Of a DNA stretch of 64,000 bases, positions 1 through 64,000 are shown piece after piece (the first letter of the stretch is position 1; every line of letters starts with the position of its first letter). The notes beneath the pieces were generated by a model. The model did no database searches. It worked only from the letters and a program-made list of their open reading frames with translations, and was not told the origin of the DNA. The translations under genes were made by a program, and so were the position numbers. The stretch is from Candidatus Zixiibacteriota bacterium (GTDB lineage: Bacteria; Zixibacteria; MSB-5A5; GN15; FEB-12), in assembly GCA_040756055.1 (NCBI GenBank), contig JBFLZR010000002.1, positions 584,411 through 648,410 of the forward strand, written 5' to 3'.

Positions 1-24
1 TAGGCAAAAAGAAAGGAGACCAGG

Positions 25-426
25 ATGTCCAATAACGTGGTCGAAATACTCAAAGGAGTTGTCGGAGAACTCCGCGAGATATCCAAATCGGAGACGATAA
101 TCGGCAAACCCATCACGGTCGGCGATAAGACGGTAATACCGGTGGTGAAAATTTCAGTCGGATTCGGAGCCGGCGGCGGCCAAGGCGAAGACAACAAAAA
201 AGGCAGCGGTTACGGTGGTGGTGGAGGAGGAGGAGCCAAAATCGAACCGGCGGCATTTATTATCATGGATGAAAAAGGCATCCGGCTGCTTCCCGCCCAG
301 AAAGGCAAATGGGGCGAACTGATCGACACCATCCCCGACATCGCGCGAAAACTATCAGAGTGGAAAGACAAGTTTGCCAGTGACAAGTCGGACTCATCGG
401 AGTCCGAAGACAGCGACAAAGATTGA
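25..426 (+). CDS. gerW: GerW/YtfJ family protein
   Basis: A 133-residue protein of the GerW (YtfJ) family. The family was named from a Bacillus spore-germination protein but is widespread in non-sporulating bacteria, where its role is unknown. Seen here: an N-terminal helical segment (about residues 1-25), the family phrase IIGKPITVGDKTVIPV (about 25-40), a long glycine-rich loop (about 47-75) and a conserved core around AAFIIMDEKGIRLLP. The C-terminus is an acidic, serine-rich tail (SDKSDSSESEDSDKD). No signal peptide or membrane segment is visible. The ATG follows an AAAGGAG ribosome-binding site. A rho-independent terminator follows directly, so the gene ends its transcription unit. Nothing in the window shows sporulation, so the germination-derived name should not be read as a function. 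Confidence 0.85.
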   Translation: MSNNVVEILKGVVGELREISKSETIIGKPITVGDKTVIPVVKISVGFGAGGGQGEDNKKGSGYGGGGGGGAKIEPAAFIIMDEKGIRLLPAQKGKWGELIDTIPDIARKLSEWKDKFASDKSDSSESEDSDKD

Positions 427-448
427 TTAAGCGCAGACGATAGCTTCT

Positions 449-475
449 AAAAAGCCGGCATAAGCCGGCTTTTTT
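449..475 (+). terminator. Rho-independent terminator after gerW (copy 1)
   Basis: An 11-bp stem AAAAAGCCGGC / GCCGGCTTTTT with an ATAA loop, ending in a run of T. An almost identical terminator lies at 1743-1769; the matching block (445-475 and 1739-1769, 31 bp) differs at one base. Confidence 0.85.
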
Positions 476-599
476 GTTTCGGACTAACGTGCGCATCCGG
501 CAACGCAGAACCTCAAAAGTGGATAAATATCTTGATTTACCAACTTAAGTGAGCCATATTTGATCAGTAATCGTCACAATCACATCTGGAGGGAAATCA

Positions 600-1679
600 A
601 TGTTGCCCGAAGTTGAACAAGCCTTCTTGAATGCAATTTTGGCCGAACTTCCGTCAAATGGAGATACTGTCGGCAACTGGACCCTTATCAAGAAACTTAA
701 AAGCGATGGCCTTAGTGAGCAGGACTATTGGCACTTGCAGGATAAGCTCGTTCAGTCAGGAAGAGTAAAAAAGGGAAGGGGTAAGGGCGGTTCGTTGGCT
801 TTGGTTCTTGATGCATCGACAACAAATTCCACAAAGACCGAAGGTGACACCGCAGCCCCTGAAAGCACAGTTCCCGAAGATACTGAACTAAAGATCGACC
901 GTCAGAAGCGTAAATCACTCGCCAAATTTATCCTAGGCGAAGTCCCGTCGAATGGTTCTACTGTGAGCAACCAGTGGCTCATAGCTAAAGCAAAGAAGAA
1001 CGGTTTTACGGAGGACGAGTACTGGTTTGTCAGAAACGAACTAATTGACAACGGCACCCTGGGCAAGGCTAGAGGAAAAGGCGGAACAATATACCTCGTT
1101 GCGGGTACTGCAAAAACCGCTGAAAAACGTACTAAGAAGAAATATGCAAAGGAAAAATCTTTATACAAACCTTGCCATGATGTCATAATGGGTTTCTGGA
1201 TAAAAGACGCGGGTCTAGACCCTCGCAAATGTGTTACTCAGGTCACCGCCAATCAAGGAGGCAGAAAGACTGGCGGAAAATGGACCAGACCTGATATCAC
1301 GGTCATCTCGGTCAGAACGTACGAGTTCATTCCAGGCAAGATTCTGGATGTGACTACGTTTGAAATTAAGCCTGCCAATGACTTAGATGTAAAGGGCGTC
1401 TTCGAAGCGGCCTCGCATTCCCGGTTTGCCCACAAGAGCTACCTAGCGGTTCACCTACCCGACGGCAAGAAGGAAAGCGACGACTTCAAGAATTTGCAGA
1501 AAGAGTGTGAGCGATTCGGCGTCGGCTTCATATATTTCGAAAAGTCAGACGACTGGACAACCTGGGAGATTGTCACGGACCCGGATAGAAAAAACCCAGC
1601 TCCCGAAGAAGTGGATCGCTTTATCTCAACCCAAATGAGTAAAGAAAATCAGAAGGATATTCACGAGTTTCTCAAGTGA
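600..1679 (+). CDS. Double winged-helix protein with a C-terminal PD-(D/E)XK nuclease-like domain
   Basis: A 359-residue protein I do not recognise as a named family. It has a visible internal duplication: about residues 5-68 and 104-168 share the pattern PSNG-x-TV-x-N, LI-x-K, YW, L-x3-G and RGKGG near the end. Each repeat looks like a small winged-helix DNA-binding module whose wing ends in RGKGG, a pattern I associate with restriction-type proteins. The C-terminal half (about 185-330) carries RPDITVI with Asp232 and FEIK with Glu255 and Lys257. That is the D-(x)n-E-x-K signature of PD-(D/E)XK nucleases, on consecutive predicted beta strands, followed by a helix (VFEAASHSRFAHKSY) as in that fold. 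The ATG follows GGAGGGAAATCA. The gene stands alone, is visibly more AT-rich than its neighbours and is bracketed by duplicated terminators, which suggests acquisition. The nuclease assignment is motif-based inference; substrate unknown. Confidence 0.75.
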   Translation: MLPEVEQAFLNAILAELPSNGDTVGNWTLIKKLKSDGLSEQDYWHLQDKLVQSGRVKKGRGKGGSLALVLDASTTNSTKTEGDTAAPESTVPEDTELKIDRQKRKSLAKFILGEVPSNGSTVSNQWLIAKAKKNGFTEDEYWFVRNELIDNGTLGKARGKGGTIYLVAGTAKTAEKRTKKKYAKEKSLYKPCHDVIMGFWIKDAGLDPRKCVTQVTANQGGRKTGGKWTRPDITVISVRTYEFIPGKILDVTTFEIKPANDLDVKGVFEAASHSRFAHKSYLAVHLPDGKKESDDFKNLQKECERFGVGFIYFEKSDDWTTWEIVTDPDRKNPAPEEVDRFISTQMSKENQKDIHEFLK

Positions 1680-1742
1680 CTCGTATACTCGAAGCTAACC
1701 GCTGTTTCACCACCGTCCCTCGGAAAATACTTGGCGAATTCT

Positions 1743-1769
1743 AAAAAGCCGGCATGAGCCGGCTTTTTT
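1743..1769 (+). terminator. Rho-independent terminator (copy 2), downstream of the nuclease-like gene
   Basis: Stem AAAAAGCCGGC / GCCGGCTTTTT with loop ATGA, then T residues. It is a near-perfect copy of the terminator at 449-475. Confidence 0.8.
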
Positions 1770-1870
1770 CTTCAGAACCAACCGACCTTTTTGGTTGTTC
1801 TTGCTTCAAATGCCGTTATCCAACCACACCGACTTTTATGCCAATTAAGTCAAGATAGAAAGGGGTTAAG

Positions 1871-2341
1871 ATGAAAACGCTTGCGAGTCTCGTAACGGGT
1901 ATGGTAGCGATAATCCTTCTAACCGCGCCGGTCGCCTGGTCGCACTGTGAAATACCGTGCGGAATTTATGATGATTCGGTACGTGTCACACTCATGAGGG
2001 AAGACATAACGACTATCGAGAAGAGCATGGACGAGATTAACAAACTATCCGCCGAGGGTGATAAAAACTACAACCAGCTCGTGCGCTGGATTACCAACAA
2101 AGAAGCTCATGCCGACAAGCTCATGGGTATCGTGACACAGTATTTCATGACCCAGCGCATCAAACCGGCAACCGCCGACAACGCCCAAGCCTATGAGAAA
2201 TATCAGGAGGAAATTAGTCTTCTACATCAGATGCTGGTTTCGGCCATGAAATGCAAGCAGACCACAGACAAAGCCCACACCGCCAAACTCCGTGAACTGG
2301 TGGACAAGTTTGCGGCTTCGTATTTCGACCACACCCATTGA
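1871..2341 (+). CDS. sodN: Nickel superoxide dismutase, exported
   Basis: A 156-residue nickel-dependent superoxide dismutase. The catalytic nickel hook is HCEIPCGIYDD, beginning at His25: the family needs a free N-terminal His, Cys2, Cys6 and the HCxxPCxxY pattern, and all are present. The preceding 24 residues (MKTLASLV...APVAWS) form a classical Sec signal peptide: a basic start, a hydrophobic core, and small residues before the cut. Signal peptidase cleavage between Ser24 and His25 would expose the Ni-binding His. In Streptomyces and many marine bacteria the leader is instead short and removed by a dedicated protease (SodX); no sodX is adjacent here. The rest is the expected four-helix bundle. 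An AAAGGGG site precedes the ATG. The enzyme would act in the periplasm or outside the cell; the Fe/Mn enzyme at 39.7-40.3 kb has no signal peptide. Confidence 0.93.
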   Translation: MKTLASLVTGMVAIILLTAPVAWSHCEIPCGIYDDSVRVTLMREDITTIEKSMDEINKLSAEGDKNYNQLVRWITNKEAHADKLMGIVTQYFMTQRIKPATADNAQAYEKYQEEISLLHQMLVSAMKCKQTTDKAHTAKLRELVDKFAASYFDHTH

Positions 2342-2477
2342 TCAACGAGGTTTTGGCCTAAGACCTTATTTTATAATAAGTTCGCCGATTGTCTTTTTGC
2401 CTGAAGGAGACCTGTGCCGGTTAGTTTTATCGGGAACACGGCGATTTGTTCTCTGTTTTAGCCATTGAATAAAAAAC

Positions 2478-2506
2478 TTGGAAGATTTTTGTGTAAGGCC
2501 TATATT
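2478..2506 (+). promoter_or_regulatory. Sigma-70-like promoter of the yajC-def-fmt-rng operon
   Basis: TTGGAA (2478-2483), a 17-bp spacer, then TATATT (2501-2506). The predicted start is near 2513, giving a 5' leader of about 105 nt before yajC. The remainder of the 277-bp gap after sodN (2342-2618) shows nothing else I recognise. Confidence 0.5.
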
Positions 2507-2618
2507 ATCAGGCGATTAGACATCGACCAATAAAGTTTGCGTTCACTGATGGCGACCTATCTTGATATTCGGTCTAAGCCCGGTGAACCTGTTTTACGAT
2601 AAGTTATAAGGAGTTAGT

Positions 2619-2936
2619 TTGTTATTTACCTTACCGATTTTGATGACGGGTGGCGGCCAGGGAGGCGAAGGCGGCGCGCTCGTTCAACTGGGGTTCTTTG
2701 CCTTAATATTTGTGGTTATGTATCTGCTGTTGATTCGTCCCCAGCGAAAAAAGCAGAAAGAACATGAAAATTTGTTAACGAGCCTTAAAAAAGGCGACAA
2801 AGTGGTAACCAGCGGCGGTATGTTCGGGACCATTTTCGCCATCGACGACGAGAACAACAGGGTTGTTCTTAAAATCGGCGAAAATGTGAAACTGGAGTTT
2901 CTCAAGTCCTCCATTGCCGCCCGTGTGGATAAATAG
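2619..2936 (+). CDS. yajC: Sec translocon accessory protein YajC
   Basis: A 105-residue YajC-family protein, a small inner-membrane partner of SecDF-SecYEG. After a glycine-rich N-terminus it has one transmembrane helix (about residues 25-41, FFALIFVVMYLLLIRPQ) followed by the family hallmark RPQRKKQKEHENLL and a cytosolic beta-rich domain with KKGDKVVTSGGMFGTI. Length is normal. The start is a TTG codon, supported by AAGGAG at 2608-2613 with 5-nt spacing. It is the first gene of an operon with def, fmt and rng; secD/secF are not next to it. Confidence 0.93.
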   Translation: MLFTLPILMTGGGQGGEGGALVQLGFFALIFVVMYLLLIRPQRKKQKEHENLLTSLKKGDKVVTSGGMFGTIFAIDDENNRVVLKIGENVKLEFLKSSIAARVDK

Positions 2937-2950
2937 TTTTAGGAGTTACC

Positions 2951-3457
2951 GTGGCTGAACAGCGGATCGTCATATACGGCGACCCTGTCCTGCGAGAAGA
3001 ATCGCAGGAGGTTGAGAATATCAACCAGGAGATAAAAGATTTGGTGTCGGATATGATCGACACCCTCAAGAAAGCCCGGGGGCTTGGGCTTTCGGCGGTC
3101 CAGATCGGCGTGTTGAAACGTATTTTCATTGTCGATTTGTCGGCTGTAGATATTACAGCCAAACTACAGGTTTTTATCAACCCGGAAATTATCGAGACCA
3201 GCGGCGAATCTGAATACGAGGAAGGATGTCTCTCATTCCCGGGGATATATCAAAAGATTACCCGTCCGGCCAGAGTTAAAGTCAGAGCCCTGGATTTGGA
3301 CGGACAACCGTTTGAGCTTGAGGCCGACGGACTGGCGGCGCGAGCCATTCAGCATGAATATGACCATCTGGAAGGCAGACTTTTCATCGATTACCTCTCC
3401 TCTTTGGCGAGGACCATGCTGAGAGGCCGACTGAAGAAGTTATCGATCGCGTCGTAG
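2951..3457 (+). CDS. def: Peptide deformylase
   Basis: A 168-residue peptide deformylase, which removes the formyl group from the N-terminal methionine of new proteins. All three family motifs are present: GLGLSAVQ (residues 44-51, with Ser48 where many homologues have Ala), EGCLS (91-95, Cys93 being a metal ligand) and HEYDH (135-139, two metal-ligand histidines and the catalytic Glu136). The start is GTG, preceded by TAGGAG. It lies 14 nt after yajC and is followed by fmt, which performs the opposite reaction on initiator tRNA. That pairing is common in bacteria. Confidence 0.96.
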   Translation: MAEQRIVIYGDPVLREESQEVENINQEIKDLVSDMIDTLKKARGLGLSAVQIGVLKRIFIVDLSAVDITAKLQVFINPEIIETSGESEYEEGCLSFPGIYQKITRPARVKVRALDLDGQPFELEADGLAARAIQHEYDHLEGRLFIDYLSSLARTMLRGRLKKLSIAS

Positions 3458-3527
3458 CTTGAAACCTGTTATTTCCTCCCGCGTTAGCCACGCACACATT
3501 CGTGTTCTGTCACGGTAAAAATCGCTG

Positions 3528-4484
3528 ATGAAAATTGTGTACATGGGTACGCCGGCGTTTGCCTGCCCCACCCTGGAGCACCTTCACGCCAGCAAGCATG
3601 AAGTCCTTGCCGTGGTGACCGGACCTGACAAACCATCCGGCAGAGGCAAAAAGCTCACCCCGACCGAGGTTGCCCAAACCGCGGCCCGGCTGGGCTATGA
3701 TATCCTCAAGCCGGGGAAGCTGAAAAGTGAAGACCTCTATCAAAGCCTGAAAGCCTGTCAGCCGGACCTCTTTGTGGTCATTGCTTTTCGAATTCTCCCG
3801 CCAAAACTGTTCACCCTGCCGAAATTCGGCTCGGTCAATATCCACGCCTCGCTCTTGCCCAAATACCGCGGAGCAGCGCCTATAAACTGGGCACTCATAA
3901 ACGGTGAGAAAGAAACCGGGCTGAGCAGTTTCTACCTGAAAAAGGAGGTCGACACCGGCGATGTCATCCTGCAGCGGAAGGTCGCTATCAACGACGATGA
4001 GAATTTCGATTCCCTTTACAACCGGCTGGCCGGTCTGGCCGGACCGTTTGCGCTGGAAACCATCGATCTTATAGAAAAAGGCCAGGCCAAAGCCGTAGCT
4101 CAGCACGACGATGAAGCTACCGGCGCCCCGAAGATAAGCCCGTTTGATACCCTGATTGACTTTGGCTTTCCGGCCGATAAAGTAAGAAACTTCGTGCGGG
4201 GGCTGTCGACCAGACCGGGGGCGTTCACGTACTTCCGCGGAAAGAAATTGAAAGTTCTGGCCTGCGATATGGCTGATCAAAAAGGTGACCGCGCCACGCG
4301 GCCGGGCACCATTATACGAAACAAAAAAAATTTGCTGGTCCAGTGCGCCGATTCGGCCATTGAACTTACCAGCATCATTCCGGAAGGAAAAAAGAACATG
4401 GACGGATTATCGTTCATAAACGGATTTAAACCTGAAATCGGGGAAATACTCGGGGATTTACCGAAGGGGGGTGAAAACACTTAA
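3528..4484 (+). CDS. fmt: Methionyl-tRNA formyltransferase
   Basis: A 318-residue enzyme that formylates Met-tRNA(fMet) from 10-formyltetrahydrofolate. The N-terminal formyltransferase domain (about 1-190) has MGTPAFACPTLEHL, the catalytic-region motif NIHASLLPKYRGAAPINWAL and KEVDTGDVI. The C-terminal OB-fold tRNA-binding domain (about 205-310) is complete. Length matches the family. Its stop codon overlaps the next start by one base (TAATG at 4482-4486), so rng is translationally coupled to it. Confidence 0.96.
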   Translation: MKIVYMGTPAFACPTLEHLHASKHEVLAVVTGPDKPSGRGKKLTPTEVAQTAARLGYDILKPGKLKSEDLYQSLKACQPDLFVVIAFRILPPKLFTLPKFGSVNIHASLLPKYRGAAPINWALINGEKETGLSSFYLKKEVDTGDVILQRKVAINDDENFDSLYNRLAGLAGPFALETIDLIEKGQAKAVAQHDDEATGAPKISPFDTLIDFGFPADKVRNFVRGLSTRPGAFTYFRGKKLKVLACDMADQKGDRATRPGTIIRNKKNLLVQCADSAIELTSIIPEGKKNMDGLSFINGFKPEIGEILGDLPKGGENT

Positions 4485-6019
4485 TGAAAAAAGAAATCCT
4501 CATCAATTCAACCGACTATGAAAAACGGGTTGCCATGCTCGAAGACGACAAGCTCGTCGAGCTTCAAGTGGAACGCGCCGATAACGACCGCATGGTTGGA
4601 GATATCTACAAGGGTGTCATCAAAACCGTACTGCCGGGAATGCAGGCCGCGTTCATCGACATCGGCATGCCCAAAGCCGCCTACCTGCATTCATCGGATA
4701 TAGGCACCGACTACGGTCACCGCTTCGATTCGGAGGACGAAGACGAAGAGGCCCCGGCGGAAATAGTCCGAAAGAGACGTCGCCAGGGGATCGAAACGGT
4801 CCTGAAAAAGAATCAGGAAATTTTGGTGCAGGTAATCAAAGAACCAATCTCGACTAAGGGGCCGCGCATCTCGACGGATATTTCGATTCCGGGACGATTC
4901 GTGGTTCTGGTGCCCGATGACGATCACATTAGAGTATCCAAGCGAATCTCCAGTTGGGCCGAGAAAAAACGTCTGAGAAAAACCCTCGCGCCGCTTCGGC
5001 CGGAAGGTTTCGGACTGATAGCCCGCACCGAAGCCGAGGGGAAGTCCGAGAGCGATTTTCGCTCCGACGTCAAAAGACTCCTCAGGCTTTGGTCCAAACT
5101 GAAAAAGAAGGCCGATAATTCGAAAGCTCCCGCCCTGATACACAAAGAGGCGGAGATGGTGGTCTCGATGATTCGCGATGTCTTCATTGAAGACGTTGAG
5201 AGAATACTCGTGGACAACAAGGCCGACTACAAGAAAGTTGTATCGTTCGCCCGCCAGGTCGCTCCCGAGCTGAGAAACCGGGTCGAACTGTACAAAGGCG
5301 ATCACCCGCTTTTCGACCTGTACAATCTCGAGCCCGAAATCGACAAAATGCTTGATCGCAAAGTCTGGATAAAAAAAGGCGCCTATCTGGTAATCGATCA
5401 GACAGAGGCTATGGTTACGATCGATGTCAACACCGGGCGGTTCGTGGGAAGCACCGACCAGGAAACCACGATATATCAGACCAATGTCGAGGCGGCACGG
5501 GAGATCGCCCGTCAGATTCGCCTGCGCGATATCGGCGGCCTGATCATCTGCGACTTCATCGACATGTACAATCGCGACAACCGTCGTAAACTGTACGAAG
5601 AGTTCAAGCGATGTTTCGAGCACGATCGGGCGAAAAGAGCCATTAATCCGGTCACGGAGTTCGGTATCGTCGAAATGACGCGCGAACGGGTCAGACCCTC
5701 GCATCTTCACGCGGTTTCCGAACCGTGTCCTTATTGCCAGGGCCTCGGACGAGTGCTTTCGCGCGAGACTATGTCTACCAAGATCGAGCGCTGGTTTACC
5801 CGCGCCCGGGCTGACAGGAAATTCAAAAAATTCAACCTGGCTATCAGTCCGCACCTGGCTGAGACATTCGCCGACAACGGTACAAGCCGCGTGACCCAGA
5901 TGATGAAAACACTTGGTTTTCAGATTAACGTTGTGCGCGACACCACTATCCAGACTCAGGATTTTAAGGTCTTCAGCGCCGAAAACAACGAGGAAATCAC
6001 TGAAAAATACAAAGTGTGA
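4484..6019 (+). CDS. rng: Ribonuclease G/E family endoribonuclease
   Basis: A 511-residue RNase E/G-type endonuclease of the short (RNase G-like) class, for processing and decay of RNA. In order: an S1 RNA-binding domain (about 35-130, interrupted by an acidic insert DSEDEDEEAPAE), the 5'-sensor and DNase I-like catalytic region with DVNTG (one metal-binding Asp) and CDFIDM (the second), and the zinc-link CPYCQG near residue 418. The long scaffold tail of E. coli RNase E is absent. It is the last gene of the yajC operon and is followed by a strong terminator. Confidence 0.94.
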   Translation: MKKEILINSTDYEKRVAMLEDDKLVELQVERADNDRMVGDIYKGVIKTVLPGMQAAFIDIGMPKAAYLHSSDIGTDYGHRFDSEDEDEEAPAEIVRKRRRQGIETVLKKNQEILVQVIKEPISTKGPRISTDISIPGRFVVLVPDDDHIRVSKRISSWAEKKRLRKTLAPLRPEGFGLIARTEAEGKSESDFRSDVKRLLRLWSKLKKKADNSKAPALIHKEAEMVVSMIRDVFIEDVERILVDNKADYKKVVSFARQVAPELRNRVELYKGDHPLFDLYNLEPEIDKMLDRKVWIKKGAYLVIDQTEAMVTIDVNTGRFVGSTDQETTIYQTNVEAAREIARQIRLRDIGGLIICDFIDMYNRDNRRKLYEEFKRCFEHDRAKRAINPVTEFGIVEMTRERVRPSHLHAVSEPCPYCQGLGRVLSRETMSTKIERWFTRARADRKFKKFNLAISPHLAETFADNGTSRVTQMMKTLGFQINVVRDTTIQTQDFKVFSAENNEEITEKYKV

Positions 6020-6043
6020 AACCTGAAATAAGGTGAAGAATTA

Positions 6044-6073
6044 AAGCCGGAAACCTTAAGTTTCCGGCTTTTT
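6044..6073 (+). terminator. Rho-independent terminator of the yajC-def-fmt-rng operon
   Basis: Perfect 11-bp stem AAGCCGGAAAC / GTTTCCGGCTT with loop CTTAA, followed by T residues. Confidence 0.88.
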
Positions 6074-6179
6074 CATTTGCGGCAAACCCGGCCGGGCAAG
6101 TTCGGACCCCGTTTTGCCTCGTCAAAATGCCGAAATTTATTGTGTTGCGGGCCGGTATTTTGGTTATATTGAATTTACT

Positions 6180-6818
6180 ATGGGTGACGCGAGCGAACTG
6201 AATCGGGAAATCGAAATCAAGCTCGACCTTGCCTCATTCACCAATTACCTCAAACTCGTCGGATTCCTGGGGCAGATAGAGCGAGAGGAACGACACATCA
6301 ACGCCTTCTTCGACTCCGAAGACCGGCATCTATCCAACAAAGGGTGGGCGCTGAGAGTGCGCTCCGAAGGCAGTCGTGGCCTGATAACGGTAAAAAGCAT
6401 ACCTGCCGAGGAAGGCATCGCCGTCGTCAGGCAGGAAATCGAAGCCGAGATCCCGAAAGGCCAGGCGCTCGACGTAATCTCACTGGCCAAGGATGTCTTA
6501 TCGCTCGACAATATGCCAATCGATTTCGTAAAGCAGAAAATCGGCAAAAGAGACTTAACCAGACTGGTATTGTTCGAAAATGTCAGGCAAAAGAAAGTTT
6601 TCAAGATTGGCGATTTCAATTATCTGTTGGAGATAGACAAAACAGAATACAATGACGGCTCGGTCGACTACGAATTGGAACTGGAACTTCAGGACACGCG
6701 CAATCTGGATGTTATCGAGGACGCCCTGCGCAAACTGTTCCATTCACTCGGTATCCCCTTTGTTCACCAGAAAGAAAGCAAATTCCATCGCGCCTTGAAA
6801 AAGGCAAACATCTTCTAA
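6180..6818 (+). CDS. CYTH domain protein
   Basis: A 212-residue CYTH (CyaB/thiamine triphosphatase) fold protein. The diagnostic ExExK motif is EIEIKL near the N-terminus, followed by alternating basic and acidic strands (WALRVRSEG, LITVKS, FLLEIDKTEY, YELELEL) that line the tunnel binding triphosphate substrates and metal. Such proteins hydrolyse inorganic or organic triphosphates or act as class IV adenylate cyclases; the sequence alone does not decide. I chose ATG 6180 because the ExExK strand then begins near residue 10 as in relatives; an in-frame TTG at 6114 would add 22 residues with no family resemblance. A TATATT box ends 9 nt before this ATG and no Shine-Dalgarno sequence is visible. 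Confidence 0.85.
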   Translation: MGDASELNREIEIKLDLASFTNYLKLVGFLGQIEREERHINAFFDSEDRHLSNKGWALRVRSEGSRGLITVKSIPAEEGIAVVRQEIEAEIPKGQALDVISLAKDVLSLDNMPIDFVKQKIGKRDLTRLVLFENVRQKKVFKIGDFNYLLEIDKTEYNDGSVDYELELELQDTRNLDVIEDALRKLFHSLGIPFVHQKESKFHRALKKANIF

Positions 6819-6967
6819 TTCTCGCTATCCAGTAAAACTATCTTGGCTGGTGCCGGGTCGGGGCCAAATTTGTAAACACCGCAAAAATTATAGCACTATT
6901 TGCCGATTTACTCGTTTATAGAATCAGACGAACGTTCCTAATCCGGATAGAAGACAAGGAGCCTGAT

Positions 6968-7972
6968 ATGCCGATAAAGTGTTACGCTGCGATGAAAGCA
7001 AAAGGACAGCTCGAAAAATTCCAATACGAACCCATGCCGCTCGCTCCCTTTGACATCGATATCGACATCACTCACTGCGGTATTTGCCACAGTGATGTTC
7101 ACCTCATCGACAACGACTGGCAGATCACCGAGTACCCCATCGTTCCGGGACATGAAATTGTCGGTACTGTCACTGATATCGGAGTGGGTGTCAAGAAGTT
7201 CACTATCGGTCAGCGGGTGGGCGTCGGCTGGCAATGCGGCGCCTGCTGGCATTGCGATATGTGTATCAGCGGCGATCACAATCTCTGTCCGGAGATAAAG
7301 GCCACCTGCGTGGGTAACCATGGTGGATTCGCCAGATCAATCCGCGTCGACAGCCGCTTCGCTTTCTTCATTCCTGATGCTATCGAATCGGAGAGCGCCG
7401 CGCCTTTGCTCTGCGGCGGTATCACCGTCTATAATCCCCTGCGTGAATACAATGTCAGACCGCACCAGAAGGTCGGTGTAATCGGTATCGGGGGACTCGG
7501 ACATCTGGCTCTTCAGTTCGCCAACGCTATCGGGTGCAAAGTGACCGCCTTTTCATCATCGCCCGATAAAGAACAGGAAGCGAAAGGTTTCGGCGCCCAC
7601 TACTTCATCCCGACCAATGAAAAAGACGCCTTCGAAAAAGCCGTCGGCTCACTCGACTTTATCATATCCACCGTCCACGTTGACCAGGACTGGCCCGCCA
7701 TACTCAATGTTCTCAAACCGAAAGGAAAGCTCTGCATCGTCGGGGCCGTGACCAATCCGATGATCATTCCGGCGTTCAGTCTGATTCTCCAGCAGAAATC
7801 AGTTGTGGGCAGTCCTATCGGCGGCAGAATGGCCATTCGCGAGATGCTTCAACTGGCTGCCCGACACAATATCAAAGCCATGACAGAAGTGGTGCCGATG
7901 TCGGAGGTCAACAAGGCTCTTGACAGGACCCGTCAGGGCAAGGCTCGCTACCGCATGGTGCTCAAAAATTAG
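6968..7972 (+). CDS. Zinc-dependent NAD(P) alcohol dehydrogenase, cinnamyl-alcohol-dehydrogenase type
   Basis: A 334-residue medium-chain dehydrogenase/reductase of the CAD/YahK group, oxidising alcohols or reducing aldehydes with NAD(P)H. Catalytic-zinc ligands are visible in HCGICHSDVH and GHEIVGTV; the structural zinc site is the four cysteines in CGACWHCDMCISGDHNLC. The nucleotide-binding motif is GIGGLGHLALQFA, and SSSPDK at the end of the next strand suggests NADP preference as in YahK. Strong AAGGAG before the ATG. It stands alone between the CYTH gene and a lipoprotein gene on the same strand. Confidence 0.92.
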   Translation: MPIKCYAAMKAKGQLEKFQYEPMPLAPFDIDIDITHCGICHSDVHLIDNDWQITEYPIVPGHEIVGTVTDIGVGVKKFTIGQRVGVGWQCGACWHCDMCISGDHNLCPEIKATCVGNHGGFARSIRVDSRFAFFIPDAIESESAAPLLCGGITVYNPLREYNVRPHQKVGVIGIGGLGHLALQFANAIGCKVTAFSSSPDKEQEAKGFGAHYFIPTNEKDAFEKAVGSLDFIISTVHVDQDWPAILNVLKPKGKLCIVGAVTNPMIIPAFSLILQQKSVVGSPIGGRMAIREMLQLAARHNIKAMTEVVPMSEVNKALDRTRQGKARYRMVLKN

Positions 7973-8036
7973 CCCGAACGCTCCGTATTTCTTATAGACG
8001 GTGTAACCGACTAAAACACGGGAGGGCTGAAGTCTT

Positions 8037-9089
8037 ATGCGCTGCTTATTTATTCTGATTCTGGCGCTGACGGTGCTGGTAGCCGCGTTCGGCTGCGATG
8101 AATACGCGGTCGAACCGGTCAAGCCCAAAGTCGACCTGGACCAATTCGTCCAGTTCGATACATCTCAATTCTATGTCCTGAAATCAAACTACGGCCTCGA
8201 GCAGGAATACTCCGAGATTTACCTCTGGTGGGAGCAGAACTTCGGCGAACCGTTCACTGATGTCAACGAAAACGGCGTTTATGACCCGGGCGTCGACATA
8301 TTCATCATTTGCGCCGACTGCGACTCCAACCAGGACCTCAATAACGATGGCCGCTATAACGGCCCCGATGAACCGTGGGAGAGCGGATTCCCCTTCGATG
8401 ATATCGATGGTGACGGGGTGTGCCGACAGGAATCGTATTACTCTTCTCTAACCGGTGAAGCGCCGGTTCCGTATTTCGACGCCAACAAAAATAACCGCTA
8501 CGATGACACTGTTGCCTACCAGAGCTACTTCGTCCGGCCGATCCTCAATGAGGAGACATATAACACCACCTACTGGCGTTATGTATCATCGGATACAACT
8601 CTGACTTATACATCCGACTCCGGAGTGGTCTATTATCCCGACCTCATGAGCACCGGGTGTCCTGTCTGCACTCAAACCATACCGTACGGTGAATTCATCC
8701 TCAGTGACACTTCGCTTTTCTTCAACCACATATACCTGACTTCGCAGTTGATTATCGAGATTTTTCCGGCTGACACCATCATCAGCGACACCAATCAGGT
8801 TTTCCTCGGTGGCGGCGCCGATGGCCCCAGGTTCGTACGCCGGATTACCCTGGACCAGAACTTGCAGATCGATGACATCGTTTACGAAGGATTGGTGAAA
8901 GTGTGGTGTGGGCAGTTTGAAGCTCTCGGCGCGTGGCAGGAAACGTACACGGGCTCGTTCTGGGAGTTCTATTTCAGCCAACCGAGCGGCCTTCTGGCGA
9001 TTCATCAGAAACCTCTTGCCTCGAGCCACGAGCAATGGTATTATTTCCAGCCCCTCGATGTTCCCCTGCCGGTAACGATGACAAAGTGA
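8037..9089 (+). CDS. Lipoprotein with aspartate/asparagine-rich calcium-loop-like repeats
   Basis: A 350-residue predicted lipoprotein of unknown function. The signal peptide (about 1-20) ends in the lipobox VAAFGC. Residues about 75-165 contain several D-x-N/D-x-N/D-G loops (DVNENGVYDPG, DSNQDLNNDGRYNG, DDIDGDG, DANKNNRYDD), which resemble EF-hand/dockerin-type calcium loops. The rest is beta-rich, with repeated Thr/Ser/Asp strands. GGGAGGG precedes the ATG. The lipid anchor and adjacent lol genes elsewhere in the window fit an envelope protein; no enzymatic motif was found. Confidence 0.75.
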   Translation: MRCLFILILALTVLVAAFGCDEYAVEPVKPKVDLDQFVQFDTSQFYVLKSNYGLEQEYSEIYLWWEQNFGEPFTDVNENGVYDPGVDIFIICADCDSNQDLNNDGRYNGPDEPWESGFPFDDIDGDGVCRQESYYSSLTGEAPVPYFDANKNNRYDDTVAYQSYFVRPILNEETYNTTYWRYVSSDTTLTYTSDSGVVYYPDLMSTGCPVCTQTIPYGEFILSDTSLFFNHIYLTSQLIIEIFPADTIISDTNQVFLGGGADGPRFVRRITLDQNLQIDDIVYEGLVKVWCGQFEALGAWQETYTGSFWEFYFSQPSGLLAIHQKPLASSHEQWYYFQPLDVPLPVTMTK

Positions 9090-9139
9090 TTTGCGAATCA
9101 AATAAGCGGGATCCGGTGTGCTCCCCCCACGAAGAAAAG

Positions 9140-10891
9140 CTATTCCGTGCGCTTGAGAACAATCATCGTGAAATCATCGAAGACATGTTTCGATGACGCG
9201 AAGCTGTTGACCGAGCGGTAAACGGCGTTCTCTATCTCGGCCGATGGTCTGTCTTTGTTCTCTTTGAGGATATCGATCAAGCGATCCAGTCCAAACTCCT
9301 GCCTGTCATCATCGAACACCTCAACCACACCATCGGTGTACAGCACGACGACATCTCCTTTGCCGATATAGATAGGGCGTTCCTCGTATTCGGCGCCCGG
9401 AGTGACCCCGAAGACCGGTCCGCCCTCCCTGAGGTATTCCACCTCGCCGGAACTGCGAAGCAACACCGGCAAATTGTGCCCGCAATTGGAGAAGGTCAGG
9501 ATATGGTTCTTGGCGTCAAGCACACCATATACCGCCGTAACGAAATTGCCGGCCTTCATCGACTCATACATCAGGTCATTCACTTTGCGGCAGATAGTGC
9601 GAATAGAGTAGTTATTGCGAATTTCGGCAATCAGCGAAGCACGGAAGGCCGCCATGAGCAGCGAGGCGGGAATCCCTTTCCCCGATACATCACCAATGGC
9701 TATCCCCATCTGGTGTTCGACTATCTGAATAAAGTCATAGTAGTCGCCCCCGACCTGTCCGGAGGGGATATTGATGCCGGAGATGTCGTACCCTTTGATT
9801 TTTGGATCCTCTTTCGGCAGGAAACTCTGCTGTATCTCGCGGGCGATATTCAACTGCTCTTCGATTTTCCTGCCATTGAGCAGTTGCTCGTGAAGACGGG
9901 CGCGTTCGATGGACAGCGCAGCCTGCGACGCAAAGGTGGTAAGCAGCAAAAGGTCTTCCGGACCCCACGCGTTGAGCTTATCGGATTCAACATTGAGCAC
10001 ACCGATAACACGGCCATTCACTTTGATGGGTACATCCATCTCACACTTCGTCTTGGGATCAAAGGTGATATAGTGTTCGTCTTTGGATACATCCGGCACA
10101 AGTACCGGCTCACCGGTGGTGGCCACATGTCCCACCAGCCCCTTGCCATATTTGAGATGCAGATCGGCCATGCTCACCGAATCATAACCTTCGGTATAAA
10201 TCGAATCGATTTCACCGGTTTCGGGGTTGGTCACGAACACGCCGCCATTGGTGTACTCGATGGCCTGCTTGAGCGAGCGCATGATTTCCTCGAGCACCTC
10301 GTCGAGACTTAGCGAACCCGACAATTTCTTGCCGATCTCATAAAGCAGGTTTTTCTCGAGGGCCTCTCTTTTGGCCTGACGATACAGGTTGGCGTTATCG
10401 ATCGCGATGGCGATCTGGTTGGCCAGCCCCATGACAACATCGAGATCGGACTCATCGAACTCACCGTCGATCTTATTCATCGCCTCGATCACCCCGATCA
10501 TCTGCCCGCGGCCGATGAGCGGAACTGACAGCAATGACCGGAGCTTAAGGCTCGTGCTTTCCCAGAATCTATCATCGACTCTCGGATCATTCACAACATC
10601 GTTGATAATAACCGGCTCTTTATATTGCGCCACCCACCCCACGACGCCCTGACCCAGCTCCCAGTGAAATATGTTCATCTGGCAGTCGGTCAGGCAGTTC
10701 ATGAAGCGGATTTTCATGTCCGAGCGGTTATGATCCACCCTGAAAAGCAGGGCCGCTTCGGAATTGACCGCCGTCGAAACCAGTTTGAGCACCATTTGCA
10801 CCAGTTCTTCATACTCCAGGGTGGAGTTGAACATCCGGGCCGCTTCCAAAAGCAGCTTTTCGATCTTGGTATGTTGATTCTTGGTCTTCAT
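9140..10891 (-). CDS. GAF-GAF-PP2C (SpoIIE/RsbU-type) serine phosphatase
   Basis: A 583-residue soluble sensor phosphatase. Order: a short N-terminal helix, GAF domain 1 (about 25-165), GAF domain 2 (about 190-345), a linker helix with EEQLNIAREIQQSFLP typical of RsbU-type proteins, then a SpoIIE/PP2C phosphatase domain (about 375-580). Metal-binding and catalytic motifs are GGDYYDF, GDVSGKGIPASLLMA and YTDGVVE. Such proteins dephosphorylate an anti-sigma-factor antagonist in partner-switching stress responses. No STAS or HATPase anti-sigma gene is adjacent, so the partner is encoded elsewhere. Confidence 0.9.
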   Translation of the reverse strand: MKTKNQHTKIEKLLLEAARMFNSTLEYEELVQMVLKLVSTAVNSEAALLFRVDHNRSDMKIRFMNCLTDCQMNIFHWELGQGVVGWVAQYKEPVIINDVVNDPRVDDRFWESTSLKLRSLLSVPLIGRGQMIGVIEAMNKIDGEFDESDLDVVMGLANQIAIAIDNANLYRQAKREALEKNLLYEIGKKLSGSLSLDEVLEEIMRSLKQAIEYTNGGVFVTNPETGEIDSIYTEGYDSVSMADLHLKYGKGLVGHVATTGEPVLVPDVSKDEHYITFDPKTKCEMDVPIKVNGRVIGVLNVESDKLNAWGPEDLLLLTTFASQAALSIERARLHEQLLNGRKIEEQLNIAREIQQSFLPKEDPKIKGYDISGINIPSGQVGGDYYDFIQIVEHQMGIAIGDVSGKGIPASLLMAAFRASLIAEIRNNYSIRTICRKVNDLMYESMKAGNFVTAVYGVLDAKNHILTFSNCGHNLPVLLRSSGEVEYLREGGPVFGVTPGAEYEERPIYIGKGDVVVLYTDGVVEVFDDDRQEFGLDRLIDILKENKDRPSAEIENAVYRSVNSFASSKHVFDDFTMIVLKRTE

Positions 10892-10989
10892 TCTGCCGGA
10901 AAGGTAAGGTTTTGTGCGCCTTTGTCAATCAGTTTAACTGCCGAGAAAAAAGTGGCATTTTCATAAATAATTTATTATACGGCTATTAG

Positions 10990-11420
10990 ATGCGCGTTAG
11001 CAGCGAAGAAACCGAAACAGCCGGCCTCAAACAAAGGATTGGGCTGATTCTCGGTCCGGTCCTCGCTGTCATCCTCCTAATTTTCTTCGACCTGGACCCC
11101 GAGAATCCAGCTGTCACAAATGCGGCGGCCGTAGCCATTCTTATGGCCGCGTGGTGGATTACCGAGGCCATCCCGATCCCGGTCACCGCTCTGCTACCGG
11201 TCGCCTCGTTCCCACTGCTGGGAATCATGCCCGGCAAGGCTGTCGCTACCCCAACGCCATCATCTTCGGTACCGGCGAAGTTAACATGTCGGATATGATT
11301 AAGGTGGGCATCATTATGAACATCATAGGCGTTGTGCTTATCACGACTTTCATGTATGTGGTGGGCCTGGTTGTTTTCGGAATAGAACTCGGTGTCATGC
11401 CCCCCTGGGTGACGGGATAA
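10990..11420 (+). pseudogene. DASS-family (SLC13-like) anion:sodium symporter, internally deleted
   Basis: Only the two ends of a divalent-anion:sodium symporter remain. The first part (10990 to about 11245) encodes the typical N-terminus: GLILGPVLAVILLIFF, then AVAILMAAWWITEAIPIPVT, ALLPVASFPLLGIMPGKAVA. The reading frame then shifts, and a different frame (about 11250-11420) encodes the family C-terminus: NAIIFGTGEVNMSDMIKVG and the last membrane helix. The roughly 300 or more residues between these motifs in intact relatives are missing. The junction is near GGCTGTCGCTACCCCAACGC (about 11240-11259). The remnant cannot encode a working transporter. Confidence 0.85.
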
Positions 11421-11424
11421 AAAA

Positions 11425-11450
11425 AGCCGTCGCAAATATTCGCGACGGCT
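11425..11450 (-). terminator. Terminator of the lipoprotein gene at 11475-12377
   Basis: Nine-bp stem AGCCGTCGC / GCGACGGCT. On the minus strand it is followed by a T run (the A run at 11419-11425 on the plus strand), so it serves the minus-strand lipoprotein gene. Confidence 0.75.
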
Positions 11451-11474
11451 ACGGCGCACTGAAGTACCTTTCTT

Positions 11475-12377
11475 CTACTTGTAAGCCTCGTAAACAGCTT
11501 CAATAATCTCACCGGGAGATTTCGCGGGTATCTCGGCCGAGCGATCGACAGCCGCCTTGTAAGTAGGGCCTTCGTTCTCGAAGTAAACCACGGCATATGC
11601 GTAATAACTTATGCTGTAGAGCTTTCCGGTGGCGTAATCACCTTCCCAGTTACCCGTGTACGATTCCGGATCCGGCCCGGTTGTCGGAAGAGCATAGATG
11701 TGTACGCGATCGACCGGGTAACCCATCATCGTGTCTTGAACTATCATGGTGGTGTCATAGGTATAGGTATACACGTTGTACCACCTGAACTGCCCCGTAC
11801 CGCTGGTATCGACGCGGTAATTTAGCTCGACACCGTACCATTCGGCGTTTTCGACCCGGCTCCAGGCAAATTCCATATCGTTGCCGTAGTACACGCTGGT
11901 GTCATAAAGGGACGGTACCATTATTACCGATGCATCAGCGTCATAATCCAGTATCACAACACTGGCTGTGCTCGACATGCCGTCATTACCCCAAATAGTG
12001 ACCGCGGCAAGGTCGCCGCTTTCGTACATATACGGAGCAGTACCTCCTTCTTCCCACTCGATCCAGAAATAGGGCTCGGCTTCATGCCACCAGTAGCTGG
12101 CATCGATATAGCTAACTACTGTCTCGCCCACCGCGAATGAATCCGCCCACGGGTTGGCGCCGCCGTTGCCAAGAATGTCTGCGTTGAAATAGGCGTACGG
12201 GTCAAGTTGAAGGTAGGCGCTTACATAAGCCGGGAATTCCTGCGGTACCTCAACCGTATCTGTCACCGTCAGCGTGTCAACGTTGGTCGGACAACTCGGA
12301 CAATCGTCGTCACCGCATCCGGCCGCAATAAACATGGCTAAAGCCACCAGACCGATGACTATACCTGATCTTAACAT
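11475..12377 (-). CDS. Secreted lipoprotein of unknown function
   Basis: A 300-residue predicted lipoprotein. The signal peptide MLRSGIVIGLVALAMFIAAGC ends in an IAAGC lipobox, followed by DDDCPSCPTN and a Thr/Val-rich linker (VDTLTVTDTVEV). The body is rich in Tyr, Trp, Asp and Ser, with alternating beta-like segments that look like fibronectin- or carbohydrate-module-type strands, but no family could be named. I chose the ATG at 12377 because GAGGAGAGG lies just before it; an upstream in-frame TTG would translate the ribosome-binding site itself. Confidence 0.7.
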   Translation of the reverse strand: MLRSGIVIGLVALAMFIAAGCGDDDCPSCPTNVDTLTVTDTVEVPQEFPAYVSAYLQLDPYAYFNADILGNGGANPWADSFAVGETVVSYIDASYWWHEAEPYFWIEWEEGGTAPYMYESGDLAAVTIWGNDGMSSTASVVILDYDADASVIMVPSLYDTSVYYGNDMEFAWSRVENAEWYGVELNYRVDTSGTGQFRWYNVYTYTYDTTMIVQDTMMGYPVDRVHIYALPTTGPDPESYTGNWEGDYATGKLYSISYYAYAVVYFENEGPTYKAAVDRSAEIPAKSPGEIIEAVYEAYK

Positions 12378-12546
12378 GCTACCTCTCCTCAAATCAAGGG
12401 TTTGAACACTCTGCTACAGGTAGTATGAATAATGACGCTCAAAACAGCATTCAAGTTTTTTTATGTTAAAATTGAAGAGTTGAGTAAAACCCGAATGTTC
12501 GCGAATCGAATTGAACGCTTAAGGAGAAGGAACCTTTAGTGGTCAA

Positions 12547-13533
12547 TCACTGCCCCAATTGCTGCAGCCGCTTATTGATATTCTCCCAGACCTCCGGCCA
12601 CGATTGATCAAACCCGGCCGCAAGGTAATTCTCCCGCGCCGTCTTGAGCAATTCGATTCCCTCGGATTCATTGCCAACCGCGATGGCGATCTCACCGAGA
12701 TCCTCGCTGGTCTGACCGATAACCGAGGCGTTTTCCATTCGTTCTGCCCAGGCAAGAACGGGGCGAAGCCACTTGATGGCGTTCTGGATATCCCCAAGAG
12801 CCCGGTAAGTCATCCCCACGTGGTAATCAGCGAGCAGTTTGCCCGGTTCATCGGAGAACCGCCAGTGATATTCGCGCGCCTTGAGATAGCATTCCAACGC
12901 CGAGTCGAATCTCTTCTCATCATAATATGTGGCGGCGAGGTTGTTCCACAACGGACCAAGCCAACTTTCCTCACCGGCCGTCTGAGCGGCTTCTATTCCG
13001 CGTTTGCTCCACTCAATTTGCTCATCGACCGACGCCGACACGATCGCGAGCATATTGGCGGCGTCAATTGCCCGTCCCCACAGAGAATTGAGATGGCAGA
13101 AAGTATAAAGGTCATCGAAAGTCTTGCGGGCGGACTCGAGATCGTTGTCTTTCCATTGGAATCGTCCTTTTACTCCCAGGTATCGCGACCAACCCATGGG
13201 ATCGGTGTCGATAGCCCTCGAAGCCGCCTCCTCGAGATAGTCCCGCCCCTCTTCTTTCATGCCCAGCAAAAGTTTCATGCGGGCCATTTGCGCCAGTGCC
13301 TCAACCTCTATCGAGCGGTTGAATTCATCTCTGGCCAGTTGGAGAGCTTCGGCGTAGCCATCAAGCGCCGCCTGATAGTCACGGGACTGGAATATCTTGT
13401 CTGCTTCGGTTAGAAGCGAATCGGCGGAACTATGTTCTGAAGACACTTCGACTCCTCTCTGATATGTATATGCCCGGCCGTGGAAACTCAAAAGCGAAAT
13501 CACAATGGTCCAGCCGACAACTATCTTTTTCAT
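12547..13533 (-). CDS. Exported TPR-repeat protein
   Basis: A 328-residue protein with a signal peptide (MKKIVVGWTIVISLLSFHGRAY) followed by tandem tetratricopeptide repeats over almost all the mature part. Clear repeat cores include SRDYQAALDGYAEALQLA, KRFDSALECYLKAREYH and GDIQNAIKWLRPVLAWAE. TPR arrays are protein-protein scaffolds; the partner is unknown. The start at 13533 is supported by AGAGGGG followed by TTT and ATG; a longer reading frame upstream has no signal peptide. It is divergent from the gmd operon. Confidence 0.78.
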   Translation of the reverse strand: MKKIVVGWTIVISLLSFHGRAYTYQRGVEVSSEHSSADSLLTEADKIFQSRDYQAALDGYAEALQLARDEFNRSIEVEALAQMARMKLLLGMKEEGRDYLEEAASRAIDTDPMGWSRYLGVKGRFQWKDNDLESARKTFDDLYTFCHLNSLWGRAIDAANMLAIVSASVDEQIEWSKRGIEAAQTAGEESWLGPLWNNLAATYYDEKRFDSALECYLKAREYHWRFSDEPGKLLADYHVGMTYRALGDIQNAIKWLRPVLAWAERMENASVIGQTSEDLGEIAIAVGNESEGIELLKTARENYLAAGFDQSWPEVWENINKRLQQLGQ

Positions 13534-13617
13534 AAACCCCTCTGGCAAGTACCTTACCGGCAGTATCTTATAAATCCCGCCCGAAATACGGCGCCAGGGG
13601 CTCAAAAATTAATACAT

Positions 13618-13646
13618 TTGACCTGATTTACGGTAAAACTTATATT
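13618..13646 (+). promoter_or_regulatory. Sigma-70-like promoter of the gmd operon
   Basis: TTGACC (13618-13623), a 17-bp spacer, TATATT (13641-13646). The predicted start lies near 13653, leaving a leader of about 76 nt before gmd. Confidence 0.6.
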
Positions 13647-13716
13647 CAATCCTTCCGATTGACCTTGATAAATACTATGTTACAAAACAACATATGTGAA
13701 AATTTGTAGATTTTAA

Positions 13717-15650
<1,934 letters not shown>

Positions 15651-15687
15651 TTGTGGGTTGATAAAATCCCCTTCAGGAGAAAAAGAT

Positions 15688-17028
15688 ATGACAGAAAAGC
15701 AAGGGAAGCAAAATCAGTTGGCCGGCGACCTGCTGAAAAAGATAAAAGAAAGAAAAGCCATGGCCGGCGTGATCGGGCTCGGCTATGTGGGTCTGCCGCT
15801 CTCCATGGAGCTTGTCAATGCCGGATTTACCGTCACCGGTTTCGACATCGCCCCGCAGAAGGTGCAGTTGTTGAATTCCGGTAAATCGGATATCGATGAT
15901 ATACGCGACGAGGTGGTCAAAGAAGCCGTGGCATCGAAACGATTCAAGGCTACGTCCGACTTCAAACTGATCGGCCAGATGGATACGATCTCGATCTGTG
16001 TCCCTACCCCGCTGTCCAAAACCAAAGACCCCGATGTCAGCTACATTCTCAATGCCATAAACAGTATCAAGCCGCACATGCGCAAGGGCTCATTGGTGGT
16101 GCTCGAATCGACGACCTACCCGGGGACGACCGAGGACCTGATTCTTCCCCTGCTGTCCGAAACAGGCATGAAGGTCGGCGTCGATTTCTTTCTGGCTTTT
16201 TCTCCGGAACGAGTCGATCCGGGCAATGCCGTTTACACGACCAAGAACACTCCTCGAGTGGTGGGGGGCATAACCGCCACCTGCACCAGGGTCGCCAGGA
16301 CATTTTACGAACAGACTATGCCGCACGTTCACGCGGTTTCGTCCACGCAGGCCGCCGAGATGGTTAAACTGCTCGAAAACACCTTCCGCTCGGTAAACAT
16401 TGGGTTGGTTAACGAAGTAGCTCTGATGTGCGACCGCCTCAATCTGGATGTGTGGGAAATAATCGACGCCGCCGCGACCAAACCATTCGGCTTCATGCCC
16501 TTCTATCCCGGCCCGGGTCTGGGTGGGCACTGCATTCCCATTGACCCGCATTACCTTTCGTGGAAGCTGAAATCACTCAACTACTATGCCCGTTTCATCG
16601 AACTGGCGGGCGATATTAACAGTCACATGCCGGAATACGTGGTGGAACGGGTAACGGCCATGCTCAATCGCCGATTTGCCAGAGCTTTGAACAAATCAAG
16701 TATTCTCGTGCTTGGCGTAGCATACAAACGCGACATAAAAGACATGCGCGAGTCGCCCGCCCTCGACGTCATCAACCTTCTTGAGAAAAAAGGCGCCAGA
16801 GTGCTTTACAACGATCCCTTCGTGCCGAAGTTCAATTTCAACGGTCACACCCACCGTTCCAGCAAATTGACCAGGGACCTTCTGAGCAAAGTGGACCTGG
16901 TCGTCATCGCAACGGATCATACCCAGTATGATTATGAATGGATCGTGCAAAACTGCAAGGGAGTCTTTGACACCCGCAACGCCACAAAGAAGGTCAAAAA
17001 GGGACGGCAGAAAATTGAACGGCTCTGA
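15688..17028 (+). CDS. Nucleotide-sugar 6-dehydrogenase (UDP-GlcNAc/ManNAc dehydrogenase, WbpA/TviB type)
   Basis: A 446-residue enzyme that oxidises a UDP-hexose at C6 to the uronic acid in two NAD-dependent steps. Motifs: VIGLGYVGLPLS (NAD loop), SICVPTPLSKTKDPD, ESTTYPGTTE, FSPERVDPGN, LLENTFRSVNI (catalytic Lys region) and GPGLGGHCIPIDP with the catalytic Cys. These features favour the UDP-N-acetyl-hexosamine group (WbpA, TviB, WecC) over UDP-glucose dehydrogenase. ATG 15688 follows AGGAGAAAAAG. It is the third gene of the gmd-rmd operon and implies a surface polysaccharide containing deoxyhexose and an amino-uronic acid. Confidence 0.9.
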   Translation: MTEKQGKQNQLAGDLLKKIKERKAMAGVIGLGYVGLPLSMELVNAGFTVTGFDIAPQKVQLLNSGKSDIDDIRDEVVKEAVASKRFKATSDFKLIGQMDTISICVPTPLSKTKDPDVSYILNAINSIKPHMRKGSLVVLESTTYPGTTEDLILPLLSETGMKVGVDFFLAFSPERVDPGNAVYTTKNTPRVVGGITATCTRVARTFYEQTMPHVHAVSSTQAAEMVKLLENTFRSVNIGLVNEVALMCDRLNLDVWEIIDAAATKPFGFMPFYPGPGLGGHCIPIDPHYLSWKLKSLNYYARFIELAGDINSHMPEYVVERVTAMLNRRFARALNKSSILVLGVAYKRDIKDMRESPALDVINLLEKKGARVLYNDPFVPKFNFNGHTHRSSKLTRDLLSKVDLVVIATDHTQYDYEWIVQNCKGVFDTRNATKKVKKGRQKIERL

Positions 17029-17050
17029 GCCGTTGACCGATACTTGTGAA

Positions 17051-17076
17051 AGCCCGCTTTCTTGGCGGGCTTTTTT
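17051..17076 (+). terminator. Terminator of the gmd-rmd-dehydrogenase operon
   Basis: Stem AGCCCGC / GCGGGCT with an intervening 7-nt loop, then a T run. Confidence 0.85.
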
Positions 17077-17154
17077 ATTGCCGGATAAGTTCAAATGACA
17101 GACTAATTTGCCGATAAAATAAAGGTATAAATACATTTGCGCCCGAATACATAT

Positions 17155-19125
17155 ATGACAACCGGCAACCAGAAAATACAAGACATATCATTGATACTTA
17201 AGGATTTGCTCAAAGTCATCAAAGTCGTATCGATGTATCCGGAAAACAACCCCCTGCCTCAGAGCCTGAGAAGATCGTTTGCGGAGAAGCTTGAATCGGT
17301 TGTCGACGAGCACGGTGAGATCGCGGTTGACGTGCACAAGGATTTCATTACGTATCTCGGGGATACCGTTTTTCACAGCCCTTCCAGAGAAGAAAATCTC
17401 GCTTCGATATTCTATGAAGCCGGAATCACCCGGATTACCTTCAAGCCCGGTCTCGATGTTCTCGAGACATACAAGCTTCTCGACGTCATAAAGCGCTACG
17501 TCAACACACCCGATATCTCCCAGGACCTGGCCGCTCTCGTCTGGGAGGCCGGGATATCCGGCGTGCGGTTGAAGACACTTGAGGATGTATCCCTTTCTGA
17601 ATACGACGACGCTTTTGACCTTCAGAAATATATTTCTTCGGGCGGCGCCGATGCCCAGCAGGAGTCGATATTCGGCGCCGACCGCTCCGAAGACTACTAT
17701 CAGATTTTCAACCGTGACTCCGATTCCGGAAAATGGGAATCATCACAGTTGGAAGACTCCGACGTTTTCGAACCGAACGAAATTCGCGGCCGTGAGCAAC
17801 CACTGGATGCATCACCGGTTGGCGGAATCAGGATCGGTGACTACGCTCCACACCGCGGTTCGTACGAGCAAAGCGATTCTTCGAGACTCCATGTATCTGA
17901 GCTTGAGGACTCCTCGCCCTCGGTGGCGATTGTAGATGCCTTCCGGGGCAGAGCCAAAAATTCGCCGGGCGAAGCCGGTAAATTCAAGGATGTGCCCAAC
18001 ACGGCCCTCATTCTCAACGATGAGTTCAAACTGTCGGAAGAAGAGGAAGAATTCATCCGGGATCTGATTGAAAGAGACGCCGCCTTTGAGCCTTACATCT
18101 CCACCGTCGAACTTCTCAAGGAGATGATGTTTCAGGAATCGGATTTGTCCGGATTCAGCGAAACCGTTATGATTTGCGAAAAGGTGATGGGGGAATTTAT
18201 CCGCGAGGCGAAGCTCGTGGAGGCAGGTCAGCTTCTGAGCCACATGAAGTTGCTTGATGCGAGAATCCGCAGGGAAAAGCCAGCCTGGGCCGACCGGCTG
18301 AAAGAAGCTCACATTACCGCCGGAAGCCGAAGCCGCCTGGAAGCCCTGGGTGAATCACTCAACGCTCATCCGCAGATCAATGATGCCGAGTTGAAGAAGT
18401 ACCTGAGTAATTTCGGCTGGGAGGCCATGAACAATATTACCTCCATCGTAGCCTACCTTCAGCACGCTCATCACAAAAACGCGGTGCTGCATTTCCTGGC
18501 CGATCGGGGAAAGGAAAACATTGACCTGGTGGCCAGAGGAATATTCGATAAGAGCGGCGATGTCGTGGTGAACGCCATGTCGATCCTTGCCCAGGTCGGC
18601 GACGATAAAGCGTTGAACTATCTCTCGAAAATAATTACGCACAAAGACGCGGAGATCAGGATGCAGCTGGTGCTGCTGTTGAAGGATTGCGCCAACGAGA
18701 AAGTCCTGCCGTTGCTTAGAGCGGCCATCAGCGATCCCAACCCGCAGGTGCGCAGAACGGCGGTCAATTCAATCGTCTCGCGTCGCGGTCCTGCGGCCTT
18801 TGACATCGTGACCGAGGTCATTAACGATGATAAATTCCCCGCGCTGGAAGAGGATGATCAGCAGTCGCTGCTCAACGCTTTCTCCGTACTCGGGGGTGAA
18901 GCGGCTGTGGGATATCTCACGGAACTCATCACGACGTATAATCCCTGGCGAAACCACACCCTGGCTTTTCTCCGAAGCGCCGCTTTCGAGGCCCTTATTA
19001 TCAATCGCAGTGACAAAGCCGAGCAGATACTCCTCAGGCTCTCCCGGAACTGGCGACCGGACATAAAAGGACAGGCCGACGACGCCCTTCACAGACGTCG
19101 GGACCTGAAATACGGAGGCGACTGA
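17155..19125 (+). CDS. HEAT-repeat protein with an N-terminal domain shared with the next gene
   Basis: A 656-residue cytosolic protein. The N-terminal part (about 1-130) has a helix followed by a strand-rich region and resembles the N-terminus of the HD-GYP protein encoded next (both have a pattern of helix, FITYLGD/YFVNEK, then GI-x-RI-x-F-x-PG). The middle (about 130-300) is acidic and low in complexity. The C-terminal part (about 420-640) holds HEAT-like repeats: KSGDVVVNAMSILAQVGDDKA, HKDAEIRMQLVLLLKD, SDPNPQVRRTAVNSI. ATG 17155 is the conservative start; an in-frame TTG at 17137 lies 5 nt after a TATAAA sequence and is an alternative. The stop overlaps the next start by one base (TGATG). 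Probably a signalling scaffold. Confidence 0.75.
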   Translation: MTTGNQKIQDISLILKDLLKVIKVVSMYPENNPLPQSLRRSFAEKLESVVDEHGEIAVDVHKDFITYLGDTVFHSPSREENLASIFYEAGITRITFKPGLDVLETYKLLDVIKRYVNTPDISQDLAALVWEAGISGVRLKTLEDVSLSEYDDAFDLQKYISSGGADAQQESIFGADRSEDYYQIFNRDSDSGKWESSQLEDSDVFEPNEIRGREQPLDASPVGGIRIGDYAPHRGSYEQSDSSRLHVSELEDSSPSVAIVDAFRGRAKNSPGEAGKFKDVPNTALILNDEFKLSEEEEEFIRDLIERDAAFEPYISTVELLKEMMFQESDLSGFSETVMICEKVMGEFIREAKLVEAGQLLSHMKLLDARIRREKPAWADRLKEAHITAGSRSRLEALGESLNAHPQINDAELKKYLSNFGWEAMNNITSIVAYLQHAHHKNAVLHFLADRGKENIDLVARGIFDKSGDVVVNAMSILAQVGDDKALNYLSKIITHKDAEIRMQLVLLLKDCANEKVLPLLRAAISDPNPQVRRTAVNSIVSRRGPAAFDIVTEVINDDKFPALEEDDQQSLLNAFSVLGGEAAVGYLTELITTYNPWRNHTLAFLRSAAFEALIINRSDKAEQILLRLSRNWRPDIKGQADDALHRRRDLKYGGD

Positions 19126-20567
19126 TGGAAGCTGTCAAGAATGAACCCGTCAACAGATCTCTCGCCGGGGAACAGGAGCAGCGGCTTCTGACCGCCTTCT
19201 TTGTACTGTACAAGACGGCGCGGATTATCGATGAAAGCAACGCCACCTTCAAAAGACAGGCCGCGGCCTTTCATGACCAACTTGTTAAAGTTGCCGAACA
19301 GTCCAACACCGTCTTCATCAAATCCATCGCCGGAAGATACTTCGTCAACGAAAAGATGGTTCGCTTCGACGACAAGGGCCCGTCGCAGGCCATAACCGTC
19401 GTCAACGAGTGGGAAACCCTGGGCGTGGGCGGCGTTCGCTTCTCTCCCGGCATCACCCTGGAAGAAATCGAGCAGTTTTTCACCTTCATCTCGAAGATAA
19501 AACCGAGTTGCGAGAATCTTGAATCACTGTCGGAGCAGTTGAAAGCCCAGAGGATGTCCAGCGTGCAGCTTCTATCGCGGATGTCCGCCAACTGCGGTGA
19601 GGCCGTTTCCGAGGAGTTGCGTCGTGAATTCCGAAAAGACGCCCGAACATCGTTTTTCAAAGCCATGAATGTCGTTCAGGAGGTCATGGTCAACACCCAG
19701 AATGACCGGGATATCAACATCTCCAAAACCAAGCGCGTGGTGCACTCCCTGATCGATCATATCACCCGCGATGAATCCTCCCTGATCGAACTGACGGCTA
19801 TCAAGGATTTTGACGATTACACCTACGCCCACTGCACCAACGTCTGCGTCTACTCCCTCACCCTCGGCGTGAGGCTGGGACTCGACCGGTCCCGCCTGTC
19901 GCAATTGGGCATGTCGGCGTTGTTTCACGATATCGGCAAAGTTAAACTCCCGGCTGACCTCATCCGCAAACCGGATGCTTACGATGAAGATGACTGGATT
20001 CAGATGCAAACTCACCCGCAACTGGGCGCCAAGACCATTCTTCGAAACCTCAAATTCGATGTCCACACGGCCCGGGCGGCTCGCGCCGCTCTCGAGCACC
20101 ACATCAATAACGACTACACCGGTTATCCTATGCTGCGCTATCAAAAAGTACCGATAAACCTCTTCTCGAGAGTCATATCGATCGTCGATACGTTCGATGC
20201 CCTTACGTCCGGAAGAATCTACCTCCGCAAACCGATTCCACCGGAGGATGTCCTCAAGAAGATGCATTACCAGATGAACGTGAAATTCGATGCTTTCCTT
20301 CTTAAAATCTTCAACGACATTATAGGAATCTACCCGGCTGGCACGGTCGTGCTGCTCAACACCGATGAGATCGCCCTGGTACTCACCAACCACGAGACTG
20401 AAAAGGCGCGTCCCTATGTCAAGATAGTTGGCAACAAGGACGGTTTGCTCCAAGAGCCGCAGTGGGTCGATCTATCTCTCGAAGAAAACGCCGGTCGAAG
20501 TATTGTCCGCAAAATAGACCCGCAACGTTACGGTCTGGACGTAAAGAATTTCATTCTCCAAGATTAA
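19125..20567 (+). CDS. HD-GYP domain protein, probable cyclic-di-nucleotide phosphodiesterase
   Basis: A 480-residue protein: an N-terminal domain (about 1-130) resembling that of the preceding protein, then an HD-GYP domain (about 215-390). The metal-binding motifs HCTNVCVYS, FHDIGKVKLP, THPQLG, EHH and DTFDALTSGR are present. The signature HHExxDGxGYP reads HHINNDYTGYP: the GYP is intact, but the Glu is Ile and the first Gly is Tyr. HD-GYP proteins hydrolyse cyclic di-GMP or related dinucleotides; the altered signature leaves activity open. Start supported by GGAGG just upstream and coupling to the HEAT gene. The 3' end overlaps the convergent DUF5683 gene by 4 bases. Confidence 0.85.
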   Translation: MEAVKNEPVNRSLAGEQEQRLLTAFFVLYKTARIIDESNATFKRQAAAFHDQLVKVAEQSNTVFIKSIAGRYFVNEKMVRFDDKGPSQAITVVNEWETLGVGGVRFSPGITLEEIEQFFTFISKIKPSCENLESLSEQLKAQRMSSVQLLSRMSANCGEAVSEELRREFRKDARTSFFKAMNVVQEVMVNTQNDRDINISKTKRVVHSLIDHITRDESSLIELTAIKDFDDYTYAHCTNVCVYSLTLGVRLGLDRSRLSQLGMSALFHDIGKVKLPADLIRKPDAYDEDDWIQMQTHPQLGAKTILRNLKFDVHTARAARAALEHHINNDYTGYPMLRYQKVPINLFSRVISIVDTFDALTSGRIYLRKPIPPEDVLKKMHYQMNVKFDAFLLKIFNDIIGIYPAGTVVLLNTDEIALVLTNHETEKARPYVKIVGNKDGLLQEPQWVDLSLEENAGRSIVRKIDPQRYGLDVKNFILQD

Positions 20568-21148
20568 AACCGGTAGGACAGACAGGCGACGAAGTTCTCT
20601 CTCTCGAGCGGCTTCAAATCAAGTGACAACTCACCATCACCCAGCTTCGTCGGATAGCCCGACAGGTGGGCGTCGGCGTAAGCGTCAAACATAGAGATAA
20701 ACGTCACGATAACCGCAAACCAGGTGAATTTGTTGCGTTCATCTTTGCGATCGCTGTATAGATCGTAGTAATCGTTGCGAAGATCGCGGTCCTCGGCGGC
20801 TTCATACTTGTCTCTGAAATCGGAAGCCTGCTGACCGTAGTGAATGGCCGACCCGATAAACCAGCCGTCGAGCCCCGCAAACAGGATTGCCTTGAAATAC
20901 CTGCGGTTGCCCAGTTGCCCCCAGCCCGGAACAACCATCGACTTAAACAGACCCACAGTCGGGTTCTGAGTCAGTTTCTTCTCGAAATTCACCGGACTGG
21001 TCACCGGATTGGCGTGCCCCAGTTGCCCCAGATCGTTGAATATGAGAGTGTCGGCGACCACGGTCGAATCAGTGCCGGTGCTGTCAATTTGGGAAACGGC
21101 GTCGCCGGCGAGCGCAAATGTCAACAATATGACGATATATTTGAGCAT
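20564..21148 (-). CDS. DUF5683 family membrane protein
   Basis: A 194-residue exported or membrane protein. It has a short N-terminal signal (MLKYIVILLTFALAGDAVS), a linker, then the DUF5683 core with SMVVPGWGQLGNRRYFKA (the family phrase PGxGQ-x-Y), a hydrophobic segment, a charged helix rich in Asp/Arg (DYYDLYSDRKDERN) and a final hydrophobic segment ending in MFDAYADAHLSGY. Function unknown; common in FCB-group genomes. The upstream lipid-kinase-like gene ends 4 nt before this ATG, so the two are co-translated. Confidence 0.78.
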   Translation of the reverse strand: MLKYIVILLTFALAGDAVSQIDSTGTDSTVVADTLIFNDLGQLGHANPVTSPVNFEKKLTQNPTVGLFKSMVVPGWGQLGNRRYFKAILFAGLDGWFIGSAIHYGQQASDFRDKYEAAEDRDLRNDYYDLYSDRKDERNKFTWFAVIVTFISMFDAYADAHLSGYPTKLGDGELSLDLKPLERENFVACLSYRF

Positions 21149-21151
21149 CAA

Positions 21152-22096
21152 TCAGAAAAACACTTTCAACTGTTTATCGCTTATCTTCACATCGGCCTGA
21201 TCACCGCTCAATTCCATGATCTCACCGTCGATGTACACCTGCAAGCCCTTGACCGGCTCGATGCGGATTTCCTTTCCCCTGAAGAGCTTAATCTTGTCGC
21301 CATACACGTACTTGTTTTTACAGAGTAAGCGGATAAAAGTCGAGAACGGCTGCGAATCCTGAGCGTAATTGAAAATAATCTCGGCTGTCTGGTCATCGAC
21401 AATCGACGCCGGGCTGAGGGGCAAACCGAAACTGTAGGGCAGCAGATTTATATTTACGATAATCGGGCTGAACTCGAAACGGAAAGCGTCGATTCGGACC
21501 GCCGTCTTCTTGAGTGTCACTTGCGAGGCCGCTTTGGCAGCCAGTTGTGACCATCCCAGACAAAAGCGCGGTCTTCTTCGGCCCAAAAGCATCTCGGCCA
21601 TCTGAGGCGCGAACCCAAGGCCCGCTGACCCGACAAAGAACTTACCGTCAATAGTAGCTGTATCGATTTTGCGGTATTTGCGCTCGACAATTCTCTTGAT
21701 AGCGTCATCGGCGTCATCAGTGCCATACAGCGAACGGGCGATATTGTTGAGGCTGCCCATCGGAAGGATTCCAATCGGAAGATTGGCCCTGACAGCGTTC
21801 TGCGCCGCCAGATTGACAGTACCATCTCCCCCGCAGGCGACAATCGCGGTAACCTTGCCGCGCCGGGTCAACTGCTGCGGCGCCGAATGGTGCCATTGTC
21901 TTAACCCGCACACCTTCTGGGCCGTCTGGTGCAGCCTGACGGCGGAATCAGGCTCAAAAATCGTGTAATAGCCGTTGTTGGACCGAATCTGCTCGGTCAG
22001 CCGCTTAACTGTCCGCTGGTTGTAACCCGATGCTGACTTGTTCACCAGCAGGCAATAGTGGCTGTGTTCTGCTTTTTCACGTCTTCGACGTATCAC
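21152..22096 (-). CDS. Diacylglycerol/sphingolipid kinase-family protein (YegS-like)
   Basis: A 314-residue DAGK-catalytic-fold lipid kinase. Motifs: LLVNKSASG at the N-terminus, the nucleotide-binding CGGDGTVNLAAQ, GILPMGSLNNIARSL (the family usually has GTxND; here GSLNN), and a beta-sandwich C-terminal domain ending with VYIDGEI. Likely phosphorylates a membrane lipid at the inner leaflet. I chose GTG 22096: it lies 6 nt after a TATAAT box with a matching -35, whereas the longer frame starts at a TTG that is itself part of the -35 box. Divergent from the UbiA gene. Confidence 0.82.
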   Translation of the reverse strand: MIRRRREKAEHSHYCLLVNKSASGYNQRTVKRLTEQIRSNNGYYTIFEPDSAVRLHQTAQKVCGLRQWHHSAPQQLTRRGKVTAIVACGGDGTVNLAAQNAVRANLPIGILPMGSLNNIARSLYGTDDADDAIKRIVERKYRKIDTATIDGKFFVGSAGLGFAPQMAEMLLGRRRPRFCLGWSQLAAKAASQVTLKKTAVRIDAFRFEFSPIIVNINLLPYSFGLPLSPASIVDDQTAEIIFNYAQDSQPFSTFIRLLCKNKYVYGDKIKLFRGKEIRIEPVKGLQVYIDGEIMELSGDQADVKISDKQLKVFF

Positions 22097-22102
22097 CTGA
22101 CA

Positions 22103-22132
22103 ATTATACTCAATTCTAAAGCACAAAAACAA
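22103..22132 (-). promoter_or_regulatory. Promoter of the lipid-kinase gene (leaderless geometry)
   Basis: On the minus strand TTGTTT (22132-22127), 18-bp spacer, TATAAT (22108-22103), then 6 nt to GTG 22096. No Shine-Dalgarno sequence. Confidence 0.5.
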
Positions 22133-22178
22133 GCCCTATATCAGCTTATCCCCCAGCCTTGCAGGCGACAGATTTAAC

Positions 22179-22207
22179 TTGAACCGAAATTGCGGATTTT
22201 TTATCGT
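22179..22207 (+). promoter_or_regulatory. Promoter of the UbiA-family gene (leaderless geometry)
   Basis: TTGAAC (22179-22184), 17-bp spacer, TATCGT (22202-22207), then 5 nt to ATG 22213, with no Shine-Dalgarno sequence. Divergent from the lipid-kinase promoter about 70 bp away. Confidence 0.45.
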
Positions 22208-22212
22208 AGCCT

Positions 22213-23085
22213 ATGTTCTCCTCCATTCTCAAGTTGATAAGACCGACCCAGTGGCTGAAAAACGGCATTGTACTGGCGCCGCTGATTTTCGCCGGTGAAT
22301 TGACACACACCGGTAAACTGCTCGTCGCGCTTGGCGCCACGGTCCTGTTTTGTCTCTTTTCATCTTCGGTCTATATTTTCAACGACATAATCGATTACGA
22401 AAAAGACCGACTGCACCCGCTGAAAAAAGACCGTCCCCTCGCGGCAGGCAAAATCTCAAGAGGTACGGCGGCGACTCTCATGGCCATGCTGCTGGCGGCC
22501 GGCCTGATTCTGGCATGGTTTATAAACCCAACTTTCTTCATCATCTCGGCAGCCTTCATCGTCCTGAATCTGCTTTACACGGTCTGGCTCAAGAATGTTG
22601 TCCTGGTCGATGTCATGGCTATCGCGGTCAGTTTCGTCCTGAGAGCCTATGCCGGAGCCTATGCGATTGATGTTCCCGCATCCAAGTGGCTCCTGATTAA
22701 CACTCTCCTTCTGGCGCTCTTCCTCGGGTTCGGCAAGAGACGGCATGAACTCGTGTTTCTCGAGGACAACGCCGCCGCCCATCGGAAGATTCTAAGCCGC
22801 TACTCACCGTACCTGCTCGACCAGCTAATCGGCGTGGTTACGCCGGCGGTGGTGGTGATGTACATGCTTTACTCGTTCTCGACCGAAGTATCGGCCAAGC
22901 TGGGCACGGAAAACCTGTTTTTGACAACGCCGTTCGTTGTCTATGGAATCTTCAGATATCTCTACCTCATCCACAAAGAGGAAAAAGGCGGCTCGCCGAC
23001 AAAAGTGCTTATCACCGATGTCCCCATTCTGCTGACAGTTGTCCTTTGGCTGATCACAGTGTCGATCGTGTTGTATCTGGTATAA
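22213..23085 (+). CDS. UbiA-family prenyltransferase, decaprenyl-phosphate phosphoribosyltransferase-like
   Basis: A 290-residue integral membrane protein with eight or nine transmembrane helices. The first aspartate-rich motif is NDIIDYEKDRLHPLKKDRP, which has the NDxxDxexDrxHPxKxxRP form of DPPR synthases (Rv3806c-type, transferring phosphoribose from PRPP to polyprenyl phosphate) rather than that of menaquinone or heme enzymes. The second motif region is around GFGKRRHEL. In actinobacteria this step leads to the arabinose donor of the cell wall; homologues elsewhere have unclear roles. No dprE1/dprE2 gene is present in the window. The function is inferred from motif form. Confidence 0.82.
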   Translation: MFSSILKLIRPTQWLKNGIVLAPLIFAGELTHTGKLLVALGATVLFCLFSSSVYIFNDIIDYEKDRLHPLKKDRPLAAGKISRGTAATLMAMLLAAGLILAWFINPTFFIISAAFIVLNLLYTVWLKNVVLVDVMAIAVSFVLRAYAGAYAIDVPASKWLLINTLLLALFLGFGKRRHELVFLEDNAAAHRKILSRYSPYLLDQLIGVVTPAVVVMYMLYSFSTEVSAKLGTENLFLTTPFVVYGIFRYLYLIHKEEKGGSPTKVLITDVPILLTVVLWLITVSIVLYLV

Positions 23086-23092
23086 AGCACAA

Positions 23093-23114
23093 AGAGCCCC
23101 AGCTCAGGGGCTCT
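23093..23114 (+). terminator. Terminator-like hairpin after the UbiA-family gene
   Basis: Stem AGAGCCCC / GGGGCTCT with a 6-nt loop. The following sequence is only weakly T-rich, so termination is less certain. Confidence 0.45.
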
Positions 23115-23265
23115 CTATAGGGGAGGTAATACGTAAGGTACTAACTAACTTCCACAACTTTTCAACCTTATGTCCGGTAACAACCTATCTCTGCTGTCCC
23201 ACAGACATTAATTTAAACAGTTCTAGTGAACAAAAGTTCCATCCGCCGTTGGCCGGAGCCGATTT

Positions 23266-23577
23266 TTAGTCCTCAAACAGGTCGTCGAACCGCTTTTTAC
23301 GCTCCTCTTTGGAGTCGGTGATCCGGGTGATCCCGCCCGCAGTCTTCATGGCGTCACGGGCCTGGTAAAAGTCACAGAAGTTGTTTTTCTCTTTGTTGAC
23401 GACATTCGATTCGATAGGCTCGCGGCACTGGAAGCGCCGAGTGGGGTCGAAATGGCGACAGCCCCGGCAACACCGCAAATCGGCCAGACAATTCGTGCAG
23501 CTATCGGAGCGCAAGACCCTCCCCATAATTCCGGTCGGTTTTCCGCAACTCCAGCACAACAATCCTTCAGTAGCCAT
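23266..23577 (-). CDS. Small cysteine-rich (zinc-ribbon-like) protein
   Basis: A 103-residue soluble protein with cysteine pairs CWSCGKP (near residue 8), CTNCLADLRCCRGC (about 27-40), CREP and a late CDFY. The first half likely binds one or two zinc ions. GCRHFDPTRRFQCREP is a recognisable phrase of conserved small hypothetical proteins, with no function known to me. The start follows GGAGATACAAG. Charged C-terminus ERKKRFDDLFED. It sits directly upstream of nothing in an obvious operon; the isocitrate-dehydrogenase-type gene lies 44 nt upstream on the same strand and could be co-transcribed. Confidence 0.75.
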   Translation of the reverse strand: MATEGLLCWSCGKPTGIMGRVLRSDSCTNCLADLRCCRGCRHFDPTRRFQCREPIESNVVNKEKNNFCDFYQARDAMKTAGGITRITDSKEERKKRFDDLFED

Positions 23578-23621
23578 CTTGTATCTCCATTACACTTCCT
23601 TATTATCCAATTTAAGGCGGT

Positions 23622-24635
23622 CTATTTTGCGCGGGCCGAAACCTCCTTGATCAGTTCATCGGTGAACTCGGTGGTCGAGCAGTTGCCGCCCAGATCGCGA
23701 GTCAGGCACTTTCCTTCGGCCAGTGTCACCAGAACCGATTTCCAGATTCGATCCGCCGCCGCGTTTTCGCCCAGATGCCGGAGCATCAGAAGAGCCGAAA
23801 ACAGTAGCGCGGTCGGATTGGCCAGATTTTTCCCGGCGATATCCGGCGCGGAACCGTGGACCGCTTCAAAAACCGCGTACTCATCGCCAAGGTTCGCTCC
23901 CGGCACCACCCCCAGGCCGCCCACCAGTCCGGCCGCCAGGTCGCTGACAATATCGCCGAACATATTACCCAACAGCAGGACATCGAACTTGGTGGGATCC
24001 ATCACGAGATTCATCGAGAGCGCATCGACAATCTTGTCCTCGGCGATGATATCGGGATATTCTTTGGCGATTTCTTCGAACGAATTGAGAAACAGCCCAT
24101 CGGATATCTTCATGATATTCGCCTTGTGCACCAGCGTGATTTTCCTGCGGCCGTTCTTGCGGGCGTACTCGAAGGCGAAGCGGGCGATGCGCTGTGAGGC
24201 TCGTTCGGTCACGACTTTAATCGCCTGTGTCACTCCTGGCGATATCAGATTCTCGATTCCGGAATAGAGGTCTTCGGTATTTTCGCGCACGATAACCAGA
24301 TCGACTTTTTCGAACCGGCTGTGTATTCCGCCAATGGACCTCACCGGCCTGAGATTGGCGTACAGGTCGAGCTGTTTGCGAAGAGTGACATTGGCGGATC
24401 GGAAGCCTTTGCCCACGAGCGTGGTCAGCGGGCCTTTGAGCGCGACTTTATTGCGCCGGACCGAATCCATCAACTGATCCGGCACAGACACGCCGAATTC
24501 CTGCACCGCGGGGATACCCGCCAGTTGGCGGTCCCACTCTATGCCGGCCCCCGATGCTTCGATCACCCGCACAACCGCATCGGTTATTTCCGGCCCGATG
24601 CCATCGCCCGGTATCAATGTTACTGTTTTGGCCAT
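23622..24635 (-). CDS. NAD-dependent isocitrate/isopropylmalate dehydrogenase family enzyme
   Basis: A 337-residue beta-decarboxylating dehydrogenase. N-terminal TLIPGDGIGPEIT, the substrate-binding LRKQLDLYANLRPVRS, IVRENTEDLYSG (typical of NAD-isocitrate dehydrogenases), the catalytic KANIMKISDGLF and the NAD-binding C-terminal motif EAVHGSAPDIAGKN. The ENTEDLYSGIE wording and length favour NAD-isocitrate dehydrogenase (TCA cycle); homoisocitrate or 3-isopropylmalate activity is less likely, and no leu genes are adjacent. Confidence 0.88.
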   Translation of the reverse strand: MAKTVTLIPGDGIGPEITDAVVRVIEASGAGIEWDRQLAGIPAVQEFGVSVPDQLMDSVRRNKVALKGPLTTLVGKGFRSANVTLRKQLDLYANLRPVRSIGGIHSRFEKVDLVIVRENTEDLYSGIENLISPGVTQAIKVVTERASQRIARFAFEYARKNGRRKITLVHKANIMKISDGLFLNSFEEIAKEYPDIIAEDKIVDALSMNLVMDPTKFDVLLLGNMFGDIVSDLAAGLVGGLGVVPGANLGDEYAVFEAVHGSAPDIAGKNLANPTALLFSALLMLRHLGENAAADRIWKSVLVTLAEGKCLTRDLGGNCSTTEFTDELIKEVSARAK

Positions 24636-24782
24636 TCGATTCTTTCTTCTCGGCTCCGTATTTCTTTGTCAGTCAAAAGTATATCGGTCATGTCCGCGTT
24701 TGTCAACGGTGTTGATGAGACTTGAGGGCAAACGTGGACCGCGTCTTCGAAAATCCTCTCTAATTACTTCTACGTATGTCGG

Positions 24783-24897
24783 TTACAGCGATTTGGCTTC
24801 GTTTCGATATTTGTGCCCGGTGAATCTTCTCGAAACTGTGCCCGGTGAATCTTCAGATTCACCGGGTATCCAGATTTGGCTTCGTTTCGTTATTTTT
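24783..24897 (+). repeat. Family C repeat: partial copy followed by a complete copy
   Basis: The complete copy (24838-24897) starts with GTG, then an 11-bp stem CCCGGTGAATC / GATTCACCGGG with loop TTCA (24841-24866), followed by a tail containing ATTTGGCTTCGTTTC. A partial copy with tail and half-palindrome precedes it at 24783-24829. A further tail-only fragment lies at 25043-25069. Confidence 0.8.
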
Positions 24898-25130
24898 TGC
24901 TCTGAACACCTCAATCGAGTCACCCCTGCGAAAGCAGAAGTCCAGTCACACGCGACAGCTTGGGTCGCGTGATTCCGACCAAAAGGCGTGTTCCAGTCTT
25001 TGATTGTCCCTTGTATTTTCTTATCAGCCATATCGTTTCGCTCATTTGGCTTCGTTTCATTATTTTTCAATGTTGCGTTGGGTCCTGGACCCCGTTAGGG
25101 GGTGGTGACCCGACGCATTCGATTAGATCG

Positions 25131-25175
25131 CCGTCAGGTGACATCCCCGAAACTTTCGGGGACAGCACCTGACGG
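25131..25175. repeat. Interrupted palindrome, potential long hairpin
   Basis: Outer arms CCGTCAGGTG and CACCTGACGG enclose an inner stem TCCCCGAAA / TTTCGGGGA. The outer-arm word CAGCACCTGAC recurs at 36470-36480 next to another repeat. Confidence 0.7.
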
Positions 25176-25203
25176 AACTCGTTAGATGCGATCGACAAGA
25201 CCG

Positions 25204-25232
25204 CGTCATTCCGTTGAAAAACGGAATCCAGT
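25204..25232 (-). repeat. Family B repeat (TTCCGTT palindrome), reverse copy
   Basis: Contains TCATTCCGTTGAAAAACGGA, the reverse complement of the palindrome found at 31087-31159 and 31527-31599. Confidence 0.8.
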
Positions 25233-25304
25233 AAACAGGAACCGTCAAGGATTCTGCCGTGATGGTGTATCCGTATTTTTCTGCGCAGTCCTCTATAATC
25301 CATT

Positions 25305-25364
25305 GTGCCCGGTGAATCTTCAGATTCACCGGATGTCCAAATTTGGCTTCGTTTTGTTGTTTTT
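25305..25364 (+). repeat. Family C repeat, complete copy
   Basis: GTG, then CCCGGTGAATC-TTCA-GATTCACCGG, then a tail with ATTTGGCTTCGTTTTG. Close to the copy at 24838-24897 over about 60 bp. Confidence 0.8.
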
Positions 25365-25388
25365 CGATCGTCAATTGTTAATTATCCC

Positions 25389-25416
25389 GTAGGGGTTCAA
25401 AATTTTGAACCCCTAC
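25389..25416. repeat. Perfect 28-bp palindrome
   Basis: Half-site GTAGGGGTTCAAAA followed directly by its exact reverse complement. It lies downstream of the minus-strand gene ending at 25586, but no T run follows, so I do not call it a terminator. Confidence 0.8.
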
Positions 25417-25425
25417 GAAGCGTGT

Positions 25426-25459
25426 GTCAGGGCCAAAGCAAATTTGACCCTGCCACCCC
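25426..25459 (-). repeat. Family A repeat, reverse copy
   Basis: Reads GTCAGGGCCAAAGC...TTTGACCCTGCCACCC, the reverse complement of the family-A consensus GGGTGGCAGG-CTCAAAC...GGGCCTGAC. Confidence 0.75.
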
Positions 25460-25585
25460 GTTTGCTTTTAGAAAGTTCTGGGCGGATGATTTGCCGCGGT
25501 TTTGTGGTGAAAATGTCGGAAAGTTTAAATCGAAGCCTTTCCACCGAACGCGGATTAAGAGACAAGGTCTTCAGTCTATGGGGAA

Positions 25586-27277
25586 CTATTGGATCAAGAA
25601 AATCAGGCTGTCGATGTCCTGCGCTTTTCCATCTGATGTCTCCCCTTCGACACTCAGCACCAATGTATTTTCGGAGGCTGACAGTGGTATTGTCACGACC
25701 CCCAGCCCGCTTGGCGAGGCAGAAAACAGATCAGTAATATCATAGCCATTTACAGCAGCCCTAAAGGAAGTGGGGTCAATAGCCTGCCCGTAGGAGATAA
25801 TGAGTCTGAATTCGGTTGTTGACGACCGCAAGGGAACGGTGGTTTGGGAGATGTTTACATAGGAGAGAAACCGGTCAATTTCAGGTGCTTCATTACTCTC
25901 GCCATCGAAGCCGCCCCACGCAAGACAATTTGCGGCATCTATTCTATCAAACCTCAGACAGTAACTGTGGGTCTCGCCTATGCCGGGGGCAATCCTTCCA
26001 AGGTCTCTATCCCAACGCCCATTGCTTAGATCGTAACAGAGAATCGACACGTAATGTCGGCGCTCATCCCCATTGACGCCGACCACTGTCAACCGATACT
26101 CACCGTCGAAAGGCTTGCTTGCCGTGAAACGCCTGCTCTCGAGCCTGCCCGGACCCATCCTGCTGCCAATAGCTTCATAGTCGTAGTCTGCTCTGGGTAT
26201 CTCTTCGTAGGACTCTCCGCTAACCGGATCCGTTCCCGTGCGCCGACCGAGCGGATCGGTCACAAGCAACTTGACATTGACATCGGTCTGGACCGACAAC
26301 TGTGATCGGTCTTCCACGTAGAAGGCATCCATCGATTTGGTCTCTCCCGCAAGATGAGTGAATCTGTAGCCGAAATCCGTCAATTTTCCAGTACCGGTAG
26401 CCCACCCCGACTCCTGCACTTTCAGACACTCGCCCGTGAGACCGTCGGATGTAATCGCCTTATTGAAAAGCCACCTGCGTGTCTTTCTTGGCACGGTGGT
26501 GTCCTCCGGCAGTAATCCACGAGTATCATCGAGAATGTTACACGGATAGCCGTGCAGCCACGTTATCCAGACCGGTGCAGCTTTTCCGGAGTCATCCTGA
26601 CGCTGGTTAATATAAACGGCCTCAAGGCTGATGGCTCTGGCCATGTTGGGGCCACTGTGACGCATGACGTCAAGGAACTTCGCCGGCATGGTGTCCGGCA
26701 GACCTTCAAAGCCGAATTCTCCGAAAAGGGATTCCCGCTCGCCGTATTCTGGACTACCGCTGGAGGTTAACACAGTCGCGGTATCTCCTGTAATCAGAGG
26801 GACTTTTATCGGTATTACCGGCTCGATCGGTTGCGTTCCTGGGTCAGAATAGGCAGTATCAACGAACATGGAATAAACCTTCAGCAACGCACCATCTTCG
26901 GGGTCAATAAAGATATAGAACGTCGCCTCGGAATCGCGGTCGACCGGGCGAATGGCCGAAAGGTGAACACCGGGCAATTTCACGCGCCATATCTCACGGG
27001 AGTTTATGATGTTTCCAACATGGGGCGTGCTGTCGTCCGTAACCGAGGTTCGCATTGCCTCGGGCAGGGCATCGCCCGGATAGCCTTTAAGCTTATCGAA
27101 GCCCGTGAATATCAAGGCCCTCGCGATAGCTTCGTCTTCGTTGGCAACAACCTCAGGTTTGTCGTCACCAAGAGTATATGTGAGGGTTGTCGCCACGAGC
27201 AACACTACCCACAAAGGCAGCGCGATTCGACGATGGCGGGGTCGTTGCCGGCGCTCTTCGTTTATCTGATTACTCAC
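25586..27277 (-). CDS. Large membrane-anchored extracytoplasmic protein of unknown function
   Basis: A 563-residue protein with a basic N-terminus (NEERRQRPRHRR), one hydrophobic anchor or signal segment (IALPLWVVLLVATTLTYTL) and an extracytoplasmic remainder. Residues about 45-130 (EDEAIARALIFTGFDKL, EIWRVKL, FYIFIDPEDGALLKVYS) resemble a PepSY-like alpha/beta module by pattern; the rest is beta-rich and unassigned, ending with a jelly-roll-like region. No catalytic motif recognised. The start is a GTG at 27277 supported by GGGAGGT just upstream; a longer frame has no ribosome-binding site. It faces a repeat island at its 3' end. Confidence 0.7.
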   Translation of the reverse strand: MSNQINEERRQRPRHRRIALPLWVVLLVATTLTYTLGDDKPEVVANEDEAIARALIFTGFDKLKGYPGDALPEAMRTSVTDDSTPHVGNIINSREIWRVKLPGVHLSAIRPVDRDSEATFYIFIDPEDGALLKVYSMFVDTAYSDPGTQPIEPVIPIKVPLITGDTATVLTSSGSPEYGERESLFGEFGFEGLPDTMPAKFLDVMRHSGPNMARAISLEAVYINQRQDDSGKAAPVWITWLHGYPCNILDDTRGLLPEDTTVPRKTRRWLFNKAITSDGLTGECLKVQESGWATGTGKLTDFGYRFTHLAGETKSMDAFYVEDRSQLSVQTDVNVKLLVTDPLGRRTGTDPVSGESYEEIPRADYDYEAIGSRMGPGRLESRRFTASKPFDGEYRLTVVGVNGDERRHYVSILCYDLSNGRWDRDLGRIAPGIGETHSYCLRFDRIDAANCLAWGGFDGESNEAPEIDRFLSYVNISQTTVPLRSSTTEFRLIISYGQAIDPTSFRAAVNGYDITDLFSASPSGLGVVTIPLSASENTLVLSVEGETSDGKAQDIDSLIFLIQ

Positions 27278-27326
27278 GATACCTCCCGCTCGTGTCCATA
27301 TTAGAATGACGCGCATTCAGGCGCCT

Positions 27327-27371
27327 TTGTCAAACCGAGAAACCCTCCCAAAGGGCGGGCCACCCGGGCGG
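27327..27371 (+). repeat. Family D repeat copy
   Basis: TTTGTCA... then CCCAAAGGGCGGGCCACCCG; the similar block at 31757-31802 reads CCCAAAGGGCCGACCACCCG. Both lie just downstream of minus-strand genes. A GC-rich hairpin CCCCCGCG / CGCGGGGG follows at 27402-27419. Confidence 0.6.
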
Positions 27372-27455
27372 CAGAACCGCTTCGGGTTCTTCTCTACTGG
27401 CCCCCCGCGTTCGCGGGGGTGACTTAGAGGGCTGTGTCTTCAAATCGCGCTTTGG

Positions 27456-28271
27456 TTACCGAGAGAACGATATGCCGATACCCACCCGGGTGAGGGATTG
27501 CTTGTAGTCCACGAGGCTCTCGCCATAACCGTGTGATACCCGCACCATGAAATAACTCAAGGCCGCTTTGGGTATCGGAATACAATATGTCAGCACCATC
27601 CCCCCGTTGCCGGTGTTCAGATTCCCACGCACCATCAGATGCAACAGATGATTGCGATAAAAACGGTAGTACACGTTGATATCGCTGTGACCCAGATAAT
27701 CAGTTATATCGGGGTTGTCATCACCCACCGCATCCTCGGGGTCTTCCTTTTCATCTTCCGGGATGCGGTACCGAAGTTTGAGATACAAAAGAACGTTATC
27801 GCGGAAATAGTAAGGAGAAAAATATAACAGGTTCCAGCTTCGTGAGATGGGCGGTCTCTGACCGTTGGATTCGTGCTCAAAGCCGACATCGGCGCCGAAC
27901 TGTCCACCCCATCGCTCGAAACGCGCCGTCCGCCAGAACATCTCCGGGTTGTAATTCGTCTCCCGAAACGGCGCGGAGTTGTTGTGATCATAAGCCTGCC
28001 AGAACGAAATCTGGGTGTAGGCGAAATAGATCGGCAGACTGAAGATGCGGTGTTTGGCGCTAATTTGAAAGACAGCCTCGGTCTGCGCGCCATCGTATTC
28101 ATCGGAGAAGGTCACCGGCAGCATGAACATTTCCTTGTGCAGCGACAGGCCGGGGCCGGTGCGAATCATTTGAAAGTCCCGTGATACTTCGTCGGCGCCG
28201 GATACCGACGCGGCCAGAATCATCACCAACACAACTGGGGACAGGATACATATTCGATTGAATGCTGACAT
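27456..28271 (-). CDS. pldA: Outer-membrane phospholipase A (OMPLA)
   Basis: A 271-residue outer-membrane beta-barrel phospholipase A1. After a signal peptide (MSAFNRICILSPVVLVMILAA, ending near SGA) it shows the OMPLA signatures YFAYTQISFWQAY, NYNPEMFW, the catalytic HESNGQ (His and Ser) and RSWN (Asn), giving the His-Ser-Asn triad. Alternating strands make up the rest, and it ends in aromatic/basic residues (FSR). It degrades phospholipids misplaced in the outer leaflet and is strong evidence for an outer membrane. ATG 28271 starts the signal peptide, with GAGAGGT upstream. Confidence 0.92.
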   Translation of the reverse strand: MSAFNRICILSPVVLVMILAASVSGADEVSRDFQMIRTGPGLSLHKEMFMLPVTFSDEYDGAQTEAVFQISAKHRIFSLPIYFAYTQISFWQAYDHNNSAPFRETNYNPEMFWRTARFERWGGQFGADVGFEHESNGQRPPISRSWNLLYFSPYYFRDNVLLYLKLRYRIPEDEKEDPEDAVGDDNPDITDYLGHSDINVYYRFYRNHLLHLMVRGNLNTGNGGMVLTYCIPIPKAALSYFMVRVSHGYGESLVDYKQSLTRVGIGISFSR

Positions 28272-28427
28272 AACGAATCTACCTCTCTTAAGACGGATAT
28301 GCGCCGTGTTGTCATCCATCACCTTAGTAGGTCGAAATCCCCTGAGCATCGTTTCCGCCTGTGGCGGCGACGAGCGCGGTTTCGACATCTTTCTTGATTT
28401 TCGGCTTTGGCATTGGTTGTTTATTGT

Positions 28428-29570
28428 CTACCGCTTCATAATCTCCAGATAGTCGGTGAACTCGAACAACCGGTTACGCTTATAACCGGTTGTCTCCCTG
28501 AGAATCCCAAGAGAGACGAAATCACGCAGAAGATCATTACTTGCTTTCGACGACAGCTCGAGTTCTTTGCTCACCAGCCCGGCAGTAACCATCGGCCTTA
28601 CAAAAAGCAGGTCCAGAAACCGCTGACCGTTTTTTGCCTTCCTGCCGAGTGTCGGCACCTTGCCTGATGTCAACTGCTCCTTGAGAGCCAGAATGTCCTT
28701 CAGGGCAACAGCGGCTTCGATAGAGGTTGCCTCGATTGCCTGTAGGAAGAAGTGTATCCATCCCAGCAGGTCGTGCTTATCCCGAACCAGAGTGAGTTTG
28801 TCATAATAAAGACCCTTGTTCTTCTCGAAATAGTCGGAAGCATATAAGAGCGGGCGGTCGAGCATCCCGACGCTGACTAGATACAACGTAATCAAGAGCC
28901 GTCCAATGCGTCCGTTGCCGTCGAGAAACGGGTGGATGGTTTCGAACTGGTAATGAGCGATTGCGACTTTGACGAGATGCGGAATGGCGACGTGCTCGTT
29001 CTGCAGAAATTTTTCGAGGTCCGACATCAGGTTTTCAATGTGTTCGGCGGACGGCGGTACGAATATGGCGTTGTCTATGGTTGCCCCGCCGATCCAGTTC
29101 TGACTTCTGCGGAATTCCCCCGGACTCTTGTTCTTTCCACGCACATGCGAGAGTAGAGTGGCGTGAGTGTCTCTGATCAACCGGTTGGACAGGGGAAGTT
29201 TATTTAGCTTTGTCAGTGCACCATTTGTCGCCTCGACATATTTTTTCGTTTCCTGCCAGTCGTCGCGGTGCTCCGGGTTAACGTCGAGTTCATCGGAAAA
29301 GGCCTGCTCCATATTCGTATTGGTACCCTCAATACGGCTGGAAGTAACCGCCTCCTTCATCACGTAGGACTGAATGAATAGATCGATATTGGGTACAAAT
29401 TTTGCGAACGAGTTGAGCTCCCCAAGTCGTAGAGAGACGATCTCGATTTTTCGCTGGAGTATGGAATCCGAAATTTCCCAATCGTGGTTTATTTCGTTTG
29501 GCAGAAAATATTTGTATTTGTACCCCTTTAGCCATTTGCCGGAATTGAAATCTCTTATATCCATAAGCAC
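28428..29570 (-). CDS. Fic-domain AMP-transferase with N-terminal inhibitory motif and C-terminal winged helix
   Basis: A 380-residue class-II Fic protein. N-terminal segment with the inhibitory helix motif [S/T]xxxE[G/N] as SSRIEG (about residue 77), which blocks ATP when intact; a Fic core (about 110-250) with the catalytic HPFLDGNGRIGR; and a C-terminal helix-turn-helix region (about 310-375, LVSKELELSSKASNDLLRDF). The Fic motif is fully conserved, so target AMPylation is expected once inhibition is relieved. GTG 29570 lies 7 nt after a TATTTT box; ATG 29564 in the same frame is an alternative. Two identical 14-bp sites, 40 bp apart, overlap the promoter. Visibly AT-rich upstream region. 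Confidence 0.92.
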   Translation of the reverse strand: MLMDIRDFNSGKWLKGYKYKYFLPNEINHDWEISDSILQRKIEIVSLRLGELNSFAKFVPNIDLFIQSYVMKEAVTSSRIEGTNTNMEQAFSDELDVNPEHRDDWQETKKYVEATNGALTKLNKLPLSNRLIRDTHATLLSHVRGKNKSPGEFRRSQNWIGGATIDNAIFVPPSAEHIENLMSDLEKFLQNEHVAIPHLVKVAIAHYQFETIHPFLDGNGRIGRLLITLYLVSVGMLDRPLLYASDYFEKNKGLYYDKLTLVRDKHDLLGWIHFFLQAIEATSIEAAVALKDILALKEQLTSGKVPTLGRKAKNGQRFLDLLFVRPMVTAGLVSKELELSSKASNDLLRDFVSLGILRETTGYKRNRLFEFTDYLEIMKR

Positions 29571-29572
29571 CG

Positions 29573-29626
29573 AAAGTAAAATATAGAATTTCTTATTTTC
29601 CGTAAAGCTAAAAAAGTAAAATATAG
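29573..29626 (-). promoter_or_regulatory. Fic promoter with two identical operator-like repeats
   Basis: On the minus strand CTATATTTTACTTT occurs at 29586-29573 and again at 29626-29613, exactly 40 bp apart. The promoter is TTTACG (29606-29601), 17-bp spacer, TATTTT (29583-29578). The downstream copy overlaps the -10 box; the upstream copy lies just before the -35. Confidence 0.6.
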
Positions 29627-29740
29627 CTTTTTATATTTCACCTTCCGCGAACATCCACCCACCGCAAAAATGACTGTAAACCATTATAGATTATAGCCTT
29701 ATACATACAGACCACCATCTACAACTGTTTTAGCCTCTAA

Positions 29741-30787
29741 TCAAAAATTCCAGACAAAGTCGATATAAGGCAGCCACCCCACTTCATCTTCCTCCGGATC
29801 TCCATAGTAGTCAACTTCATCGCTTTGATTCTCATAGGATAGGGCGAAGCCGAGGTCCACTGTCATCTGCTCACCCATCAGCCTCACAGCGCCGAATCCC
29901 AGCATTCCGTCATCATCGCCGGGGATAAACCAGCCTTCGCCGACCAGCGAAGCACGACGGGCGATGCGGTATTCACCGCCGAACATGGCGGCCGGAGCGT
30001 CGGCCATCTCATCATCTTTAAACGCTATCCCGAGACCGGCCGTTATGCTCTGGTCATCGGTGCCATAGGTCATACTGCCCATACCGAAATAGAAAGTCTC
30101 TTCCCAGAGACGGAAAATCATCAGACTCGCGGCTACATCGAGTTGTTCGGCGGCCGGAAAACCGAGCTTGGGCATGATATAAAACATCTGATCATCGGCA
30201 TCGGGTATCAACGACACTCCGCCGGATATCATGAAATTGTCGGTGATGCCATACGCCACACCCGGGAAGAAGATCCACAGATCATAAAGGTAACCGTCTC
30301 GCGCCTTCAACGTCCGCGCGGTCGGCCCTATCAACAGACGGGTGCGATTGGGGTTGGGAAACCAATCTTTTTTTCTATCCACAGTCGCTACGGTCGATGG
30401 CGACACGGCCGGGGCTTCTTCTACCTCAACTGGCTCTTCAGCCGCGGGAGTCTCCTCGACAGCCGGGGTTTCCTCGACTTTCGCGGGCTCTTCTATTGTG
30501 GTAGGTTCTTCTACCTTCGGTTTTTCCTGAACTGTTTCTTTTATCGAATCGATCTTGGCCAGCAGGATAGGTATTTCCCCGAGTTCGGTTTGGAACTTGA
30601 TCTGTTCGGCGCGGATTTCCGTTATTTTGCCGATCAGCGATGAACCATCTACCAGCGTTATCACCTGTGTGACGCCTTCGGGGGGAATTCGAAGGTCACC
30701 GGTGTAGGCGTGGGCATTATCGGGAGTGCTCAGAGTGACGCATATGAGAGCCACTAATCCCAGCGAAAGGGTAAGGACACAGCGCAT
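29741..30787 (-). CDS. Exported beta-barrel-like protein with a Glu/Pro-rich linker
   Basis: A 348-residue exported protein. Signal peptide about 1-28 (ending NAHA). Residues about 35-85 form a small beta module (VTQVITLVDGSSLIGKITEI). A low-complexity linker follows with repeated KVEEP/AVEET motifs (about 90-130). The C-terminal 210 residues alternate short hydrophobic strands with turns and end in IDFVWNF, a C-terminal aromatic typical of outer-membrane beta-barrels. Probably an outer-membrane protein of unknown function, with the linker spanning the periplasm. Confidence 0.72.
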   Translation of the reverse strand: MRCVLTLSLGLVALICVTLSTPDNAHAYTGDLRIPPEGVTQVITLVDGSSLIGKITEIRAEQIKFQTELGEIPILLAKIDSIKETVQEKPKVEEPTTIEEPAKVEETPAVEETPAAEEPVEVEEAPAVSPSTVATVDRKKDWFPNPNRTRLLIGPTARTLKARDGYLYDLWIFFPGVAYGITDNFMISGGVSLIPDADDQMFYIMPKLGFPAAEQLDVAASLMIFRLWEETFYFGMGSMTYGTDDQSITAGLGIAFKDDEMADAPAAMFGGEYRIARRASLVGEGWFIPGDDDGMLGFGAVRLMGEQMTVDLGFALSYENQSDEVDYYGDPEEDEVGWLPYIDFVWNF

Positions 30788-31086
30788 TTCCAGACTCCTT
30801 TGAAAATGTGAGAGAATGGCAAGGCAATCGAATTTTCGGTGTGGAATGCGTACCGGCAGTTGCCGGAGGGGGATTCGCGGTCGCCGAAGTCCGATTTTGC
30901 CATAAACATAGATTGTTTGCCATTTATAGGTGGTGTTGATTTATATAAGTAACCGCTTGGGGAAAGTCAAGAATATGCCGGACAATGATTGGTTCATATA
31001 CCCCTTTGGAAATTAACAGTAGGTCGGCGTTCCGACGGGTATGTCCTCGCAACGCGAGGGTCACACGCCAAGTAACCCGACATCTT

Positions 31087-31159
31087 CTCACTGGATTCCG
31101 TTTTTCAACGGAATGACAGAAAGAGGGACGGAATGACAGAAAGGGGGACGGAATGACGC
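31087..31159 (+). repeat. Family B repeat with internal tandem 20-mers (copy 1)
   Basis: Begins CTCACTGGATTCCG with palindrome TTCCGTTTTTCAACGGAA, followed by tandem units of GGAATGACAGAAAG-(A/G)GGGAC. Confidence 0.8.
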
Positions 31160-31163
31160 GTCC

Positions 31164-31262
31164 GGGTGGCAGGCTCAAACTTGTTTGGGCCTGACAAAAG
31201 AAAACATCTCGACGGGTGGCAGGCTCAAACTTTGTTTGGGCCTGACAAAAGAAAACATCTCG
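31164..31262 (+). repeat. Two tandem family A copies
   Basis: Copies at 31164-31195 and 31214-31246, each GGGTGGCAGGCTCAAAC...TTTGGGCCTGAC and each followed by AAAAGAAAACATCTCGA, so the unit of about 50 bp is tandemly duplicated. Arms CAGGC / GCCTG can pair. Confidence 0.8.
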
Positions 31263-31321
31263 AGCGCATCCGTAGGCGTTTGATTTATCAAACGCGACAG
31301 TGTACAAACGGATCCCGCGTT

Positions 31322-31351
31322 GGTAGGCTCACGCCGCGGCGTGAGCTTACC
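31322..31351. repeat. 30-bp palindrome with one mismatch
   Basis: GGTAGGCTCACGCCG followed by CGGCGTGAGCTTACC; one mismatch between the arms. Confidence 0.75.
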
Positions 31352-31526
31352 ATGAGCGAGAGCACAAGACACACGAAAGCATAAAAACAACGAAGCAAAC
31401 CCAAATCGTGGTAATGGAATGAAAGGTATGGGCATATGGCAATTTTGCTGGCGCTGACATTTCGAGGCTTCCGAGAAGTCCTATCGCCTGAAGATCAGAT
31501 TTCTCCCTCTGGTCGAAATGACGTTG

Positions 31527-31635
31527 CTCACTGGATTCCGTTTTTCAACGGAATGACAGAAAGGGGACGGAATGACAGAAAGGGGGACGGAATGACGCGT
31601 CCGGGTGGCAGGCTCAAACTTTGTTTGGGCCTGAC
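31527..31635 (+). repeat. Composite of family B and family A (copy 2)
   Basis: Family B (31527-31599) followed by family A (31603-31635), in the same order and orientation as 31087-31195. Confidence 0.8.
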
Positions 31636-31756
31636 AATGGCGGATTCGAAGACGGGCCCGCCCTACTCTGGCCGTTATTGTGATACATATCGGAAATCAT
31701 CAAAAACCATCCTCCCGCGTTAAGCATTCTATCAAAAAAGCAGAAATAAGGACGTT

Positions 31757-31802
31757 TTGTCAGGTTTCCGTTAACCTACCCAAAGGGCCGACCACCCGGG
31801 GC
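31757..31802 (+). repeat. Family D repeat copy
   Basis: TTTGTCAGG... then CCCAAAGGGCCGACCACCCG, matching 27327-27371 in its core; located just downstream of the minus-strand pepP-like gene. Confidence 0.6.
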
Positions 31803-31819
31803 AAGCGCCGGTCCGATAC

Positions 31820-33142
31820 TCAGTGATCGGTGAGCGCCATCCACTGCTCAATTTCGGTTCTCTCCTTGGGAATCTGGTTTGAAAGGACCCGGTGACCATT
31901 TTCCGTAACAAGGACATCATCTTCTATCCGGATACCAATCCCGGATTCCGGCAAATAGACACCGGGCTCAACGGTGATTACCATTCCGGGCTCCAGCGGC
32001 TGCCAATAATCCCCAACATCGTGAGTCTCTATGCCGAGGTAGTGTGATGTGCCATGGATGAACGCATCGACATACCCGGCTCTTTGAATGACACCTCTGG
32101 CGATAGCATGAACAGAGTCTGGCGTGATGCCAGGTTTGATTGCTTCAATTGCCGCCTTCTGCGCCTCGAGAACTACATCATAGATTTGTGCCTGAGCTTC
32201 CGTGAATTTGCCATCTACGGGGAAAGTTCGCGTAATATCAGCAGCATAGTGATTCCATTCCGCCCCGAAATCAATCAGAACGAGTTCTCCCGGCTTTATT
32301 TCCTTGTCAAGTCGTCCATAGTGGAGAACAGTCGAGTGTCTTCCAGCCCCAACGATCGGCGCAAAGGAAGCAAACTGAGCACCTTGCTGTTTGCACGATT
32401 CCTGAAGTTTCGCGGCGAGCTGGAATTCGGAGACACCCGGGCGAATCAGCGGTAGTGATTCTATCAATCCCTGATAAGTAACTTCAATCGCCTTCTCTAT
32501 TGCGGCAATCTCTGATGGACTCTTTCGCATCCGCATCGCTTCCAGAAACTTTGAAGAATTCTTCGTTGTGACTCCCGGTATACGATCGCAAATCTTGCTG
32601 TAGAGGGCCATGTCTGGCGGGATTTCGGATCCTGGGCCTACAGGTCGTGAGATCATGTGTAGAACCGGCAAATGCCCGATGCGGCTTGTGAGCCACCAGT
32701 CAAGTTCCGAAGTGCGATTGATATCGTCTACCTGCAGAGCCGTCTTCAATGAGTCAGTGAGAGACGCTCGTTCGCCCAGCCAACGCTCTTCTTCCGGGTC
32801 TCTTGGGGCCAGGAACAGCACGGCACGGTGCTTCTCCCTGGGAGCCAGAAGCAAGATAGCTCCGGGATCATCAAGTCCGGTCAGATACCAGAAGTCCCCG
32901 TCGGCGCGATAGCCCATCTCGCCCCAATCTCCTCTGGAATAGATTATGGCCATACCGTCGCCAAGCGAATCGAGTAACGCCAGACGGCGCTCTGTGTAAA
33001 CCTCCGGTCCAAACGTCATTGGCACCGAGGCATTCCGGTCATTGCCTTCAGCTTTCAGCAAAAGAACGCAGACGAGACCAATCAGCAGAAGCAGTGCCCG
33101 CGATCGAGCCTTTTTGAAATAGTACACGGCATCTGTCACCAT
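31820..33142 (-). CDS. Exported Xaa-Pro aminopeptidase (M24B, PepP-like)
   Basis: A 440-residue proline-specific aminopeptidase. N-terminal hydrophobic segment (ALLLLIGLVCVLLLK, about 16-30) suggests a signal peptide or anchor, unusual because most PepP enzymes are cytosolic. The aminopeptidase-P N-domain covers about 40-190. The catalytic pita-bread domain has the five metal ligands in DFGAEW, ADITRTFP, HGTSHYLGIETHD, VTVEPGVY and IRIEDDVLVT (Asp, Asp, His, Glu, Glu). Length is normal for the family. Likely trims peptides in the periplasm. Confidence 0.9.
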   Translation of the reverse strand: MVTDAVYYFKKARSRALLLLIGLVCVLLLKAEGNDRNASVPMTFGPEVYTERRLALLDSLGDGMAIIYSRGDWGEMGYRADGDFWYLTGLDDPGAILLLAPREKHRAVLFLAPRDPEEERWLGERASLTDSLKTALQVDDINRTSELDWWLTSRIGHLPVLHMISRPVGPGSEIPPDMALYSKICDRIPGVTTKNSSKFLEAMRMRKSPSEIAAIEKAIEVTYQGLIESLPLIRPGVSEFQLAAKLQESCKQQGAQFASFAPIVGAGRHSTVLHYGRLDKEIKPGELVLIDFGAEWNHYAADITRTFPVDGKFTEAQAQIYDVVLEAQKAAIEAIKPGITPDSVHAIARGVIQRAGYVDAFIHGTSHYLGIETHDVGDYWQPLEPGMVITVEPGVYLPESGIGIRIEDDVLVTENGHRVLSNQIPKERTEIEQWMALTDH

Positions 33143-33333
33143 TGTTTATCCTTTCACAATAATTCGCCGTTGCGCGAACGATTTTTATCCTGTGCCGACT
33201 TTCTTCCAGCACCGACGGAGTGTTGAGCCGGGAATTTTCTACGATGTACTCTCTCTCCAACCCGGCGGCACTCCTGGCGGTCGTAGGCATATTATGAGGG
33301 GCGTTTCTGCCAATTGCAGGCCAGACACTCTGG

Positions 33334-34818
33334 TCATTGCCGCTCGCCCGCCTTGAATTCAGTCCACGGTTGCGAAGGACGGCTCTGCAGAATATCCTTC
33401 ATCCATTCGAACTGCTGGTGGTCGGCCAGAAACGCCCCAGCATCGAATGGAATTCCACACGCCGATCCCCATCGCGCCACAAAGCTCATCTGTTTGGCCA
33501 TCTTTGTATCTACCACCTTGGCGTCCAAAGTCCCCCACGGATCGTTGGGGACCGTCGGCCATTGCTGAAAGGGTCTGTCTTCAAGTTCCCAATGACCACA
33601 CAAGGTGCGCTCACCAGGGTGATCCTCTCGGCGGTAGACGTCATAATGGTCGGCTTCAAACTGTTTGCCCAATGCCACGTCGATCTTCCCGGCGTATTGG
33701 GCCATGAGTTGTTTCCAGCGAACGCGGCGCGCCACAACAGTCCCGCGGATATCGGTATCCTGAGTGTTAGTTTCGAATCTAAGAATCTTCAGGTCTTCTG
33801 CGATGTTAGACCCAACGAAGTATCCGTCTCGCTTACTTTCGAATCCGACATGTTTTAGGCCAAGTTCGAGCCGTGCAATTTCACCTGTGTTCACGTCACC
33901 CAGAAGCCAGGCATTAGCATATCCCCCGTTGTTACCCTGCTTCATGATAGCGCACCACTGGCCAATCGAGTCAGCATCCTGGGTAGCGCGACGTACCCTG
34001 GAAAACTCGGGGATGCCCTCCGGGTCAAAACCCTCAAAGGCCCCGATCGTGGTTTCTGCTCCCACCAGGCCGGCATCAGTGATGAAGAAATCCGTACCGC
34101 TGTGGATCCAACCCGGAAACGTTTGCATCAGAATCCTGTGTCCTTTTTCCGGGGCGATATCTATGATAACATTGGGTAACGCCATCCAGTAACCCAGCAT
34201 TGTGTTATGTCCAAGGACTACGCCGCCATCAACTGTCATACTCCCGGTGGCAATAAAGGCACTGCAAGACTGTTTGCCGGGACTCTCTTTCCCATCTTTA
34301 ATATTTTTCAATTCTTTGGGCCACCAGTACCAGATCAGTTCCAGGTAGGCATTGTAGGCGATGATATCGGCTCGAGAGTATTGGACGCCCGCAGCCAGGA
34401 GACCCTCCACTATCCCGTCCAGTTCGGCAAGGTTTTCCAGGTCGACCTTTCCCTCAAACATCGCTGATGCCTTTTCCGCAAGCCAATCCCACTCGGTTGC
34501 ACTCCGGAACTCCCAGTCTCCACGCATGGCCTCAATTCCCGTTGAAATCTCCCTGGCCAAGAGAAAGCCATGTTGATACCCTCGCTCGCGCGCCGATCCT
34601 TCGATATGCAGATAAACCCAGCCAGCTTTTTCATGACGGTAGGCTTTATCCAGTACGGTCTGTTGAAAGTCGGCCTTGGACTCGATTTCAGCAGCAGTGA
34701 TGGACGTCGCCCAGACAGGAGTGAACGCGGCCATAACAAGGGCCAGAAGGGTGGTTCTACGTATTGCGCTTCGCCATCCGTTCGTACTGGCCAGGCTCAC
34801 AATAGTCCACGTCTTCAT
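33334..34818 (-). CDS. Exported C45/phospholipase B-like N-terminal-nucleophile hydrolase
   Basis: A 494-residue exported hydrolase. The N-terminus (about 1-40) is a long basic-hydrophobic signal ending near VWATSITAA. The domain has the family entry phrase GSARERGYQHGFLLAREI and the candidate nucleophile in KQSCSAFIATGSMTVDGG, followed by VVLGHNTM. This Cys-Ser-(A)-F pattern is that of C45 peptidase/acyltransferase and phospholipase B-like Ntn hydrolases, which self-cleave just before the Cys. The substrate may be an amide or a lipid. ATG 34818 follows GGGAGAAAAGG; a longer frame lacks a ribosome-binding site. The 190-bp gap toward the PepP-like gene shows nothing recognisable. Confidence 0.78.
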   Translation of the reverse strand: MKTWTIVSLASTNGWRSAIRRTTLLALVMAAFTPVWATSITAAEIESKADFQQTVLDKAYRHEKAGWVYLHIEGSARERGYQHGFLLAREISTGIEAMRGDWEFRSATEWDWLAEKASAMFEGKVDLENLAELDGIVEGLLAAGVQYSRADIIAYNAYLELIWYWWPKELKNIKDGKESPGKQSCSAFIATGSMTVDGGVVLGHNTMLGYWMALPNVIIDIAPEKGHRILMQTFPGWIHSGTDFFITDAGLVGAETTIGAFEGFDPEGIPEFSRVRRATQDADSIGQWCAIMKQGNNGGYANAWLLGDVNTGEIARLELGLKHVGFESKRDGYFVGSNIAEDLKILRFETNTQDTDIRGTVVARRVRWKQLMAQYAGKIDVALGKQFEADHYDVYRREDHPGERTLCGHWELEDRPFQQWPTVPNDPWGTLDAKVVDTKMAKQMSFVARWGSACGIPFDAGAFLADHQQFEWMKDILQSRPSQPWTEFKAGERQ

Positions 34819-34907
34819 CCTTTTCTCCCTTCTCAAGCCTACATCGGGTGGATGCAAGCTTCGATATTTCTGATTATTCCGATTGACACCAGCAACAGAT
34901 GCCCTCT

Positions 34908-34955
34908 GTCGTAGGCACCGGCACCGATTTTCTCGATAACCCGGTAATGCGACAT
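34908..34955 (-). pseudogene. N-terminal remnant of a eukaryotic-like Ser/Thr protein kinase
   Basis: A minus-strand ATG at 34955 begins MSHYRVIEKIGAGAYD, which closely matches the usual start of bacterial Ser/Thr kinases (MxxYRIIEKLGAGGMG...), including the first glycine of the nucleotide loop. The similarity ends abruptly after GAG; the next residues (RGHLLLVSIGI) are not kinase-like. Only this stub remains, so it is a fragment left by deletion. Confidence 0.6.
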
Positions 34956-35025
34956 CACCACGCCGCCGGTTAGTAGCACGTGGGTTTTCGTCTTATCTTC
35001 TACAGGTCGCATGTTTCTCTTCAAG

Positions 35026-35739
35026 TCAACGGGAACTGATGATTCCTACAGAAATCCAGACTGACGGCACACGATAGTTTACGGTGCCTTCCCACTCATC
35101 TCCCGTGTAACGGTCGCGGTAGCTGATGTCGGCGTCGTGAGAGGCAGACATAAGTCTAAAATCCACCACAAGATGCTGTTTCTTCCCGACAGGGATAACG
35201 AGTCCCAAGCGCAAATGCGGGGTGATCCCCCATCCCATATCGATCTGCTGCGCCTGCGTTGTGGAGTCGTACCCCGATATACTGATATCGGCCGGTTCAT
35301 CGAGATACAGGTGATTGAAATACAAACTGATACCAACACCAGCATAGGGCCGTAATCGGCCGGCCGGCCTGCGCAGCGTAAGATCCAGGGTGGGTGAAAG
35401 GACAACAAAATCGGCTTCCGGCAGATTTTCAATATCCAGAGATGAAATAACTATATCTATGCCAGCTCTCGCAACGAGTGGCCGGAGATTATCAAAGAAG
35501 CCAGTAAAGCCGATTCCAAAACCGTTGCCGATCCCGTCAGACTTAGTTGTAAAAAGACCCGATATGGCGTACGAAAAATGACCTGCGTCATCAGGTGGCT
35601 TGGCTGAGCCCCCCATCAGGAGTGAATGAAAGGACAATGGTGAGTCATAATCCGCAACGAATGGCCTCGTGGCAAAGACCGTACCGTTTGCTGACATCGC
35701 AAAAACAGCAATCGATACGATGGCCATTATTTTCTTCAT
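35026..35739 (-). CDS. Predicted outer-membrane beta-barrel protein
   Basis: A 237-residue exported protein with a signal peptide (MKKIMAIVSIAVFAMSANG..., cut near VFA). The mature part alternates amphipathic strands with turns (FSYAISGLF, GFGIGFTGFFDNL, LRPYAGVGISLYFNHLYL, ITPHLRLGLVIPVG), a pattern of 8- to 10-stranded OmpW/OmpA-type barrels. It ends in WISVGIISSR. AGGAGGTGAAGT-type ribosome-binding site upstream. Function unknown. Confidence 0.72.
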   Translation of the reverse strand: MKKIMAIVSIAVFAMSANGTVFATRPFVADYDSPLSFHSLLMGGSAKPPDDAGHFSYAISGLFTTKSDGIGNGFGIGFTGFFDNLRPLVARAGIDIVISSLDIENLPEADFVVLSPTLDLTLRRPAGRLRPYAGVGISLYFNHLYLDEPADISISGYDSTTQAQQIDMGWGITPHLRLGLVIPVGKKQHLVVDFRLMSASHDADISYRDRYTGDEWEGTVNYRVPSVWISVGIISSR

Positions 35740-36328
35740 TCGACTTCACCTCCTTAGGAAGACATATGTGGTTACAGGATTTGCCAACAAACGGGTGGTA
35801 TAGATTCTCATTCGTTCGGAAGAAGGAACGGACATCGAAAAACGATGATGCAACTCTCCTATATTAGGGTGCTGCTTCATACAAACGATAACGCCATCCC
35901 CCAACCATATTAGCCAGATTGAGTCAAAAGCTTGATGTGCAGGTTGGTGCCCCTTGAGTTCAGAATCAGAATAGCGGTTTTAAATTTTTAGGCAACATTT
36001 TTTTCGATGTAGCTTTACGGAAAAGACATAAAAAGAGCCACAAATCCGGGTAACCCGTCGGTCGAGGGCGGATGAGGCACTCGGGGCGAGGCTGTCTTCC
36101 CCGGCCCCCGCATTTTCACTACAACATCAGGGTAAAATCGCAGGCGAGGTGGTCGTATATGAGGTTGAACATTTCACGACAAAAGAACACGGTCGTAGCT
36201 GTCACGTGGGGATCCGCCACCGGCGGGACAGCACGAAAATTGATGCACCGAAATGGCTTTGCGGAATGGCGATAACTATCGATGGAGAATGCAGTTAGTG
36301 AGATGTAGCATGATTTCGGGATCCCTGA

Positions 36329-36429
36329 AAAATGACGAAACAAAGCCAATTTGAGGCTAACCGGTACCCGGTGAGTCTGAAGATTCACCGGGCACAAAGA
36401 CATCTGAAGATTCACCGGGCACAACGAAG
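36329..36429 (-). repeat. Family C repeat, reverse copy with duplicated half-palindrome
   Basis: Read on the minus strand: two GTGCCCGGTGAATCTTCAG units, the second completing the hairpin, followed by a tail with TTGGCTTTGTTTCGTC. Same order as the complex copy at 24783-24897. Confidence 0.75.
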
Positions 36430-36434
36430 ACTAT

Positions 36435-36467
36435 GTCGGGGCCAAAGCAAGTTTGACCCTGCCACCC
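36435..36467 (-). repeat. Family A repeat, reverse copy
   Basis: GTCGGGGCCAAAGC...TTTGACCCTGCCACCC, directly beside a family-C copy, as families A and C also lie close in island 1. Confidence 0.75.
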
Positions 36468-36485
36468 GGCAGCACCTGACCGGGC

Positions 36486-36514
36486 TTGCGTATAACATTT
36501 CAATTTATTACCTT
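36486..36514 (+). promoter_or_regulatory. Promoter of selD (short-leader geometry)
   Basis: TTGCGT (36486-36491), 17-bp spacer, TACCTT (36509-36514), then 8 nt to ATG 36523. No Shine-Dalgarno sequence. Confidence 0.4.
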
Positions 36515-36522
36515 ATCAACCT

Positions 36523-37575
36523 ATGGACGACAAACGTCAGGAAATAAGCATTAAATTGACGGCCGAAGTCAGCTGCGCGGGTTGAGCTTCCAAACTGGCG
36601 CCAAAGTTTTTGGCGGAAGCATTGAAAAACATCCCGCAGTCGAACCACCCGAACCTTCTGGTCGGCTTCAATAAAGCCGATGACGCCGGGGTGTACAAAA
36701 TAAACGACTCACAGGCGCTGGTGCAGACTGTCGATTTCTTCCCGCCCATAGTTGACGACCCGCTGAATTTCGGGCGGATAGCGGCGGCAAACGCGCTTTC
36801 CGATGTTTACGCGATGGGTGGCACGCCGATTACCGCCTTGAACATAGTCGGGTTTCCCAGTGGTATGCCCGCCAGTGTCCTGACCGATATTCTCAAGGGC
36901 GGGTCGGAAAAAATCGAAGAAGCCGGCGCGGTGATAGTGGGCGGCCACTCGATCAAAGACAAAGAGCTTAAATACGGTCTGGCCGTCACGGGATTGGTTG
37001 ATCCGCAAAAAGTCCTGACCAACGCCACCGCCAGGCCCGGCGACAAAATCTACCTGACCAAGCCGCTGGGGACCGGCCTTATCACCACCGGTATCAAACA
37101 AAGCCGGGTCTCGCCCGAACTGACAACTATCGTAATCCGCCAGATGTCGCAGCTTAACAGAAAACCCGCCGAACTTATGGTAAAGCACCACGCGCACTCG
37201 GCGACGGATATAACGGGCTACGGTCTTCTCGGCCACGCGTACGAGATGGCATCGGCATCGGAAGTCACAATCCGAATCTATTCCGAGCTCCTTCCGCTTT
37301 TGCCAGAGGCGCTCGAACTTGCGGGGGCCGGGATGATACCCGGCGGCGCCAACGCCAACCGGGATTTTCTCGACGGTAAATACACACTGGTTAACGCCAT
37401 AGACAAGAATCTCGAACATGTCCTTTTCGACCCGCAAACATCGGGCGGCCTGTTTATAGCCATCGATGAAGCCAACGCCGCGAATTTCGAAAAAGACCTC
37501 GAAACCGAAAGAGTCTTCGCGATGCTTATCGGACAGGTCGAGGCCGCGGGGCAATATCCGCTGATAATAGAGTAA
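36523..37575 (+). CDS. selD: Selenophosphate synthetase, itself a selenoprotein (Sec at codon 21)
   Basis: A 350-residue selenide, water dikinase that makes selenophosphate, the selenium donor for Sec-tRNA. From ATG 36523 the frame reads MDDKRQEISIKLTAEVSCAG-U-ASKLAPKFLAEAL. The in-frame TGA at 36583-36585 (codon 21) stands at the catalytic Cys/Sec position of SelD (Cys17 in E. coli), followed by the near-invariant ASK-x-AP. The remainder is a full-length enzyme: LLVGFNKADDAGVYKI, QTVDFFPPIVDDP, DVYAMGG, IVGGHSIKDKELKYG, ATDITGYGLLGH and DPQTSGGL. A SECIS-like hairpin starts right after the TGA. If the TGA is taken as a stop, callers find only a shortened gene from a TTG near 36610. Followed 6 nt later by a membrane-protein gene. 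Confidence 0.93.
36586..36620 (+). promoter_or_regulatory. Bacterial SECIS-like hairpin for Sec insertion in selD
   Basis: Immediately after the TGA: outer stem GCTTCC (36586-36591) with GGAAGC (36615-36620); inner stem GCCAAA (36600-36605) with TTTGGC (36609-36614); apical loop GTT; an unpaired stretch on the 5' side. Counting the U of UGA as 1, the loop G-U lies at 24-25. That is close to the apical G-U of the E. coli fdhF SECIS, which SelB contacts. Confidence 0.75.
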
Positions 37576-37581
37576 TTTCAC

Positions 37582-39678
37582 ATGCTCAAGCGTATTTTCA
37601 CCGACAGCCGTTTGCTGTATCTCTTGGCCGCGATTGTACTTGTCGGTGGATTTCTCTTCTGGACCTCGGATTTAACATCCGATCCCCCCATCTACTACGC
37701 CGGTATGGGACAGTCGCTTTCCACCGATCCGGCCCAGTATGTTTATCACGCCCGCAACAAAGTTCTTTTCGGTGACTGGGATCCGTTCGATTACCCGAGG
37801 TGGAAAGTCTATGAGCGCTCGTTGACATCGATGGTTGCTTATCTCTGGTTCAGTGTCGCCGGAGTCTCGCAAAGGCAAGCCAATATGGTGGGAGTGCTGT
37901 TGTCCTTGGGGGGGCTGCTTTTGTTTTTGCTGGCGGTCGCGAAAGAACATCGCCCGTGGGTATCGCTGGCGGTGGCGCTGTGCTGGGTGATCAATATCAC
38001 TCTGATTGTTTATGGACGGCTGTCGTATCTGGAGAACGGATTGATTCTTCTGATGGCGCTGCTGTTTCTGGTTTACTCGCGATGGGGAGCGCGAGCGTGG
38101 GGTATGATGTTATCGGTGGTGGTGGTCGCAGTGGCGACTCTCATGGGCAAGCTATTCGGCGCGCTGCTTCTTCCGGCGCTGCTTCTGGCGATTCTTTTTT
38201 CGGGTATAGAGAATCGGTGGAGACGGGTGTTCCAGGCAATCGGCGCTTACGCGGTATCGATCGTGGTTTTGATTTTCATTCTCTACGGTTCGGATTTGAG
38301 CGCGGTGATGGGGTATTTCGGCGAGCAGTCTTACGGACTGCGAGGCTTTCCGGCGGGGCTCACCAGCCCGTGGGCGTTTTTTGAGCATCTGATTTCATTC
38401 GGGTATGAGAATCGCCTGTTCTATCGCGACCTTAGCCTGGTGCTTCTTCTGTTCTCCGGCGGCGCGGTGATGACGATGTATCTATTGTCGGGACAAACTC
38501 TGGCGAGTCTTTCGAGAGCGTCGAGATTGGCGATGTTCGCCTGTGGATGTATCATCCTGGGAATAATGCCGCTCAACTACTCCCCAATGCGGTATGCCCT
38601 GTTTTTGGTGCCGGTGATTTTTCTCTTTTGCTTCACGGCGGTGGACCAACTGTATCAATCGAAACCAATTGCATTGAAGAACAAAGGCTGGGGTGTGTGG
38701 GCGATTTTATTTTTTGTCTGCTGGCACGGGCTGTATCAGGTGGTCAGTGTGTCATCTTATCTCAACAACCCGCCGGTGCGCGCAATAACATGGTCAACCC
38801 TTCCGGTCGCGCTGGCGATAGTCCTGGCGCTGCGGATGCTGGTGCTGAAAAAGTCAGTCACTGTCCGAGCTGGATACCTGACAATCGCCGGGTTGCTGCT
38901 GGTGCTGTTCACGACCGGGTTCGGTTTGTACCGGATAGACGAGCATCTCGCGAGAAAGAACTACGATATAGCCGGAGCCAACGAGGACCTCGGTCAGATA
39001 CTCGGCGAGGGTGCGGTGGTCTCCGCTCCTTATGCGCCGGCGCTGACAATCGATAACAAGCTCAAGTCGTTCATCCATCTTTTCGGAGTAGCCGAGGTGG
39101 ACTCCACGCTGTTGGAGCGTGAGCCTATCACTCATCTGGCTATCGATGAATCCAACTGGACAGAGGCGGTGGCGCAGTACCCGAAACTCGAGGGGCTGCT
39201 TCCGATAACGATGTACTGGATACGCGACTATGCGGTCAGGATTTACAACATAAGCGGGACTTACGGCAACGAGCGGGCGATGGCGTACGAGAAGACCGAG
39301 TACGAAAAGGCGGCTGACCTTTATAATCTCAGAGAGCTAGACAGCGCGCTGGTAACAATGGAGCGTTTTCTGGCCACCAGCCCTAACTGCCGTTCGGCGA
39401 ATCTTATTTACATAGAACTGCTGATAGCGGTGGGACGTTTCGGGGCGGCCGAAAGAATGCTGAACTATGTGACCACCCGGTATCCCCACGATTACTACAC
39501 GAATCTTGTCTGCGGGCGATCATACCAGATTTTGGGGTTGGTCACGCGAGATCGACGTCTTGTGGATATAGCGCAGACGCATTATCAAAAGGCGGTCGAA
39601 AACAACCCGTACAAAGCCACTTATGCCCGACAGCTTTTTGATGAAACGATGCGAAATTTCGGCCCATCGGGCGGCTAA
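37582..39678 (+). CDS. Multi-spanning GT-C-like glycosyltransferase with C-terminal TPR region
   Basis: A 698-residue integral membrane protein. About 11-12 transmembrane helices fill residues 10-460. An early extracytoplasmic loop contains SDPPIYYAGMGQSLSTDPAQYVYHARN, with acidic residues placed as in GT-C (PMT/ArnT-type) enzymes that use polyprenyl-phosphate sugars. A soluble region (about 470-560) and TPR-like helices (about 570-690; SALVTMERFLATSP, YQKAVENNPYKATYARQ) follow. Starts 6 nt after selD, probably co-transcribed with it, though there is no evident functional link. Donor and acceptor unknown. Confidence 0.72.
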   Translation: MLKRIFTDSRLLYLLAAIVLVGGFLFWTSDLTSDPPIYYAGMGQSLSTDPAQYVYHARNKVLFGDWDPFDYPRWKVYERSLTSMVAYLWFSVAGVSQRQANMVGVLLSLGGLLLFLLAVAKEHRPWVSLAVALCWVINITLIVYGRLSYLENGLILLMALLFLVYSRWGARAWGMMLSVVVVAVATLMGKLFGALLLPALLLAILFSGIENRWRRVFQAIGAYAVSIVVLIFILYGSDLSAVMGYFGEQSYGLRGFPAGLTSPWAFFEHLISFGYENRLFYRDLSLVLLLFSGGAVMTMYLLSGQTLASLSRASRLAMFACGCIILGIMPLNYSPMRYALFLVPVIFLFCFTAVDQLYQSKPIALKNKGWGVWAILFFVCWHGLYQVVSVSSYLNNPPVRAITWSTLPVALAIVLALRMLVLKKSVTVRAGYLTIAGLLLVLFTTGFGLYRIDEHLARKNYDIAGANEDLGQILGEGAVVSAPYAPALTIDNKLKSFIHLFGVAEVDSTLLEREPITHLAIDESNWTEAVAQYPKLEGLLPITMYWIRDYAVRIYNISGTYGNERAMAYEKTEYEKAADLYNLRELDSALVTMERFLATSPNCRSANLIYIELLIAVGRFGAAERMLNYVTTRYPHDYYTNLVCGRSYQILGLVTRDRRLVDIAQTHYQKAVENNPYKATYARQLFDETMRNFGPSGG

Positions 39679-39696
39679 ACGCTCTCAAGTCGAGCT

Positions 39697-40275
39697 TCAA
39701 GCCAGGTTCTTCAGGACAAAATCCCAGTTAACCAGTTTCCAGAAAGTATCGACATACCCGGCCCGGTTGTTGCGATAGTCGATATAATAGGCGTGCTCCC
39801 AGACATCGCAGGTCAGTACCGGCTTGAATCCTTCGGCGATCGGGCAGCAGGCGTTGGGCCCAGCCAGTATATCCAGCGAGCCGTCATCCTTTTTGATCAT
39901 CCATACCCAACCGGAGCCAAACAGCGTAACCGCGCTCTGGGTAAACACTTTCTGAAAGGTGTCGATGCAACCGAAGCTGTCGCTTAAGATTGCGGACACT
40001 TTTTCCGGGATGCCGGTCATGCCGCCCGGCTTGAGGCAATTCCAGTAAAACGTGTGATTGAAAACCTGAGCGGCGTTGTTGAAAATCCCGCCGGAACTTT
40101 TGCGGATAATGTCCTCAAGAGAAAGCTCTTCGAATTCCGTGTCGGCAATGAGTTTGTTGAGGTTGTTGACATACGCCTGATGGTGCTTGCCGTAATGATA
40201 TTCAATCGTTTGTGCCGAGATGTGTGGCGCGAGGGCGTCATTCGGATAAGGCAGTTGGGGCAGCTTGTGTTCCAT
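39697..40275 (-). CDS. sodB: Superoxide dismutase, Fe/Mn family
   Basis: A 192-residue Fe/Mn superoxide dismutase. Metal ligands: first His in IEYHYGKHHQAYVNNLN, second in FNHTFYWNCLKP, Asp and third His in DVWEHAYYIDYRNNRAGYVD. FGSGWVWMIKKDDGSL is more common in the iron enzymes. No signal peptide, so cytosolic, unlike the Ni enzyme at 1.9 kb. GGGAGG precedes the ATG. Convergent with the membrane protein gene. Confidence 0.95.
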   Translation of the reverse strand: MEHKLPQLPYPNDALAPHISAQTIEYHYGKHHQAYVNNLNKLIADTEFEELSLEDIIRKSSGGIFNNAAQVFNHTFYWNCLKPGGMTGIPEKVSAILSDSFGCIDTFQKVFTQSAVTLFGSGWVWMIKKDDGSLDILAGPNACCPIAEGFKPVLTCDVWEHAYYIDYRNNRAGYVDTFWKLVNWDFVLKNLA

Positions 40276-40401
40276 GAAACCTCCCGTTGTAAAGGTATTG
40301 GCTATCTAACCATATCTGAACGGCAGAGGCTTGTCAATTATTTTCCTGTGGGTGTCGAAGGCATATATACGTAAAAAACATGAAATTAATCGCCGTCGTT
40401 G

Positions 40402-40430
40402 TTGACATCGACCGCTCTTAACCATATTAT
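40402..40430 (+). promoter_or_regulatory. Consensus-like sigma-70 promoter upstream of the thioredoxin-fold gene
   Basis: TTGACA (40402-40407), 17-bp spacer, TATTAT (40425-40430). The -35 hexamer is perfect. It would give a leader of about 145 nt containing hairpins. Confidence 0.6.
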
Positions 40431-40511
40431 AGAAATTAATCAGTGTCCCCCGCCGCTTTTGCTGCAACGAACCCAAAGAGGGTTCGTATAAACTGCAGAA
40501 CGCCGTGGTTT

Positions 40512-40543
40512 TTGTTGACTTAACAACCTGACATTGTTAACAA
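40512..40543. promoter_or_regulatory. Operator-like double palindrome TTGTT-N5-AACAA and TTGTTAACAA
   Basis: TTGTT (40512-40516), 5-bp spacer, AACAA (40522-40526); after 7 bp a second palindrome TTGTTAACAA (40534-40543). The same half-site is repeated four times within 32 bp, just upstream of the 40584 gene. Confidence 0.5.
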
Positions 40544-40583
40544 TTTAGAAAGCTCCGTTAGATTGAGGCAAAGGTAAACCAAA

Positions 40584-40841
40584 ATGGAAGTTGGCTTAGT
40601 TTACTCCAGCAGGGATCCCCGCCAGTTGAAGGCGCGGGATTTCGTCATCAATTTTATCAGGGAGCGAGGAATTTTAGCCAAGATAATCGAATCCGACGAG
40701 CCAGTTGATTCGCCCACCGTAATCGTTAACGGACAGAGCCTGACCGATCTAAGGGATAAGCCACGTCGCAAGGGCGCGGCCATGTTTCCCGACCTCGACT
40801 CCATCGCAAAGATTCTTGAAAAACACGCCTGGTGCCTGTAG
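40584..40841 (+). CDS. Small thioredoxin/glutaredoxin-fold protein
   Basis: An 85-residue soluble protein. The order MEVGLVYSSRD (strand), KARDFVINFIRERG (helix), AKIIESDEP (strand), SPTVIVNGQSL (strand with the cis-Pro-like turn), PDLDSIAKILEKH (helix) resembles glutaredoxin/thioredoxin topology, but the usual active-site CxxC is replaced by SSRD and the only Cys is near the end (AWCL). Probably a redox-inactive relative or binding protein. Two in-frame prolines support the SPT loop. Function unknown. Confidence 0.65.
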   Translation: MEVGLVYSSRDPRQLKARDFVINFIRERGILAKIIESDEPVDSPTVIVNGQSLTDLRDKPRRKGAAMFPDLDSIAKILEKHAWCL

Positions 40842-40969
40842 CGATCTTGCGCCGTGATTAGTCGCTAACAAAGAGAAGACTCCTCGCACGACTGTATCCA
40901 ATCGCCGGGGTGAGGTGTGTCCGGCGCGGCCGTTGTGAGGACAAGGCAATGTTTTCATTCCAAGAAAAA

Positions 40970-40991
40970 AGCGGCCGAGGGGCCGCTTTTT
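40970..40991. terminator. Bidirectional terminator between the 40584 gene and glyQS
   Basis: Stem AGCGGCC / GGCCGCT with loop GAGG, with A run before and T run after, serving both strands. Confidence 0.85.
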
Positions 40992-41013
40992 TCGCCAGTG
41001 TCCGGATAATAGA

Positions 41014-42348
41014 TTACCCGTTTATCTTTTCATCGAGAAAATCAATGAGTTCGGCGACTTTCATCCGCTTTTGTTCCATACTGTCGCGGTCGCGCAGCGT
41101 CATTGTTTCATCCTCAAGCGTCTGTCCGTCAACGGTAATGCCAAACGGGCAGCCGGCTTCGTCCATGCGGGCGTATCTTCGACCAATAGCGCCGGAAACA
41201 TCATAGAACACTTTGAAGCGCTTTTTCAGTTCGTTGTAGATGTTTTCGGCGAATTCCGGCATACCGTCTTTTTTCACCAGTGGAAATACCGCCGCCTGTA
41301 TGGGGGCTATTTTTGGCGACAGCCGCATGAAGACCCGCGTCTCGCCTTTTATCTCGACTTCATCGTAACCGTCGACCAGAAGAGTCAGCAGGGTGCGGTC
41401 ACAGCCGGCGGAAGTCTCTATGATATATGGGATAAACTTTTCCGTATAGCGATCATCGTTGTAGCGGAGATCCTTTTTGGTAGCTTCCATGTGGCGACCC
41501 AGGTCGAAATCGGTCCGGTTGTGAATACCTTCGAGTTCCTGCCATCCGAACGGATATTCGTATTCGATATCATAGGCGGCCTTGGCGTAGTGGGCCAGTT
41601 CGTCTTCGCTGTGCTGATGCCACCGCATTTTCTCCATCTTGATTCCCAGCGACTGGTACCACTCCCAGCGCTGCTGCCGCCAGTATTCGAACCACTGGTT
41701 GTCCTCGGAAGGGTGTACGAAGAACTGCATTTCCATCTGTTCGAACTCGCGGGTCCGGAAAATGAAATTGCCGGGGGTGATCTCGTTGCGGAAGGCCTTG
41801 CCAATCTGCGCGATACCAAAGGGGATTTTCTGACGGGATGAGTTTTTCACGTTGAGGAAGTTGACATAGATACCCTGGGCCGTTTCCGGCCGTATATAAA
41901 CAATGTTGGCCTCATCCTCGAGCGGCCCCATAAAAGTCTTAAACATGAGGTTGAATTGTCGGGCTTCGGTAAGCTCGCCGCCGCATTCAAGGGGCGATTT
42001 CGATGGTTTCAGGGGGCAGCGGGCCTGCTCCAGTTGGTCGGCGCGAAAGCGCGCCTTACACTTCTTGCAGTCCACCAGCGGATCGGTGAACTCCGAAACG
42101 TGTCCGGAGGTGTGCCAGACCTGAGGATGCATCAGGATGGCCGCGTCGAGGCCCTCGATATCATCGCGCCGGTTGGTCATGGCGTCCCACCAGTAGTTTT
42201 TCAGATTTCGTTTTAGTTCGGCGCCCAACGGGCCGTAGTCCCAGGTCGAGCCGAGGCCGCCGTAAATTTCCGAAGAGGGAAAGACAAAACCGCGTCTTTT
42301 GCACAGGGATACTATTTTATCCATCAGGTCGTTGTTATTCGTGCCCAT
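41014..42348 (-). CDS. glyQS: Glycyl-tRNA synthetase, single-chain (alpha2) type
   Basis: A 444-residue class-II glycyl-tRNA synthetase of the one-chain homodimer type found in FCB bacteria, actinobacteria, archaea and eukaryotes, not the two-subunit GlyQ/GlyS type. Motifs: RRGFVFPSSEIYGGLGSTWDYGP at the N-terminus, motif 2 FRNEITPGNFIFRTREFEQMEMQFF, and motif 3 region SAGCDRTLLTLL. C-terminal anticodon-binding domain (about 345-440). Charges tRNA-Gly. Directly follows recO on the same strand. Confidence 0.96.
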   Translation of the reverse strand: MGTNNNDLMDKIVSLCKRRGFVFPSSEIYGGLGSTWDYGPLGAELKRNLKNYWWDAMTNRRDDIEGLDAAILMHPQVWHTSGHVSEFTDPLVDCKKCKARFRADQLEQARCPLKPSKSPLECGGELTEARQFNLMFKTFMGPLEDEANIVYIRPETAQGIYVNFLNVKNSSRQKIPFGIAQIGKAFRNEITPGNFIFRTREFEQMEMQFFVHPSEDNQWFEYWRQQRWEWYQSLGIKMEKMRWHQHSEDELAHYAKAAYDIEYEYPFGWQELEGIHNRTDFDLGRHMEATKKDLRYNDDRYTEKFIPYIIETSAGCDRTLLTLLVDGYDEVEIKGETRVFMRLSPKIAPIQAAVFPLVKKDGMPEFAENIYNELKKRFKVFYDVSGAIGRRYARMDEAGCPFGITVDGQTLEDETMTLRDRDSMEQKRMKVAELIDFLDEKING

Positions 42349-42356
42349 TTGGTAGT

Positions 42357-43148
42357 TTATCCTATCAGTTGACTGTTTTTGAGCTTTTCGATAAATCCCA
42401 GTGATTTAAGGTCCGACTTAAACCCGGTCTGACTGGCCAGGAATTTGGTCAGGGTATCGAGAAACCGTGAGGCTTCGGCGAACCCAACCTCAATTTCGGC
42501 AGCTTCAGCCAGTGACGAGGTTTGCAGGGCCAACAGCCGCTGGTAGCTATCGTACGAAAAGCCAATATAATACTCTCCCGGCTTTTGGCAAGCCTCGCAA
42601 ACAAGGCCGCCCCGCTCTACCGCGAACTTCAATTCTCCCCCTTCGGAAAACCTGCCCAACTCCTTGCCGCAGCCCACACAGTAGGCCAGCGAAGGGTGAT
42701 AACCGAGCTGGGAGAGCGCTCGCAGGTAAAAAGCCGTAAAAAGGCCCGGCAGCGCGGTTTTTCTGACACGTTCGACCTGAGCCAGATACGAGGCAAAATA
42801 GCCGTAGAGACTTCTCTGGGGTTCATCCTCGGGAAGAATCAGGTTCAGAAGTTCCGAGGCCGCGGAGGCATAGGCGAGACGCCCCAGGCTGCCCTCCCCC
42901 TCCAAAGAGCAGGCCTGCACAAGCTCAACTTCGCGAATATACCCTCTCGTCTCTTTTTCCGAGTGGTAGAAAGTGATTTCCATCCGGGCGAACGGCAGAA
43001 GGCGGCCGCGTTTTGACTTGAAGCTCCTGCCACCTTTATCAATCAGGGCGATTCTGCCGAAATCCTGAGAGAAGAAGACGACGGTTCTTGATGATTCTGA
43101 CCAGTTGAAGGCTTTGAGCAGAATGGCTTCGGATTTTTCGAGCGACAT
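42357..43148 (-). CDS. recO: DNA repair protein RecO
   Basis: A 263-residue RecO, which loads RecA on SSB-coated gaps together with RecR. N-terminal OB-fold (EAILLKAFNWSESSRTVVFFSQDFGRI), a helical middle part, and the zinc-binding site CVGCGKE...CEACQKP. Length is normal. Lies between glyQS and the DivIC-like gene on one strand; separated by 8 and 6 nt. Confidence 0.92.
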   Translation of the reverse strand: MSLEKSEAILLKAFNWSESSRTVVFFSQDFGRIALIDKGGRSFKSKRGRLLPFARMEITFYHSEKETRGYIREVELVQACSLEGEGSLGRLAYASAASELLNLILPEDEPQRSLYGYFASYLAQVERVRKTALPGLFTAFYLRALSQLGYHPSLAYCVGCGKELGRFSEGGELKFAVERGGLVCEACQKPGEYYIGFSYDSYQRLLALQTSSLAEAAEIEVGFAEASRFLDTLTKFLASQTGFKSDLKSLGFIEKLKNSQLIG

Positions 43149-43154
43149 TTCGTT

Positions 43155-43610
43155 CTACTGGCCCCGGTAACGGTAGATAATCTCGTCGGGATAGGCCATG
43201 CGGTAGCGGGTGCGCGCGACAGTTTCGATATAGCTCTCGTCGCTCTCAAGCATCTTTTTGACGCGAGAAGCATCAACGAGGTCAACCAAGTTGCGATGAT
43301 TTGCCTCGAGCAGGTGTTTTTTCTCAAGCTCCAGCCGGATTATTCTCGGTATCCCGTATGTCCCGCTCATAAGGGAATAGACAAAAACGATCCCGATAAA
43401 CCAGAAGCCGTATTTAACGACTTTACGTCTCACTCTCTGATTGGTGTTGGACAGCCTTGAAATCAGGTTATCCGTCAGAGGGGTGAAGATCGATGGAGAT
43501 TTCTTTACTCTTCTTGGCACGTGGCTAATTAACGACGGCCGGATTTCCGGCGCAATATAAAACTGGCCGATGGGTTTTCGGACCTGTTCAGAATATGAAC
43601 AGTCGTCCAT
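43155..43610 (-). CDS. DivIC/FtsB-like septum formation protein
   Basis: A 151-residue protein with a long cytosolic basic N-terminus, one transmembrane helix (about 65-85, VVKYGFWFIGIVFVYSLMSG), a short leucine/charged coiled coil (IRLELEKKHLLEANHRNL) and the extracytoplasmic ending TRYRMAYPDEIIYRYRG, which resembles the typical YxxPGExvy ending of FtsB/DivIC proteins. These connect FtsL to the division machinery. Starts with AGGGG plus ATG. Confidence 0.8.
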   Translation of the reverse strand: MDDCSYSEQVRKPIGQFYIAPEIRPSLISHVPRRVKKSPSIFTPLTDNLISRLSNTNQRVRRKVVKYGFWFIGIVFVYSLMSGTYGIPRIIRLELEKKHLLEANHRNLVDLVDASRVKKMLESDESYIETVARTRYRMAYPDEIIYRYRGQ

Positions 43611-43829
43611 AAACCCCTGCCGGCTTTAAAACTTTGGCGGATTTGTCCGATAATATGTAAAGCGGTATATTCCTATTCTTTCGGAACCTCGTACGGCTAT
43701 GACAGACGCGGAGCGGTTTGTTTTCACTGTGGCGACAATGGATCTGAATGCCCCTCTTGAAGCGGGGTGCCCCGGCGCGGGCAATACACGACAAAACGGG
43801 ACAACAAACATCTGAGGAATGCGCAAGTA

Positions 43830-45965
43830 ATGGTTAAAGAAAAATCCAAGCCCAGATTAGACGAAATACTTCTGAGTGAAGGTCTCATATCGGAAAAGCA
43901 GATCAAGCACGCTCTCGAGCGACAAAAGTCCTGCGGTGGAAAATTCGGCTCGCAACTGCTGCATCACGGTGATATAGACGAAGCCGGGCTGGTGAAAGCC
44001 CTGGCGATTCAATTCGCGTGTGACGGTGTGGTGCTATCGAGACTGGAGATTCCGGATATCATTCTCAAGTTCATTCCACGAAGACTGGCGGTCGCCCGCA
44101 AAGTGGTCCCGTTCGATTATGATATCGAAAACAATCTTCTGAAAATTGCCTGCGAGGATCCCAACGATGATTCGCTCGTCAACGAGATTTGTTTTGTGAC
44201 TCGCGGCAAGAAGATAAAGCTTTATATCGCGGCGGAAATCGCCCTTAATAACGCCATCGCCAAGTATTATCTCGGCAAGGAAGTCGGGATGGCCGATTCG
44301 GTCCGGCTCGAGGTTCCCAATGGCGGCGTGGGCAGCGGGAAAATCCCGATAGCTAAAGAAGCCGCAGCTTCGGCGGTGAACAGCGCGAAGGTTAACGGCG
44401 ATCATGTTCTGCTGGTAACCGATGACAAATCCACCGCTCCCCATCTGCAGGCCTTGCTGCACAGCGGCAACTACCAGGTCACGATCTGCGACTCGGCCGA
44501 TGACGCCATAGACATACTCGGCATGCATCAGTTCCACTCGGTGTTCATAAAAGACACCGTATCCGGCGATTACCTGGACCTTATCGACCGCCTCCGCAAA
44601 ATATCGCCCGATACCGTGGTGCGGTATTATGAGTCGGCCTCGGCCCTGCTTCTCGAGGATGATGTTCATCCGGTGGAGGAAAACCTGCTGAGAAGAAATC
44701 TCGAACTCTACACCTACCTGCTGAATGCCCGCGACAAGCTTCCTTCTGACCATACCTGTGTGATGGGCAGCTTTGCCGACAAACTGTGCGCCAGAATGCA
44801 GATACCCTACAAGGACCGTCTGGCGATCGTGAACGCGGCATATGTTCACGATGTTGCCCGTCATTATTACAACGTCGGCGGACCGACGGATCGTGATCAG
44901 CTTGCCGCGCTGACGATAAAGCTGCTCAGATCGCTGGGCTATTCCCCGGTCGTTATAGCCATGTTGCGTTGCATGTACAAAGACCTCAAAGGCAAATATA
45001 CCAAGCGTCTGCCGGTGGAAATTCTCGGCGGAAACATCCTCACCGTCGTCAACATCTTCGCCGGCGCTTTCGAAGGGGCGGAGCGTCTGTCTCTGGATCG
45101 TCTGGATACCCTTCAGAAGAAACTGCGCGATCAGGCGGGCAGTTTACTTCTACCCGAGGTCGTTGAAGCCTTTATTAGTCTTCTCAAAGACGAGATTCTG
45201 AAATTCCACAGCACGCAGAACGCTTTGCAGATCATGCTGTTTTCGAGGATGCCCGATGTTACCAGGGCCGTTGAGGAACGTCTCAAAAACGCCGGCTATC
45301 GCATTATCGGCACCGACAGTGTCGCGAAATTCAGCGAGTTGTACGAAAGGAGCCGCCCGGATATCATCATACTTGCCCCCGACAACGAAGCCTCGTACCT
45401 GATGACTTTCCTCGATGAGCTGATGATGCGTGAAATCTCTTTTGACAAGACGCCTACCTTCATCATGAAAAGCGGAGTACCTTCGGGCATGCTCCTGTCG
45501 TTGTTCGAACTGGGCGTGGAAGATGTTATCGCGACCGACGGCAATCTCGAGCTGCTGGTGGCCAAAATTGACCGACTGGCGCAGAGACTTCAAACCAAGA
45601 AGGATGAAGTTGCCGATATGGATAAGGCCAACGGCAGTCTCGCGCACAGCAGCCTCACCGAGCTGATTAATATTCTGGCCGGGGGACAGCGTACGGCCAA
45701 GCTGACGGTTACCCCGACGCAGTCACCGGACAAACCTCTGGTGATCTTCTTCGGATACGGTTCCATCGTATTCGCCCGCCTCGACAAACTTGTGGGTGAG
45801 GAGGCTATCTACACCGCGGCCGGTTGGGTTGATGGGGAATGGAACGTCGAAACGGTCAAAGAGGATGACCTGCCTTCGCCCAATGTTACGCGGTCGGACG
45901 AAACCATACAGATGAACACGTTCAGGATACTTCGCGAATCCACGAAAGCCCCAAAGGTGGAATAG
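43830..45965 (+). CDS. MshEN-receiver-degenerate HD-GYP-receiver-DUF4388 signalling protein
   Basis: A 711-residue cytosolic protein. Order: MshEN/GspE N-terminal domain (about 10-145; LDEILLSEGLISEKQIKHAL, RLAVARKVVPFDYD), which binds c-di-GMP in some family members; a receiver-like domain (about 185-290); an HD-domain region (about 300-460) in which VHDVARHYY is kept but the later HH and GYP motifs are lost (MYKDLKGKYTKRLP); a second receiver-like domain (about 475-600); and a DUF4388/PATAN-like domain (about 615-690; SSLTELINILAGGQRTAKLTV). Both receivers lack the usual phosphorylatable aspartate pattern by eye. ATG 43830 chosen, with AGGA upstream. Likely a c-di-GMP-reading scaffold. Confidence 0.75.
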   Translation: MVKEKSKPRLDEILLSEGLISEKQIKHALERQKSCGGKFGSQLLHHGDIDEAGLVKALAIQFACDGVVLSRLEIPDIILKFIPRRLAVARKVVPFDYDIENNLLKIACEDPNDDSLVNEICFVTRGKKIKLYIAAEIALNNAIAKYYLGKEVGMADSVRLEVPNGGVGSGKIPIAKEAAASAVNSAKVNGDHVLLVTDDKSTAPHLQALLHSGNYQVTICDSADDAIDILGMHQFHSVFIKDTVSGDYLDLIDRLRKISPDTVVRYYESASALLLEDDVHPVEENLLRRNLELYTYLLNARDKLPSDHTCVMGSFADKLCARMQIPYKDRLAIVNAAYVHDVARHYYNVGGPTDRDQLAALTIKLLRSLGYSPVVIAMLRCMYKDLKGKYTKRLPVEILGGNILTVVNIFAGAFEGAERLSLDRLDTLQKKLRDQAGSLLLPEVVEAFISLLKDEILKFHSTQNALQIMLFSRMPDVTRAVEERLKNAGYRIIGTDSVAKFSELYERSRPDIIILAPDNEASYLMTFLDELMMREISFDKTPTFIMKSGVPSGMLLSLFELGVEDVIATDGNLELLVAKIDRLAQRLQTKKDEVADMDKANGSLAHSSLTELINILAGGQRTAKLTVTPTQSPDKPLVIFFGYGSIVFARLDKLVGEEAIYTAAGWVDGEWNVETVKEDDLPSPNVTRSDETIQMNTFRILRESTKAPKVE

Positions 45966-45971
45966 CCGGGG

Positions 45972-47039
45972 CTATGGCACGCGCCTTGCGAAGCGCCGTA
46001 GAAAATCAAGCTTGCTTCGTTGGCGTCTCTTCGTTTTGTCAGGAATCAGATCGTAGTAATCCTCCACCCTCCTGGCGGCTTCAATAGCGTCTTTTTCCCG
46101 GTCGAGCCTGTCAAAGCACCGGTTGAGATTGTAGTCACACTCTACCAGGTTGTAGTAATTGCCGGGTGAGACGGCCAATTTCCCCCTTAGTCGGAGGTAT
46201 ACTTCGATCGCCCCGTCGTAATTTTTCTTTTCGTAAAGCGCCTCAGCCAGAGGCCACAGAAACAGCTTTCCATCGGGGAACTGCCCGAGCATTTCTTCAC
46301 AGATGGTTACCACGGAGTCGTATTTGTCCATGTCGAGCCAGATCCATATCAGCGCGTTGCGGGCGGGATGTCGCGATATGATTGACGAGTCTACGGCAAG
46401 ATAAAGCTCGTCTACTCCCTTTTCCCTGTCATTTTTGAATATCTGCAGCCATCTGAGAATGCCGGCCTTGGCGGATTTCCAGTAATGATACATCCCCAGG
46501 CCACCGTACAGATCGTAAAGAGTACTGTCAGACTCAAATCCTTTCTCATAGTCCGACCGGGCATTCAGCGCCAACTTGAGTGCCGACGTAAACGATCCGA
46601 ATCTGGACTCCCACAGGGAACGATATGCTTTGGCGTGACCCAGCCAAAGATACATCCAGGCCGCCTGTCTTCCCGACGCATCCACCAGCCGAATCTCAGC
46701 CAACGATATCGATGTGTCCGCCAGACGCCTGAATTCATCTGAGTCAAGTTCTTCTTCAGCATCGGTCATCCGGGCGAGATAGACAGCCGCTTTGAACAGA
46801 TAGCCGATGGGATCGGCTGAATCCATCCCAACAAGCGAATCCAATGTCTTCTGAGCGCTGTCGAATCTATCATTAAGAAGATGACTCTGGGCGCTGATGA
46901 GGAACTGCTGCTTTTCGTCGGTCATATAGTCATCGGCACGTACCGACGAGCCGACAACGGTTATCGCAAGCACCGCTGCGGGCCAGAACAAATTTCTGGA
47001 GCGGATAAATAGTCGTGAATAATCGGAAACGGCCATCAT
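45972..47039 (-). CDS. Exported TPR-like protein of the ECF sigma operon
   Basis: A 355-residue protein with a signal peptide (SRLFIRSRNLFWPAAVLAITVVGSSVRA), then tetratricopeptide-like helical repeats (LLNDRFDSAQKTLDSLVGMD, KKNYDGAIEVYLRLRG). It follows the sigma and anti-sigma genes on the same strand. A longer frame with a TTG at 47099 overlaps the anti-sigma gene by 8 nt and is possible; neither start has a clear Shine-Dalgarno sequence. Function unknown. Confidence 0.68.
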   Translation of the reverse strand: MMAVSDYSRLFIRSRNLFWPAAVLAITVVGSSVRADDYMTDEKQQFLISAQSHLLNDRFDSAQKTLDSLVGMDSADPIGYLFKAAVYLARMTDAEEELDSDEFRRLADTSISLAEIRLVDASGRQAAWMYLWLGHAKAYRSLWESRFGSFTSALKLALNARSDYEKGFESDSTLYDLYGGLGMYHYWKSAKAGILRWLQIFKNDREKGVDELYLAVDSSIISRHPARNALIWIWLDMDKYDSVVTICEEMLGQFPDGKLFLWPLAEALYEKKNYDGAIEVYLRLRGKLAVSPGNYYNLVECDYNLNRCFDRLDREKDAIEAARRVEDYYDLIPDKTKRRQRSKLDFLRRFARRVP

Positions 47040-47091
47040 CAGTGCAAGAAGATTCACGTGAGGCCGCGGGGCAATAATAAACTTCGCTCTA

Positions 47092-47886
47092 TCAGACAAC
47101 GGCGTCGCCGGGGAGGAAATCGAGAAGTTCCACGTCGCGATCGACAGTCGCGGTGATAATCACCAGCGAGCCGACCTGATGATAAACCAGACGACAGCCC
47201 CGGCAATTGTGATCGAAGAAAGTAATGTTGTGTCTGACGACCTGAGAATCCTTCAGGTCCGACGGGATTTCAAACTCATCGGACGGCGCCACGAATACCG
47301 ATATCAACCGGTCGTCGTCGGCGTAGACGAAGTGAGCCATTCGAATACCCATGATTTCCTCGGAGGTTCCTCCAACCAGCTGAAAATCGGACACCTGAGG
47401 TTTGAGGTCATAGGCGTATTCGCGCTGGACGGCCGCCAGGACTTGCGCGGTCGCGTCACCATCGCTGTAGACATTCATATTCTCGGTAGCTGTCCAGTGG
47501 GCCTGTTCCAGCGGGAGGTAACTGCCGTTGTGACGGTAAAACGCGGCCAGAAGCAGACCGGCGCCGACGAGAATCACCAGCGACGCCGCGGCAACCAACG
47601 TCCTGGTGGTCAACCTAAAAAAACGGGGTTGTCTCCGGCCGGGACTTTCTTTGTCGATTTCATCGAGCCGATCCAGTATTTTGGATTTGAGGTGCTCGAC
47701 TTTGGGCAATGATGCAGCGTGCTTGATTTTTTCGTTTATGAATTCCTGAACCGACTGCTCAAGACGGTAGACTTCGAAACAGTCCCGGCAATTCTCGAGA
47801 TGTTCCTTCACCTTTTGAGTATCGATCTCAGATGCTTCCCTGTCAATTATGTCATACAGTAAATCGAGGGCGTCCTGACAGTTCAT
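47092..47886 (-). CDS. Zinc-finger anti-sigma factor
   Basis: A 264-residue transmembrane anti-sigma protein. N-terminal ZAS domain with HLENCRDC (His-x3-Cys-x2-Cys), a cytosolic linker, one transmembrane helix (about 92-114, TLVAAASLVILVGAGLLLAAFY) and a periplasmic domain of about 150 residues containing HNCRGCRLVYHQVG, which has an additional Cys pair. Overlaps the sigma gene by 4 bases (ATGA). It holds its sigma factor at the membrane until the envelope signal arrives. Confidence 0.88.
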   Translation of the reverse strand: MNCQDALDLLYDIIDREASEIDTQKVKEHLENCRDCFEVYRLEQSVQEFINEKIKHAASLPKVEHLKSKILDRLDEIDKESPGRRQPRFFRLTTRTLVAAASLVILVGAGLLLAAFYRHNGSYLPLEQAHWTATENMNVYSDGDATAQVLAAVQREYAYDLKPQVSDFQLVGGTSEEIMGIRMAHFVYADDDRLISVFVAPSDEFEIPSDLKDSQVVRHNITFFDHNCRGCRLVYHQVGSLVIITATVDRDVELLDFLPGDAVV

Positions 47887-48470
47887 CTTGCTTTATCCTT
47901 GACGTAGCCGTTCTTGATTGCGTAATCGAATAGCTCTTTTTGCAGCAGTTTCCGACCGCGGTGAAGCCGCGACTTTACCGTTCCCAATTGTAAATCGGCA
48001 ATATCGGCGATTTCCTGATATGAGAACCCCTCCAGGAAAGACAACACCACCACCAGTCGAAAATCATCGGGCAAATTCTCTATTGCTTTCTTAACATCAT
48101 CGTCGAAGATCTTTGAGAAGAGGTGGCGTTCGGGGTTTTCAGCCGACTCGACAGTCGCCAACTGTCCGTAAAGGAAGTTGTCATCGACCTCGTCAACGTT
48201 AACAGCCATCGGCGATCGGGATTTCGATCGATAGTCGTTAATGAAGATGTTGGTCATGATCTTGAACAACCATGCCCGACAGTTGGAACCCGGTTCGAAC
48301 TTGTCCCAGAAACGATATGCCTTTACAAACGTCTCCTGAACCAGATCCTCGGCATCACTTTCATTTCTGGTCATACGAAGAGCCGTGCGCAGCAAGGCAT
48401 CCATGTGAGGCAACGCCTCGGACTCGAACGCTTTTCTTTTGGCTAACTCTTCTTTTTTCCGGTCGGCCAT
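47883..48470 (-). CDS. ECF RNA polymerase sigma factor
   Basis: A 195-residue extracytoplasmic-function sigma factor. Region 2 (about 20-95) has ALRMTRNESDAEDLVQETFVKAYRF and NCRAWLFKIMTNIFINDYR. Region 4 (about 125-185) has LSFLEGFSYQEIADIADLQLGTVKSRLHRGR (helix-turn-helix for the -35). Regions 1 and 3 are absent, as in ECF factors. First gene of an operon with its anti-sigma factor and a TPR protein. Confidence 0.93.
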   Translation of the reverse strand: MADRKKEELAKRKAFESEALPHMDALLRTALRMTRNESDAEDLVQETFVKAYRFWDKFEPGSNCRAWLFKIMTNIFINDYRSKSRSPMAVNVDEVDDNFLYGQLATVESAENPERHLFSKIFDDDVKKAIENLPDDFRLVVVLSFLEGFSYQEIADIADLQLGTVKSRLHRGRKLLQKELFDYAIKNGYVKDKAR

Positions 48471-48672
48471 TCTTGTTCACACTTTCTGTAGCCGCAACCG
48501 GAGCAAATGACCTATGTTCATAGATTAAAACATATTCGCCGGTTGCGATGTTCCCTTTGCCCTTTTAAATCCGGACTTTCACAAATAATTTTGACATCCC
48601 CGATACATTCAAGAGGACGCCTCGGTCTCCCTCGGGTTTGGTTGGGCCTTATTATAATAAGCGCTGCCGGGC

Positions 48673-49209
48673 GTGTTAACAAGGTTTTTTCGGCACCCGC
48701 TGACGCCAGTGGTCGCTATGTTCATAGGAATCATACTATTACTGACCCTGTCGAAATGCCTTTGGCTCATCCGGAAGTTGTCAGCGGCGACTATGCCCAA
48801 TAACCTCCAGCGAGAACTTGCCGGACAGAATCTTGTTATAGACACCATGAAACAGTATCATTTGATATACGATGATAATTGTCCTGTTTGTCTGTCTTCG
48901 GTTGGAAAAATCTCTAAGCTGGACAAACTGGGGCTTGTCAATCGGGTGCCGCTGTCACAGGCACTAAAGGCGCGTAACCCGAATATGCCGGTTAAGGATA
49001 AACTGGCCGAGCAACTTCATCTGGTCACGCCCGAAGGAAAGATTTATCGCGGGGCCGAGGCGGTCGGTATTCTGGCGACGCTCTTTCCTCAATCGAGACT
49101 GCTGGGACAATTCATGCTTCTTCCCGGAGTGAGATTTTTGGCGCGCGCGGTGTACAGGCTGATTGCCCGCCACCGAATGCGCCTTTCGCGATTGATGCCT
49201 CTGAACTGA
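48673..49209 (+). CDS. DUF393 (DCC family) thiol-disulfide oxidoreductase-like protein
   Basis: A 178-residue protein with an optional N-terminal hydrophobic segment (about 11-33, LTPVVAMFIGIILLLTLSKCLWL) and a DUF393/DCC domain beginning LIYDDNCPVCLSSVGK, which carries the family's D-x-x-C-x-x-C motif. The C-terminus (about 120-178) is helical and basic. The start is uncertain: GTG 48673 gives the membrane segment; internal ATGs at 48718, 48793 and 48847 would give shorter forms, the last keeping only the DCC domain. No clear ribosome-binding site. Divergent from the ECF sigma gene; the 202-bp gap shows no clear control element. Confidence 0.72.
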   Translation: MLTRFFRHPLTPVVAMFIGIILLLTLSKCLWLIRKLSAATMPNNLQRELAGQNLVIDTMKQYHLIYDDNCPVCLSSVGKISKLDKLGLVNRVPLSQALKARNPNMPVKDKLAEQLHLVTPEGKIYRGAEAVGILATLFPQSRLLGQFMLLPGVRFLARAVYRLIARHRMRLSRLMPLN

Positions 49210-49221
49210 CGGCGGGCAGAC

Positions 49222-51423
49222 TCAGCCGATTATTTTGAGCTTGGCGTAGCGGACCATGATTTTCTTTATCCCTACCCCGGTGAATATGATTTTCAGGGTA
49301 AGCGATTCCCCGAATCCCTCGGCTCCGACGATTTTGCCGCGGCCGAAGGTGGGATGCTCGACAATGCGTCCGACCCGCATTAACTCCGACTGCTCGAAAT
49401 CGTAGTGGACGCCGAGATTCTCATCGCGGGTCGCCGTCTGCCGCGTCGAAAAGAATCCACGCTGTCGGTCGTGGTCCTGGCTATATTCGAAACGCCGACG
49501 TGTTCGTCTTTCGTGGCGTTCCAAAAGGTTCTCGGGGATCTCTTTTATGAAACGCGACGGGATAGACTCCACTTCACCGAACCGGTGGCGCATGGTGGCG
49601 CTGGACAGATAGAGCTTGTTTTTCGCCCTCGTGGCGCCGACATAAAAGAGCCGGCGCTCTTCTTCCAGCTCCATCGGCTCGGCGACCGCTCGTGCCAGCG
49701 GAAAGAGACCTTCCTCAAGACCCACCAGAAACACAATTTCATACTCGAGGCCTTTGGCCGAATGCAGGGTCATAAGAGTGATTTTATCTTCGACCTCAGA
49801 GTACTGATCCAGATCGGAAAAGAGGGAGATATCGGCAAGGTAGTTCTCAAGCGTAGCTTCGCCATTGTGCCGCGCGTACTCCGCCATGCCCTCGATGAAA
49901 GCTTCCACGTTCTCTATTTTGGTCTGGGCGATGATTTCGTCCTCCTGACGAAGCTCCTCGAGAAACCTGAGATCTTCCACCAGGTCTTGCGCGAGCAGAT
50001 CTATCGGCTCGGTGTCTCGCTTCTGGCGATACTTCTCGACCAATTCGACGAAAGGCGCTATTCGTTTCGCGCGAGATGACAGTTCGGGTATCTCATCGAG
50101 TTTAAGTAACAGCTCGTAAGCGGAGACACCCCGCTCGCGTGCCAGAGCTTGGATGTCGGAGAAAGTTTTGGCGCCGATACCTCGCTTGGGATAGTTTATT
50201 ACCCTCTCCAAAGCGACATCATCCTTGATGTTTACGATCAGCTTGAGATAGGCCATGAGGTCCTTGATTTCCTTGCGCTGATAGAAAGAAATGCCGCCGA
50301 CTATCTGGTATGGGATATTGTTTCGTCTGAGTTGTTCCTCGAAAGCTCTTGACTGCGCGTTGGTGCGGTAGAGCACCGCCATATCTTTCAGGTTCGTTTC
50401 GGCCCGCTCCCTGCCGAGGAAGTCAACAACCGCAATCGCTTCTTCTTCCGCCGAATCCACCAGAAGCAACTGCACCCGGTCGCCTCCCTGTCTCTCGGTC
50501 CACAGTTTCTTAACCTTGCGCGCCTGGTTGTTGGCGATTACGCTCGAGGCGACGCCGAGAATTACTGTGGTCGAACGATAATTCTGCTCGAGCTTGATTA
50601 TTTTAGCGCCCGGGTAGTCTTTTTCGAACTCGAGGATGTTTCTTATATCCGCTCCGCGCCAGCCGTAGATAGACTGGTCTTCATCGCCCACCACGCAGAT
50701 ATTGTTGTGCTCTCCAAGCAGATGCTTAAGAAGCAGGTACTGAACGTGGTTGGTGTCCTGGTACTCATCGACAAGCAGGTATTGATACCGCGACCGGTAT
50801 CGCTCGCCGATTTCTTCGCTGTTTTTGAGGAGCATGACGGAGTTGAAGAGCAGATCATCGAAATCCATGGCGTTGCATTCGCGAAGACGGCTCTGGTAGA
50901 GTTTATAGATGTTGGCCGTGCCGGTTTCGAAGTATCCGGAGGCGCGCTCGGCGAAGGTATCGGCGCTGATGAGCTTGTTTTTGGCGTTGGATATTTTCCG
51001 CATCTGCGCCCGCGGCGCAAATTGACTGCCTGTCAGACCAAGATCTTTGAGACAGTTTTTGACCAGTGTCTCCGAGTCGCTGTCGTCGAAAATCGTGAAC
51101 TTGTTATCGTAACCGAGAATCTCTCCCTCACGCCGGAGAAACCGGGCGCAGAAGGAGTGGAAGGTGGAGACGTTGAGCGATGGTATCTCGCCTCCCAGAA
51201 GCGCGTTGACGCGCTCTTTCATCTCCCCGGCGGCTTTGTTGGTAAACGTAACTGCCAGCACCTGGTGCGGCTGGGCCAGCCGCTCGAATAGAATGTAGGC
51301 GACACGGCGGGTCAATACCCGCGTCTTGCCCGAGCCGGCTCCGGCGATGACGAGAAGCGGCCCCGATGTCGTGGTTACCGCCTCAAACTGGTCGGGATTG
51401 AGGTCTTTCAAAAGTCTGCTCAT
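49222..51423 (-). CDS. pcrA: UvrD/PcrA-type superfamily 1 DNA helicase
   Basis: A 733-residue 3'-5' DNA helicase. Motif I GAGSGKT (about residue 28), motif Ia TFTNKAA, motif II VDEYQDTN, motif III GDEDQSIYGWRGA, motif IV QNYRSTT, motif V TLHSAKGLE, motif VI VGATRAKN. The C-terminal tail ends with a Tudor-like PcrA domain (VGRIVEHPTFGRGKIVG and LTLKIIFTGVG), favouring PcrA over UvrD or Rep. Convergent with the DUF393 gene, 12 nt away. Acts in repair and in resolving transcription-replication conflict. Confidence 0.95.
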   Translation of the reverse strand: MSRLLKDLNPDQFEAVTTTSGPLLVIAGAGSGKTRVLTRRVAYILFERLAQPHQVLAVTFTNKAAGEMKERVNALLGGEIPSLNVSTFHSFCARFLRREGEILGYDNKFTIFDDSDSETLVKNCLKDLGLTGSQFAPRAQMRKISNAKNKLISADTFAERASGYFETGTANIYKLYQSRLRECNAMDFDDLLFNSVMLLKNSEEIGERYRSRYQYLLVDEYQDTNHVQYLLLKHLLGEHNNICVVGDEDQSIYGWRGADIRNILEFEKDYPGAKIIKLEQNYRSTTVILGVASSVIANNQARKVKKLWTERQGGDRVQLLLVDSAEEEAIAVVDFLGRERAETNLKDMAVLYRTNAQSRAFEEQLRRNNIPYQIVGGISFYQRKEIKDLMAYLKLIVNIKDDVALERVINYPKRGIGAKTFSDIQALARERGVSAYELLLKLDEIPELSSRAKRIAPFVELVEKYRQKRDTEPIDLLAQDLVEDLRFLEELRQEDEIIAQTKIENVEAFIEGMAEYARHNGEATLENYLADISLFSDLDQYSEVEDKITLMTLHSAKGLEYEIVFLVGLEEGLFPLARAVAEPMELEEERRLFYVGATRAKNKLYLSSATMRHRFGEVESIPSRFIKEIPENLLERHERRTRRRFEYSQDHDRQRGFFSTRQTATRDENLGVHYDFEQSELMRVGRIVEHPTFGRGKIVGAEGFGESLTLKIIFTGVGIKKIMVRYAKLKIIG

Positions 51424-51524
51424 AGCGATAAGTCTGAATATATGAAGGTTGAAGACATGTGCAATCGCTTTGTGACTTTTTCAGACACGATTAAGATCGA
51501 TTTTTTGCGGATTAATAAAAGAAA

Positions 51525-51550
51525 GGGTTGATCGACTATTCAATCAACCC
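51525..51550 (-). terminator. Terminator of rpmA
   Basis: On the minus strand: GGGTTGAT, loop, ATCAACCC, then TTTCTTTTATT. Confidence 0.8.
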
Positions 51551-51584
51551 GAAATCTTCTGTGTGTCGTCAATCAAATCGCTGA

Positions 51585-51851
51585 TTAAGCCTGCGGCTCG
51601 ATCTCGTAAACGGAAACTCTCTTGCCGCTGCGACCGACACGCTCATACTTGACCACGCCGTCAACTTTGGCAAAGAGAGTGCAGTCCGTACCCGTGCCAA
51701 CGTTGTAGCCGGCCCTGATGGGGGTGCCGCACTGGCGCACCAGAATCGAACCCGCCGTGACAGTCTCACCACCGTAGACTTTGGTGCCCCGGCGTTGTCC
51801 CTGAGAGTCGCGACCGTTCTTTGATGAACCTACACCTTTTTTGTGTGCCAT
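51585..51851 (-). CDS. rpmA: 50S ribosomal protein L27
   Basis: An 88-residue L27 with [20 protein letters not shown] at the N-terminus, [22 protein letters not shown] in the core and a basic C-terminal region. L27 sits near the peptidyl-transferase centre. The usual partner rplU (L21), normally directly upstream, is not here: clpC lies upstream instead, beyond a terminator, so rpmA is a separate unit. Confidence 0.97.
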
Positions 51852-52008
51852 ATCTTACTCCGTCGAATTTTCCCTATTTCAAATTGTGCCGATTGAATCG
51901 GCGCAAGAGCCTGTAATTATAACCAATCCCGACAAAAAAGCAAACGAAAATTATAATCTTTTATCTGACAACAACTTAAAGACAAAGGCGTACGCTCCGT
52001 CAGCAAAA

Positions 52009-52029
52009 CAGCCGGACTATATCCGGCTG
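52009..52029 (-). terminator. Terminator of the mcsA-mcsB-clpC unit
   Basis: Stem CAGCCGGA / TCCGGCTG with a 5-nt loop; on the minus strand followed by TTTTGC, a short T run. Confidence 0.65.
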
Positions 52030-52061
52030 CCTGCTTTTATCGATATTATCCTGACCTCTGA

Positions 52062-54515
52062 CTATTTCGTCACTTTCTCCTGCGACTCCTGTTTGCTGTC
52101 GTTGAAGGTGAAGGTGAGGTGTTCTTCGGCGGCGCCGATAATCAGGTCGCAATCGCCGGCATACTGCCCGCGAAGAATCTCTTCAGCCAGCGGATCTTCG
52201 AGATATTTCTGCAGAGCTCTCTTCAGCGGACGAGCGCCATAAGCCGGCTCGAAGCCTTTGTTGACCAGGAAATTCTTGGCTTCATCGGTCAGCTTGAAAC
52301 TGATGCCCTTCTCGGCCAGACGTTTGGCGATATCGGTGACGAGAATCTCGATAATCTCCTTGATGTGGCCGCGATCAAGAGCGTGGAATATTACGGTTTC
52401 GTCGATGCGGTTGAGAAGTTCCGGGTTGAAGAGCTTTTTGAGCTCATCTATAATCCGTTTCTTCATCGTGCCGTGGGAGCTATCCACCGACTGCGAATCG
52501 AACCCAACCGTTTTGGAATCGCTGATCTGACGCGTTCCGATGTTGGAGGTCATAATCAGGACGGTGTTTCTGAAGTCAACCTTGCGTCCGAACGAATCCG
52601 TCAGCGAGCCATCATCCATCAACTGCAGCAGGATGTTGAAAACATCGGGGTGGGCTTTCTCGATTTCATCGAGCAGCACCACCGAGTACGGTTTGCGACG
52701 GACTTTCTCGGTCAGCTGGCCGCCTTCCTCGTAACCGACATATCCGGGAGGAGCGCCGATCAGGCGGGAGACCGCGAATTTCTCCATGTATTCGGACATA
52801 TCGATCCTGATGAGCGAGTCGACATCCTCGAACAGGAAATTCGCCAGGGTGCGGGCCAGTTCGGTTTTCCCCACGCCGGTCGGGCCGAGGAAGATAAATG
52901 TTCCAATGGGACGACGAGGGTCGGACAATCCGGCGCGGGCGCGGCGAATCGACTGCGAGATAACGCGAATCGCGTCTTCCTGACCCACGATGGACTTTCT
53001 CAACTCGTCTTCCATCCTCACCAGACGTCGGGATTCGCTTTCCTCGAGACGGAACAGCGGAATACCGGTCATCTTGGCCAGCACTGTCGCGACATCATCG
53101 GCCGTAAGCACGACCTTTTCGTTATTGCGCGTTTCTTCCCAGCTTTTCTGAAGCTCGGCGAGTTTTTCCTTTTTCATTTTTATTTCATCACGAAGCTGCG
53201 CGGCGGTCTCGAACGCCTGATTCTTGACAGCCTTCTCTTTCTTTTCCTGAAGCTCGGTGATGGCGGTTTCGATTTCGGCGAACTCCCCCGGGCGCGTGTA
53301 AGTGGCCAGGTGAGCGCGCGACCCCGCTTCGTCGACGAGGTCAATCGCCTTATCGGGCTGGAATTTGCCCGACACGTAGCGGTTGGACAGCTTCACGGCC
53401 GCCTCAATAGCCTCATCGGATATAATCAGCTTGTGGTGTTCTTCGTATTTGGTCCGAAGACCTTTGAGAATCTTGATAGTGTCTTCTTCCGACGGTGGTT
53501 CCACCATAACGGTCTGGAAGCGACGGTCCAGGGCGCCGTCTTTCTCGATATACTTGCGGTACTCGTTCATGGTGGTGGCGCCGATACAGCGCAGTTCACC
53601 GCGCGAGAGCGACGGTTTGAAAATGTTGGAAGCGTCGAGGGAACCCTCGGCGCCGCCGGCGCCCACGATAGTGTGAATCTCATCGATAAAGATGATAACA
53701 TCGCTGGCGTTGATGATTTCGTTCATGACCGCTTTGAGGCGTTCTTCGAACTGGCCGCGATACTTTGTTCCGGCCACCAGAGAGGCCATGTCGAGCGTGA
53801 CGACTCTCTTGTTCTCGAGAGTCTGCGGTACTTTGTTATCGACAATGCGCTGGGCCAGACCTTCAGCGATAGCCGTCTTACCCACCCCCGGCTCGCCGAT
53901 AAGAACCGGATTGTTCTTTTTGCGGCGGGAGAGAATCTGCGCCACGCGTTCGATCTCGTCTTCGCGGCCGATAATCGGGTCGAGTTTTCCGCGGCGGGCC
54001 AGTTCGGTCAGGTCGCGGCCGAAATGATCCAGGGCGGGCGTTTTGGATTTTTTGCGTTTCTTTTTGAACGATGACGGCTTGCCGCTCTGTATGTTCTTAA
54101 GTTCTTCGTAAGCTTCCTTGTAATCGATCTCATATGTGGACAGCACCTGAGCGGCGACTCCTTCTTCGTCCTTGAGAAGCGCCAGAAGAATGTGCTCGGT
54201 GTCGATATCCTTGGACTTCAGCGCCCGTGCTTCTTGACCCGAGACTTCGAGAGTCTTTTTGGCCCTGGCCGTAAGCGGCAGTTGGCCCATGGTCATGGTC
54301 CCGCCCGACGGCTGCACGACTTCTTCGATAGAGGTCTTCAGATCAGCGGTATCGAGACCGAGATTGGAAATGATCTCGTTAGCGCGACCCTCGCCAAGCC
54401 GGATGAGACCCAGCAAGAGATGCTCCGTCCCGATATAATCGTGCCTCAAGCGAGCAGCTTCATCGCGAGCGAACTCAATCGCTTTTCGGGCAGCTTCGGT
54501 AAACATCTCGTTCAT
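52062..54515 (-). CDS. clpC: ATP-dependent Clp protease regulatory subunit ClpC
   Basis: An 817-residue AAA+ unfoldase. Two N-terminal Clp_N repeats (about 1-145), AAA1 with Walker [10 protein letters not shown] (about 205) and [15 protein letters not shown], a UVR-containing middle domain ([19 protein letters not shown]), AAA2 with GPTGVGKTE and [15 protein letters not shown], and a C-terminal D2-small domain ending in [11 protein letters not shown]. The UVR motif and length mark ClpC (partner of McsA/B) rather than ClpA or ClpB. Delivers proteins, including arginine-phosphorylated ones, to ClpP encoded at 61.9 kb. Confidence 0.96.
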
Positions 54516-54590
54516 GGTCTATATTCCCTTATGTTATTGTATTCCCTTGTTCTCTTGCTTAACAAAATAATCCCGAAATTGTTGCATCGG

Positions 54591-55655
54591 CTATTTGTTT
54601 TGTTCCCTGAGTTTTTCCCTAACCATCTGAGCCCGAACGAAATCACGCTTGTTGGCATCCATCTCATAACCATAGAACTTCTGAAGGTGCGCCGGCTGAG
54701 ACAGAAGCAGGATATCGTTAATCAGGGCGATATTCAGAAAATCGATAATCTTCATGGCATGGCCGAGCCGGACGGCTGACAGAAGGTTCATGACCTCATC
54801 GGAGGTCAACACGCGGGCGTGTTTTAAGATACCATAGGCGCGCCAGATCTTATCTTCGATCATATCCTCGGCTTCATCGCGCAGCCGCTGACGCGCGGCA
54901 GCTTCTTTTTCGATAATTTCCTTAGCGACCCGTTCTATTTGATTGAGTATTTCTTCCTCGCTGATACCGAGCGTGTTCTGGTTGGAAAGCTGAAACAGAT
55001 TCCCCAGAACATCGGAACCTTCGCCATAAAACCCTCTGACAACCAGACCGCTTCGGGTGATGTGCGAAATGACTTTGTCTATTTCGCGAGTCAGAACGAG
55101 ACCGGGAAGGTGTATCAGTACCGAGGCGCGCATCCCCGTTCCGGCGTTGGTCGGGCAGGCGGTCAGATAACCGAAATCGCGATCGTAGTCGAATTCCAGA
55201 TAGCGCCCGACTTCTTCCTCGTATTTAATAGCCATTTCGTAGGAACCTTTGGGGTCCATACCGGAGGACAACGCCTGGATACGCAGGTGGTCCTCTTCGT
55301 TGACCATAATCGAGACGCGGGCGTCGGGATCGATAAACAGCGCCTTGAACGCCTCGCCGTTGAGAAACGCGGGCGAAATCAGGTGACGTTCGATCAGGAA
55401 GTTCTGGTCGAGTTCGTTGATATCCGACGCTTTGTAGTATGATCCCTCGCCGAGCATTTTCGAACGTGCCAGACAGGAGTCGAAATAATTGATTATTCTC
55501 TTGCGGGTTTCTTCGTCGGCCGATTCGGGATAACCGCATCCGGCGATATTTCGCGCCAGCCTCACCCTGGTTGAGAGAACGACCAGCGACTCATTGCCTT
55601 CGCCGGAAAGCCAGGCCGCCGGATTTTTCGCCATATCTTCAAACATCGTGCTCAA
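54591..55655 (-). CDS. mcsB: Protein arginine kinase McsB
   Basis: A 354-residue ATP:guanido phosphotransferase. Motifs: VVLSTRVRLARNI (ATP/arginine binding), the catalytic segment LTACPTNAGTGMRASVLIHLP with the conserved Cys, SGLVVRGFYGEGSDVLGNLFQLSNQ and RTLGISEEE-like ending. Phosphorylates arginine residues of misfolded proteins, tagging them for ClpC/ClpP. TTG 55655 is preceded by AGAGGG at 6 nt; ATG 55646 is possible. Between mcsA and clpC, same strand. Confidence 0.94.
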   Translation of the reverse strand: MSTMFEDMAKNPAAWLSGEGNESLVVLSTRVRLARNIAGCGYPESADEETRKRIINYFDSCLARSKMLGEGSYYKASDINELDQNFLIERHLISPAFLNGEAFKALFIDPDARVSIMVNEEDHLRIQALSSGMDPKGSYEMAIKYEEEVGRYLEFDYDRDFGYLTACPTNAGTGMRASVLIHLPGLVLTREIDKVISHITRSGLVVRGFYGEGSDVLGNLFQLSNQNTLGISEEEILNQIERVAKEIIEKEAAARQRLRDEAEDMIEDKIWRAYGILKHARVLTSDEVMNLLSAVRLGHAMKIIDFLNIALINDILLLSQPAHLQKFYGYEMDANKRDFVRAQMVREKLREQNK

Positions 55656-55666
55656 GCTCTGCCCTC

Positions 55667-56197
55667 TTATTTATTCCCGGATAGTGATTCCCTGTACGTT
55701 TTCAGTTTGTCACGAAGCTCGGCGGCCCGCTCGAAATCTTCCGCTTCGATAGCCTTCTTCAATTCCTCTTCCAGCCGTTCTTCTTCGCGCACCGAGATAG
55801 TGCCGGCGGTCTCGCCTTTTTCCACCTTAATCTCCGGACCCCGCCCGCGATGCAGCGAGGCGCCGTGAATCTTGCGCATTATCGGTTCCAGACGAGCGCG
55901 GAAAGCGCCGTAGCAGTCACCGCAGCCGAATCTCCCCTGCGTGGTAAAAGCATCGAATGTCAGTCCGCAGGTCGGACAGGTGATTGTCTCGCGGCCTTCC
56001 GCCTTCAAAGTCGCCGGAACGTTGGCGGCCATTCCCGAGAGTACCTCCGCCAGCGGGAAAGGTACGTTCTCCAGCGGCGAATGAAACCCCCGCGCCGCCG
56101 CGCACTCCTTACACAGCGATAACGTCATCTTCTCGTTATTGACTATCTGCGTAAGATGCACATGCGCTTCACGTTTTTTACAGTCCTGACAAAGCAT
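55667..56197 (-). CDS. mcsA: McsB activator McsA
   Basis: A 176-residue adaptor. Zinc-binding Cys pairs MLCQDCKKRE, LCKECAAARG, ITCPTCGLT and GCGDCYGAF, then a C-terminal UVR domain (EERLEEELKKAIEAEDFERAAELRDKLK, about 135-165). McsA activates McsB and links it to ClpC. Upstream lies lolD, not ctsR; in Firmicutes ctsR is the first gene of this operon. Confidence 0.93.
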   Translation of the reverse strand: MLCQDCKKREAHVHLTQIVNNEKMTLSLCKECAAARGFHSPLENVPFPLAEVLSGMAANVPATLKAEGRETITCPTCGLTFDAFTTQGRFGCGDCYGAFRARLEPIMRKIHGASLHRGRGPEIKVEKGETAGTISVREEERLEEELKKAIEAEDFERAAELRDKLKTYRESLSGNK

Positions 56198-56211
56198 ATA
56201 TCTTCACCTTC

Positions 56212-56904
56212 TCAAGCTATCTCCCGAATAGCTCCATCGACAATTGTAAGATTACGGTCGCACCGCCGGGCCAATTCCTGATTGTGCGTCGCGATCAGGA
56301 AGGTGATACTCTGTTCGGAGTTCAGCTCGAATAGCAGCTCGTGAAGACGTCGGCCGGTCGCCGTATCGAGATTTCCCGATGGTTCATCGGCAAGCACGAT
56401 ATCGGGTTCGTTGGCCAGCGCTCGCGCGACGGCTACCCGCTGCTGTTCACCTCCCGATAACTGATGCGGACGGTGCTCCGCTCTATCTTTTAAACCTACC
56501 TGCTCCAGCAGCAGTTCCCCCTTGCCAAGCGCGTCGCTTTTCTTCTCTCCAGCGACCAGCAATGGGATCATCACATTCTCCAGAGCAGTGAAATCTTCAA
56601 GCAAGTAATGGAATTGAAACACGAAGCCAATCTTCTTGTTTCTGAACATCGCCAGCGACTTCTCCGACTGCCCGGTCAACGCCACTCCACCTACCAGTAC
56701 TTCTCCCTTAGTAGGACGGTCCAGACCTCCGAGAATGTGCAGCAGGGTGGATTTGCCCACTCCCGACGCGCCGGTGACGGCCACAGTCTGGCGCCGGCTG
56801 ATATCCAGATCGACACCCGTCAGCACCTTCAAAACGGTGTTGGCCGTGCGGAACTCGCGATGTATGTCTTTGGCCGACAAAATGCTTTCTTTTGCGTCAA
56901 TCAA
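56212..56904 (-). CDS. lolD: Lipoprotein-releasing ABC transporter ATPase LolD
   Basis: A 230-residue ABC ATPase. Walker [11 protein letters not shown]-loop around [16 protein letters not shown], signature [15 protein letters not shown], Walker [14 protein letters not shown], switch His ATHNQ. The FQFHxLLxxF wording and adjacent lolC place it in the LolD/MacB-type group. The start is TTG 56904 with GGAG upstream. It energises extraction of lipoproteins from the inner membrane. Confidence 0.92.
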
Positions 56905-57008
56905 GATTACGAAACTCCGATTTCATTTCAATCCCATTTGGCCTGCTATAGTACTATTTTCGCCAAATACGGGCAAAGTTTTAGCTAACAACGCCTTTTT
57001 CAAAAACC

Positions 57009-58235
57009 TCATTTACGCAGGACATCTATCACCGATACCCGCGCCGCCTGATAGGCCGGATAAAGCGCGGCAAAAAAGCAGATGATAAATGTCGCGATTC
57101 CTGTGCCCATGAAATCTAACCAGTGAACCTCTATAGGTAAATAACTAATAAAATAAATATCGGGCGGCAGCGAGATCAACTCGAACCGGTTCTGGATATA
57201 AGCCGCCAGCAAAGCGATAATCCAGCCGCCGACCACACCAACGGTGCCAATTGTTAAGCCATTTAGCACGAATATCTTACGCACAGAGCCGGGGGTTGAG
57301 CCGATGGTCTTCAGAATGCCTATTTCAGAGCGTTTTTGCATAGTCAGCATGACCAGTGTAGAAATTATCGAGAAGGCCGCTACCAGAACGATAAGAATGA
57401 ATCCGAGAAATAATATCAGTTTTTCGAACGCGATCCATCCGAACAGATTCTGGTGGAGCACATTCCACGGGACAACATCGTAACGATACCCCAGCGTTGA
57501 ATCAATCAGCGGCGTCATTTGCTCCGCCAGGAAGATATCATCGAGCTTCAGATGCACCGCGGTGACAGCATTGTCCACCTTGAAGAGTTTCTGAGCCGAT
57601 TCAAGGGATATATAAGCCAGTTGAACATCGAATTCATAAAGCCCGGTCTCGAAAATTCCGGATATGTAGAATTTGGCCACCCGTGGACGCGTGTTGCGGT
57701 GAAGATCTTCTCCCTTTAATGAGTACAGCACTACCGGCTCACCCAGAAAGACTCCGAGGCGTTCGGCAAGGGTTGCCCCTATGACCATCCCCGGAATAGT
57801 GTCGTCATCGACAATCACCTTCTTGAAATCGTACTCTCCGGCGGTGATATCCGCGGCGATGTTCGACGTTTTAGCCTCGAGGTCAGGGTCGATGCCTCGA
57901 ATGATGATGCCGTCCTCCCCGGAGGCCGATGCGATCGCCGCCTTGTAGTAGATAAAGGGCGATGCCGCCGCGACACCATCGATGGATTCCAGCGTATCGA
58001 CCAGTTCGTAGTAGTTTTCGATGCGCCCCCCTCTCAGGGGAAAAATGGAGATATGCGAGGTGGTGCCGAGCAGGCGGGAGCGGATTTCGGACTCGAACCC
58101 GTTGTGCATCGACATCACGAAGCATACGACCGCCACGCCCAGAGTGACGCCCAGGATGGTTATCCAGGTGGAGACGGAGACGAAAAACCGTCCGGACCGT
58201 AGATATCTTCGGGCTATAAACGTTTCATATCGCAC
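57009..58235 (-). CDS. lolC: Lipoprotein-releasing system permease LolC/LolE
   Basis: A 408-residue inner-membrane permease of the FtsX/MacB-core family. N-terminal RYETFIARRYLRSGRFFVSVSTWITILGVTLGVAVV matches the LolC/E start; one transmembrane helix, a large periplasmic domain (about 50-270), then three helices at the C-terminus (KLILFLGFILIVLVAAFSII, IGTVGVVGGWIIALL, FIICFFAALYPAYQAARV). Homologues begin about five residues before FIARRYL, so GTG 58235 is the best start. It lies 6 nt after a TATAAT box and lacks a Shine-Dalgarno sequence. A single LolC/E-type subunit suggests a LolCD or homodimeric system. Confidence 0.88.
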   Translation of the reverse strand: MRYETFIARRYLRSGRFFVSVSTWITILGVTLGVAVVCFVMSMHNGFESEIRSRLLGTTSHISIFPLRGGRIENYYELVDTLESIDGVAAASPFIYYKAAIASASGEDGIIIRGIDPDLEAKTSNIAADITAGEYDFKKVIVDDDTIPGMVIGATLAERLGVFLGEPVVLYSLKGEDLHRNTRPRVAKFYISGIFETGLYEFDVQLAYISLESAQKLFKVDNAVTAVHLKLDDIFLAEQMTPLIDSTLGYRYDVVPWNVLHQNLFGWIAFEKLILFLGFILIVLVAAFSIISTLVMLTMQKRSEIGILKTIGSTPGSVRKIFVLNGLTIGTVGVVGGWIIALLAAYIQNRFELISLPPDIYFISYLPIEVHWLDFMGTGIATFIICFFAALYPAYQAARVSVIDVLRK

Positions 58236-58241
58236 CGAGTC

Positions 58242-58271
58242 ATTATACACCTGAGTTCAAGTCAAAATCAA
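58242..58271 (-). promoter_or_regulatory. Promoter of lolC (leaderless geometry)
   Basis: On the minus strand TTGATT (58271-58266), 18-bp spacer, TATAAT (58247-58242), then 6 nt to GTG 58235. Confidence 0.55.
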
Positions 58272-58322
58272 CCATAATTGGGGCAGAGCCGGATTATCGC
58301 ATTTGACGTTGCGACACAGACA

Positions 58323-58351
58323 TTGCCACTTTTGCGGCGGCGGTGTATATT
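58323..58351 (+). promoter_or_regulatory. Promoter of the DUF1858 gene (leaderless geometry)
   Basis: TTGCCA (58323-58328), 17-bp spacer, TATATT (58346-58351), then 5 nt to ATG 58357. Confidence 0.55.
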
Positions 58352-58356
58352 CAGGC

Positions 58357-58557
58357 ATGCCGATCACGAAAGACATAGCGATTGAAGATCTTGTCGAGGA
58401 ATTTCCGCAGGCGATAAAATATCTGATGAAACAGGGTATTGTGTGTATTATCTGCGGGGAGCCTATCTGGGGCACGCTCGAAGAGGCCGCCAAGAAAAAA
58501 GGCTTCACGGATGAAGACATCGCCAAATTCGTGGAGGATTTGAATAAGCTGGCGTGA
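58357..58557 (+). CDS. DUF1858 domain protein
   Basis: A 66-residue protein that is essentially one DUF1858 domain. Visible: IEDLVEEFPQAIKYLMKQGI, CIICGEPIWGTLEEAAKKKG and a C-terminal helix. It has two cysteines (IVCIICGE), as in many DUF1858 proteins near hybrid-cluster or redox proteins, but no such partner is adjacent here. ATG 58357 lies 5 nt after TATATT; a longer frame from 58303 adds a Cys/His-rich extension without family match. Confidence 0.8.
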   Translation: MPITKDIAIEDLVEEFPQAIKYLMKQGIVCIICGEPIWGTLEEAAKKKGFTDEDIAKFVEDLNKLA

Positions 58558-58587
58558 TAATTTTGTAAGCCAACCCCCTCCGTCTTT

Positions 58588-58621
58588 GGGTGGCATGCTC
58601 AAGCTTGCCTTGGGCATGGCC
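58588..58621 (+). repeat. Family A repeat, divergent copy, left of the orphan gene
   Basis: GGGTGGCATGCTCAAGC...CCTTGGGCATGGC, related to the consensus with compensating changes in the arms (GCATGC / GGCATG). With the reverse copy at 59349-59374 it brackets the gene at 58635-59243. Confidence 0.65.
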
Positions 58622-58634
58622 CAGAGCCTAGCTC

Positions 58635-59243
58635 CTATTCAAGATCATCCAACCTTCTTTTGAGGCCCTCAGGCATTTCTTCGTCGAAGCTCTTAACCAC
58701 GGCGGCTTTTTTCCATTTCGAAAGTGACCTGCTCATCATATCGTTAAGCAAACTTTGCATGTAGCTCAAGAAATTGTCCGGCGCATTTCCAAACCTATTA
58801 TAGACGTAAGAATCTAGGTGGGTAAGGAACTGGCCACACGCTCCTGGATACCACTCGTAGAGAGCTTTGCCCTTCAAATCAGTATTCTGGTTGGCTAGTT
58901 CCTCAACCCAATCCGAGAAGTAGGGCTCGAACTCCTTAGTAACTTGATTAACTGAATCTGCGAAATCATACGCTTCATCGGACTTGGAAAAAATCTTCAA
59001 CAGCCAATCCGATAGTGCATTGCGCGCCGTTACGATCATTGCCCCCGTCGTATGGGTGCTAACTCCAGGTTTGCCTATTACGAATGAACAAATTGCATAC
59101 GATTCCCTCAAGATGTACACTGTGTCAGGAAGCTTGACCTCGCAATCGCTTTGGATCAAGAAGTTGACAATTTGCCCGCATAATTTCCCTGCCTCCGAGG
59201 CCAGTCTTCGCCCGCGCAATATCCCTCTCAGATAGCCAAACAT
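58635..59243 (-). CDS. Orphan protein of unknown function, flanked by inverted repeats
   Basis: A 202-residue soluble protein I do not recognise. It is largely helical and rich in aromatic residues, with basic N-terminus (YLRGILRGRRLASEAG) and acidic C-terminus (EEMPEGLKRRLDDLE). The region around TVYILRESYAICSFVIGK resembles no motif I know. The gene is visibly less GC-rich than its neighbours and is bounded by divergent family-A repeats in inverted orientation. AAAGGGA precedes the ATG. Confidence 0.6.
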   Translation of the reverse strand: MFGYLRGILRGRRLASEAGKLCGQIVNFLIQSDCEVKLPDTVYILRESYAICSFVIGKPGVSTHTTGAMIVTARNALSDWLLKIFSKSDEAYDFADSVNQVTKEFEPYFSDWVEELANQNTDLKGKALYEWYPGACGQFLTHLDSYVYNRFGNAPDNFLSYMQSLLNDMMSRSLSKWKKAAVVKSFDEEMPEGLKRRLDDLE

Positions 59244-59348
59244 CGCTTAGGTCCCTTTCTTGGATTTGTATTCTAAAAGGACACGTTCAATGTTGTCTTG
59301 CGATTAGAGATATGTCAAGAAAATGATTTCACCGCCTACATGTCAATT

Positions 59349-59374
59349 CCAAACAAAGTTTGAACCTGCCACCC
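59349..59374 (-). repeat. Family A repeat, reverse copy, right of the orphan gene
   Basis: CCAAACAAAGTTTGAACCTG then CCACCC, the reverse complement of part of the family-A consensus. Confidence 0.65.
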
Positions 59375-59391
59375 GACCGCAAGTATTTTGA

Positions 59392-59416
59392 AGGTGGTCA
59401 CAAATTGTGACCACCT
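59392..59416. repeat. 25-bp perfect palindrome upstream of the permease gene
   Basis: AGGTGGTCACAA, one centre base, TTGTGACCACCT: 12-bp arms with no mismatch. It lies 100 bp before the permease start and could be an operator or a REP-like element. Confidence 0.7.
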
Positions 59417-59516
59417 GCTGTTTATCGCGACCCGTAAAAAGTTATGTCACCAAAATACCCTCCCACAACATTTCCTTCCCCTCGACCTTCATTTTGCGTA
59501 CCTTCAACCCAACATT

Positions 59517-60284
59517 ATGGAACTGTACCTCTACCCGCTGGTCATCGCCGCCGGTTTTCTCGCCGGCTTTATCAACACCTTCGCCGGAAGCGGCTCGCTT
59601 ATCACCCTTCCCATGCTCATCTTTCTGGGTCTTCCCGCCAACATCGCCAACGGCACCAACCGAATCGCCATCATAATGCAGAACGCGGTCGCTGTCGGAA
59701 GTTTCGGTCAGCAGAAAGTGCTCGATGTCCGTCGCGGCGTGATACTTGCTATCCCGGCAGTAATCGGCGCTCTGGTGGGTGCGCAGATTGCGGTGAGCCT
59801 CGATGAGATGATGATGCGCCGGGTGATCGGCGTACTTATGCTTGTCATGCTGGTGATAGTGCTGGCAAGGCCGCGACGATGGCTCGAAGGCCGGCCGGAG
59901 AGACTGCAAAACCGTCCCGGCTGGATTCAGATGCTGATCTTTTTCGCGATCGGGATTCACGGCGGATTTATTCAGGCCGGGGTTGGTATTTTTCTTCTGG
60001 CGGGTCTGGTGCTCAGCGCCGGTTATGAACTGGTGCGAGCCAATGCTGTCAAGCTGCTGATCGTGCTTTGCTTCACTCCGATAGCTCTCGCGGTGTTCAT
60101 CTACAACGGCCATGTTCAATGGTACGCCGGGTTGATTCTCGGAATCGGCAACATGCTGGGGGCGTGGGTTGCCTCGCGGATGGCTGTGAGGCGCGGGGCT
60201 GTTTTCGCCCGATGGATGCTGATCGCGGTGCTGGTGATCGCCTCGGCGTTCCTATTGGGCCTGCGCGACATGATCGGGCTGTGA
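59517..60284 (+). CDS. TauE/SafE family membrane transporter
   Basis: A 255-residue integral membrane protein with about eight transmembrane helices and the TauE/SafE pattern: YLYPLVIAAGFLAGFINTFAGSGSLITLP, LGLPANIANGTNRIAII, and the second-half repeat IGIHGGFIQAGVGIFLL. These permeases are linked to export of sulfite, sulfoacetate or related organosulfur anions; the substrate here is unknown. ATG 59517 is chosen because the first helix then begins within a few residues; a longer frame from 59388 runs through the palindrome. Confidence 0.85.
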   Translation: MELYLYPLVIAAGFLAGFINTFAGSGSLITLPMLIFLGLPANIANGTNRIAIIMQNAVAVGSFGQQKVLDVRRGVILAIPAVIGALVGAQIAVSLDEMMMRRVIGVLMLVMLVIVLARPRRWLEGRPERLQNRPGWIQMLIFFAIGIHGGFIQAGVGIFLLAGLVLSAGYELVRANAVKLLIVLCFTPIALAVFIYNGHVQWYAGLILGIGNMLGAWVASRMAVRRGAVFARWMLIAVLVIASAFLLGLRDMIGL

Positions 60285-60393
60285 TATTGACGGACAGCCT
60301 TCGTCGCTGCTCTCCTGAAACCCCGCTTTCTCCCCCCCACAAATCCCTTACTTGACTTAGATTTTGCACCGGACTATATTGTCTGGCTAAGTT

Positions 60394-60475
60394 GCGAAAG
60401 TGGCGGAACTGGCAGACGCGCTGGACTTAGGATCCAGTGCCGAAAGGCATGGGGGTTCAAATCCCCCCTTTCGCA
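60394..60475 (+). tRNA. tRNA-Leu (anticodon TAG)
   Basis: Acceptor stem GCGAAAG (60394-60400) pairs with CTTTCGC (60468-60474). The D-arm region contains GGCAGACGC; the anticodon stem CTGGA / TCCAG encloses loop CTTAGGA, anticodon TAG. The long variable arm (about TGCCGAAAGGCA) is typical of class-II leucine tRNAs. T-arm GGGGG-TTCAAAT-CCCCC. The 3' CCA is not encoded (ACA follows). Lies 90 bp upstream of tig. Confidence 0.96.
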
Positions 60476-60565
60476 CATGCTGTGCATGTTTTGTTTGTGA
60501 CCCGCTTTGGCTGAAAAAAACGGCCCAAAAGCAGGCGAAATACCCGTTAACCGGAGCAAAAGAGA

Positions 60566-61834
60566 GTGAAAGTCGAAATAAAACAACTCGATGGTCTCGT
60601 CAGAGAACTTTCGGTCGAGGTACCGGCCGAAACAGTCAACGCCAGAACGGAACAAAAACTCAAAGAAGTCCGCCGCGATGCCTCGTTGAAAGGCTTCCGC
60701 AAAGGCAAAGCGCCCATGAACATGATCAAATCCATCTATGGCGAACAGGTCAAGATCGATGTCGCCGAGGATTTGATCAAATCCACCTATCCCGAGGTCG
60801 TCAGGGAAAACACCCTCAAAGTTGCCTCCTACCCGCAGGTGACCGACCTGAAGTACGAAGACGACGGCAGCCTGTCCTACACCGCCACGGTGGAAGTTTT
60901 CCCGGAGATCGATAAGGTGAATTTCGATGGTCTCACTCTGGTCGGCGAGGATATCGAGGTCAAGGACGACGAAGTTGACGATATAGTCGAGCATCTGCGC
61001 AAACGCAGCGCCGAAGTCCGCGCGGTGGAACGCGCCGTCGGGGAAAACGACCTGGTCACGCTCGATATCGAGGTAACATCGGACCCCGGCAAAGTGCTGA
61101 GCACCGATCGTTTCGATGGATCCGAGGTCGATTTGAGCAACAAACTGACGGTCAAGGAATTCCGCGAAGCTCTGCCGGGTCTGAAGGCGGGCGATGTGAA
61201 AGAGATCGAAGTCAAGTACGACAAAGAGTATCCCGATGAAGTTTTCGCCGGCGCCGAGCTGAAGTACAAATGCACTGTCAAGGCGGTCAAAGAGAGAATT
61301 CTGCCGGAATTGAACGACGCCTTCGCCAAATCGACCGGTCAGGCCGAGACGGCTCTGGAGCTGAGGATAAAGATTCGCGAGCGGCTCACCCGCCAGAAAA
61401 CCGATGACCGCAACCGTGGCTTCAAACATCAGGTTATAGAGCAGATGGCTGAAAAAAACCAGGTGCCGTTGCCGAATTCTATTGTGCAGGAATATCTGGA
61501 CAACGTGATCGAGAATTTCAAAAAGCAGTATGGCGAGGGCGATGATTTCAACGAAGCGGAGGTTCGCAAGAATTATCAGCCGATGGCTGAGACCAACCTC
61601 CGCTGGAACATGCTCTTGCACCAACTGGCCAAACAAGAAAAGATTGAAGTTTTATCTTCAGATACCGAAAATTTGATTAACAGGGTCGCTGAGAACTACA
61701 AAACGACTCCGGAGAAGGCCCGCGAGGCGCTTCAGCAGTCCGGAAATATAGCCGATCTCCGCGAATCCATTCTGGAAGATAAGGTTATAGACTTTCTGGT
61801 GAGCAAAGCCAGCGTCAAAAAGCCCGACAAATAA
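60566..61834 (+). CDS. tig: Trigger factor
   Basis: A 422-residue ribosome-associated chaperone and prolyl isomerase. Ribosome-binding domain with the signature GFRKGKAP (about residue 42), an FKBP-like domain (about 155-235; GENDLVTLDIEV, LPGLKAGDVKEIEV), and the helical C-terminal arms domain. The start is GTG 60566 preceded by GGAG. Upstream of clpP and clpX in the usual tig-clpP-clpX order. Confidence 0.96.
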   Translation: MKVEIKQLDGLVRELSVEVPAETVNARTEQKLKEVRRDASLKGFRKGKAPMNMIKSIYGEQVKIDVAEDLIKSTYPEVVRENTLKVASYPQVTDLKYEDDGSLSYTATVEVFPEIDKVNFDGLTLVGEDIEVKDDEVDDIVEHLRKRSAEVRAVERAVGENDLVTLDIEVTSDPGKVLSTDRFDGSEVDLSNKLTVKEFREALPGLKAGDVKEIEVKYDKEYPDEVFAGAELKYKCTVKAVKERILPELNDAFAKSTGQAETALELRIKIRERLTRQKTDDRNRGFKHQVIEQMAEKNQVPLPNSIVQEYLDNVIENFKKQYGEGDDFNEAEVRKNYQPMAETNLRWNMLLHQLAKQEKIEVLSSDTENLINRVAENYKTTPEKAREALQQSGNIADLRESILEDKVIDFLVSKASVKKPDK

Positions 61835-61895
61835 CTGTTGTCGTATAACTTAAGGGCGAAGAAAAACGACTAAAACAAGGATGTAAAGGATTCAG

Positions 61896-62513
61896 ATGAG
61901 CGACAAAATCACCTCGAATTTCCTGGTACCTATGGTGGTCGAACAGACCGGCCGTGGGGAACGAGCCTACGACATCTTCTCGCGGCTGCTCAAGGACCGA
62001 ATCATATTCATCGGCTCGGCCATCGATGACAACGTGGCCAACCTCGTCATAGCCCAGATGTTGTTTCTGGAGGCCGAGGATCCGGAGAAGGATATTTTTA
62101 TCTACATCAACTCGCCGGGCGGTTCGGTTACGGCGGGTATGGCGATTTACGATACCATGCAGTTTATCAAACCCGATGTGGCCACTACGTGCATGGGCAT
62201 CGCCGCCTCGATGGGCGCGTTCCTTCTCGCGGCCGGCACCAAGGGCAAACGCGCCGCGCTTCCCAACAGCCGCGTGATGATTCATCAGCCGATGGCGGGT
62301 ACTCAAGGACAGGTGTCCGATATCATCATTATGACTGAAGAGTTCACGAAGACGAAAAAACGTCTGAACGAACTTCTCGTCAAACACACCGGGCAGCCAC
62401 TCGAGACAATCGAAAAAGATACCGACCGCAACTTTTTCATGGGCCCGCAGGAGGCTCAGAAGTACGGCTTGATAGACAAGGTCTACGAGTCGAAACGGCA
62501 GGAGAAAAAATAA
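61896..62513 (+). CDS. clpP: ATP-dependent Clp protease proteolytic subunit
   Basis: A 205-residue serine peptidase. The catalytic Ser is in [14 protein letters not shown], the His in [10 protein letters not shown] and the Asp in [21 protein letters not shown]-terminal [29 protein letters not shown] is typical, with a short N-terminal propeptide. AAAGGATTCAG before the ATG. Forms a 14-mer used by ClpX (next gene) and ClpC (52 kb). Confidence 0.97.
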
Positions 62514-62576
62514 CATCGCTGTCTGCCGGAGTTATCCGGCTGATTGCGATGTTTGAAGCCAAGAGGTTGGAAGATT

Positions 62577-63854
62577 ATGCCACGTGACCGCGACCTACCC
62601 CCCACCGCGCACCGTTGTTCGTTTTGCGGAAAGGCAGCCGGACAGGCCAAACGCCTTTTTTCCGGACACGAGTCGTTTATCTGCGACGAGTGCGTCGAAC
62701 TTTGCTATGACCTGATTCAGAGCGCGCCCGATGTCAAGCAACCCAAAGAAATAACCGATCTCCCCACCCCCGCTGAAATAAAGGCCTTTCTCGACCAATA
62801 TGTGATCGGTCAGGAAAAAGCCAAGCGAACTGTCGCCGTGGCGGTCTATAATCACTACAAACGTATCAACGACCAACTTCGCTCCGGCGCCAACGGGTCG
62901 TCGATGCGTACCGACGAGGTGGAGCTGGAGAAATCCAACATCCTGATGCTCGGCCCAACCGGCACCGGCAAAACACTCATTGCCCGGTCACTGGCCAAGT
63001 TCCTCAAGGTGCCTTTCACGATTGCCGACGCGACCGTGTTGACCGAAGCGGGTTATGTTGGCGAGGATGTCGAGAATATCCTTGTCCGCCTGTATCAGGC
63101 CGCCAATTTCAATCAGCCCAAGACCGAGCGGGGAATTATCTATATCGATGAAATCGACAAGATTTCGCGCAAGGACGGCAACCCGTCGATAACGCGCGAT
63201 GTTTCCGGCGAGGGTGTCCAGCAGGGACTTTTGAAGATCCTCGAGGGCACGGTTGCGAACATTCCGCCCAAAGGCGGCCGCAAGCACCCCGAGCAATCGT
63301 TCGTCCAGATAAACACCAACAATATTCTGTTTATCTGCGGCGGGGCTTTCGATGGACTGGAGAATATCATTGCCCGTCGAATCGGCAAAAAAACCGTCGG
63401 TTTTGAGGCCGAGAAAATTCATATCAACGCTAAATCCGATGAGATTTTCGAATATGTCATGCCGGCCGACCTGATGAATTACGGGTTGATCCCCGAACTG
63501 GTGGGCCGTCTGCCGGTTACCGCCTCGCTTCAGGCGCTCGATGAAAAGGCCCTGTTGTCCATTTTGACCGAGCCCAAAAACGCCCTGACAAAACAGTATA
63601 TGCGGCTGATGGAGATGGAGGGCGTCAAGCTGACTTTTGAACCCAAGGCGTTGAAAGCCGCTGTCAAGATAGCGCAGGAGCGCAAAACCGGCGCGAGAGC
63701 TTTGCGGTCGATTCTTGAAAAGGCGATGCTTGATGTTATGTTTGAGGTTCCGTCAAAGTCCGACATCGCCGAGGTCATTGTCACCGAGAAGACGATAACC
63801 GATGGCGAGAAGCCTAAGCTCATAACCACCCGGGAAACCAAAAAAGCCGGTTAA
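62577..63854 (+). CDS. clpX: ATP-dependent Clp protease ATPase subunit ClpX
   Basis: A 425-residue AAA+ unfoldase. The N-terminal C4 zinc domain has CSFCGK...CDECVELC, then AAA with Walker [10 protein letters not shown], Walker [11 protein letters not shown], the [19 protein letters not shown] segment (pore-2 region and sensor) and the ClpP-binding IGF-equivalent region around [13 protein letters not shown] 62577 chosen because the zinc domain then begins within 20 residues; GAGG lies upstream. Last gene of the tig-clpP-clpX operon. Confidence 0.97.
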
Positions 63855-63881
63855 CCGGTCCTCCCTTACAATAGAATTCCG

Positions 63882-63908
63882 ACCGGCCGCTTATAGCGGC
63901 CGGTTTTT
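63882..63908 (+). terminator. Terminator of tig-clpP-clpX
   Basis: Perfect 9-bp stem ACCGGCCGC / GCGGCCGGT with loop TTATA, followed by TTTT. The rest of the window (63909-64000) shows no gene start. Confidence 0.88.
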
Positions 63909-64000
63909 CTTATGCCCGCCCCTTATGAATCTTCTTGACTTGCATCCCCTTTTTTAAAACGTTTTATATCACTCTTAGCCAAAAACAAAGGAAACTGCCG

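Follow-up and report, generated by a model that had tools for sequence, protein, structure and literature searches.

The window, i.e. the whole stretch of 64,000 nucleotides that was analysed from a Candidatus Zixiibacteriota bacterium (contig JBFLZR010000002.1 of assembly GCA_040756055.1), carries a reading frame that starts at an ATG and passes through an in-frame TGA, giving a product with the N terminus MDDKRQEISIKLTAEVSCAGUASKLAP..., where U marks the TGA. The features considered here are as follows:

36523-37575, plus strand: selD coding sequence, 350 residues, with ATG start, read through the TGA, and TAA stop at 37573-37575 (TIGR00476, 390.9 bits; 3u0o, E 1e-68)
36583-36585, plus strand: TGA codon 21, proposed selenocysteine (Sec), aligned to Cys17 of Escherichia coli SelD
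36586-36620, plus strand: whole predicted hairpin, from the fold, including a weakly supported lower stem GCTTCC/GGAAGC
36600-36614, plus strand: bSECIS apical stem-loop GCCAAA(GTT)TTTGGC, from the fold and a comparative pairing test

With Cys replacing U, the product scores far above the TIGR00476 cut-off of 125 bits, and it also exceeds that of NF002098 (341.3 versus 299). In the alignment with E. coli SelD, U21 faces Cys17 and K24 faces Lys20, so that the N-terminal loop has the Cys/Sec and following conserved Lys by which SelD proteins are recognized. A sequence-only reading had proposed both the ATG frame through codon 21 into ASKLAP and the placement of the TGA at the catalytic Cys/Sec position of SelD, and both proposals are borne out. 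Its warning about gene callers that stop at TGA, and so miss the catalytic residue, applies to the mechanical list of open reading frames, in which selD begins at TTG 36610 and the Sec site is missing.

Two repeat families occur in the same region. The short repeat AAGATTCACCGGGCACAA is present in five copies in the window, against 0.09 expected, two of them just upstream of selD (sites at 36380-36424, 24811-24853 and 25303-25320). Members of a second family (CGGGTGGCAGGCTCAAACTT...) lie at 31087-31637 and 36434-36469, and one copy, in inverted orientation, is a short distance upstream of selD.

Conservation of the TGA codon

SelD was searched for in 61 genomes, i.e. this one and 60 relatives. 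A match was obtained in 55, and in 54 of these there is a stand-alone SelD with TGA, the site being inspected by eye in 30 of these loci. The single exception (G002) has a match limited to residues 88-350, which therefore misses the Sec site. One relative (G034) has an extra TAA inside the matched stretch, and in another (G050, a 98% complete assembly of 220 contigs) selA is present and no SelD match was found, which may reflect either a gap in the assembly or a true loss of the gene. A further relative has, besides its TGA-containing gene, a second, partial SelD-like match (G003:C1:3017116-3017676; query residues 164-350, 66% identical).

In a set of 100 homologues that includes more distant bacteria and overlaps in part with the 61-genome set, the codon at the Sec site is TGA in 81 and TGC or TGT in 19, with no others, even though the motif by which they were located allowed TGA, Cys, Ser, Ala or Thr codons there. 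An in-frame UGA aligned to the Cys or Sec of homologues, as is looked for in a bacterial selenoprotein, is therefore present. Among 49 unique Zixibacterial sequences the TGA is invariant, while the codons preceding it vary synonymously (six for Leu, four for Thr and four for Val). Fixed amid such variation, the TGA thus behaves as a Sec codon, unlike what is expected of a stop codon.

The same comparison bears on the proposal that the TGA is a true stop and that translation of SelD begins beyond it, at TTG 36610 or another start codon, with the first 20 codons lying outside the protein. The mechanical list does open at this TTG; however, with such a start the protein would be without its catalytic Cys/Sec, the 20 codons ahead of the TGA are conserved at the protein level with synonymous variation, a start codon stands at -20 in 48/49 of the Zixibacterial sequences, and the Cys-type homologues have their Cys at the position of the TGA. 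We regard a downstream start as very improbable. Close relatives with an ordinary stop or a Cys and another start would have told against the Sec reading; what they keep is the TGA together with the same upstream start region.

The hairpin downstream of the UGA

The predicted hairpin (minimum free energy -13.6 kcal/mol) consists of a lower stem, 36586-36591 paired with 36615-36620, and an apical stem, 36600-36605 paired with 36609-36614, closed by the loop GTT at 36606-36608. As a single sequence the fold is not significant (z = -1.55; 14/200 shuffles fold as well) and an Rfam scan of the selD locus gave only chance matches and no family. The single-sequence fold was thus dropped as proof of a SECIS in favour of a comparative test, with stem positions taken from the window's own fold and a null of 1000 draws in which synonymous codons were redrawn from each gene's own usage while the protein sequence was kept.

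In the 49 Zixibacterial sequences, which as relatives are not 49 independent observations, the apical stem retains 5.76 of its 6 pairs, against 3.34 +/- 0.14 in the null (maximum 3.82), and all six pairs are present in 82%, against 2.3%. The loop is GTT or GGT in 48/49, and relatives have compensating apical variants, e.g. GCCGGG(GTT)CCTGGC and GCCAGC(GGT)GCTGGC. Apical pairing is thus kept far more than chance allows. Support for the lower stem is weak, at 4.35 of 6 pairs versus 4.04 in the null, a value matched by 17/1000 draws. Of the two-part stem with a GTT loop that had been proposed from the sequence, the fold itself and the apical part stand, but the lower part is close to the null. 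Apical pairing in the 19 Cys-type homologues is at the null level (2.95 versus 2.81), although these are a weak control because they are also phylogenetically distant.

The described bSECIS consensus has a loop of 3-9 nt opened by G[G/U], an upper stem of 4-16 bp, a UGA-to-loop distance of 16-37 nt and a minimum free energy of at most -7.5 kcal/mol (PMC13188914). The selD hairpin, with a loop of 3 nt, a stem of 6 bp, GU, 20 nt and the energy given above, does not depart from it in any respect. A bSECIS downstream of the UGA, as sought in bacterial selenoproteins, is therefore present.

Selenocysteine machinery and the reading of the UGA

The genome is a 3.3 Mb metagenome-assembled genome of 12 contigs, 97.7% complete. 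Contig C8 carries a tRNA-Sec gene (selC; 69.4 bits, over the cut-off, anticodon TCA) and selA (524.8 bits), the latter immediately followed by selB (333.5 bits); selA and selB both score over their curated cut-offs. The combination of selA, selB and selC by which bacterial Sec users are recognized is thus present, as the sequence-only reading had predicted; absence of selB and selC, which it had named as evidence to the contrary, is not what the genome has.

It may be asked whether a near-cognate tRNA could read the TGA without SelB, with the hairpin merely assisting read-through and the residue not being Sec. Non-Sec UGA read-through at the same position has been proposed for hymenopteran SPS1 (PMC4561486), but those insects are without most of the Sec machinery, whereas selA, selB and tRNA-Sec are present here and the selD hairpin fits the bSECIS model. 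This explanation also has very little probability. Less probable again is that TGA has been reassigned throughout the genome and encodes one of the standard amino acids (Trp, Gly or Cys). Nothing was found in favour of this: 15/36 long non-overlapping open reading frames of the window end in TGA in the mechanical list, some abutting or overlapping the next one, SelD homologues alternate TGA with Cys only, and the Sec machinery is present. Similarly negligible is a base error or pseudogene in which a Cys codon (TGC/TGT) was misread as, or decayed into, TGA, a single base away, since it is already refuted by the conservation of TGA in 54 genomes and 49 distinct Zixibacterial sequences, with the frame otherwise open and the hairpin maintained.

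The conservation of the TGA, the protein family, the constraint on the hairpin at the RNA level and the presence of selA, selB and selC are established by the sequence itself. On these grounds, 36523-37575 is almost certainly selD, encoding selenide, water dikinase (selenophosphate synthetase), with the UGA of codon 21 being read as selenocysteine and not as a stop. From established knowledge of these families, the action of SelB on the selD hairpin, the presence of Sec in the SelD protein and its catalysis can be inferred. SelB with Sec-tRNA-Sec would bind the apical hairpin, which starts 14 nt past the UGA, and Sec would be inserted at codon 21, a site in the N-terminal loop that corresponds to E. 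coli Cys17. SelD would then make selenophosphate from selenide and ATP, which SelA would use in making Sec-tRNA-Sec, including the supply for SelD's own translation.

The proposed Sec21 lies in a C-A-G-U motif, in which Cys18, three residues before it, is Cys in 46/49 Zixibacterial sequences. It is conceivable, but rather unlikely, that Cys18 and Sec21 form a selenenylsulfide that gates or protects SelD, so acting as a redox switch on selenium activation.

Other candidate selenium users and comparison with known systems

A check for other TGA-containing redox genes, suggested by the sequence-only reading, was productive. The selenoproteome of the genome was probed with a few families only, and four further in-frame TGAs at redox sites were found (genome G000; coordinates are those of the loci L156-L158):

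C1, L156 10133-13240 and 14888-17671, plus strand: two genes of HdrA type, DC(A/S)IUILGP with U at an in-frame TGA, each with a GGTC-loop hairpin downstream
C4, L157 1021-1752, minus strand: AhpC/TSA-family peroxiredoxin, FVUPTE, TGA at the peroxidatic Cys position
C2, L158 about 1635-2120, minus strand: AhpC/TSA-family peroxiredoxin, TPGUNRQ, TGA at the peroxidatic Cys position

The two HdrA-type genes, the second of which has a C-terminal FlpD domain, are probable selenoproteins. Each TGA is followed at 27 nt by a GGTC-loop hairpin, with stems GGATGCC/GGCATCC and GGATGTC/GACATCC, which differ from each other by a compensating change. In both peroxiredoxins the TGA stands at what we take to be the peroxidatic Cys site of the family. 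The FVUPTE type also has TGA in 8 of the other 20 genomes searched and, in the AhpC-type gene, a hairpin AGCAGC(GGTC)GCTGCT at 17 nt, so that three of the other Sec candidates have GGTC-loop hairpins; a clear bSECIS was looked for in the TPGUNRQ gene and not found. Because of these HdrA and peroxiredoxin candidates SelD is not the sole candidate selenoprotein, and the idea of a Sec system serving itself alone was rejected. The genome gave no TIGR03167 match for selenouridine synthase, a second use of selenophosphate. Three matches to formate dehydrogenase-type molybdopterin genes have no stop within the matched domain, and the matched domains of CCG-domain genes are without TGA.

Among bacterial selenoproteins, FdhA and SelD are reported to have the widest distribution (PMC1794560; PMC13188914). 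The SelD studied here is like known Sec-containing bacterial SelD (TIGR00476; NF002098) in being a full-length AIRS/AIRS_C enzyme with a predicted Sec at the Cys17 position, a bSECIS right after the UGA, and selA, selB and selC in the genome. It differs in details only, i.e. the C-A-G-U motif, Ser23 versus Cys19 in E. coli, and the lineage-typical three-base loop G(U/G)U. The E. coli enzyme, aligned over residues 7-316, shares the same catalytic position, but has Cys17 where Sec21 is predicted here.

Several relatives have, beside the Sec-type SelD, a second SelD about 45-48% identical to the one described here and resembling the NifS-SelD fusions reported as NifS-SPS (PMC4561486). In the three that were read (L131, L132 and L133 of G035, G057 and G055), the sequence indicates a fusion with a NifS-like cysteine desulfurase and Cys at the site (GLGCACK). 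The SelD search of the 61 genomes did not find such a fusion in the genome studied here.

A Sec-containing selD is a well-known arrangement, ordinary in kind, and there is no departure from the known picture. In the literature searched, a single paper names Zixibacteria together with selenocysteine, and there Zixibacteria appear just as a recovered genome. The practical value of the results lies in annotation, in that a caller stopping at TGA shortens selD and drops the catalytic residue. For the little-studied Zixibacteria, the machinery, the conservation and the RNA-level evidence support a Sec-containing SelD throughout the sampled order.
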